Origin: Gammaproteobacteria bacterium
GTDB taxonomy: Bacteria > Pseudomonadota > Gammaproteobacteria > Acidiferrobacterales > Sulfurifustaceae
Length of the DNA: 52,514 nucleotides
NCBI GenBank assembly: GCA_016199745.1
Contig: JACQFZ010000052.1
Location: 1-52,514, forward strand
Reading direction: 5' to 3'
Of this stretch, positions 1-52,514 are shown piece by piece. A program made the translations under genes and the position numbers. Below the pieces are notes generated by a model. That model was given only the letters and a program-made list of their open reading frames with translations. It was not told the origin of the DNA and searched no databases. Each line of letters begins with the position of its first letter. The first letter of the stretch is position 1.

Positions 1-2
1 AC

Positions 3-80
3 GCGTGGCTCAAGGAACAAGGGTTGGTGTCGATCAAAGACCAGTGGACTCGTTTTCATTACCCTGCTTCAACCGCCTAG
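3..80 (+). CDS. 3' end of an unidentified gene (partial)
   Basis: An open frame enters from the left edge and stops at TAG 78-80. The last 25 residues read as ordinary protein (AWLKEQGLVSIKDQW then TRFHYPASTA). Too little is present to assign a family. It converges on the acetyltransferase gene that follows on the minus strand, with a GC-rich hairpin between the two stop codons. Confidence 0.4.
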   Translation, partial: AWLKEQGLVSIKDQWTRFHYPASTA

Positions 81-110
81 TGCGGACCCGCATGCTAGGT
101 GGTGTGGGGA

Positions 111-131
111 GGGCCGGTTAGATGCCGGCCC
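111..131. terminator. GC-rich hairpin between convergent genes
   Basis: A perfect 7-bp inverted repeat (GGGCCGG at 111-117, CCGGCCC at 125-131) with a 7-nt loop lies between the stop of the plus-strand partial gene and the stop of the minus-strand acetyltransferase. There is no clear U-tract on either side, so it may be only a weak or factor-assisted terminator. Confidence 0.35.
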
Positions 132-629
132 TTACCCGATTTCAAGCTGCTTGTGCATGACGAAAGCGTCCACGTAGCCCAGTTTCGAATGCTTAAATCC
201 ACTTGGTAACGTGCCCACTACTTCAAATCCCAACTTTTTCCACAAACGAACCGCGCCTTCGTTGGTTGAGACGACCAAATTGAATTGCATGGCACGAAAA
301 CCAAAGCGTCTTGCTTCGCGTTGTGAATGTTCACACATGAGCGATGCCACGCCATTCCCGCGGGCATTTTTGCCGACGATGTAGCCGCAATTGCACACAT
401 GAGATCCTAAACCCGGCTGGTTTGGCTTGAGGTAGTAGGTTCCAACCACTGAACCGTCCACCGCCTCCGCGACGTATGTGGCAGATGGAGTCTCCACCCA
501 AACTTTGCGCGTTTCGACTTCCGTGATGTCAGGTGAGAACGCGTAGGTCTCTCCAGCACGGAAGACAGGCGCAATCAGCTTCCAAAGTTGCGGCCAGTCT
601 GATTCTTCAAACGCTCGTATGGTGATCAT
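132..629 (-). CDS. GNAT family N-acetyltransferase (putative cassette gene)
   Basis: A 165-residue single-domain GNAT acetyltransferase, expected to move an acetyl group from acetyl-CoA to an amine; the substrate cannot be read from sequence. The acetyl-CoA loop is visible around residues 84-98 as VGKNARGNGVASLM (R-x-x-G-x-G/A), and the C-terminal half has the typical NEGAVRLWKKLGFEVVG segment. The start was placed at ATG 627-629 (MITIRAFEESDW). The longer reading from 680 runs through the attC site and has no family-like sequence. It lies directly downstream, in transcription order, of an attC-like site, so it is probably a captured gene cassette. GNAT proteins are frequent integron cargo. 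Confidence 0.8.
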   Translation of the reverse strand: MITIRAFEESDWPQLWKLIAPVFRAGETYAFSPDITEVETRKVWVETPSATYVAEAVDGSVVGTYYLKPNQPGLGSHVCNCGYIVGKNARGNGVASLMCEHSQREARRFGFRAMQFNLVVSTNEGAVRLWKKLGFEVVGTLPSGFKHSKLGYVDAFVMHKQLEIG

Positions 630-641
630 GCGGTTCTTGAA

Positions 642-728
642 ACATAACGCAAAGTTAACCGGCGGGGGCCACTGAAACAAAATATTACGCCGTCGACGCC
701 CCGCGTCCGGTTGAACGTCGGGTTAGGC
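642..728 (-). other. Integron-type attC recombination site
   Basis: Read on the minus strand, the 87-nt element begins with R'' GCCTAAC (728-722) and ends with GTTATGT (648-642). The inner L'' arm contains GTTCAACCGG and the L' arm folds back as GTTAACCGG, so the arms pair except for one unpaired C in L''. An extrahelical base there is a hallmark of attC sites. The stop codon of the upstream cassette gene (TAA, 725-723) lies inside R'', another common cassette feature. The R' box deviates from the GTTRRRY consensus at one position. No integrase gene is in the window. Confidence 0.6.
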
Positions 729-1157
729 GCTTCTCTGCCTTTGTTTTCTGTATTCATTGTATTTTTCTAGCACTACTTCAAAGCGGCTTCGTTGTTCGCC
801 ATGTAGCGGTGCTTTCTTAAGCTTACGTAGGATGTCCTTAAATATGTAGCCGGATCGAAAGAAATATGGCCTGCATTCCAGGAAAAATAGTGCCGCTTCT
901 ACGGCTCCTGATTCACCGGTCAGAATTCTTTCATACGCGCCATTAAGCCCACCGGGAAATGCGAGCGTTGGGTATCGTTCGTGAAACTCCTTACAGGCTT
1001 GTTGCCATTCACGTTTTTTATGTTCGTTCTTGTTTTTCTCTTTAAACGTATCGTGGATACGTCTATGAAGACGGTTTATTTCTTCTGCATTGCGAAGAAG
1101 TTGATCTTTCAACGAAGTGCCTTGGTAGCCTAAAAGTAGCTGCCCTAAATGACGCAA
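723..1157 (-). CDS. Hypothetical cassette-type protein (144 aa)
   Basis: A 144-residue basic, probably cytoplasmic and mostly helical protein with no family I can name. Its base composition is clearly more AT-rich than the surrounding housekeeping genes, and it is rich in Lys, Arg and Glu (for example KEKNKNEHKKREW). The stop codon sits in the R'' box of the attC site and the product reads towards that site, the usual arrangement in an integron cassette. A second GTTAGGC box lies on the minus strand at 1244-1238, upstream of the gene, and could be the other cassette border, although I could not pair a full attC there. Function unknown. Confidence 0.6.
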   Translation of the reverse strand: MRHLGQLLLGYQGTSLKDQLLRNAEEINRLHRRIHDTFKEKNKNEHKKREWQQACKEFHERYPTLAFPGGLNGAYERILTGESGAVEAALFFLECRPYFFRSGYIFKDILRKLKKAPLHGEQRSRFEVVLEKYNEYRKQRQRSA

Positions 1158-1416
1158 TATATTGCGTCAACCCGATTCTAAATTTTTCCAAAACGAGATA
1201 ACAAAATATATTCATCGGCTTAGAAAATTTTAACACTGCCTAACGCAACCACAAAGTACGTCAGTTGTACAAACGTCACGCGCGACGGCAATGATGCAGC
1301 GAAGTTGCTTACCGTCATGCACCGTGTCAAAGAGGGCAAACGAAACAATAGGTAGGGCGGTCTTGAGGAAGGTGACGTTGTCTTCGTAATCAGTCACTTT
1401 CGTAGTTTCGATTTCT
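1158..1416. other. Accessory spacer without a confident gene
   Basis: AT-rich DNA upstream of the cassette gene. It includes a GCCTAAC/GTTAGGC box (1238-1244) that may be a cassette junction. A 71-codon minus-strand frame (1445-1230) covers part of it, but the frame lacks a ribosome site and runs straight through the box, so I do not call it as a gene. Confidence 0.3.
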
Positions 1417-1647
1417 TTGCTTGGCGGCACGACCGCAAACGTCACCGTTCAGTTACCGGGCGGCGGTTCCGCCAACCTGACGATCGCCATCTCCGCCGAC
1501 GGCATGCTCGTCATCCGACTGCCGGTCGACGCGTCGATCGATCAAAGCCAAAACCAGATCGTTGCCCTTGGCCTGGTCGCTGCCAAGGAATCGTTTGGTG
1601 CCGCCATTGATAACGTGAAGGGCGTGGTGATCGAGCGGGTGCAGTAA
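1417..1647 (+). pseudogene. Probable 3' remnant of a larger gene
   Basis: The plus-strand frame encodes about 70 residues of Gly/Ala/Val-rich sequence (GGGSANLTIAISADGMLVIR, then AKESFGAAIDNVKGVVIERVQ) and ends at 1647. Codon use has high GC at third positions, unlike the AT-rich DNA to its left, and no ribosome site precedes the nominal start. This looks like the tail of a longer secreted or surface protein whose front was lost at a junction near 1420. The family is not recognised. Confidence 0.35.
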
Positions 1648-1912
1648 ACTCGAAATAATATCCCTGTATTGCGGAAAAGCGCAGCGACCTATGTTATCGA
1701 CGAGTTTTTAAAATTATACGACTGAGTTTTTAATTCCCAGTTAGTCCCTCAAACTAGTCCGTCATCGCGCTTTAAGTAACCAGCAATTCCGCAGTAAATC
1801 GAAAGGCCGCCGAGCGCGGACTTTTGTTTTTAACTGCTCCTTTCGGGTTTCTACTGTCCTCGGTATTACCTGGCATCCTGAGTCATTAATTCATTAAAGA
1901 ATTCCCGGACGC
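1648..1912. other. AT-rich intergenic DNA
   Basis: No open frame or RNA structure that I can support. The stretch is AT-rich with several T-runs and lies between two gene remnants, which fits a decaying accessory region. Confidence 0.3.
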
Positions 1913-2131
1913 TTGATATCGCGTCTCCGCCCGCAAAACATTCGCTACCGATTCCTTGGCACCACGTTGCTTGCCGCTGCGATGTTGATAATGACCCTGG
2001 GCACGCGCCAAACGCTGGGCTTGTTCGTCGCGCCGATCAAATTCACCACCGAGGTCGATCTCCCCGGCATCAGTCTAGCGATGGCGCAATCGTGTGAAAT
2101 GCGGATCGCGCCGATGTTGGATCCAGCCTAG
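1913..2131 (+). pseudogene. Truncated MFS transporter N-terminus
   Basis: The 72 codons resemble the first transmembrane segment and following loop of major facilitator superfamily permeases: a hydrophobic helix (TTLLAAAMLIMTLGTRQTLG), then LFVAPIKFTTEVDLPGISLA, which parallels the GTRxxxGLFVxPI...ISxAxA pattern at the start of many MFS carriers. An intact member would have about 400 residues and 12 helices. Here the frame stops after about 70, and the final residues no longer look membrane-embedded. I read this as a 5' fragment left after a deletion. It starts at TTG with no good ribosome site. Confidence 0.5.
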
Positions 2132-2169
2132 TCTAGCGTTGCTAAACAACACGGCCGATTGCCCTAGCT

Positions 2170-2679
2170 ATGACTAGACTTATTATTTATTTCCTCGTTA
2201 TTGCATGCTGCAATTCAGGCATTGCTCTGGGGGCTTGCAATAAAAATAAACCGGCAAGTACTCCCACATCACGCTTCATCCTCCGTGAAGGCGAGGCATT
2301 CGATCAAAAGACAAAATTAACGTGGAGCCGCTGTAGCCTGGGCACCACTTGGAAAAAAGACGCCGGATGTGTCGGCACGGCGAAACTGTTGTATTTGGAG
2401 GAAGCCAAACAAGCCGCCCAAAAGCTCGGTAACGGTTGGCGCGTACCAACCATCGAAGAGCTCTACAGCATTGTTGAACACGATTGCAGCAATCCGGCGA
2501 TAAATACAGTCATATTTCCGAACGTCAAAAACCTGGGTGAAGGAGCGCCGTATTGGAGCGTCACCGCCATCAAGGAGTTACCGCCGCTCATCTACTACGT
2601 CGATTTTCTCAACGGTGAAGTGGACGGCCATACCAAGGGCTTTTTTCTAGCAGCACGTCTTGTTCGAAAAAAAGAATAG
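2170..2679 (+). CDS. DUF1566 domain-containing exported protein
   Basis: A 169-residue protein with an N-terminal signal sequence (hydrophobic residues 4-20, cleavage likely near ALGA-CNK; the Cys could also be a lipidation site). The rest matches the DUF1566/Lcl pattern: conserved LTWSRC, then WRVPTIEELYSIVE, PAINTVIFPN, YWSVTA, YYVDFLNGEV and a terminal RLVR. These domains occur in secreted and surface proteins of many proteobacteria, sometimes linked to adhesion; a biochemical activity is not known. It stands alone, downstream of gene remnants. Confidence 0.75.
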   Translation: MTRLIIYFLVIACCNSGIALGACNKNKPASTPTSRFILREGEAFDQKTKLTWSRCSLGTTWKKDAGCVGTAKLLYLEEAKQAAQKLGNGWRVPTIEELYSIVEHDCSNPAINTVIFPNVKNLGEGAPYWSVTAIKELPPLIYYVDFLNGEVDGHTKGFFLAARLVRKKE

Positions 2680-2701
2680 TGCGGCCGGTGTCATCTACTT
2701 G

Positions 2702-3154
2702 TTAATGCGGAACCGTAGTGTTGTCGCTTCGTGCCCCCGGTTGATAGTCGGAGCGCCCTTCTTGGGTTCGTCGACGGATCGTTTTGAGTCCTTGCCGTTC
2801 GCCATCGATCTCGCGCTCGGTGCGAAAGCCCAAGCGCCGCAAGAGCGGCAGCGGCGGACACCAGCCCTGTAGCGCGTGCTGCAATAAAAATCCCGCGACG
2901 ATGCCGGGCACGAACAAGAAGCGACGACTCACAAACACCGCTAAACCGACGCCGGCCAAAATGACCGATGCCGCATTGGCTTCAAGCGCACGCTCGATAT
3001 CCCATTCCTTCTCCAACACCTGCAGGCGTTGATCGATTTCCTGCGGATGGTCGCGGTAATAGGCCAAATCCTTCTTGGTCGACAACCGTAACGCGTGATT
3101 CGTCACGTCGGACGTATGTTGCGGCACTCTATCGGCGGTGGTCGGTAGTTCCAT
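2702..3154 (-). CDS. Small two-helix membrane protein
   Basis: The start was set at ATG 3154-3152 because AGGAGG lies just upstream; the longer reading from 3298 has no family-like sequence. The 150-residue product has a hydrophilic, partly helical N-terminal half (STKKDLAYYRDHPQEIDQRL) followed by two adjacent hydrophobic stretches (about residues 65-105). After these comes a cytoplasmic tail with CPPLPLLRRLGFRTEREIDG. The paired short helices followed by CPP-L resemble the YgaP-type transmembrane domain (DUF2892 group). Function unknown. The terminus is rich in Arg, Ser and Thr and probably disordered. Confidence 0.6.
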   Translation of the reverse strand: MELPTTADRVPQHTSDVTNHALRLSTKKDLAYYRDHPQEIDQRLQVLEKEWDIERALEANAASVILAGVGLAVFVSRRFLFVPGIVAGFLLQHALQGWCPPLPLLRRLGFRTEREIDGERQGLKTIRRRTQEGRSDYQPGARSDNTTVPH

Positions 3155-3346
3155 GACGCCTCCTGTCATTAATTCCCAATAAATAATTGGAGTGAGTGGC
3201 GAGCAGCAAGTTCGGCCACGCGTGGGATCATATGAGCGTAATAGCGCTGTGGCAATTTGGCCACTTGACCCTAAATCCGATGTGGTCAAACTTCGCACCC
3301 GATATAAGGCGCGACGACGTTTATAAAAATTAGGGGAGCTGGGGAG

Positions 3347-4084
3347 ATGGAATTTGTACTTACGTTTGAAAAATTAGAATCGTTGCTACAGGCGGATACG
3401 CTGGACGGGCTTCATCAGGAAATAAAAAAGCTAGTTGCCACCCTCGGTTTCGACAAATTCATTTACGGCTTCCGTGCGCATCTCGCCAATTCCAGGCCGT
3501 TTCAGTTTGTACTCAGCGGTTATTCGAAGCAGTGGTGGGAACATTACAACGCTGCCGGCTACATCGATATCGATCCCATCGTTTCGGGTTGTTTGGTACA
3601 GCCACGCATTCTACCGATGCGATGGAGTGACCAACTCTTCGATACGCCGGCGCGCCGGGCGTTGTGGGAAGATGCCAAGAGTCATGGATTGCGGACCGGT
3701 GTTTCGTTTCCGTTGCGCGGCATGCCGGGAGAGACGGCGGTCTTGAGCGTCGCCAGTTCGATATCCCATAAAAAAGCCAACGACGAGCTGACGCCTGCAA
3801 TCGCCGGCGCACAAGTGCTCGCTGGCTATGTACACGAAGCGGTTCGGCGGTTGGTGTTTGCGCAACAGAACATCATGGTCACTCACGATAAATTAACCGT
3901 GCGCGAAACCGAATGTCTTACGTGGGCTGCTTCCGGCAAAACCGCGTGGGAGACAGCGGCGATTTTGCGGTTGTCCGAGCGTACTATCGTGTTCCACTTG
4001 GCCAATGCCACCAAAAAACTGCAAGCGACCAATCGCCGGCAAGCGGTTGCGCGCGCGATCCATATGGGATTAATCCGACCGTAA
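3347..4084 (+). CDS. luxR: LuxR-family autoinducer-binding regulator
   Basis: A 245-residue quorum-sensing transcription factor. The N-terminal autoinducer-binding domain (about 20-170) keeps the invariant positions of the family: W63/W64, Y67, D76-P77, W93 and a Gly in the SHGLRTG segment near 114-118, corresponding to TraR W57, Y61, D70, P71, W85 and G113. The C-terminal LuxR HTH (about 183-240) keeps E187, L191 and G197. It should bind an acyl-homoserine lactone and then lux-box DNA. The cognate synthase gene lies convergently downstream, with one unknown gene between, and a lux box lies beyond luxI. Start ATG 3347 is preceded by GGGGAG. Confidence 0.93.
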   Translation: MEFVLTFEKLESLLQADTLDGLHQEIKKLVATLGFDKFIYGFRAHLANSRPFQFVLSGYSKQWWEHYNAAGYIDIDPIVSGCLVQPRILPMRWSDQLFDTPARRALWEDAKSHGLRTGVSFPLRGMPGETAVLSVASSISHKKANDELTPAIAGAQVLAGYVHEAVRRLVFAQQNIMVTHDKLTVRETECLTWAASGKTAWETAAILRLSERTIVFHLANATKKLQATNRRQAVARAIHMGLIRP

Positions 4085-4094
4085 CGGTCGAGCG

Positions 4095-4490
4095 TTACGA
4101 ACCTAAATAGACCAACGTGGTTGGTGCTGTTTCGTCGTCCGTGTTTTGTTTCGTGCGTAACGACGGCACAACCTGTCGATAGCGTGCGCAGCGCAAGAGG
4201 TGCTCGCCGTTCTTGTCTCGGGACAGTTCGCAGTCGGGACTCCATACCACCTGCAACGGCGGGCGCGTCGAGAAAAAAACGACCGGAATAGTATGGCGTT
4301 CTGCCGCTTCTAAGATGTCTTTGATCGTACGCGAGATACGATATCCCTGCTGTTCTTCAACTAGCACGAGCTCGTAGGCGGTAATGTCGCACGCCGTACG
4401 GCTGTCAAAGTAATCGATGCGCAGCATCGATAGGCGTGCGGCAATCCATGACTCGCCGGCGGCCGATACCGCAATGCCAAGCGTCTTCAT
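4095..4490 (-). CDS. Unknown gene coupled to luxI (131 aa)
   Basis: A 131-residue protein of unknown family. It starts six bases after the luxI stop codon without its own ribosome site, so it is probably translated by coupling to luxI and shares its regulation. It ends 10 bp from the luxR stop on the other strand. The first half alternates predicted strands and helices (MKTLGIAVSAAGESW, ITAYELVLVEEQQG, IPVVFFSTRPP), which could be a degenerate receiver-like alpha/beta fold with Glu where the phospho-acceptor Asp would be. That is only a structural guess. The last third is polar and probably flexible. Its place between luxI and luxR suggests a role in tuning quorum sensing. Confidence 0.7.
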   Translation of the reverse strand: MKTLGIAVSAAGESWIAARLSMLRIDYFDSRTACDITAYELVLVEEQQGYRISRTIKDILEAAERHTIPVVFFSTRPPLQVVWSPDCELSRDKNGEHLLRCARYRQVVPSLRTKQNTDDETAPTTLVYLGS

Positions 4491-4496
4491 TCGAGA

Positions 4497-5105
4497 TCAA
4501 GCGCTTTTCATCGATTGGGTCGGACGTAGGCGCCAGGCAAGCGTACCGATCGTGTGAGCGTTGACGTTCAATTGCAGGGCGACGGTTTTCTCGATACCAA
4601 TTTGCATCGGTGGTGCTAACCGCGGACAGATTAGTCCAAGATGGCGCAACAGTCGTTCGAACGCGACCGTCGTCACAAATACAAAGCTGGAGATATGGGC
4701 TGCCGCGCCGAATTCAACGAGCTTATCGATCAGCCGTACCGGCGTATCGGAAAACCGAGCGCCGTCGCCTTTATCGCGCGAGCTGGTGGCAAAGCGGCTG
4801 ATCTCCCAGATCGACGGATCGGACGGCGCCGGCCGTCCTTGCAGCAATTCGGGGAAAGTATCTTTGAGCATGTAGGGCCCGGTTGTCGGCAACAACCGAC
4901 AACAACCGTCGATGTCGCCCTGCGGTGTGCGGGCGATGACGTAAACCGTATCGTCTCTATCGTAGTCGTCCTGCTCGTAGCGGCCGTTTGTCGCTACGTC
5001 CCATTGCAACCGCTGCCGAAAGACGCGGTAACGCAATTCGAACATCTTCGGCATGTCGTTGTGCTTGATACTGTTGTCGCTGCTGCGCGCCGCTACCAAT
5101 TCCAT
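4497..5105 (-). CDS. luxI: Acyl-homoserine-lactone synthase
   Basis: A 202-residue LuxI-type enzyme that makes an N-acyl-homoserine lactone from S-adenosylmethionine and an acyl carrier. The start was placed at ATG 5105-5103 (MELVAARSSDNS), because the 55 residues before it in the open frame overlap the lux-box promoter region and lack family features. Conserved positions are visible: R25, F29, W35 in LRYRVFRQRLQW, the acidic run EQDDYDRDD, R70, and E101, S103, R104 in IWEISRFATS. The C-terminal half, which shapes the acyl pocket, is less conserved, so chain length cannot be told. Two lux-box-like palindromes lie upstream, implying positive feedback. Confidence 0.93.
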   Translation of the reverse strand: MELVAARSSDNSIKHNDMPKMFELRYRVFRQRLQWDVATNGRYEQDDYDRDDTVYVIARTPQGDIDGCCRLLPTTGPYMLKDTFPELLQGRPAPSDPSIWEISRFATSSRDKGDGARFSDTPVRLIDKLVEFGAAAHISSFVFVTTVAFERLLRHLGLICPRLAPPMQIGIEKTVALQLNVNAHTIGTLAWRLRPTQSMKSA

Positions 5106-5162
5106 GATCGTTCCCGTTGAAAGTAACGGGCGACATGAAACGATTTGGTTGAGGAGCGTCAT

Positions 5163-5182
5163 AGCTGTACAAACTGACAGGG
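5163..5182. promoter_or_regulatory. Degenerate second lux-box-like palindrome
   Basis: AGCTGT, eight bases, then ACAGGG has the same 6-8-6 layout as the strong lux box 61 bp further from luxI, with two departures from the palindrome. Its centre is about 67 bp upstream of the luxI start codon, a sensible place for a LuxR-type activator site at about -42. Confidence 0.4.
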
Positions 5183-5223
5183 TAGTTAAAACCGACGATA
5201 CCGACGACGTTTTCGCGCACGAT

Positions 5224-5243
5224 ACCTGTAAGAAATGACAGGT
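5224..5243. promoter_or_regulatory. lux box (LuxR-type operator)
   Basis: ACCTGTAAGAAATGACAGGT is a 20-bp palindrome with perfect 6-bp arms. It matches the classical Vibrio fischeri lux box in both arms and spacing. It lies 119 bp upstream of the luxI start on one side and 215 bp upstream of the DUF1501 gene on the other, so it could serve either or both promoters. A LuxR homologue is encoded in the same locus. Confidence 0.85.
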
Positions 5244-5457
5244 ACCGCGCTGGTGTTCAGCGCTTCGCAAGACTACGCAATTTTTTTTGTGATCGCTGCG
5301 TACGTTAGTACTACGACCAAAGACATGTTGACCGCCTTATCCCACGCGGGTGTACCGTGCACGACTGATTCGATGTTCACACTCGCGCGCGCGATGTCGC
5401 CAGAGCTCGATCAGCGCGAAGGATACCAACGGATCCCTAACCGCGTAAGGAAGGACA

Positions 5458-7035
5458 ATGACAGTGAGGCATGGAAGGCGCCGGTTTCTGAAAGTCCTTG
5501 GCATGGCGGGCGCCCAGCTCGCGGTCGGTACCGCCGGACTCAGCTCATGGATACGCAACGCGCAAGCGGCGCCGCCGTGCGATGTCGGTGACTGGGGTGC
5601 CATTCCCGGCAGCGTCGGCGGTTGGACTTGCGCGACCCATCCCGGTTACAAAATTCTCGAAATCTATTTGCATGCCGGCGCTTCGCCGTGGGAGACCTTG
5701 TGGTTACCGGGTAACGCGGCGGCGCCGAATTTTGCCGATTACGGCATCGGCACATTGCCGCTGAATTTATTGAATTGGGGCGCAAACACCGCGCAGTCGC
5801 CGTGCCAAGCGCCGGCAATTCCGTCGGCGCCGACCAACGCGCAATTGTTTGCCGCTCAATCCGGTGGCGGAAATATTTATTGGGGCGCGCCGGCCAAGCC
5901 GCTGTATCGGCGCAACGACATCCTGCCGCGTTGTCGCATGATCACGCAGTACCACGAGCTGGCGCCCCATGAAGCGGCGATTCCGTTCGCGCTTGCCGGT
6001 TTACGGCTCGGTAATCCGCGTCGTGCCGGTACCGGCGCGGCGGTGCAGCGCCGCGCGCGCGTGGTGAACTCGTCGCAGGTACTGCCGGTGTCGTACGTCC
6101 TGCACCGTAATACCACCTTTACCGCCAACAACGCCGCCACCACCGGTACCCATCCCGGCTTCACCCGGCCGCTGGTGATTCAAATCCAAAACACCAACGC
6201 CTTCGTCAACAATTTAGCGCGTACCGGCATCACCGCCGAATCGGACTCGCTGCTGCTGTCGCTGCGACACGAATACCGCGATCGGTTGCGCTTCCGCGGC
6301 GCCGGCGATCCGGTGCGTTCGTCCGGTTTCGACGGCTACTGGGTGGCGTCGGAGCTACTCGACGATGCACCGTCGTTACAGGCGCTGGTCCCCGGCAACA
6401 TGCTGGTGATCGACACCGACGAGCACGTTTGCCCGACGCATCCAGCGGCGACCGCCGGCACGGTGCCGCAGGCGAAGACGATGTTGCACGCGGCGGCGTC
6501 GCTATTGTCGTCCGGTCCGGCGCGTTACGTGTGCACCATCGACTCCGGCTTGACCGGCACCTACGACACACACGGCGATGGTTCGCAAATGCATTTACTG
6601 AACACCAGCGCCAATTTCTACAACGTGTTGCATCACCTCGCCGACATCATCCATCACCCGGTCAACAACCCGACCGGCACGCTGAATCTCGACGACACGA
6701 TGGTCATCATCAACTCGGAATTCGGCCGCACGCCCAACATCAACGGCAACAACGGCCGCGATCATTGGCCGCAAGGCTACGTGACGACGCTCATCGGTGG
6801 GCCGCTCAACGGCGGCGCCAGCATCCGCGGCGCGATCGACAACACCGGTGTCACCGTCGCCACCCATCGGTATACGCCGACCGACGTGCGCGGCGCATTG
6901 TTGCTGGCGGCGGGCATCGACCCGTTCGCCGAAGGCAATTTCCGGTTCTCGGATTTCAGCGATGTGCTGCGCGACGGCATCGCCACCGAGGCAGGCATAC
7001 GCGATCGATTGAGAGGATGGATCCTTGGTCTCTAA
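5458..7035 (+). CDS. DUF1501 domain protein, Tat-exported
   Basis: A 525-residue member of the DUF1501 family, related to the alkaline phosphatase/sulfatase fold; activity unproven. The N-terminus carries a twin-arginine signal (RRRFLKVLG at residues 7-15, hydrophobic stretch, Ala-rich cleavage region NAQAAPP), so it is exported folded, possibly with a metal. Typical family segments include EIYLHAGASPWET near residue 65, TIDSGLTGTYDTHGDG, and MVIINSEFGRTPNINGNNGRDHWPQGY. Start ATG 5458 has GGAAGGA upstream. The gene overlaps the following cytochrome-like lipoprotein gene by 11 nt, so the two are cotranscribed. The upstream region contains the lux box. Confidence 0.85.
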   Translation: MTVRHGRRRFLKVLGMAGAQLAVGTAGLSSWIRNAQAAPPCDVGDWGAIPGSVGGWTCATHPGYKILEIYLHAGASPWETLWLPGNAAAPNFADYGIGTLPLNLLNWGANTAQSPCQAPAIPSAPTNAQLFAAQSGGGNIYWGAPAKPLYRRNDILPRCRMITQYHELAPHEAAIPFALAGLRLGNPRRAGTGAAVQRRARVVNSSQVLPVSYVLHRNTTFTANNAATTGTHPGFTRPLVIQIQNTNAFVNNLARTGITAESDSLLLSLRHEYRDRLRFRGAGDPVRSSGFDGYWVASELLDDAPSLQALVPGNMLVIDTDEHVCPTHPAATAGTVPQAKTMLHAAASLLSSGPARYVCTIDSGLTGTYDTHGDGSQMHLLNTSANFYNVLHHLADIIHHPVNNPTGTLNLDDTMVIINSEFGRTPNINGNNGRDHWPQGYVTTLIGGPLNGGASIRGAIDNTGVTVATHRYTPTDVRGALLLAAGIDPFAEGNFRFSDFSDVLRDGIATEAGIRDRLRGWILGL

Positions 7036-10000
7036 ACACGCAAAACGCGACATGCACACACGGACGTTCTCGTTGCGCTCGGCGGCATGGCTGGTGCTGG
7101 TCACTGCGCTCGTCAACATCGCCGGTTGCTTCCCGAACCCACCAAAGGACGACGAGGGCAACGCCAGCTTCGCGCGCGAGGCAATCCCGGTGGTGCTCGG
7201 GCGCCGCGCGTTCGGCGTCGACGAAGTTGAAGTCGTCGCCGACGTCAGCACCTTGCTCGGCCGCGACGTTGCCGCCCGTATGTTGATGAAGGACAACGCT
7301 TACGTCGATCATTGGACCGACACCATCATTGACATCATCAAGATGCAGCGCGATCCCGACGGTGGTTTAGCGGCGCAGGACAGCAACTGTTGGGGTGCGC
7401 CGACGCGCGCTAATCCAGACCCGGCGATCGCGACCTGGGTGCGCGATCACACACCGGCCGCGGCCGGTGCGCCGACGCCGGCATGGAACATGACCGATCT
7501 CGTACGCTCGGCGGTGTTGATCGACGACTTGTCGGTCATCTATCGCGCCAATCTGTTCACGCTATCGATGCGTCGCGCCGGCAGTAGCGGCGGTACTGCC
7601 GAGCTCGCCGATTCGTTGGAGCGCGTTTATCTGAATCGCGATCCGACCTGTTTGCGTTGCCACAATCCCACTTACTCCACGTCGAACAAGACCGACGGTA
7701 GCGGCAACATCACTTGGCGGCGCTTGTGGACCATTCCTGGTCATCCGGAAAAAGCCCTGTTCGGTAACTACTACGATGCCGCCGCTGTTAGTGAACGGCT
7801 AAAGCCGATCATGCGCGGCGATGTGCGCAAACCCGCCGGTGGTGCGTTCGGCATCCGGCCATGGGGTATGGCCGATTCCTGCGCCACTGATACCGCAACG
7901 CCAGCGGCCGCCAACAACAGCACCGTCACCCATCAAGGCTTCCAGACGCTCGGTGCCGGTGCGCCGAATAATCCGAACGCCGGCTTCGGCAGCTTAAACG
8001 GCGCGATGAATCCGAAGGTGTCGTTGTGGGAACTCGAGGCGGCGCTGCGCCAAGGCATCACCAGTCTCAGCGACGGTTACGAACGTTTCCCGGCATCGGC
8101 GCCGTTGTTGCCGCCGGATCAACAACAGTATTGCGACGTCGTCGCCATCTTTTCGTCCAACTGCGTCGGTTGTCACAGCGGTCCGTCGCCGTCGGGCGGT
8201 ATGGATCTGTCGGCGGATCCGGCCGCGCAAATTGTTAACGTCAACACCCAAGCGGGCAGCTCGACACTGGCGAAGCGTGTCGTGCCCGGTAACACCGCGC
8301 AGTCCGAGTTGTCGCGCCGCATCAACGCCGGCGCCTATCCGCCGCGCATGCCGCCGGGCGGCGGCCTAGCGGCCGCCGACAAAACGACGATCGATGCTTG
8401 GATCACCGCCGGCGCGCACAGCATCAGCACCGCCAATTGCAACACCAGCACGATCCCGGATGTGAATCCGGACGAAGCGCTCGCCTTCCTCACCGCGGCC
8501 AATGTGGTTGACGGAATCTGGATGTCGGTCAACGGTTATCGTCTGACCATCGACCACGGCTTCTCGCGCACCGCCGAGCAGCGTGACATGCTGTGGAATC
8601 TCACCGAATACGAATTCGTACCGAACCATTGGTCGCTGAAGACGGTGCTGACCAAGATGATGGGCTCCAATTGGTTCGCACGCCGTGCACCGACGATCAG
8701 TCAGCTCGACAACGCCTATAAACTGCAGCCGTTGCTCGATCCGTGGATCCTGGCCGATCCGACCGACGTGAGTAATCCGAATCCGCCGGCGCATCAGAAA
8801 TTCAACGGCCAAGGCGAGTTAGTGAATCGTTACCGAGTGAACACGGTTTTACGCACGGTTGCGAGCACGCTCGCTTGGAAGCAGCCGCAGCATTTCCCCG
8901 GCGGTGGCTATCCGTCGCCGCTCGATGCCGATCTCGGTCAATACTTCTCGCCGGGTGCTTCTGGATTTAACGGCGTTAACTTCCAATCGTTGCTGGCGTT
9001 GGAATCGCAAGCCGGTCTTTGCAACAAGACCGGTCGCGCCGTCGGTGCGACCGATTGGGTCGATAAGCTGGTCGACGATATTAATGCGCACAACGCTGCT
9101 AACCCGGATGCGCCGGTCACGCTCGGTGAAGCATGGTCGATCCTGAAGGATCGTATGATTCAGGATCCGACGATCGAACGGGCATTGCCGTCGGCGCTCG
9201 TCGGTGTTGCCGGCGCCAAGACCGAAGAACAGGCGTTGATCGCCTTGTTGAACCAAGGCATTGCCGTTGCCGGTGGCGCCGATCTCAATACGCCGACGTC
9301 GGCGCTCACGGCGCCACAGTTGCTCGGCAAGTTGCGCGAAGGTTGCGGCGTTCTGGTGAAGACGCCGGAGTTTCTGCTAAGTAACGTCACTCCGCGCGGC
9401 TACTCGGATAACAACATGCCCGATCCGCCGCGGCTGACGGTATGCATGCCCGGCGAGACCTGCGGTTTCCCGGCATCGTGCGGCTACTGGCGCGGCAAGT
9501 TGTCGAGCATGGGTCACACGGTTGCCTGCCAGGACCGCAGCGTGCGGCCGGCGGTGCGGCGCCTGCGGCCGTGGATCGATACTGACATTTTGATCGCGCT
9601 CGATCCGGGTCCATTCACGCCGATCGAAATTATTCCGCAAATCGATCCGGGTCCGCGTATTCCAGAATTGCGACCGGCGACACGGTTGTCGGCGCTGAAC
9701 GCACCGCTCGCGCGCAGCTCGCTCGACCTGGTGAGTCGGACGCCGTTGATCCTAATCGCGGCGGCGAACACTAGTACCGCCAGCACACTCGATGTTGTTC
9801 GCGACCGTGTCGAGTCGTTGTGCCCGACCGGAATGTGTGGTCATGTGCAACGTCCGAGCCTGGCGGTCGAGCGCTGCTTGCAGAAACCGAGCGCAGACGC
9901 TTGCCGGCTGCTGACGCCGACGTGCGACCCGCGCAGCGCTAGCGGTATCAATGCTTGTGGCCGCCTGCCGGCCGACGTTCACGATTCCGGCGTGCTCGCG

Positions 10001-10507
10001 TTGTGGGGCGAAGGCGCGACGGTCACCGGCGCTAAAGGGGTGCGCCTGCTGCGGGGACCCGACTACAAGTGGGTGACACTCGCGCCGAAAACCACGTTAC
10101 GCACCGGCGACTTGCTGCACGTCCCGCTCAAAGCGGAGCTGCAACTGCAACAAGGCCAAGTACGTTTCGGCAGCAACGCGCTCGAGGTTGCTACCGTCGA
10201 TGGCATCAAGGGTCACCTTATCGCCGTCACCGGCAAATCGGCTGAGCGGCTGTTGGCAACGCCGACCAAGCGCGGCGCGTTGAGCCCAGCGCGGTTGAAA
10301 AAAGAGGCGCAAGCCGGCCTATATGAAACGCGTGCGCCGGCGAAAAAGGACATCGACCGCATCATTAAATATGGTCAGAAGCCGGCCCACGCACCGACGC
10401 TAACGCCGGAACAGATGAATGCCATCAACAAAGACTTTAACGGCATTCATTTCAGCCCCGATCGCGGCGTCACTCCGGACGGGCGCGATATCGAAAAGAA
10501 GCAGTAG
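7025..10507 (+). CDS. Very large dihaem c-type cytochrome-like lipoprotein
   Basis: A 1160-residue protein starting at TTG 7025 (AGAGG upstream; an in-frame ATG at 7052 is an alternative). The signal sequence ends in a lipobox (VNIAGC), so it should be an outer-envelope lipoprotein. Two haem c motifs are seen: CLRCH at residue 209 and CVGCH at residue 380. The second lies in a segment like the planctomycete-type cytochrome domain PSCyt1 (SSNCVGCHSGPSPSGGMDL, then MPPGGGL...IDAWITAGA). The middle is alpha-helical and unassigned. After a Cys-rich patch, the C-terminal 250 residues have a FecR-like beta segment. With the overlapping DUF1501 gene upstream it forms a two-gene export unit; partner DUF1501 families often pair with cytochrome-bearing proteins. 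Confidence 0.75.
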   Translation: MVSKHAKRDMHTRTFSLRSAAWLVLVTALVNIAGCFPNPPKDDEGNASFAREAIPVVLGRRAFGVDEVEVVADVSTLLGRDVAARMLMKDNAYVDHWTDTIIDIIKMQRDPDGGLAAQDSNCWGAPTRANPDPAIATWVRDHTPAAAGAPTPAWNMTDLVRSAVLIDDLSVIYRANLFTLSMRRAGSSGGTAELADSLERVYLNRDPTCLRCHNPTYSTSNKTDGSGNITWRRLWTIPGHPEKALFGNYYDAAAVSERLKPIMRGDVRKPAGGAFGIRPWGMADSCATDTATPAAANNSTVTHQGFQTLGAGAPNNPNAGFGSLNGAMNPKVSLWELEAALRQGITSLSDGYERFPASAPLLPPDQQQYCDVVAIFSSNCVGCHSGPSPSGGMDLSADPAAQIVNVNTQAGSSTLAKRVVPGNTAQSELSRRINAGAYPPRMPPGGGLAAADKTTIDAWITAGAHSISTANCNTSTIPDVNPDEALAFLTAANVVDGIWMSVNGYRLTIDHGFSRTAEQRDMLWNLTEYEFVPNHWSLKTVLTKMMGSNWFARRAPTISQLDNAYKLQPLLDPWILADPTDVSNPNPPAHQKFNGQGELVNRYRVNTVLRTVASTLAWKQPQHFPGGGYPSPLDADLGQYFSPGASGFNGVNFQSLLALESQAGLCNKTGRAVGATDWVDKLVDDINAHNAANPDAPVTLGEAWSILKDRMIQDPTIERALPSALVGVAGAKTEEQALIALLNQGIAVAGGADLNTPTSALTAPQLLGKLREGCGVLVKTPEFLLSNVTPRGYSDNNMPDPPRLTVCMPGETCGFPASCGYWRGKLSSMGHTVACQDRSVRPAVRRLRPWIDTDILIALDPGPFTPIEIIPQIDPGPRIPELRPATRLSALNAPLARSSLDLVSRTPLILIAAANTSTASTLDVVRDRVESLCPTGMCGHVQRPSLAVERCLQKPSADACRLLTPTCDPRSASGINACGRLPADVHDSGVLALWGEGATVTGAKGVRLLRGPDYKWVTLAPKTTLRTGDLLHVPLKAELQLQQGQVRFGSNALEVATVDGIKGHLIAVTGKSAERLLATPTKRGALSPARLKKEAQAGLYETRAPAKKDIDRIIKYGQKPAHAPTLTPEQMNAINKDFNGIHFSPDRGVTPDGRDIEKKQ

Positions 10508-10522
10508 TTATTACAAGATGCG

Positions 10523-10555
10523 GTAGCGGGCCGTTAACGGCCTGCTACTTTTTTT
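10523..10555 (+). terminator. Rho-independent terminator
   Basis: The stem GTAGCGGGCCGTTAACGGCC then TGCTAC is followed by seven T, just after the lipoprotein stop codon. It closes the DUF1501/cytochrome unit. Confidence 0.9.
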
Positions 10556-10749
10556 GTAAACCATGTAAATAATATGTAAATAAGAAGGCTCCGTCCTGTA
10601 GAATTCCCCGAACTTTTATCTGGTGATTGGCCGCCGTCGTCAGACGTTTGGTTGCGTGGTGTTGCTTAGTCAAGCCCCTAGCAATACCTTGTGGTGCCAA
10701 TCAGGTTGACGCCGTTCCGTGGCGTCAAATGCATTTGGGGACATTACCG

Positions 10750-13700
10750 ATGAACATCGAGTCGCAAAATGGAAGTCGCGTGCAGTTGCAATCACTCTCG
10801 CCGCCGCGACGACGCTCGACCGATCGGACATCCGCTGCGAACGAGGTGTCGCTGGCAAAAATGCCGGCGCGGATATTGCTCGCCATCGCCGACGATCGTA
10901 TCCGCAACGATGTCCGCGCGTTGTTCGCGCCGCGTTGGAACGTCGACTACGTCGACAACGGTGCAAAAGCGCTCGCCGCGATACGTGCGCAGCCGCCCGA
11001 TTTAATCGTTGCCGGCGCGGCGATGTCTGGGCTAAGTGGGATCGATCTCCTGCGCGAGTTACGTGCCGACAGCCGCTTGGCGGCGATCCCGGTGATCTTG
11101 CTGTCCGATCCCACTGACCCTATGGCGCGTGAACAGGCGGCGAGCGTCGGTGCCAACGATTACATCGTCAATCCCTTCGCCGCGCGCGAGTTGATCGCGC
11201 GTGCAGCCACGTGTTTGGAAATCGCGCGCGTACGCCGCGAGTCCGACCGGCGCGTTACCGAAATTCTCGAAAGCATCAGCGACTCGGTACAAGTGATCGA
11301 CGTCGCCGGTTGTTATCGCTACTTCAATGCCTGCGCGAAAAAGATGTTCGCTGAGCACGGCATCGACGCCGACACATTGATCGGTCGGCGCGTGTTCGAC
11401 CAGCCATTCCTAGGCACGGGTGACGCCAGCCCCATAGCGCAGGCGATTTCGCGGGTGATGAGCGAACGGGTTCCGCTGACGGTGAAGGACTATTACGAGC
11501 CGTGGAAGCGCTGGTATTCCGTACGCGTTTATCCGACGTCGGCCGGCGGCGTTGCGCTATTTGCGCAGGACATCACTGACCGCGAGTACAACGAACAAGC
11601 GCTGCGCGATTCAGAAGAACGTATGCGGTTGGCGACCGAAGCGGCGCAGGTGTTCGCCTGGGATGTGGATCTGACGACGGAAGCGGTGACCTATTCCGAT
11701 AACGTTGCACCGGTGTTCGGTTACGACAAGCTGCCCGATGTTTTTTTCAATTGGCGTAGCGCGCAGTCGGCGATCCATGACGATGACCGCGAACGTATGC
11801 AGCAAGCGACCGAACGGGCGATCCGCGAAACCGGATCGATGGCCGTGGAGTATCAGGTGCAGGGCGCCGATGGCGTGTTCTTATGGATGGCATCGCATGG
11901 CACGGTGATTCGCAATGCCACCGGCATCCCCACGCGGTTGCTCGGTGTCGGCCAAAACATTAGCCAGCGCAAACGGGCGGAGATGGCGTGGCAGGCCTAT
12001 GCCGCGGAATTTCGCGCGTTCTTCGAGCTGGCGGCGGTCGGCGCTTCGCAAGCCGATGCGACCACGAAAAAATTCATTCGCGTCAATCGTAAGCTCACGG
12101 AAATGCTCGGTTACACCGCGGACGAGCTTTGCGGAATGACATTCGCCGAGGTGACGCATCCCGACGAGCGCAATGCCAACCTGGAGTTGTATGAGCGCGC
12201 CGCCCGCGGCGAGCTGGATGAGTTTACGGTCGAGAAGCGTCTACTGCGCAAAGATGGAACGATCGTTTGGGCGCAGGTCACCGCGTCGGTGATCCACGAT
12301 GCGCGTGGCCGGCCGTTTCGCACCGTGGCGGTGGTCGAAGACATCACCGAACGTAAGCAGGCGAATGAGGCACTCAAGCAGAGCGAGGCACGACTCGCCG
12401 CTGAGTTGCAGGCGATGAGCCGATTGCACGAGCTCAGCACGCGCTTGTTGTTGACTACCGATTTGCCGAGTGCGTTGAACGAAGTGCTCGACGCGGCCAT
12501 CGCCATGCTTGGGGCGGCTATGGGCAACATCCAACTATATAACCCGCAAACAAACGCCTTGGAAATTGCCGTGCAGCGCGGTTTCCAGCGAGAGTTCCTC
12601 GACCATTTCCGCGTGATCAAGATCGATAACAGCACGTCATGCGCGCGGGCGCTGCAGTTAGGCCAACGCGTTATTGTCGAGGACGTTCAATTAGACCCGG
12701 AATTTATCGTACACCGGCAAGTCGCTGTTAACGCCGGTTATCGTGCGGTGCAGTCAACGCCGCTGTTAAGTCGCGACGGTCAGTTGCTTGGCATACTCTC
12801 GACCCACTTTTGCCAGTGCCATCGCCCGTCGGAGCGTGAACTGCGCATGCTCGATCTGTATGCCCACCAGGCCATCGCCATTATCGAGCGGATTCGGGTC
12901 GAGCAAGCGCTACGCGAAAGCGAAGAGCGTTTTCGTACGACCGCCGATAGCTCGCCGATGCTCATCTGGGTAATCGATGCCGCCGGCCGCATCGAGTTCT
13001 TGAACCAAACGTATCTCGAATTTTTCGGTATTACGCGCGAGCAAGCGGTGGAATTCGATTGGGCGGCAATCGTTCATCCGGACGATCGGGAGGCATATGT
13101 CGGCGAATTCACCCGCGCCATTGAGCAACGTACAGCGCTGCAAGTGCGTGGCCGTGTGCGTCGCAGCGATGGTCAATGGCGCTGGATCGAGTCGCGTGGA
13201 AAGCCGCGGCTCGACGCTGCCGGTCGCAGCACCGGTTATGTCGGCAGCTCGGCCGACATCAACGACATTCTCGCCTCGCAGCAAGCATTGACCGATGCCG
13301 ATCGCCGCAAAGACGAATTTTTAGCGACACTTTCGCACGAGTTGCGCAATCCGCTCGTACCGATTCGCAACTCGCTCAACATTCTTCGAATCGCCGGTGA
13401 CATGAGCCCGATGGCCGAGCGCGTGCATCAAATGATGGATCGTCAGGTGGCGCACATGGTGCGTTTGGTCGACGATCTGCTCGAAGTGTCGCGCATCACT
13501 CGTGGTCAGATCGAGTTACGTATAGATCCGGTTGATCTCGCTACGGTCATTAGCGGCGCTATCGAAACGAGTAAGCCGCTAATCGATGCCGCCGATCATC
13601 AGCTGCATGTTGAATTACCGAAGGAAGCGTTGGTGCTGGAAGCCGATGCGGTCCGCCTTACGCAGGTGTTCGCTAATCTGCTCAACAACGCCGCCAAGTA

Positions 13701-14406
13701 CACCGAAACGGCGGGGCAGATCTGGTTAACGATGCGACGCGAGGGTAACGATGTCGTGGTGTCGGTGCGCGATACCGGCATCGGCATTCCGGCGGATGTG
13801 TTGCCGCACGTGTTCGATCTGTTTACTCAGGCGGATCATTCGCGCCGACGCGCGCAGGGCGGTTTAGGTATCGGCCTGACGCTGGTACGTGACTTGGTGC
13901 AGTTGCACGGCGGCAACGTCGAAGCGCGCAGCGCTGGGCCCGGCGAGGGTACGGAAATCGTCGTGCGCTTGCCGTTGCCGGCCGAAGGCCGGGTGTGCGT
14001 GACAGCAAAACCCGCACCTATACAGGCAATGCCTTCGGCGGTGCGGCGGTTGCGTGTACTCGTCGTCGACGATAATCGCGATGTCGCCAATAGTATGAGC
14101 ACGCTGCTGCAGCTGTTGGGCAGCGAGGTCCATACCGTGTACGACGGTGCGTCGGCACTCGAGGCAATTGCCCATTACAAACCGACAATGGCGTTACTGG
14201 ACATCGGTATGCCGGGGTTGGACGGCTATGAAGTCGCACGGCGCGTGCGCCAGCATTATGGAGTGAACGATTTACGACTGGTTGCGTTATCCGGCTGGGG
14301 TCAACAAGAAGACCGCCGACGTTCGCACGAAGCCGGGTTCGACATGCATCTCGTTAAACCGTTGGACTTGGACGCGCTGGAAGTGTTGCTCAATTCGTTT
14401 CCTTGA
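10750..14406 (+). CDS. Multi-PAS hybrid histidine kinase with pseudo-receiver
   Basis: A 1218-residue sensor kinase from ATG 10750 (GGGGAC upstream). Order of domains: N-terminal receiver-like (about 39-155), three PAS/PAC units (about 165-540), GAF (about 560-705), another PAS (about 715-840), HisKA with the phospho-accepting His863 in SHELRNPL, HATPase (N, G1 DTGIGIP and G2 boxes), and a C-terminal receiver with Asp1151 in LLDIGMPG and the Lys of LVKP. The first receiver has Gly89 where the phospho-acceptor Asp belongs and Asn for the switch Lys, so it cannot be phosphorylated in the usual way. There are no membrane helices, so signals are probably cytoplasmic. No response regulator with an output domain lies nearby. 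Confidence 0.92.
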   Translation: MNIESQNGSRVQLQSLSPPRRRSTDRTSAANEVSLAKMPARILLAIADDRIRNDVRALFAPRWNVDYVDNGAKALAAIRAQPPDLIVAGAAMSGLSGIDLLRELRADSRLAAIPVILLSDPTDPMAREQAASVGANDYIVNPFAARELIARAATCLEIARVRRESDRRVTEILESISDSVQVIDVAGCYRYFNACAKKMFAEHGIDADTLIGRRVFDQPFLGTGDASPIAQAISRVMSERVPLTVKDYYEPWKRWYSVRVYPTSAGGVALFAQDITDREYNEQALRDSEERMRLATEAAQVFAWDVDLTTEAVTYSDNVAPVFGYDKLPDVFFNWRSAQSAIHDDDRERMQQATERAIRETGSMAVEYQVQGADGVFLWMASHGTVIRNATGIPTRLLGVGQNISQRKRAEMAWQAYAAEFRAFFELAAVGASQADATTKKFIRVNRKLTEMLGYTADELCGMTFAEVTHPDERNANLELYERAARGELDEFTVEKRLLRKDGTIVWAQVTASVIHDARGRPFRTVAVVEDITERKQANEALKQSEARLAAELQAMSRLHELSTRLLLTTDLPSALNEVLDAAIAMLGAAMGNIQLYNPQTNALEIAVQRGFQREFLDHFRVIKIDNSTSCARALQLGQRVIVEDVQLDPEFIVHRQVAVNAGYRAVQSTPLLSRDGQLLGILSTHFCQCHRPSERELRMLDLYAHQAIAIIERIRVEQALRESEERFRTTADSSPMLIWVIDAAGRIEFLNQTYLEFFGITREQAVEFDWAAIVHPDDREAYVGEFTRAIEQRTALQVRGRVRRSDGQWRWIESRGKPRLDAAGRSTGYVGSSADINDILASQQALTDADRRKDEFLATLSHELRNPLVPIRNSLNILRIAGDMSPMAERVHQMMDRQVAHMVRLVDDLLEVSRITRGQIELRIDPVDLATVISGAIETSKPLIDAADHQLHVELPKEALVLEADAVRLTQVFANLLNNAAKYTETAGQIWLTMRREGNDVVVSVRDTGIGIPADVLPHVFDLFTQADHSRRRAQGGLGIGLTLVRDLVQLHGGNVEARSAGPGEGTEIVVRLPLPAEGRVCVTAKPAPIQAMPSAVRRLRVLVVDDNRDVANSMSTLLQLLGSEVHTVYDGASALEAIAHYKPTMALLDIGMPGLDGYEVARRVRQHYGVNDLRLVALSGWGQQEDRRRSHEAGFDMHLVKPLDLDALEVLLNSFP

Positions 14407-14576
14407 TCTTTCAGAAATCTGCGTAACGCCCGGAGTTATCGCACGCCAGCCGGTGTGTCCGCTAAGGAGGTCTGACAATAGACGACGGCTTGAATCTTTC
14501 TAATAGGTTTGTCACGATGCTTGGTGTGTTGACGTAAGCGTGTCATAAAAAGAAACGTTCAGGGAGAACGACAACA

Positions 14577-14915
14577 GTGGTCAATGCACTTATTCCTTAT
14601 CGCCTGGATTGGCGACCTCTCTGTCATTCGAATCCCGTTTTGTTTCATATACCGCAGGCTGGCTCGTTATCGAATGACATCCAGAGGATGCATGATGAAA
14701 TTCGTCGCCAGGAGAGCAATTTGAATGCGATGAAACAAAGAGGCAACGAACTGAGGAGTCGTATAGAACAATTGCAAAAGAAACTCGGTGCAATCAAAAA
14801 TTCCCTGCTTGCCACAATTCAACGAGGAAAATCCGATATATTTTTATCGGGTTGCAGAATGCAATTGGACAAGCGGAAACAGCAGATGAAACAACAGAGT
14901 CAAGGAGCACCCTGA
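14577..14915 (+). CDS. Small coiled-coil protein, function unknown
   Basis: A 112-residue protein starting at GTG 14577, with GGGAGA about 12 nt upstream. Residues 30-75 form a strong heptad-like coiled coil (NDIQRMHDEIRRQESNLNAM, continuing RGNELRSRIEQLQKKLGAIK). The tail is basic and Gln-rich. It stops 2 nt before the ATG of the Sel1-type lipoprotein gene, so the two are probably one operon, with hcp perhaps following. No family recognised. The first 35 residues look less protein-like, and a later start is possible. Confidence 0.5.
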   Translation: MVNALIPYRLDWRPLCHSNPVLFHIPQAGSLSNDIQRMHDEIRRQESNLNAMKQRGNELRSRIEQLQKKLGAIKNSLLATIQRGKSDIFLSGCRMQLDKRKQQMKQQSQGAP

Positions 14916-14917
14916 CC

Positions 14918-15766
14918 ATGTCGCGCTTTAGCATAAAGGTTGCGCGAATGGCCTTGGTTCTCACTTTTGCCGCTGCCGGCTGCCGCGCGGCTACTACTTC
15001 GCCGCAGGACGCCCAGTGGACGTTGTGTCGATCTGATGCATCTCATTCTAAGAATGCGCTGACACCGGGTTTTTATCTCGAAGACGAAATCAACCGCCGC
15101 ATCGCCGCCTGCCAAGCTTTGCTAACAGCAGACTTTAAAGACCCCGATGTGCATTTCTATCTTGGTCGCTTGCTTCTCCAGAGCATCTACGGCGGCAAGG
15201 AAAAAACCCATGAAAACCAGAACAAGGCCGTCCAGGAATTCCGTCTCGGCCGCGCCGCTGGCAGCACAAAGGCGACGACGGCGCTTGCGTCTCTAATAGA
15301 TGGTGATATCCCCCTTATCCCATCCAAGAATCCCTGGAATGAATCCCGAGCGCTTTACGAAGAAGCCGCTGCTCGTGGCGACCCAATTGCGCAGGTAGAA
15401 GCGGCATTTAAAATTGGTGCCAATCCTAATGGCGACATGCGAGATCTACGGTTGCCGACACCAGAGGAATATCAACGGATACTGGATCTGCTTCAGCGAG
15501 CGTCGGCGCAGGGCAACCCTAAGGCTGATTACTATCTCGGGATGTTTTATGCGTATGATTCTTTCGCAGATAAGTCATTCAAAGATGTTCCGCGCGGCGT
15601 GAAATATTTTAAACAGGCCGCTCGTAAGGCTCACGGCGACATACGCAAACAGGCCGTTGATGAGTTGAAACATCTAGGCCAAAACGTTTCGAGCTATGTT
15701 GTCAGGAACAACCCAGAGGCGGATTGGGAAGACCAACGAATCACGGACCCGATAAATCGCGATTAA
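14918..15766 (+). CDS. Sel1/TPR-repeat lipoprotein
   Basis: A 282-residue protein from ATG 14918, with AAGGAG upstream; the open frame extends further 5' but that part overlaps the preceding gene. The signal sequence ends in a lipobox-like AAAGC at about residue 23, so it is probably lipidated. The mature part contains Sel1-like helical repeats of the form ARGDPIAQVEAAFKIG, AQGNPKADYYLGMFYAYDS and GVKYFKQAARKAHGD, used for protein-protein contacts. Downstream is an hcp gene. Sel1 lipoproteins near type VI effectors can act as immunity or adaptor proteins, but nothing here proves that. Confidence 0.7.
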   Translation: MSRFSIKVARMALVLTFAAAGCRAATTSPQDAQWTLCRSDASHSKNALTPGFYLEDEINRRIAACQALLTADFKDPDVHFYLGRLLLQSIYGGKEKTHENQNKAVQEFRLGRAAGSTKATTALASLIDGDIPLIPSKNPWNESRALYEEAAARGDPIAQVEAAFKIGANPNGDMRDLRLPTPEEYQRILDLLQRASAQGNPKADYYLGMFYAYDSFADKSFKDVPRGVKYFKQAARKAHGDIRKQAVDELKHLGQNVSSYVVRNNPEADWEDQRITDPINRD

Positions 15767-15892
15767 CCGAACTACCGTCGCGCTATCGCATGAACCATAC
15801 ATTGGCTTAGCCAGTGTACCTTAGGGTGGTCTGTTAGTGACGCCAAAAAGAAAAAGCAATGCATTTTCACCATCAGCACCAAGAGAGGATAT

Positions 15893-16381
15893 GTGTCGGT
15901 GTTTATGAGTTACGAAGGTATACGGGGCGAGTCTTCGGACAGCGGGCATAAAAATTGGATCGATATCGTTTCGTTTTCCTGGGGAACGAGTCGTCGAATT
16001 ACCTCGGCCACCTCGACCCAGGGAGACCGTGAATCATCAAACGCGAAAATCACGGATCTGATCCTGACGAAAAAAATGGACAGCTCCTCGCCCAAGCTGT
16101 TCCTGGAATCGTGCTGCGGCACTGGCAAGAACGTGATGCTCCACTTAACAAAAACGGGTTCGGGGGTCGGCGCCGACGTGTTCATGGAATATAACTTGAA
16201 AAAGGCACTTATCAGCAAGTACGAAGTCGGCGGTGAAGCCGCTGACATGGATCGTCCGACCGAAGTTATCACTATCAGCTTCGTCGAACTCGACCTCAGG
16301 TATACACCGTACAACGATAACAATCAGGCGACGTCGCCGATCGCGGTTGGTTTCAATACGGCGACCAACACGAAGAAGTGA
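15893..16381 (+). CDS. hcp: Hcp family type VI secretion tube/effector protein
   Basis: A 162-residue Hcp homologue. Hcp forms the hexameric rings of the type VI secretion tube and is itself exported. The N-terminus follows the family (SVFMSYEGIRGESSDSGHKN then WIDIVSFSWG), with later DLILTKKMDSSSPKLFLESC and VFMEYNLKKALISKY typical of the beta-barrel. GTG 15893 was chosen because it gives the family-length start and sits behind AGAGGA. No other type VI genes (sheath, baseplate, VgrG) are in the window, so this is an orphan copy that must use a machine encoded elsewhere, if one exists. Confidence 0.93.
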   Translation: MSVFMSYEGIRGESSDSGHKNWIDIVSFSWGTSRRITSATSTQGDRESSNAKITDLILTKKMDSSSPKLFLESCCGTGKNVMLHLTKTGSGVGADVFMEYNLKKALISKYEVGGEAADMDRPTEVITISFVELDLRYTPYNDNNQATSPIAVGFNTATNTKK

Positions 16382-16574
16382 GTAAAAAGGTACTTGAGCA
16401 TAGGAGTTTTTTAGCGCCGTGGAGTCGAGACCAAAGGTCAGGTTGCATTTCAAAAAATACAGCCGCGATCTGATTCAGGGTTTGGAATATCTACTACCAG
16501 TGGAGGAGTTGGCACACGCGCTGCCCTGTTCCGTCGACTCGACGGCGGCAACGCGTGTACCTCGCGCCTACGAC

Positions 16575-17075
16575 TTAAGCGCGTGCGCGACTGTCTTCGG
16601 TATCACCGTTAAGCCGTGCGGCCGCCTTGTTCTTCCGGGAATCTTGCAGGTGTTGCTTCTTTGCCGCTTCGATCTGTAGACCTAACGCTTTCGACTCTTC
16701 CTTGCCGAGGGCGCGGCTGGCCTTCGGAAACAGCTCGTCCTCTTCTTCCTGTACGTGGTGTTCGATCATTTCCTTCAGCACCGATAACTTCGCTTGCCAA
16801 CGCTCGTCCTCGATCGGCGTTTGCACCAGCTCTTCTAGCAACCGCTTCGCGACATGGTGCTCTTCGTAGGATTCGTTGACCGTTCCGCGCAGTTTTTTTT
16901 CTTCGCGTAGCCGCGGATAAAAAATTTCCTCCTCGACGGCGGTATGCACCGTGAGTTCGAGCGCGAGTTGTTGCAGGCCTTTTTCGCGCGCTTTCTGGGC
17001 AGACGTTTTTTGCAGTTTCTTGAACAGACCTTTTACTTCTTTGTGATCCTGTTTGAGTAGTTTAAAGACGTCCAT
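16575..17075 (-). CDS. Hemerythrin HHE-domain protein
   Basis: A 166-residue protein with a hemerythrin-type four-helix bundle that should hold a non-haem di-iron centre. Candidate ligands are visible as H10 (LLKQDHKEVK), HTAVEEEIFYPRL around residues 44-56, EEHHVAKRL around 71-79, and IEHHVQEEEDELFPKA around 108-123. Such proteins bind oxygen or protect against oxidative and nitrosative stress. The C-terminal 45 residues are a basic, disordered-looking tail. ATG 17075 is preceded by AGGACA. It is a single gene, convergent with hcp. Confidence 0.9.
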   Translation of the reverse strand: MDVFKLLKQDHKEVKGLFKKLQKTSAQKAREKGLQQLALELTVHTAVEEEIFYPRLREEKKLRGTVNESYEEHHVAKRLLEELVQTPIEDERWQAKLSVLKEMIEHHVQEEEDELFPKASRALGKEESKALGLQIEAAKKQHLQDSRKNKAAARLNGDTEDSRARA

Positions 17076-17607
17076 GTTGTCCTCTCGTTGTCGATTAAGT
17101 GATGCAACTAGCGGGACCCTTGCGGGGTTGGAGTGAGTCTAAACCGATTAGCACCGTTTGCGGTTGCCACTAAGGGACTTCCCTCGTCGCATGGCAATGA
17201 CCCCGAAATCAACACGATGATGGTTTACGGTTTTCTTCAGACGTCACGTGCGACGAATTGACGGTTTGTTGGGTCAGATCGTACTGATACAGATCGCCCA
17301 TTCCTCTACTGTGATATGCAGCAACAGTTGAACCGTTGGCCAACGGGTGTCTGTGTTTAGTTAGGGTTGAAGTTCGCCGCAGTTTTTTTAAATCGAAAAT
17401 TCAAATCGAAGTTTCTTGTGGCGGTTTGGCTTTGTTACGTCGTCTCGCATTTTTTTGATCGTTCTTCCAATTAGCGATCATCACTTCGCGCTAACTCTCG
17501 CTTGTCTATACCGCGTTGGTATCTTTATGTCTCGAGAGCGACCGGCATAACCGCGTTCCTCTCGTCGGCAATTCGCGTTCGCTCGTTCCAAATCAACTAT
17601 CCAGTAA
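17076..17607. other. Long intergenic stretch without genes
   Basis: About 530 bp with no supported gene. It contains short T-runs and an AAATCGAAAATTCAAATCGAAG direct-repeat-like patch near 17391. It is followed directly by the headless gene fragment at 17608, so it may mark a deletion scar. Confidence 0.4.
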
Positions 17608-18135
17608 CGTGGCGGTGCGGTAAAAAGCTACACCGACAATAAGAACCCCCCAACAACGTCCGGCGACTATGGCCTGACCGGCGTCTTTCAAGATGGCATT
17701 TGGATGCAAGATTTCTTCGTCGGCACCTTGGGCCACATGCAGGACGTGGATTTGCCGTTGTCCGCCGACGGCGGGCCGGAAGAGTTTTGTTATCGCGACG
17801 CGGCACCGTACATCATCGCCGCCGCACCGACCGATAAGCCTGATTGGGCCGGCGGCACCGGCCCCTGGTATCAAAACTGGGGCCAGATTTACCAGGCGAC
17901 GTGGAACAAGGCCAACGATTGCGACGCCGGTACCGATATACGTAGTGGTCATTTTCCCTACGGTTCCAGTTACTATGGCAACTTGCAGCCGGCGGTCGCT
18001 TACGCCGTCGACTACAACGTGCCGGGCGCGCGCGAGGCCTATCTGCGCATGACCGGTGCATCGAACGGGTATCAGATCGTGAAGTCGTTTACCGACGAGT
18101 ACCCTGTGTGGAGCGTCAAACCGCGCAGCTTATAA
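17608..18135 (+). pseudogene. 3' fragment of a larger gene of unknown family
   Basis: The frame is open from just after TAA 17605-17607 to 18135, giving 175 residues. It reads as the C-terminal part of a folded, Trp/Tyr-rich protein (GVFQDGIWMQDFFVGTLGHM, later PWYQNWGQIYQATWNKANDC and GHFPYGSSYYGNLQPAVAYA). Coding character extends upstream of the first ATG (17704), which lacks a ribosome site, so the 5' part of the gene is missing. It is followed after 29 nt by the beta-propeller gene and may once have shared an operon with it. Function not recognised; possibly a secreted or structural protein. Confidence 0.55.
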
Positions 18136-18164
18136 ATAAATTACAAAATTAGGGAGGACGATCA

Positions 18165-19271
18165 ATGGCGCTTGCATTGACCGCACGTAAGGTTGGTTTC
18201 ACCGACGTGTCACCCCGTATTCCAACCTGGGTGGCGAATTTGCCGCTATGGCATTGGTATGCGATTCCGAGCACGGCGTTGGTGAACGTCGAGCCGAGGC
18301 CGTTGCCACTCGGCAATCCGGAATCAAAAATCATCGCCTGGTGCGGTGCCGCGTTGAAACGCAAGGGCAGCGTCTATCTCGTCGGCCCGAGCGGCGGTCA
18401 CGGTGATTACGCCGGTAACGAGGTCGACGCGTTACGACTCAACGACGAAAACCCGCGCTGGGTCGAGTTGCATGCGCCGACACCGCACGACCACATCATC
18501 AGTGACACGCCGTACTACCTCGACAAGCGGCCGGCATCGATACACACGTACTGGCAGTCGCAATTTATCGAGCAGCGCAATCGGTTGTTCATCTTGCCGA
18601 CTGGCGGCATCAGCTGGAGCGCGTTTTCGCAACCGCCGGCGGGTTGGCCGTATACCTACGAAGCCGGTTATTCCTGCAGTTTCAACCTGACGAGCAACGA
18701 ATGGGATCCGCCGGAATACGTCGCGCGTTACACCGGCGGCGGCAAACCGTTCGGTTGCCTTGTCGCCAAGCATCCGCTGACGGGTGATGTTTATTATTTT
18801 CGCTACAACGCCGGCTGGTGGCGTTGGACGCAAGCGACGAACGAATGGGTAAATTTACATGCGACCGGTTACAACCCCGATAACTATGCCGGCGCCGCCA
18901 TCGATCCGTTGCGCAAACGCATGCTGATCGTCGGCAGTACCTCGCCCATGGTCCGTGATCTCAACGGTAAACTGCTCGACGTGACGTTCACTGGACTCGG
19001 CGCGGCGGCGCTCAAAGCGACTTATCCCGGTGTTATGTACGACGAAGCAAACGATGTGTTCCTCGTTATGTTCAACAGCGGCACAACGATTCGTGTGTTA
19101 CGCGTGCATGCCGAAAGTTGGTGGGTCGACGAGCCGGCCATCACCGGCGGATCGCTGTCGAAGCGCATCAACGGCATCTTCAACTCGGCGCAGTATGTGC
19201 CGGAGCTCAAGGGTGTCGTGATCGCGCACGAATACCGTGGCAACGTAAAGTTCATGCGGACGGCAATGTAG
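18165..19271 (+). CDS. Kelch/galactose-oxidase-like beta-propeller protein
   Basis: A 368-residue protein with no signal peptide; start ATG 18165 has GGGAGGA upstream. Repeated blades of about 50 residues are visible, each with a Gly-rich strand followed by an aromatic strand: KGSVYLVGPSGGHGDYAGNE, RNRLFILPTGGISW, TGDVYYFRYNAGWWRWT, RKRMLIVGSTSPMVRDL, ANDVFLVMFNSGT. This is a kelch-like propeller pattern. Enzymatic residues of galactose oxidase cannot be identified, so binding rather than catalysis is possible. It stands behind a truncated gene that may have been its partner. Confidence 0.6.
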   Translation: MALALTARKVGFTDVSPRIPTWVANLPLWHWYAIPSTALVNVEPRPLPLGNPESKIIAWCGAALKRKGSVYLVGPSGGHGDYAGNEVDALRLNDENPRWVELHAPTPHDHIISDTPYYLDKRPASIHTYWQSQFIEQRNRLFILPTGGISWSAFSQPPAGWPYTYEAGYSCSFNLTSNEWDPPEYVARYTGGGKPFGCLVAKHPLTGDVYYFRYNAGWWRWTQATNEWVNLHATGYNPDNYAGAAIDPLRKRMLIVGSTSPMVRDLNGKLLDVTFTGLGAAALKATYPGVMYDEANDVFLVMFNSGTTIRVLRVHAESWWVDEPAITGGSLSKRINGIFNSAQYVPELKGVVIAHEYRGNVKFMRTAM

Positions 19272-19362
19272 GCACGGTAGATATCGCGCTTCTTCCTCGA
19301 TTTTTTTTGCCGCTCGTTTGGCGTGCGGCGGCGCTTCGTTGTCTCCAAACACAGCACCATCG

Positions 19363-19758
19363 TCACGGGTTTAGTACGTCACGACCGCGGGTCGGTAGGC
19401 GACGGTGCTGTACGGCCTTGCCCGGCGAGCATCGGACGTAGGGCTGTGAGATGTTCCAAAGCTTATTCGAGTAATCAATGATGATGCGGATGAACCATTT
19501 GGTAATCATGCCGATGAAACCGGCGGCATCGCCCTTAAGACCCATGCGTTCGACCAGATCGCTGAAGCCGAAGCGGCGCGCGAGGTCGTCGAACTTCACC
19601 GTACGCAGTATCGCGGCGACGCCGCGGGCGATGAGTGCGGCGATGACCCAGCCGATGACCAGGATGACGATGAAACCGAGGATCTTGGGAATCGCCGCCA
19701 TGAACGGGCCGACGGCATCGCGCACCGAGGTCGCGAGCGTGTCCATGAAGTTTTCCAT
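19363..19758 (-). CDS. Truncated mechanosensitive-channel-like TM helix protein
   Basis: From ATG 19758 (AGGA upstream) the protein starts MENFMDTLATSVRDAVGPFM, followed by a hydrophobic helix with IPKILGFIVILVIGWVIAAL and then the RTVKFDDLARRFGFSDLVER segment. This is typical of the conserved TM-helix repeat found in small MscS-related membrane proteins. In intact members more helices follow the FIGMITKWFIRIII segment. Here the sequence turns into low-complexity basic residues and stops at 131 residues. It therefore appears cut by a deletion or frameshift near 19470. It may still insert as a two-helix remnant. Confidence 0.55.
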   Translation of the reverse strand: MENFMDTLATSVRDAVGPFMAAIPKILGFIVILVIGWVIAALIARGVAAILRTVKFDDLARRFGFSDLVERMGLKGDAAGFIGMITKWFIRIIIDYSNKLWNISQPYVRCSPGKAVQHRRLPTRGRDVLNP

Positions 19759-19910
19759 TGCACGGGTCCTTGTGTTGGGCGAGGGCAGTAAACCGAAGCG
19801 CTTCGTTCCGAACAAGCGTGCGGACCGCGGTACAGGCTGTAGCCGACCGAGGGCAAACGACTAAGGTGAAATTGGCTGGAACGGGTTAACGCAGTTTCAG
19901 TGCGATCGGG

Positions 19911-20246
19911 TTACCAAAGCCCGCGACCCTGGCGCGAAAACACGAGGTCGAGCAATGCTTCATACGATTCCGTATCGACCCGATCGAATGCAATCCCGGC
20001 GCCGCCGTTGACGACGCGAACCACCTGTCCACGGAAGCGGTGATAGTGCGCGGCGCCGTCGCTCGGTAGTCTGATGGCGAGCTCAAGCCGGTCTTTTTGC
20101 ACAAATTGGCGGCCGGCCGCTTCGATAAAGGCGCCGTCGAGGCTAATATCGCGGGTTACGGAGCGCTGGTAGTTTTCGGCCTCACGGCTGAGTAAGGCAT
20201 CGAGGGAAATGGCAATACGGGGTGTGTCACGGCGCTCGGTTTTCAT
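19911..20246 (-). CDS. PilZ-domain c-di-GMP binding protein
   Basis: An 111-residue single-domain PilZ protein. The c-di-GMP binding motifs are present: RRDTPR at residues 5-10 (R-x-x-x-R) and RDISLDGAFIE near 32-42 (D/N-x-S-x-x-G). It should act as a cytoplasmic c-di-GMP receptor with an unknown target. Two GGDEF diguanylate cyclases are in the window, one about 2.4 kb downstream of it. It is a single gene between the truncated channel gene and uvrD, which is divergent. Confidence 0.88.
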   Translation of the reverse strand: MKTERRDTPRIAISLDALLSREAENYQRSVTRDISLDGAFIEAAGRQFVQKDRLELAIRLPSDGAAHYHRFRGQVVRVVNGGAGIAFDRVDTESYEALLDLVFSRQGRGLW

Positions 20247-20392
20247 CGCAGATCCCTTCGCTTCCGACCGGTGAATTTATAAACGGTTTTCGTCGGCAAA
20301 GATAGCGAATGCCGGGGATAGTTGCCAAGGCGTTGCTCTTGCATGGCTGTCTCCCGTCGGCCCGAGGTCGCTGTTATGATGGGCGCGCTGCA

Positions 20393-22558
20393 ATGGATGT
20401 CTCTCATCTTCTTAATGATTTAAACGATGCCCAGCGCGACGCGGTTGCCGCGGCGCCGGGGCCGTTGCTCGTGCTCGCCGGTGCCGGCAGCGGCAAGACG
20501 CGCGTGCTCACGCACCGGGTCGCTTGGCTGGTCGGCGTCGAGGGCATTTCGCCGCATTCCGTTTTGGCGGTGACGTTTACCAATAAAGCCGCCGCCGAGA
20601 TGCGCTCGCGCATCGAGCAGATGCTGAAGGTGCCGGTCGGCGGCTTGTGGGTCGGCACGTTTCACGGTCTATCGCATCGCTTATTAAGGTCACACTGGCG
20701 CGAAGCCGGGCTGCCGCAGGGGTTTCAGATTCTCGACGGCGACGACCAATACCGGCTGATTCGCCGCATTTTGAAGGGCCTCAATCTCGACGAGGGCTAT
20801 TACCCGCCGCGACAGGCACAGTGGTTCATTAATCATCACAAGGATGAAGGCCGCCGGCCGGAGCAGCTCAGCGCCGCCCAAGCCGATCCGCAGCATCGCG
20901 AGTATCTGCGGGTTTATCGGTCGTATGAAGAAACTTGCCGCCGCTCCGGATTAGTCGATTTCGCCGAGTTGTTGTTGCGCGCCTACGAAACCCTGCAAAA
21001 CGACGCGCGCTTGCGGGAACATTATCAGGCGCGCTTTCGTCACATTCTCGTCGACGAATTTCAGGATACCAACCGCATCCAGTACGCCTGGCTCAAGCAA
21101 TTCGCCGGCACGCAGAACAATTTATTTATCGTCGGCGACGACGATCAGTCGATCTACGGTTGGCGCGGTGCGAAGGTGGAAAACATCTTGCGCTTCGAAT
21201 CCGACCATCCCGGTACTAAGGTCGTGCGGCTGGAGCAGAATTACCGTTCGACCGGCAACATATTAAAAGCCGCCAACAGCGTCATCGATCACAACAGCGG
21301 CCGCCTGGGCAAGAAATTATGGACCTCGGGTGAGGACGGCGAGCCGATCCTGCTCTACACCGCTTACAACGATCTCGAAGAGGCACGCTTCGTCGTCGAA
21401 TCGATTCAAGAATGGGCGCAAAGCGGTGGTAAGCGCAGCGAGGTCGCGGTTTTATACCGCTCGAACGCGCAGTCGCGCGTGATCGAAGAGACCTTAATGA
21501 ACGCCGGCGTGCCGTACCGTGTGTACGGTGGCCTGCGCTTCTTCGAACGTGCCGAAATTAAGGATGCGTTGGCCTACTTGCGACTGCTTGCCGGCCGCCA
21601 CGACGACCCATCGTTCGATCGCATCGCTAACGTGCCGACGCGCGGCATCGGCTTGAAAACCTTGGAAATTTTGCGCGAAACCGCCAAAAACGCCGAGCGC
21701 TCACTGTGGGACACCGCCCAACAGATCATTGCCAGCAACGCGTTGCCGACGCGTGCGGCGCTGGCGCTCAAGGCGTTTCTCGACCTGATCGAGCGGCTGG
21801 CGCAAGACACCGCTGGCCTACCGTTGAGCGAGCAAGTTGATCACGTGTTAGCGCAGAGCGGTTTGCTCGAACACTATAAGAAAGAAAAGGGTGAGAAAGG
21901 CGAAGCGCGTGTCGAGAACTTGGAAGAATTGGTTACCGCTACCGGTAACTACGTACACGACCAGGCCGACGGCCTCGAACCCTTGTCGGGATTCCTAGCG
22001 CATGCCGCGCTCGAAGCGGGCGAAGGTGAGGCCGAGGCGTGGGAAGACAGTGTCCAGCTCATGAGTCTGCACTCGGCGAAGGGCTTGGAATTTCCATTGG
22101 TCTTTCTGACGGGTCTGGAAGAAGGTTTGTTTCCGCACCAACGGTCGATGGACGAGACCGGCCGGCTCGAGGAAGAGCGCCGGCTTTGTTATGTCGGCAT
22201 GACCCGTGCCAAGCAGCGGTTGGTGCTAACGTTGGCCGAAGTTCGCCGGCTCCATGGCAGCGAGCACTACAGCAGCCCGTCGCGATTTTTGGGCGAGATC
22301 GATGCCAAGCTCATCAAAGAGTTGCGCGCGCAACCGACCTTGTCGCGGCCGGCACCGGTGTCGATGGTCGCCGCCGCCGCTAAAGGCGAGGCGCCGCCGG
22401 GTATGCGCCTCGGTAGCCGCGTGCTCCATGACACGTTCGGTGAAGGTGTGGTCATGAGCTACGAAGGTGCCGGCGCTCATACCCGCGTGCAAGTAAATTT
22501 CGAGCAGGCCGGCGCCAAATGGTTGGTCCTGGCGTACGCCCGGTTACATGCGATGTAA
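20393..22558 (+). CDS. uvrD: DNA helicase II UvrD
   Basis: A 721-residue superfamily 1 helicase, nearly the same length as E. coli UvrD (720). It unwinds DNA 3' to 5' in nucleotide excision and mismatch repair. Start ATG 20393 gives the family N-terminus MDVSHLLNDLNDAQRDAV. Walker A (LVLAGAGSGKTRVL), TFTNKAAAEM, VDEFQDTN, GDDDQSIYGWRGA, LEQNYRST and the C-terminal SAKGLEFPLVFL and RLCYVGMTRAK motifs are all seen. Upstream in-frame codons to 20309 are unlikely to be translated. It is not in an obvious operon. Confidence 0.97.
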   Translation: MDVSHLLNDLNDAQRDAVAAAPGPLLVLAGAGSGKTRVLTHRVAWLVGVEGISPHSVLAVTFTNKAAAEMRSRIEQMLKVPVGGLWVGTFHGLSHRLLRSHWREAGLPQGFQILDGDDQYRLIRRILKGLNLDEGYYPPRQAQWFINHHKDEGRRPEQLSAAQADPQHREYLRVYRSYEETCRRSGLVDFAELLLRAYETLQNDARLREHYQARFRHILVDEFQDTNRIQYAWLKQFAGTQNNLFIVGDDDQSIYGWRGAKVENILRFESDHPGTKVVRLEQNYRSTGNILKAANSVIDHNSGRLGKKLWTSGEDGEPILLYTAYNDLEEARFVVESIQEWAQSGGKRSEVAVLYRSNAQSRVIEETLMNAGVPYRVYGGLRFFERAEIKDALAYLRLLAGRHDDPSFDRIANVPTRGIGLKTLEILRETAKNAERSLWDTAQQIIASNALPTRAALALKAFLDLIERLAQDTAGLPLSEQVDHVLAQSGLLEHYKKEKGEKGEARVENLEELVTATGNYVHDQADGLEPLSGFLAHAALEAGEGEAEAWEDSVQLMSLHSAKGLEFPLVFLTGLEEGLFPHQRSMDETGRLEEERRLCYVGMTRAKQRLVLTLAEVRRLHGSEHYSSPSRFLGEIDAKLIKELRAQPTLSRPAPVSMVAAAAKGEAPPGMRLGSRVLHDTFGEGVVMSYEGAGAHTRVQVNFEQAGAKWLVLAYARLHAM

Positions 22559-22603
22559 GCGCTGCACGTGTAACATGGGCTATAGTTTTGAGAGACGCCG
22601 CCC

Positions 22604-23416
22604 GTGGAGAGTATTTTGAAAGATACTAAAAACGATGCCGCAATAGCCGGCAAAGCTTTAATCGCCATCATCGGCATTCTTCTGATCGCCGACCTCGTTA
22701 TCACCGGATTGCTTTACACCGTCGCTGTGCCGAACGAAGGCACGCGCGTGCTGATCAATGCGGTATTGCTCGCCGCCATTGCTGGGCCGGCGATTTATTG
22801 GTTGGTGTTCAGGCCGCTGCGCCGCGAACTCGATCAACGTGCGACCGCGTTGCCGACGATGGCGGCGGTGGCCGAACCTGCCGCCGACACCGGCCAGTTG
22901 ACACTGACCGATCCGCTGACGCGCATCATGAACCGCCGTGGTATCACCATGGGTCTGCTCGATGCCATGGCACAATCGCAACGCTACGGTGACCCGTTGG
23001 CGGTAGCGATCGCCGATGTCGATCATCTGCAGCAGGTGAACAGCAAACACGGCCAGGATACCGGCGATAAGGTACTGGCGACCATGGCCGCCGTCATGTC
23101 GGAAATGTTGCGCATGCCCGATAAGGTCGGGCGTTACGGCGGTGAAGAATTTCTCATCATCTTGCCGCACACGGCGCTGACGCCGGCAAAGAAAATTTCC
23201 GAACGCGTTCGTAGCGCCGTCGAGCAGTGGACCTTTGATATCAACGGTGTGCAGATAAAGCAGACGGTCAGCATTGGCCTAACGCAATTCCGTAAAGGCG
23301 AAGATCTCGAGCAGTTGCTGTCGCGCGTCGATAAAGCATTGGCGCAAGCGAAAGCGGAAGGATGTAATCGCGTCGTTACGCAGAAAGCCGCTAGCAGTCG
23401 CAGCACGACGCATTAA
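22604..23416 (+). CDS. Membrane diguanylate cyclase (GGDEF)
   Basis: A 270-residue protein with two transmembrane helices (about residues 15-40 and 50-68) and a C-terminal GGDEF domain. The active site reads GGEEF (RYGGEEFLIIL), an allowed variant of the signature. The inhibitory I-site RMPD sits exactly five residues before it, so feedback by c-di-GMP is expected. The segment ADVDHLQQVNSKHGQDTGDK matches the Mg/GTP-binding region. The short periplasmic loop leaves little room for a ligand domain. GTG 22604 is the likely start; TTG 22616 is an alternative. An inverted repeat follows the stop. Confidence 0.9.
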   Translation: MESILKDTKNDAAIAGKALIAIIGILLIADLVITGLLYTVAVPNEGTRVLINAVLLAAIAGPAIYWLVFRPLRRELDQRATALPTMAAVAEPAADTGQLTLTDPLTRIMNRRGITMGLLDAMAQSQRYGDPLAVAIADVDHLQQVNSKHGQDTGDKVLATMAAVMSEMLRMPDKVGRYGGEEFLIILPHTALTPAKKISERVRSAVEQWTFDINGVQIKQTVSIGLTQFRKGEDLEQLLSRVDKALAQAKAEGCNRVVTQKAASSRSTTH

Positions 23417-23430
23417 ATACATTTAAATAA

Positions 23431-23501
23431 ATGTAGGGCGGACTTGTCCGCCGATCGACAAAGCCAAAGAAAATGGCGGACAAGTCCGCCCTACATTTTT
23501 T
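23431..23501. repeat. Inverted repeat / bidirectional terminator (REP-like)
   Basis: Two 22-nt arms (23431-23452 and 23475-23496) are exact reverse complements built on GTAGGGCGGACTTGTCCGCC, separated by 22 nt. Each arm also contains its own GGCGGACTTGTCCGCC-type dyad. A T-run follows on the plus strand. The unit lies between convergent genes and reaches the last codons of the deacetylase-like gene. The motif looks like a REP-type dispersed element used as a terminator. Confidence 0.8.
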
Positions 23502-24435
23502 CTAACATCCCCTCGACCACCGCGCACCACGCGTTTGCTAGGTTGGTGCGGTTGTAGCCGCCACCACCGGTGGCGATGAAACGTCCGTCGCAATATTCCT
23601 CGGCTAATGCACGCAATCGCCGCGCCGTTCGCCGGTGCACCTCCGGCGAATATTGCATGTGCGTGAGCGGGTCATCGGCGACGCTATCGGCACCTGCTTG
23701 CAGGATGACGAACTCCGGTTGGCCACGCCGCAGAAATTCTTCGACCGGTGGCCAGTACGCTTCAAACGCATCGTCGTCCGCGCCCGGCGCCATCGGCAGG
23801 TTGAGCTTGGTGCCTTTCGCCGCGCCGGTGCCGGTTTCGTTGCTATCGCCGGTACCGGGATAAAGAAACCGGCCGTCTTCGTGCAGGTCGACGAAGATAA
23901 CGTCGGGGTCGGCGGCAAAGCCGTAATACACGCCATCGCCGTGGTGTGCATCGATGTCGACATAAGCGACCCGGCGAATGTGATGCACCGCGCGCAGCCA
24001 TTCAATGAGCACGCCGATGTCGTTGAACACGCAGAAACCGGCGGCGCCGTCGCGCCGCGCGTGATGTAAGCCGGCGATTGGGATGAAGGCGTGGCGACAA
24101 CGGCGATCGAGAATCGCTTGAGCAGCGTCAAGCACGGAGCCGACCACGGTCGCCGCCGCTTCATACACTTGGACGAATGCCGGAGTATCGCCGTGGTCGA
24201 GATAACCCGCGCCGCTGGCCGATAGTTCGACGACGCGCGCGACATATTCCGGCGTGTGAAATCGCAGCAGCTCTTCGTGCGCGCATAGTCGCGGTGGTGC
24301 GACGTCGACGTGTCGGTCGAGACCGCGGCGAACGAATTCGTGCCAGAACGCATCGAGCCGATCGGGTCCGAAGGGATGACCGTTGGGGAATCCATAGGCG
24401 CCGAGCGCCGGTCCGTAATAAACGCGTACCGTCAT
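23491..24435 (-). CDS. Histone deacetylase-like amidohydrolase
   Basis: A 314-residue zinc amidohydrolase of the arginase/deacetylase fold (AcuC/HDAC group). Motifs in order: GLHHARRDGAAGFCVFND (catalytic His pair), VAYVDIDAHHGDGVYYGF (zinc Asp and His), the later Asp in LQAGADSVADDPL and the terminal GGGGYNR. Bacterial members remove acetyl groups from proteins, acetoin-pathway acetyl-CoA synthetase or polyamines; the substrate here is unknown. The stop codon lies inside the inverted repeat shared with the diguanylate cyclase gene. ATG 24435 starts with the family-like MTVRVYYGPAL. Confidence 0.9.
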   Translation of the reverse strand: MTVRVYYGPALGAYGFPNGHPFGPDRLDAFWHEFVRRGLDRHVDVAPPRLCAHEELLRFHTPEYVARVVELSASGAGYLDHGDTPAFVQVYEAAATVVGSVLDAAQAILDRRCRHAFIPIAGLHHARRDGAAGFCVFNDIGVLIEWLRAVHHIRRVAYVDIDAHHGDGVYYGFAADPDVIFVDLHEDGRFLYPGTGDSNETGTGAAKGTKLNLPMAPGADDDAFEAYWPPVEEFLRRGQPEFVILQAGADSVADDPLTHMQYSPEVHRRTARRLRALAEEYCDGRFIATGGGGYNRTNLANAWCAVVEGMLEKM

Positions 24436-24488
24436 CGGCGCATTATAAAGGGCTAAGCGTTAGGTCGAACGGCGGTTAAATCGCGGGC

Positions 24489-25289
24489 TTAAGCCCGCAT
24501 TGCCAGCCCGAAGATCTCGCTGTAGCTGCAATAGCTGGCGGCAACGAAAGTGGGGAGAACCACGGAGCCGAGGGTGAACAGCAACGCCAGGCCGACGATC
24601 GGTGAGAGAAAAAATCCGGCGACGATAACGAGCCATGGGGCCACAAAGACACCGATCAAACCAAGCAGCGCGATCGCATGGCGGATGCAGGCGTTGAAGC
24701 TTTCGTGAACCGCCATGATGGGGTCGCGACCGGCGAGCACGGTGCGATGCACGCTGAAGAACAGCGCCATGGTGAGTGCCAAGTTGATGATGAGCGCGAT
24801 CGCCACGCCGATCAATATCGACCAGAGCGAGAACGTACGGCGCGCGGTGCTGCTGAGCAGGCCGCCTAGCGACGTCACGTTGAACAAGTGCTCGATGATA
24901 AAAACCAAAACAAAAAGCCCGAGTGTGACGATGCTGAGCAAGGCGACCGGGTACACATACGACTCGCTGCTGATGCCGCGCAACAATTGCTGCGTTGGCC
25001 ATTTTGCCCAGCGTTCGACCGGTGCCGTCGGTATTGCGCCGACGCCGTGGTGCAACGCTAGCAGCGTGCCGGCGAGTGCGATCACGGTTAGCAAGATCAC
25101 TAATAAAAAACCGGCGAAGGGAATGAATTGTAGAAGCATGACGACAGCGATGTAGATGGCCGCCATGCAAAGCCATAACGGCAAATCGCCTTGGAGGTAT
25201 GCCCAACCGCCGCGCGCCCAATTCCAGCCGCGCGCTACGTCGGCCCAACTCGTCCGGGTGTTCGGTCCTGCGTCCTTGGGCTGCGCCAT
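24489..25289 (-). CDS. BPSS1780-like integral membrane protein
   Basis: A 266-residue protein with about six hydrophobic helices and cytoplasmic N-terminal segment (WNWARGGWAYLQGDLPLWLC). The layout (short N-terminal linker, paired helices, GHNH-free loops, conserved RDPIMAVHESFNAC) matches the BPSS1780/DUF2189-type family of unknown function found near biosynthetic genes in beta- and gammaproteobacteria. A perfect 16-bp palindrome GCGGGCTTAAGCCCGC (24483-24498) covers its stop codon and may help terminate transcription. It has its own promoter space upstream of DUF2782. Confidence 0.6.
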   Translation of the reverse strand: MAQPKDAGPNTRTSWADVARGWNWARGGWAYLQGDLPLWLCMAAIYIAVVMLLQFIPFAGFLLVILLTVIALAGTLLALHHGVGAIPTAPVERWAKWPTQQLLRGISSESYVYPVALLSIVTLGLFVLVFIIEHLFNVTSLGGLLSSTARRTFSLWSILIGVAIALIINLALTMALFFSVHRTVLAGRDPIMAVHESFNACIRHAIALLGLIGVFVAPWLVIVAGFFLSPIVGLALLFTLGSVVLPTFVAASYCSYSEIFGLAMRA

Positions 25290-25351
25290 TGCACTCCGAG
25301 CGTTATTTCCAGGAAAAGGGCGTGGCTATAATACTCGGCCGGGGTGCTGAC

Positions 25352-25711
25352 TCAAAACCGTTTAATTAGCCAACGCGGCGGTACCATGTCGGGTTCGTGT
25401 TCGCTGCGCCGCATCTGACCGGCCTCGTCATACAGCAAGTAATACGGCGGCCCATGTTTGGGTTGTACCTTCACCATATATAGCTGACCGTTGAGGCGAT
25501 GTTCCTCGTATATCTCTCCGTTCTTGGTGGTGACCCTAACTTCTGGCGTCGGTGCTTCCGCCGGTGGCGGTGCCTTAGCGTCGGTGGATTCTGTGGCTGG
25601 TAACGGCGGCGGCGGTGGAACCTCATCGACTTCGGGCTCAGCCGCCGCGGCGACGCCGGCCAAGCAGAGCGCTAGCAGGAAGGGGATGAAGCGCCGTTGT
25701 GTCGGTGTCAT
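25352..25711 (-). CDS. DUF2782 domain-containing exported protein
   Basis: A 119-residue protein with signal peptide (residues 1-23, ending AAAAEP), a proline-rich linker (DEVPPPPPLPATEST...) and a C-terminal DUF2782 domain: VRVTTKNGEIYEEHRLNGQL, then YMVKVQPKHGPPYYLLYD. The family is known mostly from gammaproteobacteria, often beside polA. Function unknown, probably periplasmic. Its ATG overlaps the stop of the LOG-family gene by 4 nt, so the two are translationally coupled. Confidence 0.88.
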   Translation of the reverse strand: MTPTQRRFIPFLLALCLAGVAAAAEPEVDEVPPPPPLPATESTDAKAPPPAEAPTPEVRVTTKNGEIYEEHRLNGQLYMVKVQPKHGPPYYLLYDEAGQMRRSEHEPDMVPPRWLIKRF

Positions 25712-26448
25712 AAGTTGAGCTTGATCTCTTGCTCTTCCGGCGATGGCGCGAAGCCGGCATGCTCGTAGTAACCGAAAATAGTATCGACGACTTCCTCGGC
25801 ATTATCGGCCATCGAGAAGAGGTCGAGATCTTCGGGGTTGATCATGCCTTCGCTGATCAGCCGTTCCTTGAACCAGTCGATCAAGCCGGTCCAGAACGGC
25901 CGATGCACAAGGATAATCGGTATGCGCACGCTCTTGCCGGTTTGGATCAGCGTCAGTGCCTCCAATAATTCGTCGAGCGTGCCGAAGCCGCCGGGCATGA
26001 CGACATAGGCCTTGGCGTATTTGACGAACATTACCTTGCGCGCGAAGAAGTGCTGGAACGCGAGACTGATGTCCTGATATTCGTTGGCCGATTGCTCATG
26101 CGGCAACAGAATGTTGAGGCCGATGCTCGGCGACTTGCCGGCGAACGCGCCTTTGTTCGCCGCCTCCATCAGGCCGGGTCCGCCGCCGCTGACGACGGCG
26201 AAGCCGGCGTCGGAAAGCTTGCGCGCGATGTCTTGCGTCAGGGCATAATACGGATGGTCCGGCGGCACGCGCGCCGAGCCGAAGATGCTAATCGACGGCT
26301 GGATCTGTGCCAGCCGCTCGAAACCACTGACGAACTCCGCCATGATCTGGAAAATCTTCCACGATTCGCGCGACATAACTCCCGACGGTGCGGCGGCGGT
26401 GGCAGCGCGCACATATAGCGCGCGATTGGGTGGTAAGTTGTTCTTCAT
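25708..26448 (-). CDS. LOG-family nucleoside monophosphate phosphoribohydrolase
   Basis: A 246-residue TIGR00730/LOG-type protein, expected to release base from nucleoside 5'-monophosphates (the plant LOG reaction that frees cytokinin). Motifs SGGGPGLMEAANKGAF and VVMPGGFGTLDELLEAL hold the catalytic Glu and phosphate loop. ISIFGSARV starts the Rossmann-like core. The N-terminal 55 residues are family-variable. It is transcribed divergently from polA with 57 bp between and is coupled to DUF2782 downstream. Confidence 0.9.
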   Translation of the reverse strand: MKNNLPPNRALYVRAATAAAPSGVMSRESWKIFQIMAEFVSGFERLAQIQPSISIFGSARVPPDHPYYALTQDIARKLSDAGFAVVSGGGPGLMEAANKGAFAGKSPSIGLNILLPHEQSANEYQDISLAFQHFFARKVMFVKYAKAYVVMPGGFGTLDELLEALTLIQTGKSVRIPIILVHRPFWTGLIDWFKERLISEGMINPEDLDLFSMADNAEEVVDTIFGYYEHAGFAPSPEEQEIKLNL

Positions 26449-26505
26449 GACGGGATCGTACTCGATACCTGTGTTAACTCTGGATAACGGGCAAAGGTCC
26501 TTCTT

Positions 26506-29247
26506 TTGAAATCCATCGAATCAGTGACAGCGGAAAGCGCCGCAGTGGCGGCGGAGACCGCGCCGGCAACCTTGGTTTTGGTCGACGGTTCATCTTATCT
26601 ATACCGTGCGTTCCATGCCATGCCGAACTTGAGCAACTCGCACGGTGAACCGACCGGTGCGATTTACGGTGTCGCCAACATGTTGCGCAAGTTGCTCGCC
26701 GATTATCAGCCAGCCTATGTCGCGGTCGTGTTCGATGCCAAGGGTAAGACTTTCCGCGACGATATCTTTGCCGAATACAAAGCCAACCGCGCGCCGATGC
26801 CGAGCGAGCTATCGCAACAGATCGAGTCGATCCATGCGATCGTGCAGGCGCTTGGGTTGCCGCTGTTGCAAATAGAAGGTGTCGAGGCCGACGACGTCAT
26901 CGGTACGTTGGCGCGGCGGGCGACGGCGAGCGGTTTGCACACATTGATCTCTACCGGCGACAAGGATATGGCGCAGCTGGTCGATGCGCAGGTCACGTTG
27001 GTCAATACGATGACCGATACGACTTACGATCGCGCCGGTGTCGTCGACAAGTTCGGTGTACCGCCCGAGTGTATCGTCGACTATCTTGCGCTGGTCGGCG
27101 ATTCGGTCGACAACATCCCCGGCGTTGCCGGCGTCGGACCGAAGACCGCGGCGAAATGGTTGCAGCAGTACGGTTCGCTCGACGCGCTGGTCGCCCAGGC
27201 CGGTGCCATCACCGGCAAGGCCGGCGAAAACTTGCGCGCCGGCCTGCCGACGCTGCCGTTGGCGCGCGAGCTGGCCACTATAAAGTGTGACGTCGAACTG
27301 CCTCTCAGCCCGACCGAATTACAGCGTCGTTCGCCTGAAGTCGATCGCTTGCGAGAGTTGTACGCACGCTTCGAATTTAGATCGTGGCTCGCCGATCTCG
27401 GCGGCATGAACACGACGCCGGCGCCGGCAGCGCAGCCGGCGAAGCACTACGACACGATCTTCGACGAGCAGCTGCTCGATCAATGGCTCGAGCGTTTAGG
27501 TAAAGCGACGCTGTTCGCTTTCGATACCGAGACCACCAGTCTGGATGCCCAGCGCGCCGAGTTGGTCGGCGTTTCCTTTACCGATCGTTGCGGCGAAGGC
27601 GCTTATGTTCCGTTGGCACATATCTATCCCGGTGCGCCGGCGCAGCTCGATCGGGCGCAAGTGTTGGCGAAATTGAAACCGCTGCTCGAAGACCGGTCGC
27701 GGCTCAAAGTCGGCCACAACCTAAAGTACGACATGAACGTACTGGCCAATTACGACATCAAGCTCGCCGGCATCGGTTACGACACCATGCTCGAATCGTA
27801 CGTGCTCGATTCGACCGCGTCGCGCCACGACATGGATAGTCTTGCACTCAAGTATCTCGGCTATAAAACGATCAAGTACGAAGATGTCACCGGCAAAGGC
27901 AAGGCGCAGATCAATTTCTGCGAAGTGCCGATCGAGCAGGCAAGTACCTACGCTGCCGAAGACGCCGACGTTACGTTGCGACTGCACGAGCACTTGTGGC
28001 CGCGCTTGCAAGAAACGGCGTCGTTGGCATCGTTGTTTCGCGAGATCGAACTGCCGCTGGCACCGGTGTTGGCGCACATGGAACGCACCGGCGTACACAT
28101 CGACGTCGACATGCTGCGCACGCAATCGAGCGAAATCGCCCGGCGTCTGCTCGAGCTCGAACAGGAAGCGCACTCGGCCGCCGGCCAGCCGTTCAATTTG
28201 GATTCACCGAAACAGATTCAGGAAATTTTATTTCAGAAGTTGAAGTTGCCGGTATTGCGCAAGACCCCGACCGGCCAGCCGTCCACCAACGAGGATGTGT
28301 TGGCCGAGCTCGCGCTCGATTATTCGTTGCCACAATTGCTTCTCGAATATCGCGGCCTCGCCAAGCTCAAGTCGACATACACCGACAAGCTGCCGGAGAT
28401 GATCAACCCAAACACCGGCCGTGTGCATACGTGTTACCAGCAAGCGGTTGCCGCGACCGGCCGGCTGTCGTCGACCGAGCCGAATTTGCAAAATATTCCG
28501 ATCCGCACCGCCGAGGGACGGCGCATTCGCCAAGCGTTCGTCGCCGCGCCGGGTGCGCGTATCGTCTCTGCCGACTACTCGCAAATCGAATTGCGCATCA
28601 TGGCGCATCTGTCGGCCGATTCCGGTTTGATCGGCGCATTTGCCAAAGGCATCGATATCCACCGCGCGACTGCGGCCGAAGTCTTTAGCGTCGCGCCGGA
28701 GGCGGTCACCGATGAGATGCGCCGCAATGCCAAGGCTATCAATTTCGGATTGATCTACGGAATGTCGGCGTTCGGGCTCGCGCGCCAGTTGAAGATCGAT
28801 CGGTCGGCAGCGCAGCAGTATGTCGATCTCTACTTCGCCCGCTATCCCGGGGTGAAGGCATTCATGGACCGCACGCGTGAGCAGGCGCGTACCCAGGGTT
28901 ATGTCGAAACGCTGTTCGGCCGGCGGCTACATCTGCAGGACATCAATGCCTCGAATGCCGGTCGCCGCCAAGGGGCGGAGCGCGCCGCTATCAACGCGCC
29001 GATGCAGGGGACGGCAGCCGATCTGATTAAGATAGCGATGTTGCGGGTCGATCGTTGGATTCGCGAGTCAGCCGCGCCGGTCCGTATGGTTATGCAAGTG
29101 CACGACGAACTCGTGTTCGAGATTGCCGAGCCGTTCATTCCGGTCGCGCTGGAGCACATTCGCGAGTGCATGACGCAAGTAAAAAAGTTGGATGTCCCCC
29201 TGGTCGTCGATATCGGAGTCGGCCATAATTGGGACCAAGCACATTAA
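26506..29247 (+). CDS. polA: DNA polymerase I
   Basis: A 913-residue DNA polymerase I for repair and Okazaki fragment processing. The 5'-3' exonuclease (about 20-310) begins LVDGSSYLYRAFHAMPN; the 3'-5' exonuclease (about 320-500) keeps FDTETTSLD; the polymerase holds motif A DYSQIELRIMAHLS, motif B RRNAKAINFGLIYG and motif C MQVHDELVFE. All three activities look intact. The start is TTG 26506 with AAAGG upstream; GTG 26524 is possible. A structured small RNA gene follows immediately, the position of Spot 42 in enterobacteria and ErsA in pseudomonads. Confidence 0.97.
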   Translation: MKSIESVTAESAAVAAETAPATLVLVDGSSYLYRAFHAMPNLSNSHGEPTGAIYGVANMLRKLLADYQPAYVAVVFDAKGKTFRDDIFAEYKANRAPMPSELSQQIESIHAIVQALGLPLLQIEGVEADDVIGTLARRATASGLHTLISTGDKDMAQLVDAQVTLVNTMTDTTYDRAGVVDKFGVPPECIVDYLALVGDSVDNIPGVAGVGPKTAAKWLQQYGSLDALVAQAGAITGKAGENLRAGLPTLPLARELATIKCDVELPLSPTELQRRSPEVDRLRELYARFEFRSWLADLGGMNTTPAPAAQPAKHYDTIFDEQLLDQWLERLGKATLFAFDTETTSLDAQRAELVGVSFTDRCGEGAYVPLAHIYPGAPAQLDRAQVLAKLKPLLEDRSRLKVGHNLKYDMNVLANYDIKLAGIGYDTMLESYVLDSTASRHDMDSLALKYLGYKTIKYEDVTGKGKAQINFCEVPIEQASTYAAEDADVTLRLHEHLWPRLQETASLASLFREIELPLAPVLAHMERTGVHIDVDMLRTQSSEIARRLLELEQEAHSAAGQPFNLDSPKQIQEILFQKLKLPVLRKTPTGQPSTNEDVLAELALDYSLPQLLLEYRGLAKLKSTYTDKLPEMINPNTGRVHTCYQQAVAATGRLSSTEPNLQNIPIRTAEGRRIRQAFVAAPGARIVSADYSQIELRIMAHLSADSGLIGAFAKGIDIHRATAAEVFSVAPEAVTDEMRRNAKAINFGLIYGMSAFGLARQLKIDRSAAQQYVDLYFARYPGVKAFMDRTREQARTQGYVETLFGRRLHLQDINASNAGRRQGAERAAINAPMQGTAADLIKIAMLRVDRWIRESAAPVRMVMQVHDELVFEIAEPFIPVALEHIRECMTQVKKLDVPLVVDIGVGHNWDQAH

Positions 29248-29305
29248 GTGAAGCCCGGAAAGTTCCGCGGCCTCATGGACGAAGTTTTCACAAGGAGTGT
29301 GAACC

Positions 29306-29374
29306 ATGCTTAAGAAGTCCGGTCTATTCTTCCGAACGTTTCGGAAGATCGTTCTCCCCGCTCCTCCTCCCTGA
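29306..29374 (+). CDS. 22-codon ORF inside the post-polA RNA
   Basis: ATG 29306 has an ideal ribosome site (AAGGAG, 8 nt away) that sits in the loop of the first hairpin. The 22-residue peptide is basic, aromatic and ends in prolines (MLKKSGLFFRTFRKIVLPAP then PP). It overlaps two of the sRNA stem-loops, and the stop codon falls in the loop/stem of the CU-rich hairpin. Spot 42 of E. coli is known to encode a small protein (SpfP), so a dual-function RNA is plausible here. It could also be chance. Confidence 0.45.
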   Translation: MLKKSGLFFRTFRKIVLPAPPP

Positions 29375-29412
29375 GCGGGGAAAGTCCCGGACCAAGTGCC
29401 GGGACGTTGTTC

Positions 29413-29452
29413 AGCCCCGGACTCTCTCCCCTTGTTTCCGGGGCTTTTTTTT
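29413..29452 (+). terminator. Terminator of post-polA RNA
   Basis: AGCCCCGGA pairs with TCCGGGGCT around a 15-nt loop (CTCTCTCCCCTTGTT), followed by eight T. A strong Rho-independent terminator. Confidence 0.92.
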
Positions 29453-29500
29453 GCCTCGGTTCCGCAATAGGGGGGATTATTAAGGCGTTGTGGCTTTAAA

Positions 29501-29530
29501 TTGACCCGTCTTGCTGCTGTTTGGTATAAG
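29501..29530 (+). promoter_or_regulatory. Sigma-70-type promoter for cytochrome c4 gene
   Basis: TTGACC (-35), an 18-bp spacer and TATAAG (-10), each one mismatch from consensus. Transcription would begin near 29537, about 28 nt before the ATG of the cytochrome c4 gene. Confidence 0.7.
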
Positions 29531-29564
29531 GCGGACCTCGTTTTTGTTGCCCGTAGGGGGATTC

Positions 29565-30191
29565 ATGCAAGTTTGTATTCGCGCCGTCTTTGGTCTCGTC
29601 GCGTTGGCGACGGCACTTATTAGCGTTAGTGCCCAGGCAGTGGTCGAAGGCGACGCCGCCGCCGGTAAAGCGAAGGCAGTTTCCACCTGCGCTGCCTGTC
29701 ATGGTGCTGATGGTAATGGCGGTGCCGATCCCACTTGGCCTCGGCTGGCCGGGCAAATCCCCGAATATTTGGTGAAGCAGCTCAAAGACTTTAAATCGGG
29801 CGCCCGCAGTAACCCAATTATGGCTGGCATGGCAGCTCCGCTTTCCGACAAAGAGGCGAAGGATCTGGCAGTTTACTTCTCCAGCCAAACGCTGACACCC
29901 GGCGTAGCGACGAGCAAGGAGCTGGCACAGCTCGGCGGCCGCATCTATCGCGGTGGCAATGCCAAGACTGGCGTTTCCGCCTGCATGAGCTGCCACGGCC
30001 CGTCAGGCCACGGTATTCCCCCGCGTTTTCCACGGGTGACCGGCCAGAATGCCGCGTATACCGAGAAGCAACTGCTAGATTTTAAATCGGCCCGCCGCAA
30101 GAACGACGACAGCGTCATGACTCGCATTACGTTCCGCATGTCCGAAGAAGAGATCAAAGCCGTATCGCAGTACATGGCCGGCCTGCACTAA
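29565..30191 (+). CDS. cc4: Cytochrome c4 (dihaem, periplasmic)
   Basis: A 208-residue precursor starting at ATG 29565 behind TAGGGGG; in-frame codons upstream overlap the promoter. The signal peptide covers residues 1-24 (ALISVSAQA). Two similar halves each carry a haem motif, CAACH and CMSCH, and the conserved DPTWPRLAGQ / PRVTGQNAAY stretches with axial Met candidates (NPIMAGMAAPLS, MTRITFRMSEEE). Cytochrome c4 passes electrons between the bc1 complex and terminal oxidases. The position next to polA is the same as in Pseudomonas. Confidence 0.95.
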   Translation: MQVCIRAVFGLVALATALISVSAQAVVEGDAAAGKAKAVSTCAACHGADGNGGADPTWPRLAGQIPEYLVKQLKDFKSGARSNPIMAGMAAPLSDKEAKDLAVYFSSQTLTPGVATSKELAQLGGRIYRGGNAKTGVSACMSCHGPSGHGIPPRFPRVTGQNAAYTEKQLLDFKSARRKNDDSVMTRITFRMSEEEIKAVSQYMAGLH

Positions 30192-30203
30192 TCCCCCTAC
30201 TAT

Positions 30204-30240
30204 CCGGCGTCGTCTAGCGGCGACGCCGGTGTCTTTCTTC
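30204..30240 (+). terminator. Probable terminator after cytochrome c4
   Basis: The 9-bp perfect stem CCGGCGTCG / CGACGCCGG with an 8-nt loop is followed by an interrupted T-rich tract (TGTCTTTCTT), 13 nt behind the stop codon. Confidence 0.65.
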
Positions 30241-30500
30241 GGCACTTTTGCTTAAAAGTACCGGTGTTCCGCTGGTATAGACCCATTAGGTTTGCCGTGT
30301 TCGGGCATCTTAATGGTCGACGCCGGCGGCATGTGTAGCCTGCACCTTCCACCCATCCGGAACGCTGGTAATAACTACATATTTATATTCAAAGACTTAA
30401 CTGATCAGGCTTTAGTGGCACGAGTATTGCTCTTTATCCAATGAGAACCGAGCGCAACAGCGCCGAACCAGTGGACCCCTAAGGGGGGAAGGAGTTAGCG
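30241..30500. other. Upstream region of small conserved-looking gene
   Basis: About 260 bp without an open frame. It should hold the promoter for the following small gene. I see no confident -35/-10 pair or operator. Confidence 0.3.
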
Positions 30501-30737
30501 ATGCTTAGCCACATAGTCACCTTGCTAAACAGTTACGAGCGTAACCATGGCGAGCGCCCTAACTTGGTCTACATGAACGAGACCCACTATAGCTACCTGC
30601 GCGAAGAACTACCCTTCGTGCGCGATCACACCGACGTCGTTGCCATCCTGGGGGTCGACATCGCCCTGAACGACGAGGCCATCAACCCGCAAGCCGCCAT
30701 CGTGCGGTTCGCCTCCGAGAACATCCTCGTAAGTTGA
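30501..30737 (+). CDS. Small soluble protein, unknown function
   Basis: A 78-residue protein with a very strong ribosome site (GGGGGGAAGGAG) at the correct distance from ATG 30501 and its own terminator, so it is certainly a gene and probably well expressed. It has no signal peptide and alternates helices with short strands (MLSHIVTLLNSYERNHGERP; VVAILGVDIALNDEAINPQA). I do not recognise the family. It lies between cytochrome c4 and convergent hemL. Confidence 0.8.
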   Translation: MLSHIVTLLNSYERNHGERPNLVYMNETHYSYLREELPFVRDHTDVVAILGVDIALNDEAINPQAAIVRFASENILVS

Positions 30738-30763
30738 ATCTTGATTGACGTGCGGGGTGCACG

Positions 30764-30795
30764 TAAGGCCGGGGTTTCCCCGGCCTTATTTTTTT
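30764..30795. terminator. Bidirectional terminator
   Basis: TAAGGCCGGGG pairs perfectly with CCCCGGCCTTA around TTT, followed by seven T on the plus strand; A-run on the other side serves hemL. The stop codon of hemL lies in the stem. Confidence 0.93.
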
Positions 30796-32081
30796 AGCTG
30801 AGAGAATCCCGTTTCCGCCTGCCGTAGCGTTTCTTCGATATCGCCAGTGCTGTGCGCCGATGAGATAAAACCCGCTTCATAAGCCGATGGCGCTAAATAA
30901 ACGCCAGCGTCGAGCATGGTGTGGAAGAATTTGTTGAAGCGGGCGATATCGCAAGCGGTGACCTGCGAGAAGCGGGTGACGGTCGGTGCGTCGGTGAAGC
31001 AGAAACCGAACATGCCGCCAATCGCCTGCGTCGCCAGGGGAACGCCGGCGGCGCCGGCGCGCGCCCGTAGGCCGTCCATCAGTGCTCGGGTTTGCTCAGC
31101 CAACTTTTCGTAATAACCCGGTTTGGAAATTTCCTTCAACGTGGCGATACCGGCGGCCATGCCGACGGGGTTGCCGGACAACGTGCCGGCATGAAACACC
31201 GGCCCATCGGGAGTGATGCGATCCATCAGCTCCGCGCGGCCGCCGAACGCGCCGACCGGCATGCCGCCGCCGATGATTTTGCCGAGCGTGGTCAAGTCCG
31301 GCGTAATGCCGTACAGCTTCTGCGCGCCGCCGAGGGCGACGCGAAATCCGGTCATTACTTCATCGAAGATCAGCACCGCGCCGTGGCGCGTGCATTCCTC
31401 GCGCAATGCTTCGAGGAAGCCCGGTACCGGCGGCACACAGTTCATGTTGCCGGCGATCGGCTCGACGATAACGCCGGCGATCTCGCGGCCGATCGTTCGA
31501 AAAACTTCACGCACTTGCTCGATGTTGTTGTATTCCAGCGTAAGCGTGAGCTGCGCCAGCGCTGCCGGCACGCCCGGCGAGCTGGGTACACCGAGCGTCA
31601 GTGCGCTCGAGCCGGCCTTCACCAACAGCGAATCGCCCGAGCCGTGATAGCAGCCTTCGAACTTGATGATCTTGTCGCGGCCGGTGAATCCACGTGCCAA
31701 CCGAATCGCACTCATGGTCGCTTCGGTGCCGCTGCTCACCATTCGCACTTTCTCGATCGACGGCATGAGCGTGCAAATGAGATCGGCGATTTCTATTTCG
31801 ATTTCCGTCGGCGCACCGAAGCTTAAGCCGTTGGCGGCGACATCGTGCACGGCGCGAATTACTGCTGGGTGTGCATGACCCAGAATTAGCGGGCCCCACG
31901 AACCGACGTAGTCGATGTAACGATTGCCGTCGGCGTCCCAGACGTACGCTCCTGCGCCGCGCTGAAAAAAAACCGGATCGCCGCCGACCGACTTGAAGGC
32001 GCGGACGGCGGAGTTGACGCCGCCGGCGATGTGTTGCCGAGCTTGGCGATAGAGCGAGGACGAAGTAGGACGTGCAGTCAT
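30786..32081 (-). CDS. hemL: Glutamate-1-semialdehyde 2,1-aminomutase
   Basis: A 431-residue PLP enzyme that converts glutamate-1-semialdehyde to 5-aminolevulinate in the C5 haem pathway. The start ([20 protein letters not shown]) and the PLP-lysine segment [19 protein letters not shown] are characteristic, as are [29 protein letters not shown] and [10 protein letters not shown]. Length is typical. Its ATG overlaps the thiE stop by 4 nt. The run hemH-thiD-thiE-hemL on this strand groups haem and thiamine biosynthesis; the thiD/thiE-hemL link occurs in many gammaproteobacteria. Confidence 0.97.
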
Positions 32082-32728
32082 GAAAGTTCTCTGTCTTTAA
32101 ATAAATTCGCGTAGCGTTTTGCGGCCGTCTGTACGTCGGCTTGATCGAACACTCCCGAAATGACCGCCAACGCGTCGACACCGGCAGCGACTAACAGCGC
32201 GCCATTTTCCGGTGTGATGCCGCCGATCGCAACTAAAGGAATCGGCAACGTACGAGCGGCGTCGAGCAAACCGATGTCGGCACGGGCTGCATTCGGCTTG
32301 GTGATGGAGGGAAAGAAGCTGCCGAAGGCGACGTAGTCGGCACCGGCGACCGCGGCTTGTTGCGCGCGCGCGAGTTCGTTGTAACACGATACGCCGACTA
32401 TCATGCCAGCGCCGAGCCGCTCGCGTGCGGCCGTGAGCGGCATGTCGTCGCGCCCGAGATGCACGCCGTCGGCGGTGCTGCGCGCGAGCTCAACATCGTC
32501 GTTGATGATGAATAGCACGCCGTAGTTTTTGCACAGCCGCGCTAACAATTGCGCTTGCTGTTGGCGAAGTTCGGGAGTGGACGATTTGTCGCGGTATTGA
32601 ACAACGCGGGCACCGCCCTTGAGCGCTTGCTCAACGGCGTCTAACAGGCGCGTCGGTTCGAGATAGCGAGTGTCGGCGATCGCGTACAGGCCGCGTACGC
32701 GCGACGCGTTGATGGAATCCCGTGCCAC
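32078..32728 (-). CDS. thiE: Thiamine-phosphate synthase
   Basis: A 216-residue TIM-barrel enzyme joining HMP-pyrophosphate and the thiazole phosphate to make thiamine phosphate. Family segments: [59 protein letters not shown] and [12 protein letters not shown]. It starts at GTG 32728, 17 nt after the thiD stop, and is coupled to hemL by a 4-nt overlap. No TPP riboswitch was recognised upstream of this run. Confidence 0.96.
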
Positions 32729-32745
32729 CGGTTAAAAATCTCTCG

Positions 32746-33558
32746 TCACTCGATAGCGACGGATTGCGCCAGGCGTCCCCAGTACAGTCGGTCCGGCAGA
32801 TGTTGCCCCATACCCAGTCGATAGCCGTGTTTTAGGGTGTTCCAGGTGTAGTGCAGCGCCTGGGCGATGGCGTTGGCCGGCGCCAGGCCGTGAGCCAGCA
32901 CCGCGGCGCAGGCAGCCGCAAGCGTACAGCCGGAGCCGTGGTAACTGTGGTGGAAGCGTTCAAAAGTGAACGTGTCGAGCAGGCGTTTGTTGCCGTACAA
33001 CCGATTTAACACCTGCGGTGTCGGGTCATGCGTGCCAGTAATCAAAATGTACTCGCAACCGAGCGACATCAGCTCCTGCGCGCAGGCGTCGAGTGTGTCG
33101 GCGTCCGGCGCGAGTCGCCACGCTTCTTCGGTGTTCGGTGTGATCAAAATCGCGCGTGGCAGTAGCAGCACGCGCAGCGCGTCGTCCAGCGGTTCTTCGC
33201 TCAACGAATCACCGCGGCCCGATGCTTGTACCGGATCGACGATCAGTGGGATGTCCGGATAGTCATCGACGATGCTGGCGATGGCGCTGACGATTGCCGA
33301 GTTACACAGCATGCCGGTCTTGAACGCTGCTACCGGCATGTCTTCAAGCACGGCGCGCGCCTGAGCAATGATAATTTCCGGCGGCATCGGCAAATATTGT
33401 TTAAGACCTTCGGTGTCTTGCGCGGTGACGGCGGTGACGACCGGAGCCGGATGGCAACCGAAGGTTGCGACGGCGAGCGTATCGGCGGCCAAACCGGCGC
33501 CGCCGGTCGGATCGGTACCGCCGAAGATAAGAACGACAGGAGGAGTGTTAGCCGTCAT
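32746..33558 (-). CDS. thiD: HMP/HMP-phosphate kinase
   Basis: A 270-residue ribokinase-fold enzyme that phosphorylates hydroxymethylpyrimidine twice on the way to thiamine. Visible: GGTDPTGGAGLAADTLAVAT (substrate site), VVTAVTAQDT, VDPVQASGRGDSL and the C-terminal anion-hole YHGSGCTLAAACAA. ATG 33558 lies 1 nt from the hemH stop codon, so translation is coupled. Confidence 0.96.
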   Translation of the reverse strand: MTANTPPVVLIFGGTDPTGGAGLAADTLAVATFGCHPAPVVTAVTAQDTEGLKQYLPMPPEIIIAQARAVLEDMPVAAFKTGMLCNSAIVSAIASIVDDYPDIPLIVDPVQASGRGDSLSEEPLDDALRVLLLPRAILITPNTEEAWRLAPDADTLDACAQELMSLGCEYILITGTHDPTPQVLNRLYGNKRLLDTFTFERFHHSYHGSGCTLAAACAAVLAHGLAPANAIAQALHYTWNTLKHGYRLGMGQHLPDRLYWGRLAQSVAIE

Positions 33559-33559
33559 A

Positions 33560-34522
33560 TCAGTGCAGAGCGTTCATGACCTGATCCTTCAGGGCTGCAA
33601 TGAGAAGCGGATGCGCGTTCAGCGCAGGCACCACACGATAGTGCGTGATGCCGTTCGCTTGCGCAAGCACCGCGTACGTCATGCCGAGTTCGTATAACGT
33701 TTCGATATGGTCTGATACGAACGCGATCGGGTAAACCAGCATTTGCTTTGTGCCGGCGCGTGCCTTAGTACGAATGACTTCTTCGGTATAGGGTTTTAAC
33801 CATTCGAGTGGGCCGACGCGGCTTTGATAACACAGCGTAATGTGCGGCCAGCCGAGGCGGGTACGCACGGCATCGGCAGTCGCATTGATCTGGGCTTCGT
33901 ACGGATCGCCGGCATCGACCAGCTTGCGCGGCAACCCGTGCGCCGACAACAATAGCTCGACCTGCTGTGAATCGGGATCGGGAAAGCGCTTGAGTTCGAC
34001 GCGTAAACTATCGACGATCGCTTGTAAATAAGCGGGATGATCGTGCCAATGGGAAATCAGTCGAACATCGGGTTGGTAATGTTGGCGCTCACACTCGCGG
34101 GCGAATTCATTGTGTGCGCTGCCAGTGGTGGTGTTCGAGTACTGCGGGTAGAGCGGCAGCAAAATCACGCGCGTATGTCCACGTTGCTTGAGTCGCGTTA
34201 CTACAGCGGCTGTCAATGGATGCCAATAACGCATGCAGACATAGACCTCGGCCGAATTAGCCAGCGCCTGTTGCAACGCCCGCGCCTGCGCTTGCGTATG
34301 CTCCAGTAACGGCGATTTTCCACCGATGGCGGCATAACCTTTTGCGGCTTCCTTTTGCCGTAGCCGACTGATTAACGCGGCGAACGTTTTTTGCGTCAGC
34401 CGGCCGAACGGCAATTTGAAAATATCGGGATCGGAAAACAGGTTGTAAAGAAACGGCTGCACCGCCGCAAGCGAATCCGGCCCTCCTAGGTTGAGCAATA
34501 CGACGGCAGGGAGCTGGTTCAT
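33560..34522 (-). CDS. hemH: Ferrochelatase
   Basis: A 320-residue enzyme that inserts ferrous iron into protoporphyrin IX. The start was placed at ATG 34522 (MNQLPAVVLLNLGGPDSL), which matches the family; the open frame goes on to 34699 but without family residues. The catalytic His is in LLSAHGLPRKLV; GPLEWLKPYTEE and the Glu of SDHIETLYELG complete the site. It is the first gene of the minus-strand haem/thiamine run and is divergent from the rubredoxin gene. Confidence 0.95.
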   Translation of the reverse strand: MNQLPAVVLLNLGGPDSLAAVQPFLYNLFSDPDIFKLPFGRLTQKTFAALISRLRQKEAAKGYAAIGGKSPLLEHTQAQARALQQALANSAEVYVCMRYWHPLTAAVVTRLKQRGHTRVILLPLYPQYSNTTTGSAHNEFARECERQHYQPDVRLISHWHDHPAYLQAIVDSLRVELKRFPDPDSQQVELLLSAHGLPRKLVDAGDPYEAQINATADAVRTRLGWPHITLCYQSRVGPLEWLKPYTEEVIRTKARAGTKQMLVYPIAFVSDHIETLYELGMTYAVLAQANGITHYRVVPALNAHPLLIAALKDQVMNALH

Positions 34523-34772
34523 TTCTGCTGTAGGTCGATGCGAGGCCGGAAATTCTACCGTTACGCTTGCGGTTTCACCATTTGCGCTAAACATGGGAGA
34601 ATTCGCCGTCCGTTGCGCACTGCGCCGCCTTATCGCGATCTTAACGGACTGGGTCATCGATGGCTTGAGACCCAAAATTTCCGGAAACATTCCGCTCAAC
34701 TAAATAATGCCGGCCGGCATGGTTGCGCATTGCTTTTTTAAAAACGAGCGGTGACCAACATTCGAGGTAGTG

Positions 34773-34937
34773 ATGAAAACTTATATGTGCGTGGTCTGCG
34801 GTTATATCTATGACGAGGCCAAAGGCGCGCCAGACGAAGGTATTGCGCCCGGCACTCGCTGGGACGACGTTCCTGAGAATTGGAAATGCCCAGAGTGTGG
34901 GGCGGCGAAAAGCGATTTCGAGATGATCGAAATTTAA
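34773..34937 (+). CDS. rubA: Rubredoxin
   Basis: A 54-residue one-iron electron carrier. Cys6, Cys9, Cys39 and Cys42 in CVVCGYIYD and [11 protein letters not shown] form the iron site, and the body [20 protein letters not shown] is standard. ATG 34773 follows GAGG. It passes electrons to alkane hydroxylases, rubredoxin-oxygen reductases or superoxide reductase; no partner is adjacent. It is shorter than the usual gene-calling cutoff, so easily missed. Confidence 0.95.
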
Positions 34938-35745
34938 TCCACGATTCCAATAAATTTAGAAAGCACCGTTCGGGGTAATCCGAATGGCGTGCGAATGGCC
35001 GCCATACGTTCCCTCAACCGTGGCATGGATTGGCCGAGCATACGATGGAGAGTTTTTTATATACGACAGCGCGTAAATAGGTCGGTCGTTGATGGCGATA
35101 AGCCCCGTGGTGAAAGCGCCACGGCTTCGCAAGTTTGCAGCAGGGTGGAGAACCGCAACCGCCCCCACCCTAACCATTCCCGCCCAGTGCGCGCGAACAT
35201 CAGCGCGCCCGTTCGCCGGCGTGAGTGTCCACGGGACACTCACGAAAACCCCGCCTCACCCCCCGCTGCGCAGGGGAGGGGATGAAAAGCAAAAACGACT
35301 AGGCCGTTAGTTGTCTTCCACCCGCCGCCACCGATCCATTCCCTCCCCCGCAACAGCGGGGGAGGGTTAGGGTGGGGGGTGTGTGAAATGGGCTTTTGCG
35401 GTTGCTGTCGTTGCGCTTAATCCCCGTGTGGCGCATTCCGAGCATCGGCGCTTTTGGCCTCGAGCGCGCAGGACGCGCGCGTCTGGCTCAGCCCAGGGAG
35501 GGGCTGTGCCAGACATAGTTGGTTGCCAAAAGCGAGAAGCACAGGAAGGTTTTGCGCCACCCCGGGGGGTGCTTTCTTTTGGTTCCTTTTCGGGTGCTGT
35601 ACCGGGACGTACGAATGTCGCGAGCGCAGGATGCGCAGGAGCGACCACCAGCAAAGAAAAGTAACCCTGGGTTGCGGGGCGGAGCACCCCGCTGATTACA
35701 TTTTATTAACTCGACCAGCATCGCCCCAACGGGGCGATTCAACCA
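34938..35745. repeat. Repeat-rich intergenic region
   Basis: About 800 bp without a gene. Perfect inverted repeats: GTGAGTGTCC-ACG-GGACACTCAC (35221-35243), CCCTCCCCCGC-AACA-GCGGGGGAGGG (35341-35366) and GCGGGG...CCCCGC (35674-35692). CCCC/GGGG-rich 'CTCACCCC' units resemble dispersed intergenic repeats. The 35450-35720 part (TTTTGGTTCC..., AAAGAAAAGTAACC...) resembles intergenic repeat families I know from Xanthomonadales-type genomes. Frames in this area are by-products of these repeats. Confidence 0.6.
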
Positions 35746-35933
35746 TCAATCCAACTCCACCAACAAACCCTTAGCAACAATCGTCTTCCCCGGCTTCTTG
35801 AGGACTCAGCAATAGCCTTCTTGCGTAAATATTCTAGGCTGTTAACATCATTCAAAATATTGAATGACTTTTTAGACGATTTTTTAGCTAGCGCAGTAAG
35901 GCGAGAAGTTGAATAGAAGTGTTTGGTGATCAA
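35746..35933 (-). pseudogene. Frameshifted small gene remnant
   Basis: From ATG 35933 the frame gives a basic peptide (MITKHFYSTSRLTALAKKSS ... LEYLRKKAIAES). At about 35800 the reading becomes Arg/Trp-rich nonsense, but the neighbouring frame continues as LKKPGKTIVAKGLLVELD and stops at 35746. A single-base indel would join the two into one sensible small protein of about 62 residues. The family is unknown; an antitoxin-like protein is possible but unproven. Confidence 0.35.
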
Positions 35934-35980
35934 CGTGGAATTGAGATACTGTTAGCAGGGGAATGTTGACGGCACGCTTG

Positions 35981-36008
35981 TTGACCACAGCACTGGGTCC
36001 GAAATATT
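35981..36008 (+). promoter_or_regulatory. Candidate promoter of second small RNA
   Basis: TTGACC (35981-35986), a 16-bp spacer, and AATATT (36003-36008). Expected start near 36015, giving a transcript of about 130 nt that ends at the terminator. Confidence 0.4.
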
Positions 36009-36014
36009 TACCAA

Positions 36015-36147
36015 CTGAGAATTCGAGAACGTACTGAACAACAGCGCCGCAAGCGCGAAATCGATGCGATCTCCCTCAGAGACGAGCTCCTCCCTGTTCG
36101 TCTCTGATTATTAGCCCGTGCCACCCCTTAAGCACGGGCATTTTTTT
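36015..36147 (+). ncRNA. Second small RNA candidate with CU-rich anti-SD loop
   Basis: A non-coding stretch with a perfect 10-bp hairpin (36076-36107: TCAGAGACGA / TCGTCTCTGA) whose loop is GCTCCTCCCTGT. It is followed by the terminator hairpin GCCCGTGC/GCACGGGC (36114-36147; loop CACCCCTTAA; seven T). The hairpin loop repeats the CTCCTCCCTG of the RNA downstream of polA. A small hairpin may form upstream at GCGC...GCGC (36044-36056). No ORF with a ribosome site is inside. The 5' end is inferred from the promoter candidate. Confidence 0.6.
36114..36147 (+). terminator. Rho-independent terminator of second small RNA
   Basis: GCCCGTGC pairs with GCACGGGC around a 10-nt loop; seven T follow. 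The next gene is on the other strand, so this ends a plus-strand transcript of which nothing else is known, other than the RNA above. Confidence 0.9.
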
Positions 36148-36226
36148 GCTTACAGCAGCCGCTAGCAACACCTCGCTCTTTAAAAAAATCTAAGATGTTT
36201 GCGTGCGGTAGGTATAAAAAACAAAA

Positions 36227-37624
36227 CTACATCTCCAGCTTGAGACGCTTCAACTTGTAGTGCAGCGTATTCGGCTGCAGCCCGAGTAATCGTGCGGCTT
36301 GGGCTTGATTGCCAGCGCAAGAACGTAACGCCTCTTTGATCAAAAAGGCTTCATAGTGGGCGAGACGCTCGGCCAACGGATGCAGAGCAATTTCCTTCGC
36401 TGGCATGCCGGGCGCGTGAGCCGGTGGGACAGTTGCCGGCGACACCATACTGTCGCGCCGAGTGGTTGGGTTAGTTTGCAGCAGATTGTCTAAAAATAAC
36501 CCGGCAAGTTGTTGAACAACTCGTTCGATCCTGGCGAAGTCGGCCGGTGTATACATCCGCCGCGCAAAGGTTTCACCGAAGAGTAACCAGCTCGAAGCGG
36601 TTTGGCTGTGCGGAAATAACGGTACGATCGCGCCGAGGCGGCGTTGTTTCATCAAATCGTTAAGCGGGCCTCTAATCTCTCCAGCAACTACCATGTGCTG
36701 CACATCGGCCAGCTGCGCTGCCGGAAGATCAGCACCTATCCCATGGTCGGAGTAAACCCCGCCGTTCGCGCTAACTAACGCTACCGGGCACTGCAATACG
36801 TCTGCCAACTGCTTTAGCAATTGCGTTACCGATGACGATTTCGGCGAGTCTTCGATGAGTGCCGCCAAGGTGTGATAAAGCGTTTGCTTAGTGCGTTTGA
36901 TCTTAGAAAACGGAAAATAAACGCCTGGCTCGATAATGCGATGGTTATGGATGGCATAACCGACGCCAGCTAAGAATAGCGCTAGCGGAATCGGCATGGT
37001 CACCGTGGTGTTGAACCAGCGAATGTCGAAGTGCAGCAATGTCAGCGTTGTCGCCACCAGCAACACACACGGCACCGCGGTCAGCAGCCAAATCTGGCAG
37101 CGGCTGCGAAGCTTGCCGTTGCGGTCCAAGCGGATGCCGCGGATGGGTAGACAAAGCACCGTCAACAATGTCAGCGCGAAAAACATTTCCAGCAACGGAA
37201 AGAACGGACCGGGGATGCTCGTAATCGTGTAGCCACCGAGCCAGATGTAGCCGGCAATTAATTGCGGCGGGAACGCCAGCAGCGCCAACAATACCAGTGC
37301 AAACCCGTATGCCAGCGGGTAAGTGAGCATCAGCAACCAGCGCGGCGGATTTTCGAAGGCGACGCACACCGTGAGATGACACAGCACGGCGCAGAAGACG
37401 ATGACGACAGCGTGGTAAAAATCGCCCAGGGTAGGCAGATAACTATCGGTGAGTCGTAGAAAACCGAAAATTTCGAGCGCATTCAGCGCCATCGCCAGAA
37501 ATACGGCGACGACGAACAAGCGCGTGCGCGTATCGCGAATCGGCGAACGCCGGGAGTAAATCAACAACAGAACCTTGGCGATTAAAGCGAGAATCGCCGG
37601 CAGGCTGTATGCATAGATGAGCAC
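36227..37624 (-). CDS. Membrane-anchored GAF regulator with Fis-type HTH
   Basis: A 465-residue protein. About seven hydrophobic helices fill residues 1-230 (IYAYSLPAILALIAKVLLLI; GYIWLGGYTITSIPGPFFPL), resembling the 7TM sensor modules of some histidine kinases. A GAF-like domain follows (about 260-385), then a linker and a C-terminal Fis-type helix-turn-helix (LIKEALRSCAGNQAQAARLL, then GLQPNTLHYKLKRLKLEM). There is no kinase, ATPase or sigma-54 contact domain. This would be a transcription factor that binds DNA while embedded in the membrane, unless the C-terminal part is released by proteolysis. It is divergent from fadE. Confidence 0.7.
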   Translation of the reverse strand: MLIYAYSLPAILALIAKVLLLIYSRRSPIRDTRTRLFVVAVFLAMALNALEIFGFLRLTDSYLPTLGDFYHAVVIVFCAVLCHLTVCVAFENPPRWLLMLTYPLAYGFALVLLALLAFPPQLIAGYIWLGGYTITSIPGPFFPLLEMFFALTLLTVLCLPIRGIRLDRNGKLRSRCQIWLLTAVPCVLLVATTLTLLHFDIRWFNTTVTMPIPLALFLAGVGYAIHNHRIIEPGVYFPFSKIKRTKQTLYHTLAALIEDSPKSSSVTQLLKQLADVLQCPVALVSANGGVYSDHGIGADLPAAQLADVQHMVVAGEIRGPLNDLMKQRRLGAIVPLFPHSQTASSWLLFGETFARRMYTPADFARIERVVQQLAGLFLDNLLQTNPTTRRDSMVSPATVPPAHAPGMPAKEIALHPLAERLAHYEAFLIKEALRSCAGNQAQAARLLGLQPNTLHYKLKRLKLEM

Positions 37625-37760
37625 GAGCGCTTCACATTATTTAACGGTCTTATGTTTACCCCGAGAAGCGAGCGATCGTTCCGTGAAACCATTGGAGCCT
37701 TAGCCGTAGCGGGTATGTTATAAAAGGTAGGAAGGCGGCATAACAAAACTGCGCCCCACC

Positions 37761-37776
37761 TAGCAGCACGCTGCTA
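37761..37776. promoter_or_regulatory. Palindrome upstream of fadE
   Basis: TAGCAGC-AC-GCTGCTA is a perfect 7-bp inverted repeat 36 bp upstream of the fadE start codon. Its place fits an operator; the protein that binds it is unknown. Confidence 0.4.
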
Positions 37777-37811
37777 CCGTGGGTCGGCTCGGCCATACAC
37801 GGAGACCAAGC

Positions 37812-40238
37812 ATGGCAATGACAGTGGTGGGCGCGATTGTTTTCGTTGTGATGGTCTTAAGCATTGTCGCCTATCTGCGCTTACCGTTGTTGTTGGCTAC
37901 CGGCCTCCTCGCCGCCGCCCTCGCTGTTGCGCACCTCCTTTGTCCGCCGACGTTGCCGGCGATCGTGGTCAGCTGGGTCGTATTTTTGGCAATCGCCGCG
38001 ATTTTGCATTTCTGGCCGTTGCGCCGCTGGCTCATCAGCAATCATTTGCTCGCCGCCTTCCGCCGGCAAATGCCGCCGATGTCTTCGACCGAGCGCGAGG
38101 CTCTGGAAGCTGGGTCGATCTGGTGGGAGGCGGAGTTATTCGGCGGCCGCCCGGCATGGCGCCGGCTGTTTAGCCTGCCCAAGCCGACATTATCGGCCGA
38201 AGAGCAGGCGTTCCTCGACGGCCCGGTGGAGGAGCTGTGCCGCATGGTCGACGATTGGGAGGTCGTGCATGTGCGCCGCGATCTTCCGCCGCAGGTATGG
38301 GCTTACCTGAAGCAACAGCGCTTCTTCGGCATGATTATCCCGAAACAATACGGCGGCTTGGAGTTTTCGGCGCAGGCGCATTCCGAAGTGGTCATGAAGA
38401 TCGCCAGCCACAGCGTCACGGCCGCGGTGACGGTAATGGTGCCGAATTCGCTCGGCCCAGCCGAGTTGTTGCTGCACTACGGTACTGACGCGCAAAAGAA
38501 TCATTACCTGCCGCGTTTGGCGCGCGGTGAGGAAGTCCCCTGTTTTGCCTTGACCGGCCCCGAGGCCGGTAGCGATGCCAGTGCCATGCCCGATTACGGC
38601 GTTGTCTGCCGCGGTGATTTTCAGGGCAAGCGCGATGTGCTCGGTATCCGCGTTACCTGGGAAAAACGCTATATCACCCTCGGCCCGGTGGCGACCGTGC
38701 TTGGTCTCGCCTTCAAGCTCTACGACCCGGAACACCTGCTCGGTGCGCAAGTCGAGCGAGGCATCACGTTGGCATTGATCCCGACCGATACCCCGGGCGT
38801 GAACATCGGCAATCGCCATCTGCCGCTCAATATTCCATTCCAGAACGGGCCGAACAGCGGCAAGGATGTTTTCATCCCGTTCGACTGGTTAATCGGCGGG
38901 CCGGACTACATCGGCCAAGGTTGGCGCATGCTGGTCGAGCGTCTTGCCGTCGGCCGCGGTATCTCGCTGCCGGCGCTGAGCGCGGGTTCCAGTAAGCTCG
39001 CCTCGCGCGCGACCGGTGCTTATGCGCGGGTGCGCAAGCAATTCAAAGTGCCGATCGGCCGCTTCGAAGGGGTGGAAGAAGCGCTGACGCGGATCGCCGG
39101 CCAGACGTATCTGATGGATGCGACGCGTAATCTCACGCTGTGCGCGCTTGATAGCGGCGAGGAGCCGGCCGTTGTTTCGGCGATCGTTAAATATCAACTG
39201 ACGGAGCGCATGCGCCAGGTCATCAACGATGCCATGGATATTCAAGGCGGCTCCGGCATTTGCCTGGGACCGCGCAACTTCCTCGGGCGGGCGTATCAAG
39301 GTTTGCCGATCAGTATTACCGTCGAAGGTGCCAACATCCTGACGCGCTCGTTGATCATTTATGGCCAAGGCGCGGTGCGCTGCCATCCGTATTTGTTAAA
39401 AGAGATGCAGGCGGCCGCCGACACCGATACCCGCCGCGCGCGCCAGACGTTCGACAAAGCGCTATTTGGCCATGCCGGTTTTTTTGCCAGTAATTTTGTA
39501 CGTAGCCTAGTGCTCGGCATGAGCGGCGGTCGCCTAACGTGTGTATCGATCACCGGCCCCGGTCGGCGCCATGTTCAACGGTTAGCGCGTTACAGTGCGG
39601 CGTTCGCGTTCGTTTCCGATCTAGCATTGATGACGCTCGGCGGCGCCCTCAAACGTCGCGAAAAATTGTCCGGTCGCTTGGCCGATGCGCTGAGTCTGTT
39701 ATATATCGGCAGTGCCGTACTCAAACGTTTCGAAGACCAAGGACGTCCGCCGGCAGACGTGCCGCTGTTGCGCTGGGCTAGCGAGGATACGATTTATCGC
39801 CTGGAGCAGGCGTTGATTGGCGTGCTGCGTAATTTTCCGAATCGGTGGCTCGCCGCTATCGCCGGTGGGGTCATGTTCCCATTCGGCGCCCGCGCCCGTC
39901 CGCCGAGCGATAAGCTGGGCCAGCAAGCGGCGGCGATTTTGCTCGAGCCGTCGGCGGCGCGCGACCGCTTGACCGCCGGTATTTATGTGCCAACCGATCC
40001 GCAGTCCGGCGTCGGCCGCATAGAACATGCGCTCGCTAAGGTCATTGCCGCCGAATCCGTTGAGCGCAAACTCCAGCACATAAATGAGGCCCAATCGGTG
40101 TTTACGATGGACGCGTTGATCGATGCGGCACAGACTCAAGGATTGATCAGTATCGAGGAAGCCGAGCTCGCCCGCACGGCGCACGCCGCTCGACGTGCTG
40201 CCATCATGGTGGATGATTTTCCACCGGCGCAGATTTAG
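37812..40238 (+). CDS. fadE: Acyl-CoA dehydrogenase FadE
   Basis: An 808-residue FadE-type acyl-CoA dehydrogenase, the FAD enzyme of the first beta-oxidation step. It has the family's long build: two or three N-terminal membrane helices (residues 1-70), then the ACAD core with EEVPCFALTGPEAGSDA, IPKQYGGLEFSAQAHS, MDIQGGSGICLGPRNFLGRA and a C-terminal FadE extension. ATG 37812 has GGAGA upstream; a GTG at 37779 is less likely. It is followed by thiolase, multifunctional enzyme and fadL genes on the same strand, forming one beta-oxidation block. Confidence 0.96.
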   Translation: MAMTVVGAIVFVVMVLSIVAYLRLPLLLATGLLAAALAVAHLLCPPTLPAIVVSWVVFLAIAAILHFWPLRRWLISNHLLAAFRRQMPPMSSTEREALEAGSIWWEAELFGGRPAWRRLFSLPKPTLSAEEQAFLDGPVEELCRMVDDWEVVHVRRDLPPQVWAYLKQQRFFGMIIPKQYGGLEFSAQAHSEVVMKIASHSVTAAVTVMVPNSLGPAELLLHYGTDAQKNHYLPRLARGEEVPCFALTGPEAGSDASAMPDYGVVCRGDFQGKRDVLGIRVTWEKRYITLGPVATVLGLAFKLYDPEHLLGAQVERGITLALIPTDTPGVNIGNRHLPLNIPFQNGPNSGKDVFIPFDWLIGGPDYIGQGWRMLVERLAVGRGISLPALSAGSSKLASRATGAYARVRKQFKVPIGRFEGVEEALTRIAGQTYLMDATRNLTLCALDSGEEPAVVSAIVKYQLTERMRQVINDAMDIQGGSGICLGPRNFLGRAYQGLPISITVEGANILTRSLIIYGQGAVRCHPYLLKEMQAAADTDTRRARQTFDKALFGHAGFFASNFVRSLVLGMSGGRLTCVSITGPGRRHVQRLARYSAAFAFVSDLALMTLGGALKRREKLSGRLADALSLLYIGSAVLKRFEDQGRPPADVPLLRWASEDTIYRLEQALIGVLRNFPNRWLAAIAGGVMFPFGARARPPSDKLGQQAAAILLEPSAARDRLTAGIYVPTDPQSGVGRIEHALAKVIAAESVERKLQHINEAQSVFTMDALIDAAQTQGLISIEEAELARTAHAARRAAIMVDDFPPAQI

Positions 40239-40301
40239 CGTTAATTAGGTCCGGCACGAGCGTAGTGTATCGCTCATGCCTTTGTTAGATGAGGAGGTTC
40301 C

Positions 40302-41588
40302 ATGTCTCAGCCTCGTGTATTCGTCGTCGACGGCGTACGCACGCCGTTTCTGAAAGCGCGCACCGAGCCCGGCCCATTCGCGGCGTCCGATCTCGCGGTG
40401 GCCGCCGGGCGACCGCTGTTGGCGCGAATGCCGTTCGCGGCAACGGCTATCGATGAAGTCATCATCGGTTGTGTGATCGCGGCACCGGACGAAGCCAACA
40501 TCGCTCGTATCATCGGCCTGCGGCTCGGCTGTGGTAAGCAGACACCGGCGTTCACCGTGCAGCGCAATTGCGCATCGGGCCTACAAGCAGTGGCAAGCGC
40601 TGCCGAAAGTATTCGGCTCGGTCAGGCGCAGCTAGTGCTCGCCGGCGGCACCGAGGCCATGAGCCGTTCGCCGATCCAATGGAATCTGTCGATGGCCACT
40701 TGGCTCGGCGCCGTCATGGGCGCGAAGAATATTGGTGCACGGTTGCAAGCGATTGCACGCTTTCGGCCGGCCAATCTGCAGCCGGTTTATTCATTGCTGC
40801 TCGGCTTAACCGATCCGCTGTACAAACTGTCGATGGGCCAAACCGCCGAAGTGGTCGCGCATCGCTTCGGCATCTCGCGCGAAGCGCAGGACGCGTACGC
40901 GTTACAAAGTCATCGCCGGCTCGCCGGTGCGTTCGACAACGGCAGCATGCGCGAGGAAGTCGAGGTGCTTTACGATTCCAAAGGCCGTTTCTACCCCGAG
41001 GACACCGGTCTGCGGCGCGAGACCGATATGGCGCAACTCGCCAAGTTAAAGCCGGTGTTCGATCGTAAGTATGGTCAGGTGACGTCCGGCAACAGCTCGC
41101 AGGTCACCGACGGCGCCGCCATGCTCATGCTGGCGAGCGAGTCGGCGGTGCAACGCTATCAGTTACCGGTGCTCGGTGAATTGCTCGGCCATGCCTGGTC
41201 CGGCGTTGATCCACGGCAGATGGGCCTAGGTCCGGTGCACGCAGTTTCCAAGTTGCTGACACAACATCAACTGAAGATGCGCGATCTCGCGCAGTTGGAA
41301 TTGAACGAGGCATTCGCCGCGCAAGTGCTCGGCTGCCAAGCGGCGTGGGACAGTACCGAATACGCCAAGACCGAGCTCGGCCTCGATGCGCCGGTCGGTG
41401 CCATGGATCCGGAACGGCTCAATCCGGAAGGTGGCGCTATCGCCAGCGGCCATCCGGTCGGCGCTTCCGGTGCGCGCTTGGTGCTGCATCTGTTGAAATC
41501 GCTGAAACGCAAAGGCGGCGGCCTCGGTGTCGCCACGTTGTGCATCGGCGGCGGTCAGGGCGGGGCGATGTTGCTGTCGGTTCAGTAA
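40302..41588 (+). CDS. fadI: 3-ketoacyl-CoA thiolase (FadI-like)
   Basis: A 428-residue thiolase that splits 3-ketoacyl-CoA in the last beta-oxidation step. The catalytic Cys lies in VQRNCASGLQA (near residue 91), the basic His in ASGHPVGASG and the second Cys in LCIGGGQGGA. Length and sequence order fit FadI rather than FadA. The start has a strong GAGGAGG site at ATG 40302. The next gene, the hydratase/dehydrogenase, follows after 58 nt. Confidence 0.92.
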   Translation: MSQPRVFVVDGVRTPFLKARTEPGPFAASDLAVAAGRPLLARMPFAATAIDEVIIGCVIAAPDEANIARIIGLRLGCGKQTPAFTVQRNCASGLQAVASAAESIRLGQAQLVLAGGTEAMSRSPIQWNLSMATWLGAVMGAKNIGARLQAIARFRPANLQPVYSLLLGLTDPLYKLSMGQTAEVVAHRFGISREAQDAYALQSHRRLAGAFDNGSMREEVEVLYDSKGRFYPEDTGLRRETDMAQLAKLKPVFDRKYGQVTSGNSSQVTDGAAMLMLASESAVQRYQLPVLGELLGHAWSGVDPRQMGLGPVHAVSKLLTQHQLKMRDLAQLELNEAFAAQVLGCQAAWDSTEYAKTELGLDAPVGAMDPERLNPEGGAIASGHPVGASGARLVLHLLKSLKRKGGGLGVATLCIGGGQGGAMLLSVQ

Positions 41589-41646
41589 GCCGCTCTGGGT
41601 AGAGGAGTGCGGCGTATCAATAGTTAACGTATGTCGGAGAGGCAGA

Positions 41647-43764
41647 ATGGGCTCAGAGGAAATGACAACAACCGACAGCTCGACGATGACCTTGCGTCAC
41701 TGGCATATCGATGTCGGCCAAATCGATAGCGCCGGTCGCGTCGTCGGTGCACCGCCGGGCGAAGAGATCGCCTTCCTCGAGCTCGATGTTGCCGGCCAAT
41801 CGGCCAATGTCTTGTCGGGCGAGGTGTTGGACGAGCTCGAACGTCTGTTAAACGAGCTCGGTGCGCGGCGCCTGCGTGGCCTCGTCATTCGCTCCGGCAA
41901 GTCGTCGGGCTTTATCGCTGGCGCCGATGTGCGCGAATTCGGCCAAGTGGGCAACGCTCAGCAAGCGGCAGAGCTGGCGCGTCGGGGGCAGGTGGTATTC
42001 GAGCGCCTCGCCACCTTATCGTTTCCAACGCTGGCGTTGATCAACGGCTTTTGTCTCGGCGGTGGCCTGGAGCTGGCGCTTGCCTGCACCTACCGCGTCG
42101 CTCGCGACGATGCCTCGACCCGTTTGGGCGTGCCCGAGGTACGGCTCGGTATTCATCCCGGCTTCGCCGGCACGGTGCGTCTGCCGGCGTTGATTGGGCA
42201 TCTGTCGGCGCTCGATCTCACGCTGACCGGTCGCACGGTCGCCGCCAAAGCAGCGCGTAAGCTCGGTCTCGTCGACGAGCTCGTACCGGAGCGGCACGAG
42301 CTGACGGCGGCGCAAGTCCTGCTCAAACGCCGACCGGAACCGAAGCGTCCGCCGTGGTATCAGCGTTTGCCGGGCTGGAAGCCGCTGCGTCCGTTGGTGG
42401 TGAAGATGCTCGACCGCAACGTGCGCGCCAAAGCCGATCCCAATCACTATCCCGCGCCGTATCGCATTCTCGAGCTGTGGCGTGAGCAGGCGTCGCTGGA
42501 GCAAGAGGCGATATCGCTCGGCGAATTGCTCACCAGCCGTACCAGCCGCAACCTTGTGCACGTATTCCTGCTCGGCGAAGAGCTGAAGCGCCGCGGTCGT
42601 GCGCACGAGCACAACATTCGTTATGTCCACGTCGTCGGTGCCGGCGTCATGGGCGCCGACATCGCTATGTGGGCGGCGTCGAAGGGTTTTCACGTCAGCC
42701 TGCAAGATCAAAAACCGGAAATCCTCGCGCGCGCCATGGGCCGGGCGCATACGTTCTTCAAGCGCCAGCTCAAAGAATCGCGCGCGGTGCAGGAGGCGCT
42801 CGACCGGTTGATGCCCGATCTCGCCGGCAACGGCTTACGCCGCGCCGACCTCGTGATCGAGGCGATCGTCGAGAAGATCGAACCGAAGCGCGAGTTGTTC
42901 CGCCACATCGAAGAAGTCGCGCGGCCCGACGCCGTCCTCGCCACCAATACATCGAGTATTCCATTGGAAGTAATGGCGCAATCGCTGCGCCGGCCGGAGC
43001 GCTTGGTCGGCCTGCATTTTTTCAATCCCGTCGCGAAGATGCAGCTGGTCGAGATCGTCCGCGGCGAACGTAGCGACGAGCTTGCGTTAGGGCGCGCGCG
43101 CAGTTGGGCGGTAGCGCTCGATCGCTTACCGCTCGACGTGAAGAGCAGTCCCGGCTTCCTGGTCAATCGCATCTTGATGCCGTATCTGCTGGAGGCGGTG
43201 AAGTTGCTGGAGGAGGGGATTCCGGCGCCCGATATCGATCGTGCCGCGCTCGAATTCGGCATGCCCATGGGTCCGATCGAATTGGCCGATACCGTCGGCC
43301 TCGATATTTGCTTGTCGGTGGCGGAAATGTTGTCCGGCCCGCTCGGCATACCGGTGCCGGCGCGGCTGCGCGAAGTCGTCGCCGAAGCGCGCTTGGGCAA
43401 AAAGAGCGGCTACGGATTTTATCGTTACGACAAAAACGGTCGGCGCCGTAGCGCGCGTGCCGGCGACGGCAAGGCGATTTCGCGTGTGCCGATTACCGAG
43501 CGCTTGGTGTTGCGGTTGTTAAACGAAGCGGTCGCGTGCCTGCGCGAAGGCGTGGTGAGCGACGCCGACGCCGTCGATGCCGGTATGGTATACGGTACCG
43601 GCTTCGCGCCGTATCTCGGCGGGCCGATGCGCTATGCCGACAGCCTCGGCACTACCGGCATCGGTCATAGTCTTTATCGTTTGTCGCAGGAGTATGGCGA
43701 GCGCTTCACCCCCGACACCGGCTGGTCGCAACCGGAGTTGTTCACGCGTTCGGCGCCCGCCTGA
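41647..43764 (+). CDS. fadJ: Enoyl-CoA hydratase/3-hydroxyacyl-CoA dehydrogenase
   Basis: A 705-residue fusion that hydrates enoyl-CoA and oxidises the 3-hydroxyacyl-CoA. The N-terminal crotonase part (about 30-215) carries SGFIAGADVREF and NGFCLGGGLELALACTYRVA, with the catalytic Glu in GVPEVRLGI. The NAD domain begins VHVVGAGVMGADIAMWAA (about 320), with ATNTSSIP and GLHFFNPVAKMQLVEIVRG, then the C-terminal dehydrogenase domain. The ATG at 41647 is chosen for the GGAGAGG site; the frame upstream overlaps the thiolase gene. It follows the FadI-FadJ order. Confidence 0.93.
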   Translation: MGSEEMTTTDSSTMTLRHWHIDVGQIDSAGRVVGAPPGEEIAFLELDVAGQSANVLSGEVLDELERLLNELGARRLRGLVIRSGKSSGFIAGADVREFGQVGNAQQAAELARRGQVVFERLATLSFPTLALINGFCLGGGLELALACTYRVARDDASTRLGVPEVRLGIHPGFAGTVRLPALIGHLSALDLTLTGRTVAAKAARKLGLVDELVPERHELTAAQVLLKRRPEPKRPPWYQRLPGWKPLRPLVVKMLDRNVRAKADPNHYPAPYRILELWREQASLEQEAISLGELLTSRTSRNLVHVFLLGEELKRRGRAHEHNIRYVHVVGAGVMGADIAMWAASKGFHVSLQDQKPEILARAMGRAHTFFKRQLKESRAVQEALDRLMPDLAGNGLRRADLVIEAIVEKIEPKRELFRHIEEVARPDAVLATNTSSIPLEVMAQSLRRPERLVGLHFFNPVAKMQLVEIVRGERSDELALGRARSWAVALDRLPLDVKSSPGFLVNRILMPYLLEAVKLLEEGIPAPDIDRAALEFGMPMGPIELADTVGLDICLSVAEMLSGPLGIPVPARLREVVAEARLGKKSGYGFYRYDKNGRRRSARAGDGKAISRVPITERLVLRLLNEAVACLREGVVSDADAVDAGMVYGTGFAPYLGGPMRYADSLGTTGIGHSLYRLSQEYGERFTPDTGWSQPELFTRSAPA

Positions 43765-43824
43765 AGAATCTGCATGGCGGCTACCCATGACCTAGGTTGG
43801 TGTTTCTAAAAAGTTCGTCGCCTT

Positions 43825-43838
43825 GCAAATGCGTTTGC
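43825..43838. promoter_or_regulatory. Palindrome resembling a PsrA-type operator
   Basis: GCAAATGCGTTTGC has perfect GCAAA/TTTGC arms and is close to the C/GAAAC-N-GTTTG/C motif that the fatty-acid-responsive repressor PsrA recognises in pseudomonads. It lies 114 bp upstream of the fadL start. The reader of the site is not in the window. Confidence 0.4.
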
Positions 43839-43951
43839 CCGATATCGGCAGATGCTTAAGAATACGTGTCGTGTGTCCGGTTTCGGCGCAAAACGACGAC
43901 AACAACAGGGAGGTTGCAACTGCAGCCGATTCCCACCGTGAGGAGATCAAC

Positions 43952-45325
43952 ATGAAGACCCCGCCTGTAATTCGCAAACGCCTTCCGATCGCGATCGCCG
44001 CCGCCGTCATGGCCGGCACCAGCGCGCCGTCGATGGCGGCGTTTTTCCAGATTCAAGAGAACAGTGCTTCCGGTCTCGGCAATGCTTACGCCGGCGGCGC
44101 CGCCGGCGCCGAGGACGCGAGCACGGTCTGGTACAACCCAGCCGGTATGGCGCGCTTGTCCGGTCGGCAATTCGTGGTGGCCGGTCACTACGTCGACCCG
44201 TCGATTAAGCTCGAAAACGCCAGCGCCACGCATGCCGCGGCGCTCGGTGGCAGCGCGATCTCCGGCGGTAACGGCGGCGACGCCGGTGAGTCCGCGTTGA
44301 TACCGAATTTTTACTTCACGCAGTCGTTAGACGGCGGCTTCGTCGTCGGCTTGGGTGTCAACGCGCCGTACGGTCTGGCGACCGAATACGACAGTGACTG
44401 GGTCGGTCGTTATCACGCCATTCGTTCCGAGATTAAAACGGTCAACATCAACCCGGGGCTGTCGTACAGTCTGAACGAGAAAGTGTCGATGGGTGCCGGC
44501 CTTAACGTCCAACGTATCGACGCCGAGCTGACCAATGCCGTCGACTACGGCAGTATTTGTGCCGCTGCCGGCGTCGGCGCTTGTTCCGGTACGAACGCTG
44601 CCGACGGAAGCGCGCGCCTGGAAGGCGACGATACCAGTTACGGCTATAACCTCGGCATGCTCTGGCAGTTCACGCCGGACAATCGGGTCGGTCTCGCTTA
44701 TCGCTCGAAGATTTCACACACCATTGAGGGCCAGTCGACCGTAAACGCGCCCAATGCGACTTCCGCCGCGGTCGCCGCATCGGCGCCTTTCAACATTTCA
44801 AATTCGGCGCTGGTCACCAACATCACCATTCCCGAAACCATTTCGCTCAGCAGCTTTAATCAGCTCACACCGCAATGGGCGCTGATGGCCGATATCACGC
44901 GCACTCGCTGGAGCCGCTTGCCGGAGTTGCGTATCGATTTTACCGAGAACAATCAATCCGACTCGGTAATCACGCTCGATCTGGAAGACGTAAACCGCTA
45001 TTCGATCGGCGCCACCTATTCGCCGGCTGGAAAGTGGAGCTACCGTTTCGGTATCGCGCTCGACGAATCGCCGACGCCGAACGCCGAGGTGCGGACCGCG
45101 CGCGTGCCCGACGCCGATAGAACCTGGCTCGCGCTCGGTGCGACATATCGTTGCCGTGATAACGCCAGCATCGATATCGGCTATGTTCGTATCATGATCG
45201 ACGACGCCGACATCAATAAAACAGCCGCCAGCTCGACCAGCGAAAATTTCTTCCGCGGCAATTTGCAGGGCACGTATGAGTCGAGCATCAATATCGTCAG
45301 CGTGCAGGGGCGCTGGTCGTTCTAA
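43952..45325 (+). CDS. fadL: Outer-membrane long-chain fatty acid transporter FadL
   Basis: A 457-residue FadL/OmpP1-type beta-barrel that takes fatty acids and other hydrophobic compounds across the outer membrane. Signal peptide residues 1-31 (ending APSMAAFF). The N-terminal plug carries ENSASGLGNAYAGGAAGAED and STVWYNPAGMARL, typical of the family. Alternating polar/aromatic strands fill the rest, ending in VQGRWSF with a terminal aromatic residue as in other barrel proteins. ATG 43952 follows GAGGAG. A PsrA-like palindrome lies upstream. Confidence 0.95.
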   Translation: MKTPPVIRKRLPIAIAAAVMAGTSAPSMAAFFQIQENSASGLGNAYAGGAAGAEDASTVWYNPAGMARLSGRQFVVAGHYVDPSIKLENASATHAAALGGSAISGGNGGDAGESALIPNFYFTQSLDGGFVVGLGVNAPYGLATEYDSDWVGRYHAIRSEIKTVNINPGLSYSLNEKVSMGAGLNVQRIDAELTNAVDYGSICAAAGVGACSGTNAADGSARLEGDDTSYGYNLGMLWQFTPDNRVGLAYRSKISHTIEGQSTVNAPNATSAAVAASAPFNISNSALVTNITIPETISLSSFNQLTPQWALMADITRTRWSRLPELRIDFTENNQSDSVITLDLEDVNRYSIGATYSPAGKWSYRFGIALDESPTPNAEVRTARVPDADRTWLALGATYRCRDNASIDIGYVRIMIDDADINKTAASSTSENFFRGNLQGTYESSINIVSVQGRWSF

Positions 45326-45343
45326 CGAATTGTATCGGCACAC

Positions 45344-45387
45344 CTGACTCCTCCTCTGCGTGAGGGGGCTGGGTGAGGGGGAGTCAG
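45344..45387. repeat. Hairpin repeat between fadL and acyl-CoA ligase
   Basis: CTGACTCC and GGGAGTCAG-type arms enclose a GGGGG-rich segment (CCTCTGCGTGAGGGGG). It resembles the CCCTCACCC/GGGTGAGGG family of dispersed intergenic repeats also seen at 35250-35380. It has no T-run. Confidence 0.6.
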
Positions 45388-45400
45388 TGCAGGACACCGT

Positions 45401-47098
45401 ATGCAGCTAACGGAACGCTCCAACCTGTCCGATCTTTTTCTCGGCCGCGTGCAGGAAACCCCTGACCTGCCGGCGTACCGTCAATTCGACGGCAAGAGTT
45501 GGCGCGATTGGACCTGGGCCGAGGTGGCGCAAGAAGTCGGGCGTTGGCAGGCGGCGCTGCGTGCCGAAGGATTGCAGCCTGGCGACCGGGTGGCATTGTG
45601 TCTGCACAATCGCATCGAATGGGTGTTATTCGATCAAGCGGCGATTGGTTTGCGTCTCGTTACCGTGCCGCTTTACTTCGATGACCGCGCCGAGAACATG
45701 GCGTGGTGTTTGAATGATGCCGGCGCGCGCTTGTTGCTGCTCGAAGACGGCGCGCAGTGGGCGGCCCTCAAGGACCAATTGCCGACGGTCGAGCGCGTCG
45801 TTTGCTTGGATGACGCGGTGGCGCCGGATGCAAAGTTGCGACGCTTGAGCGATTGGTTGCCGTTGGGCCTGCATGCGTTGACCCACTCGAACGCACCGGC
45901 GAACGAGCTCGCCACCATCGTCTACACCTCCGGCACTACTGGCCGCTCGAAAGGCGTGATGCTGTCGCATCACAACGTCGTTACCAATTGCGTCGCATCG
46001 ACGCGGGCGATCCCAGTAACGAGCGCCGACAAATTTTTATCGTTCTTGCCGCTGTCGCACATGTTCGAGCGTACCGCCGGCTACTACGCCGGCATTTGGT
46101 CCGGCGCACATACGATCTACGCGCGTTCGATCTCGCTGCTAGGCGACGACCTGCGCCAGCAACGGCCGACGATTTTGGTGGCGGTGCCGCGTATCTTCGA
46201 GCGTATTTGGAGCCGCATGCAGGAAGCGATGCCGGCCGGTACTCTTAAGCGGCGCTTGTTCGACAAAGCGGTCGCCGTCGGTTGGCGGCGTTTTACCGGC
46301 GCGGCGACGTTGGTCGATCACTTGTGGTGGCCGTTGTTGAAACTGCTGGTCGCAAGAAAACTTCGAGCCCGTATGGGCGGTCGCATCCGCCTAATCGTCG
46401 TCGGCGGCGCCGCTTTTCCGGAAGCGTTGGCGAAAATCTTCATTAGTTTAGGTCTGCCTATCATTCAAGGTTATGGTCTTACCGAAACGGCACCGGTGCT
46501 GGCGTGCAATCGCGAGGGTGACAACGACCCGGCGTCGGTCGGCCGTGCACTCGAAGGCATCCTGCTACGCTGCGATGACAACGGCGAGCTACTCGCGCGC
46601 GGGCTGAACATCATGCTCGGTTACTGGAACAATGCTGAAGCAACCGCCAAGGTCATGACCGCCGACGGCTGGTTTCGCACCGGCGATCTCGCGCGCATCC
46701 GCGACGGCCGCGTTTACATCACCGGCCGCGTCAAAGACATCATCGTCATGTCGAACGGCGAAAAGATTTCACCGGCCGACGCCGAGCAGGCGATCCTGCG
46801 CGACTCGACCTTCGAGCAGGTCATGATCGTCGGCGAAGGGCGCAAGGCGCTTGGTTTGGTGTGTGTCGCTAAGATCGACGACCTGGGCCAGTTATGCACG
46901 CGCGCCAATACGCAATTGAGCGGTTTCCCCGGCTACGCCCGCATCCGCCACATCATCCGTGTCACCGATACCTGGAGCGTCGAGAACGGTTTGCTTACGC
47001 CGACGCTAAAAATTCGCCGCAAAGAAGTGGAGCGGCGTTACGCCGACGAGATCGAGGCGATGTATCAGAGCACCGATTACTGTCACGTGAAGAGCTGA
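45401..47098 (+). CDS. Long-chain fatty acyl-CoA ligase
   Basis: A 565-residue AMP-dependent synthetase activating fatty acids to acyl-CoA, supplying the beta-oxidation genes before it. ATP motif TIVYTSGTTGRSKGVMLSHH, then FLSFLPLSHMFERTAGYY, IQGYGLTETAPVLACNRE, GWFRTGDLARI and the Lys-proximal KISPADAEQAI segment. The C-terminal cap is somewhat shorter than in FadD. In Xanthomonas a similar ligase, RpfB, acts on DSF-type fatty acids; next gene but one here carries an RpfC-like sensor, so a signal-turnover role is a possibility, not shown. Confidence 0.9.
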   Translation: MQLTERSNLSDLFLGRVQETPDLPAYRQFDGKSWRDWTWAEVAQEVGRWQAALRAEGLQPGDRVALCLHNRIEWVLFDQAAIGLRLVTVPLYFDDRAENMAWCLNDAGARLLLLEDGAQWAALKDQLPTVERVVCLDDAVAPDAKLRRLSDWLPLGLHALTHSNAPANELATIVYTSGTTGRSKGVMLSHHNVVTNCVASTRAIPVTSADKFLSFLPLSHMFERTAGYYAGIWSGAHTIYARSISLLGDDLRQQRPTILVAVPRIFERIWSRMQEAMPAGTLKRRLFDKAVAVGWRRFTGAATLVDHLWWPLLKLLVARKLRARMGGRIRLIVVGGAAFPEALAKIFISLGLPIIQGYGLTETAPVLACNREGDNDPASVGRALEGILLRCDDNGELLARGLNIMLGYWNNAEATAKVMTADGWFRTGDLARIRDGRVYITGRVKDIIVMSNGEKISPADAEQAILRDSTFEQVMIVGEGRKALGLVCVAKIDDLGQLCTRANTQLSGFPGYARIRHIIRVTDTWSVENGLLTPTLKIRRKEVERRYADEIEAMYQSTDYCHVKS

Positions 47099-47166
47099 AG
47101 CAACCTGCCATTTGTGCCCGTCGGTCTGGCACAGGCGAGTTGAAGAAAAATGCGACTGCGGTGAAT

Positions 47167-47422
47167 CAGCCGCCTAGCGCTGTGCGAATTGCAATCGCGG
47201 CTGAAGGAAGAAGAGAAGCCAGTCGGCGAGGTCGGCGACTATCCGCGCATTCCGCTCTACGACCTCGACACGATGGACGATCATTCGCTTAACGCCGAAG
47301 GTCGCGCATCGGCGCTGCGGGCAGGTCCGCTGTCCTGGCGGAAAGATTTGCTGGCAGAAAAGGATGTCGTGCTGGTAGGAAGGGCGGTGCTTTACGTACG
47401 CCGTCTGCGTCGTTCATCATAA
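47167..47422 (+). pseudogene. Short coding-like remnant of unknown family
   Basis: Open from a stop at 47162-47164 to 47422. Residues such as RIPLYDLDTMDDHSLNAEGR and the following GPLSWRKDLLAEKDVVLVGR have high-GC third positions like real genes in the area, but no start codon has a ribosome site (a TTG at 47189 is the only likely one). It may be a C-terminal fragment or a small decayed gene. The family is unknown. Confidence 0.3.
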
Positions 47423-47494
47423 ATAACGCACGAGCCAGCAGGGCAGGATTTTCACAACTTCAAAAGAACAGTAGTGCCACGGAGGGAGTGCGTC

Positions 47495-48625
47495 ATGACG
47501 ACAGAAACGTATGCAATTCAAAATCGGCGCTCGGGAGACCCACGAACCATCGACTCGCCGTCGCTATGGCGTCGTATCCACGATCGTCTTCGACTTTGTC
47601 CTGACACCGAACCGGAACAGAATCTCGTTCGACTAATCATTACCTCATTTTTCTTTTTTTACACGATCGCCTATGCGCTGTGGAATGATGTGCCGATACA
47701 TCCCTTCTCGCTCGCGCTCGGGATCTACATCGGCTACACGCTGGTAATATTCGTCTGGATTTACTATTCGCCCAAGAAATCGGTGTTGCGCCGAATATTG
47801 TATACGCTGGGCGACCGGGGTATGACGACGGCGGGGCTACTGCTCTTCGGCGAATGGATAACGCCGGCGTATGTGCTCTATTTGTGGCTCGATGTCGGTA
47901 ATGCGGCTCGTTACGGGCGCCAGTATTTATATCTGTCGACGGTGTGCTCCACCATCGGCTTCGGTCTTGTCCTTTTCTATAACGAGTACTGGCAGTCGCT
48001 TGGCCTGCTTGGCATTGGTCTATGGTTCGGCATTATGTCGTCGCCCTACTACGCCGGCTTATTCTTGCGCCGCCTGAACGAGGCCAACGAGCGGCTCAAT
48101 GAACTAGCGACGCATGACTCGTTGACGCAGCTGCCAAACCGGGCGTTTTTGTACGAGCGATTGAATGAAGCTATCGCCGCCGCCGAACGCCATAAACGAA
48201 CCTTTGTGGTGCTGTTCGTCGACTTGGACGATTTCAAGCAAGTCAATGATTCGCGCGGGCATGCGGCGGGCGACGAGGCGTTGCGGGCGGCGGCGCGTCA
48301 ATTGAGTGAATCGGTGCGGGAAGCCGATACCGTGGCGCGGTTGGGCGGCGATGAGTTCGTTATTTTGTTGTTGGACGCGGCGGATAACGAGAGGCGCCAC
48401 ATCGATATCGGCAATAATATTCGCGACGCTCTCCGGTTGTATACGCCAGATCGCTTGTCGGCGAGCATTGGCATCGCCACTTACCCGTCGTGCGGTACCG
48501 ATGCCGAGACGTTAGTGCGGCATGCCGATCGTGCCATGTATGCGGCGAAGCGGGCCGGGAAACAGCAGTGTCACGTTTGCCGGCATCCATTCATATTATC
48601 GGCGGCGACATGCAAAGGGGTTTGA
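47495..48625 (+). CDS. Diguanylate cyclase with RpfC-like 5TM sensor
   Basis: A 376-residue protein from ATG 47495 (GGAGGG upstream). Residues 30-205 hold about five transmembrane helices. They start DTEPEQNLVRLIITSFFFFY and continue with LLLFGEWITPAYVLYLWLDV and NAARYGRQYLYLSTV, which closely follow the DSF-sensing input domain of Xanthomonas RpfC as I know it. The C-terminal GGDEF domain has RLGGDEFVILL with an I-site READ five residues before, so it should make c-di-GMP and be feedback-inhibited. Fusion of this input to GGDEF, rather than to a histidine kinase, is unusual. It stands behind the fatty-acid block. Confidence 0.85.
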   Translation: MTTETYAIQNRRSGDPRTIDSPSLWRRIHDRLRLCPDTEPEQNLVRLIITSFFFFYTIAYALWNDVPIHPFSLALGIYIGYTLVIFVWIYYSPKKSVLRRILYTLGDRGMTTAGLLLFGEWITPAYVLYLWLDVGNAARYGRQYLYLSTVCSTIGFGLVLFYNEYWQSLGLLGIGLWFGIMSSPYYAGLFLRRLNEANERLNELATHDSLTQLPNRAFLYERLNEAIAAAERHKRTFVVLFVDLDDFKQVNDSRGHAAGDEALRAAARQLSESVREADTVARLGGDEFVILLLDAADNERRHIDIGNNIRDALRLYTPDRLSASIGIATYPSCGTDAETLVRHADRAMYAAKRAGKQQCHVCRHPFILSAATCKGV

Positions 48626-48751
48626 AACACCCTGCTTTTGGTAATGGCACCTTAAGCCAGCTGACCGAATCCCACTATACCTGCTCCCGGTAATGGTCTG
48701 TTTCTTTTTGTCGTCGTCGCTAGATTAACTGCGTCCGGTGAGAGTCTCCGG

Positions 48752-49750
48752 TCAGCGCGCGGCGGTATAGCTCGCGCCTAATTTCTGTTTGCCGTCGTTG
48801 ATGTTCACGGCGCTTTGGTTGAGGCGCCAGATCATCCCGGTCTTGATATCGCCGATAACCAGGCCATAGGGCGGATCGTAGGCACCGCTGGGAAAAATTA
48901 GATGGTCTTCATCGACCGGCGCGGCGTCGGAATTGTTCGCGTTGCATTTATTGAGCGGTAACGCGTAGGCCGTGCTGCTTGCGGCATTGGGCAGCGCCAT
49001 CATGATTTGGTCGTAGCCGCTGCCGCTGCTGGCACGCGTAAAGAAATAGGCCGAGTAATCGCGAACGATCGGGTAATAGTCGTGCGCACCAGCCGGCGGA
49101 ACTGCGAACGGTGCGGTCTGTCCCGTTGCTAAATTTTTGCGGTAAATGCTCATGCCGTCGCTGCCGACGGTGTACACGACATATTTGCCGGATGGTGTCA
49201 GATACGGCATCGATTCCTCGATCGTCCAACCGTCGCTCGTAATGTTCTGCCAGGCAGAGACACCGACAGTATTGTCGGCGTTGAAGCGCAGAGTGGCGAG
49301 CCGAATATCGCCCTCATGCTTGAAGACAATCCGCTTACCGTCGAACGAGAATTTTGCATCCTCGTTGCGGCCGCCGATCGATGCGGTGATATTGCTTGGC
49401 GCGGTCGGCGAGCCGATGGCCCAGACAAAAATATTCCAATTGCCGTCCTGTTGCGCCATGAATGCGATTCTTTTTCCGTCTGGGGAAAAATGCGCATTCA
49501 TTGGATCGGACAGATTCCAACTCGGGTTGTCGAGCCGGGTCGTCGTTTGCGACGGAAAATCGTACAGGTAGAGATTCGACGTGCCGTCGCCATAACTCAC
49601 ATAGGAGTGGTAGACCAGACGTCCGGAAAGAGTCGGAAAGGTGTTGCTTGGCTGAAGCGTTGGGTTAGCGGTACAGGCGGCGTAGGGATCCGTCGAAAAA
49701 AGTGCGGCAATGACAGCGGCAGGCAATCGTAGTGCGTGTAGAACTCTCAT
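48752..49750 (-). CDS. Exported PD40/TolB-like beta-propeller protein
   Basis: A 332-residue secreted or periplasmic protein: signal peptide about residues 1-24 (AAVIAALFSTDPYAAC), then repeats of the PD40 kind: NAHFSPDGKRIAFMAQQDG, DAKFSFDGKRIVFKHEG, MPYLTPSGKYVVYTVGSDG. PD40 repeats make TolB-type propellers that bind partner proteins. It is not TolB itself, because the N-terminal TolB domain and the tol genes are missing. ATG 49750 is preceded by GAGGAT. Confidence 0.75.
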   Translation of the reverse strand: MRVLHALRLPAAVIAALFSTDPYAACTANPTLQPSNTFPTLSGRLVYHSYVSYGDGTSNLYLYDFPSQTTTRLDNPSWNLSDPMNAHFSPDGKRIAFMAQQDGNWNIFVWAIGSPTAPSNITASIGGRNEDAKFSFDGKRIVFKHEGDIRLATLRFNADNTVGVSAWQNITSDGWTIEESMPYLTPSGKYVVYTVGSDGMSIYRKNLATGQTAPFAVPPAGAHDYYPIVRDYSAYFFTRASSGSGYDQIMMALPNAASSTAYALPLNKCNANNSDAAPVDEDHLIFPSGAYDPPYGLVIGDIKTGMIWRLNQSAVNINDGKQKLGASYTAAR

Positions 49751-49950
49751 TCGATCCTCGAACTATTTTAAATTTTTGTCGGCAGAGTGATCTGCGGGGA
49801 TCGACGATTGTAATGCCCGACGTTAAGAGTCTACCGCCTTAGAATGTGTGAACGGCTAAGCCCGACTGAAGAGAGGCAATGCCCTGCAACCTGTTAGTTT
49901 AGTCTCAACAGAACTACAAGGGTTGAAACGGTGCAATTATAACGTTGGGT

Positions 49951-50939
49951 TTATTCGTAAAGCCCCGCGCGTGCCTTACCCCAAAACACCCGATACGAAA
50001 ATGCGGTGTAGAGGATGATCAACGGCACCACCACGAGCACACCGACCAGAACAAATTTCAATGACGACGGGTGCGCCGCCGCTTCCCAAATGGTCAAGCG
50101 ATCGATAACGATGTACGGAAAAAGACTGTAGGCGAGGCCGGCAAAGGCCAAGGCAAACATCGCGACACTGCCGGCGAATGGAATCCATTCTTGGGTTGAA
50201 CTGCCGCGGCTCAGGCGTCGTAGCGTAATGCCGACATAGGCAATGATTGCCGTGCTCGCCGCCGGCAGCAGCATCAGCGCCAGCGTGTGCGGAAAATCGA
50301 ACCACTTGTGCCGTACGGTTTCGCTCACTAAGGGCGTCACGACGCTGACGACGGCGATGGCGAGCGTGGTCCAGATCAAGCCCCACTTGGCCCATGCCAG
50401 CGCTTTTTTCTGCAATAGCCCGTCGGTTTTGATGATGAGCCATGTTGCACCGAGCAGCACGTAAGAGCCGCACAGCGCGCCGCCGACGATGATGGAGAAA
50501 ATAAAATAACCGAAACCGGAATGAAAGCCGGTGATGTAGCGCGCTAGCATGATGCCTTGCGCGAACGACGCTAAGAACGAGCCGAACCAGAACAGCCAAT
50601 TCCACAATTCGCGATGCCAGCCTTCGGCCTTGATGCGGAACTCGAAGGCGGCGCCGCGGAACATAAGGCCGATCAGCATCGCCACTGTCGGCAAGTACAG
50701 CGCGCCCAAGATCACGCCGTGCGCGACCGGAAACGCCACCAACAAAATGCCGACGCCGAGCACGAGCCAGGTCTCGTTCGCGTCCCAGAACGGGCCGATC
50801 GACGCGACCATGACGTTGTGTTCGTTCTCGTCGGCCGCTGGCATCAGCATGCCGACGCCGAGGTCGTAACCGTCGAGTACCACATAGGCGAGGATCGCCA
50901 GGCCCATGAGGCCGGTGAAGATCAGCGGCAGATCAAGCG

Positions 50940-50943
<4 letters not shown>
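49951..50943 (-). CDS. cydB: Cytochrome bd-type quinol oxidase subunit II
   Basis: A 330-residue integral membrane subunit with about eight or nine helices. ATG 50943 (MTLDLPLIFTGLMGLAILAY) overlaps the last bases of subunit I by 4 nt. Typical CydB segments: LDGYDLGVGML, GPFWDANETWLVLGVGILL and FRGAAFEFR, HSGFGYFIFSII. It forms the dimer with subunit I that reduces oxygen with quinol without pumping protons. No cydX gene is seen after it. Confidence 0.95.
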
Positions 50944-52289
<1,346 letters not shown>

Positions 52290-52477
52290 AAGCTGGCGTC
52301 GTTGTCGTCGAGCTACCAGTCTAATGATTCGCCGACGACGCGCCAAATGCTACGGCAAAGATAAATGTCGCGTGGCCCACCCTAATGCAATGGACTCCAC
52401 CCCCTTACTCAACGGCGTCACAATGCGCCAAGCGGGTTGAATCGGTCAACGCGCTATCGTCAGGAGGTGGAGCCCAG
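52290..52477. other. Promoter region of cioAB / left flank of IS-like gene
   Basis: About 190 bp with no gene; it must hold the promoter of the oxidase genes and the start of the transposase transcript. The segment TGGACTCCACCCCC near 52389 resembles IS110/IS1111 flanks, but I cannot prove an element end. Confidence 0.3.
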
Positions 52478-52514
52478 ATGAATACTAACGCAGCGGTGAT
52501 CGGATTGGATATTG
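52478..52514 (+). mobile_element. 5' end of probable IS110-type transposase gene
   Basis: ATG 52478 follows a strong AGGAGGTGGAG ribosome site. The first 12 residues, MNTNAAVIGLDI, have the hydrophobic strand ending in G-x-D that starts the DEDD transposase domain of the IS110/IS1111 family. The gene runs out of the window, so the call rests on this short start. Confidence 0.45.

Follow-up and report, generated by a model that had tools for sequence, protein, structure and literature searches.

The intergenic DNA that ends at position 36147 of the window, the whole stretch of 52,514 nucleotides that was analysed, probably contains (with a probability of roughly two thirds) a lineage-restricted gene for a trans-acting sRNA, whose hairpin loop UCCUCCCU would pair with Shine-Dalgarno (SD) sites and whose putative transcript would be read from a candidate promoter. 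The locus, hereafter the second RNA, folds into a hairpin and a terminator, shares its loop with a first RNA (RNA1) of the same window and is matched by models of related RNAs, and the genome encodes an hfq gene (104.9 bits).

Hairpin, terminator and shared loop

Inspection of the sequence revealed ten perfect pairs between TCAGAGACGA (36076-36085) and TCGTCTCTGA (36098-36107), and the predicted fold adds the pairs G36086-U36097 and C36087-G36096, which leaves the octaloop UCCUCCCU closed by C-G. A linker of six bases leads to the terminator, in which the stem strands GCCCGTGC (36114-36121) and GCACGGGC (36132-36139) are followed by an A and the T7 tail. The fold energy of the 78 nt from 36070 to 36147 amounts to -36.6 kcal/mol (z = -10.0), and none of 200 shuffled sequences equalled this value. 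The perfect 10-bp hairpin with a GCTCCTCCCTGT loop and a subsequent C-loop terminator, as described by the sequence-only reading, is thus borne out by sequence and fold. Within the limits set for the scan, the second RNA represents the single place in the window where a perfect hairpin of at least 8 bp is followed by a terminator not more than 80 nt away; RNA1 falls outside these limits with its terminator loop of 16 nt. The coordinates of the features are compiled in Table 1. The motif CCCCUU in the terminator loop is common to the second RNA, many RF02837 RNAs and the RNAs of another genome of the order, G045. The loop CACCCCTTAA is a possible second pairing loop, and the U tail is possibly of the Hfq type. 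A bidirectional terminator is unlikely, because no T run follows the stem on the minus strand.

Table 1. Positions of the two RNAs and of the elements assigned to the second RNA
Feature	Position	Strand	Remarks
First RNA (RNA1), Rfam RF02837 anti-hemB	29355-29452	+	61.1 bits, cut-off 49.5; three hairpins
Possible sigma-70 promoter TTGACC-16-AATATT	35981-36008	+	9 of 12 consensus matches
Putative 5' leader	36015-36075	+	weakly folded
Anti-SD hairpin of the second RNA	36076-36107	+	10-bp stem, loop GCTCCTCCCTGT
Intrinsic terminator of the second RNA	36114-36147	+	8-bp stem, C-rich loop CACCCCTTAA, T7 tail

The hairpins of both RNAs display the same loop sequence, as GCTCCTCCCTGT in the second RNA and as CTCCTCCCTG in RNA1 (29364-29373, within the CCCCGCTC/GAGCGGGG hairpin), and their stems have no sequence in common; both observations of the sequence-only reading were confirmed. 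Its term 'unlinked' is loose wording, because the two RNAs are located 6.7 kb apart on one strand. With respect to chance, CTCCTCCC was found twice in the window and 0.45 times were expected; since 8 of 100 shuffled sequences do as well, the motif by itself is weak evidence. Genome-wide, five occurrences of CTCCTCCCTG were counted versus one of the reversed pattern, and two of the five are the loops of RNA1 and the second RNA. According to our own reading, none of the other three is placed in a strong hairpin loop before a terminator: one belongs to the strand of a 592-codon open frame, one is close to a terminator of the other strand and one is part of a hairpin stem. A chance origin of the shared loop in its hairpin-plus-terminator context is unlikely. 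The genome search for this loop motif in pre-terminator hairpins was run with the 10-mer and with Rfam models, and for the 10-mer only the two loops fit. Across genome contigs, in a list that may omit the window's own genome, the pattern CTCCTCCCTG-N-ACCCCTT-N-TTTTT occurs in 31 stretches, of which 13 are double-loop RNAs by their folds and our own reading (12 RF02837-like RNAs and one G045 RNA); the remaining 18 are not, and one of these (L148) has the first loop without a clear terminator.

RF02837 and the relatives of the second RNA

RNA1 adjoins the polA gene, which ends at 29247, on its downstream side. In the order Acidiferrobacterales, RF02837 matches with E values of at most 0.01 were obtained in 54 of 57 genomes and exceed the cut-off in 35 of the 57, and some of the weaker matches (e.g. 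in G004) are unlike RNA1 in appearance. The sequence CCTCCCTGAG is invariant in all 26 aligned RF02837 RNAs of the order and the surrounding stem is nearly so, and therefore stem and loop are conserved jointly in this family. A narrow motif test placed 16 of 30 RF02837 loci downstream of polA, a recurrent context that is outside Rfam's definition. The available part of PMC5688073 equates ncS04 of Burkholderia cenocepacia with RF02837 and cites Hfq binding; no paper on RF02837 and none on sRNAs of the Acidiferrobacterales was found in the paper collection searched. A second RF02837-like RNA of about 40 bits, whose loop reads GTCCTCCTCCCTGAG and whose terminator loop contains six to seven consecutive C, was observed around position 3000 of four loci (L098, L099, L100 and L101) from genomes of family f2.

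The second RNA itself reaches 28.8 bits with RF02837, under the gathering cut-off of 49.5. Among the 150 of 238 first-look candidates that were scored, it represents the second-best match of its genome (E = 1.8e-4) behind the polA-linked RNA, with the third at 23.0 bits. It carries the CCTCCCTG loop on the first hairpin that characterizes RF02837, lacks the middle hairpin that separates the loop hairpin from the terminator in that family, and is not located downstream of polA. The other scores were 25.6 bits for ar14 (cut-off 58.8), 20.5 for SorX (46.6), 20 for NsiR1 (39) and 18.9 for RF02278 (50); together with RF02837, these are the best five of 11 Rfam families listed for the second RNA, which is under the cut-off of all 11. 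In place of the three CCUCCUCCC-motif hairpins typical of ar14 and cuckoo RNAs, it has one such loop. CU-rich or anti-SD stretches are known for four of the best five families, namely RF02837, ar14, SorX and RF02278, those of the latter being described in the part of PMC5688073 at hand. The second RNA should be assigned to none of RF02837, RF02278 and ar14.

DNA orthologue searches detected no counterpart of positions 35940-36160 within the genus (two genomes including its own) and none of 36010-36150 in the family, of which 19 further genomes were covered, including one from the same genus; besides the window, the DNA matches extend over at most 35 bases (best E value 0.003), and none covers the hairpin. 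RNAs of the same two-hairpin build were recognized in one genome of the order, G045, by means of secondary RF02837 matches. They resemble the second RNA in a CCUCCCUG loop closed by C-G, a C-rich terminator loop and the register of both stems, but differ from it in the bases of stem and terminator, in the occurrence of several copies in one genome and in promoter-like elements (identified by eye, e.g. TTGACG and TAGAAT) close ahead of the hairpins. In an alignment of the second RNA with two G045 RNAs, 98.2% of cells were paired and both partners had changed in 11 of 20 pairs, with 0 of 500 shuffles as high, a statistic that is descriptive only because the second RNA was part of the alignment.

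The model R1, composed of the second RNA and two G045 RNAs, yielded 18 rows over 57 genomes of the order under strict filters that can lose matches. These rows comprise the three training RNAs, two new strong matches (58.6 and 51.7 bits) and a weak one (23.6 bits) in G045, four matches at RF02837 places (36-41 bits) and eight at the additional RF02837-like RNA that family f2 carries (22-26 bits); with these filters, R1 found no two-hairpin relative outside G045 in the 57 genomes. Over 369 genomes of the class, again with strict filters, the six matches were the window, three RF02837-looking RNAs and two sequences without an anti-SD loop.

Model R2 was built from three G045 RNAs only and did not include the second RNA, which it matched with 46.4 bits and an E value of 1.1e-10 in 106 kb. 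The score was again 46.4 bits in an unfiltered scan, in which no unrelated place of the 32.5 kb of window sequence covered exceeded 11.8 bits; the background in other sequence went up to 17.4 bits. R2 also recognizes RF02837 RNAs, with scores that reach the same height (RNA1 35.1 bits, an RNA of Thiobacillus 47.9 bits), and thus describes one similarity group without showing a private family. The genome-wide R2 scans, which score first-look candidates only, do not list the second RNA found by the direct scans; we take it to have been lost at the first-look step. Two further weaker copies were detected by R2 in G045 (41.6 and 35.9 bits), the CU-rich first loops of which contain, as judged by eye, TTCCTCCC and CTCTCCCACC instead of CTCCTCCC.

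Other hairpin elements were observed in the order as well. A different recurrent hairpin, located at 1501-1588 of L009 (own contig C57:101203-101290), consists of a CCTGGTTCGG-like stem around TGCACCCCC-ACCCCGAA with a subsequent terminator. It is also present in L107, L108, L111, L113, L116, L118, L122 and L127 from several families of the order, and scans of L009 and L113 gave no Rfam match at gathering score. At 3001-3060 of L129 (own contig C71:13967-14026, minus strand), CTCCTCCATCCTCC precedes a terminator; this element is the best RF02278 match of its genome (33.9 bits, below the cut-off) and is followed about 1 kb downstream, on the same strand, by a tRNA and a match to Rfam RtT. In two genomes of genus g24 (L105, L109), short stretches that end in terminators are arranged in tandem; they contain TTCCTCCTGA and TCCTCCTCCTGATG, which are not placed in clear hairpin loops.

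Candidate promoter, gene neighbourhood and alternative readings

The promoter elements TTGACC and AATATT named by the sequence-only reading are present, but as a signal they are weak, with one site found versus 0.5 expected in shuffles of 35700-36400. This sole candidate for the second RNA ends 67 bases ahead of the hairpin and would give a transcript of about 133 nt from near position 36015; it is the weakest link of the case.

The surroundings of the second RNA are poor in genes and may be in decay. A regulator gene with a Fis-type HTH (36227-37624) is convergent with it; a role as cis antisense of this gene was rejected for the coding part, because the RNA ends at 36147, ahead of the stop of the gene. 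A palindrome-like sequence, TTCAAAATATTGAA, was noticed at 35851-35864, about 360 bases past the 3' end of the regulator gene, and is a possible operator. The pattern TTCAAAATNTTGAA was also encountered near related regulator genes, at distances of up to about 1.3 kb, in G005, G006 and G008 (L170, L169 and L175). A small ORF (34770-34937), which we take to resemble a rubredoxin, is divergent from the ferrochelatase gene.

The negative orthologue search and the weak promoter are also consistent with a plain intrinsic terminator behind a chance hairpin, left in the gap of about 34940-36227 as the remnant of a lost or decayed gene and devoid of a role in trans. Moreover, in G006 and G005 (L169, L170) a protein-coding-looking gene, presumably resembling a ketoacyl synthase III, was seen by eye on the same side of a 43-44% identical regulator; it is not seen at that place in the window, where the second RNA is found instead, and the different gene content indicates that the region has been remodelled. 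A remnant is nevertheless an unlikely explanation, as the single plus-strand ORF of more than 100 aa in the upstream kilobase (35454-35774) has no Pfam match, a plain terminator needs no 10-bp hairpin with an RF02837 loop in addition to a CCCCTT terminator loop, and both the RF02837 and the R2 model single out the second RNA.

The same loop pairing could be exerted by a 3' fragment that is processed from a longer precursor. Such processing has precedents in Bordetella S17S, which RNase E releases from S17L, and in the processed ncS27, as stated in the available parts of PMC11722255 and PMC5688073, and the possible start at 36015 is separated from the hairpin by about 60 nt, a distance that is shorter for the promoter-like elements of G045 by eye. 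A convincing plus-strand gene was not found within 1 kb upstream, which makes a processed origin quite improbable. A sponge that titrates a purine-rich RNA or a protein, and not mRNAs, appears very unlikely indeed, given a loop with the reverse-complement sequence of SD sites. Its precedent is a loose one, a Caulobacter RNA sponge, the paper on which reportedly includes the terms 'sibling sRNA' and 'anti-Shine-Dalgarno'.

Proposed function and known anti-SD RNAs

The preferred reading remains a trans-acting sRNA, the mechanism of which is derived by strong analogy and for which transcription, Hfq binding, targets and the direction of regulation are proposed. The RNA would have a length of about 75-133 nt and end at the terminator at 36147, and its functional part would be the 5' hairpin, in which a stiff stem keeps the octaloop open. 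The loop would pair with purine-rich GGGAGG-type SD sites of several mRNAs, bar ribosome entry and thereby lower translation, probably assisted by Hfq on the U tail, and the C-rich terminator loop may serve as second pairing site. As a sibling in kind of RNA1, the second RNA would probably act on an overlapping set of mRNAs in response to a different trigger.

Read in reverse complement, the loop corresponds to strong SD sites, and its predicted pairing was compared for 34 non-overlapping window ORFs of at least 150 aa. The mean was -7.83 kcal/mol in start zones versus -6.85 kcal/mol in 278 interior zones (P = 0.034), and a scrambled loop had no start-zone preference (P = 0.27); the strongest pairing predicted within the window was that with the leader before 18165 (TTAGGGAGGACGATCAATG). 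The pairing with start regions envisaged by the sequence-only reading is visible as a slight preference, but any anti-SD string should behave in this way, and no target is established by it. Its notion of a loop-sharing family that targets many ribosome sites agrees with the two RNAs with one anti-SD loop and with the RF02837 and R2 matches, but it is not new: the combination of one loop with different stems and many ribosome sites is correct in kind and has already been published for ar14 and cuckoo RNAs. New here are this member, its order and the sibling expansion in one relative.

Conceivably, although we regard it as doubtful, the anti-SD RNAs of the order multiply by re-stemming, with the C-G-closed UCCUCCCU and the CCCCUU loops fixed and the stems, and so promoters and triggers, swapped; the second RNA would then have originated recently, at the level of the species, and the RNAs of G045 would go back to a recent burst. 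In that case, loop modules and not whole RNAs would be the inherited or re-invented unit. If the second RNA is real, the anti-SD sibling design known from alpha- and betaproteobacteria reaches a second locus in a little-studied order, and a common loop on a different stem and promoter would provide a natural comparison within one genome as to whether targets or timing differ.

A design directed at the ribosome sites of many mRNAs is described for other bacteria in the available parts of four sources (PMC8844928, PMC10746234, PMC5688073, PMC5362039). Within Rfam, RF02837 (anti-hemB) shares with the second RNA the CTCCTCCCTG loop on the first hairpin, CCCCTT in a C-rich terminator loop and the U tail, but differs by its middle hairpin, a conserved CCCGCT/AGCGGG stem and a frequent location after polA. 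The double-hairpin 'toxic' RNAs of RF02278 (ncS03, ncS05, ncS27 and ncS62, with S17S related) likewise have two hairpins, CU-rich unpaired stretches and siblings scattered within one genome, according to the parts of PMC5688073 and PMC11722255 at hand. NmsRA and NmsRB of Neisseria meningitidis are sibling RNAs of a similar design, with UC-rich single strands complementary to the SD sites of metabolic mRNAs; by their description in the available text (PMC5362039), they are set apart by three stem-loops each and by genes in tandem.

The AbcR1 and AbcR2 (ar15) RNAs of Sinorhizobium meliloti carry aSD1, CUCCUCCC, in the loop of a 5' hairpin as the second RNA does, and their pairing with ribosome sites is proven: mutations in aSD1 abolished target repression and compensating target mutations restored it, as reported in the part of PMC8844928 at hand, the description of which sets them apart by a second aSD motif located in the segment that connects two stem-loops. 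NfeR1 (ar14), reported to be Hfq-independent, has three aSD hairpins versus one in the second RNA, and its stem sequences are highly different, with the mechanism of aSD-loop pairing proven (PMC10746234, available part). As described there, NfeR1 and the cuckoo RNAs resemble the second RNA in identical CCUCCUCCC loops, divergent stems and many predicted targets.
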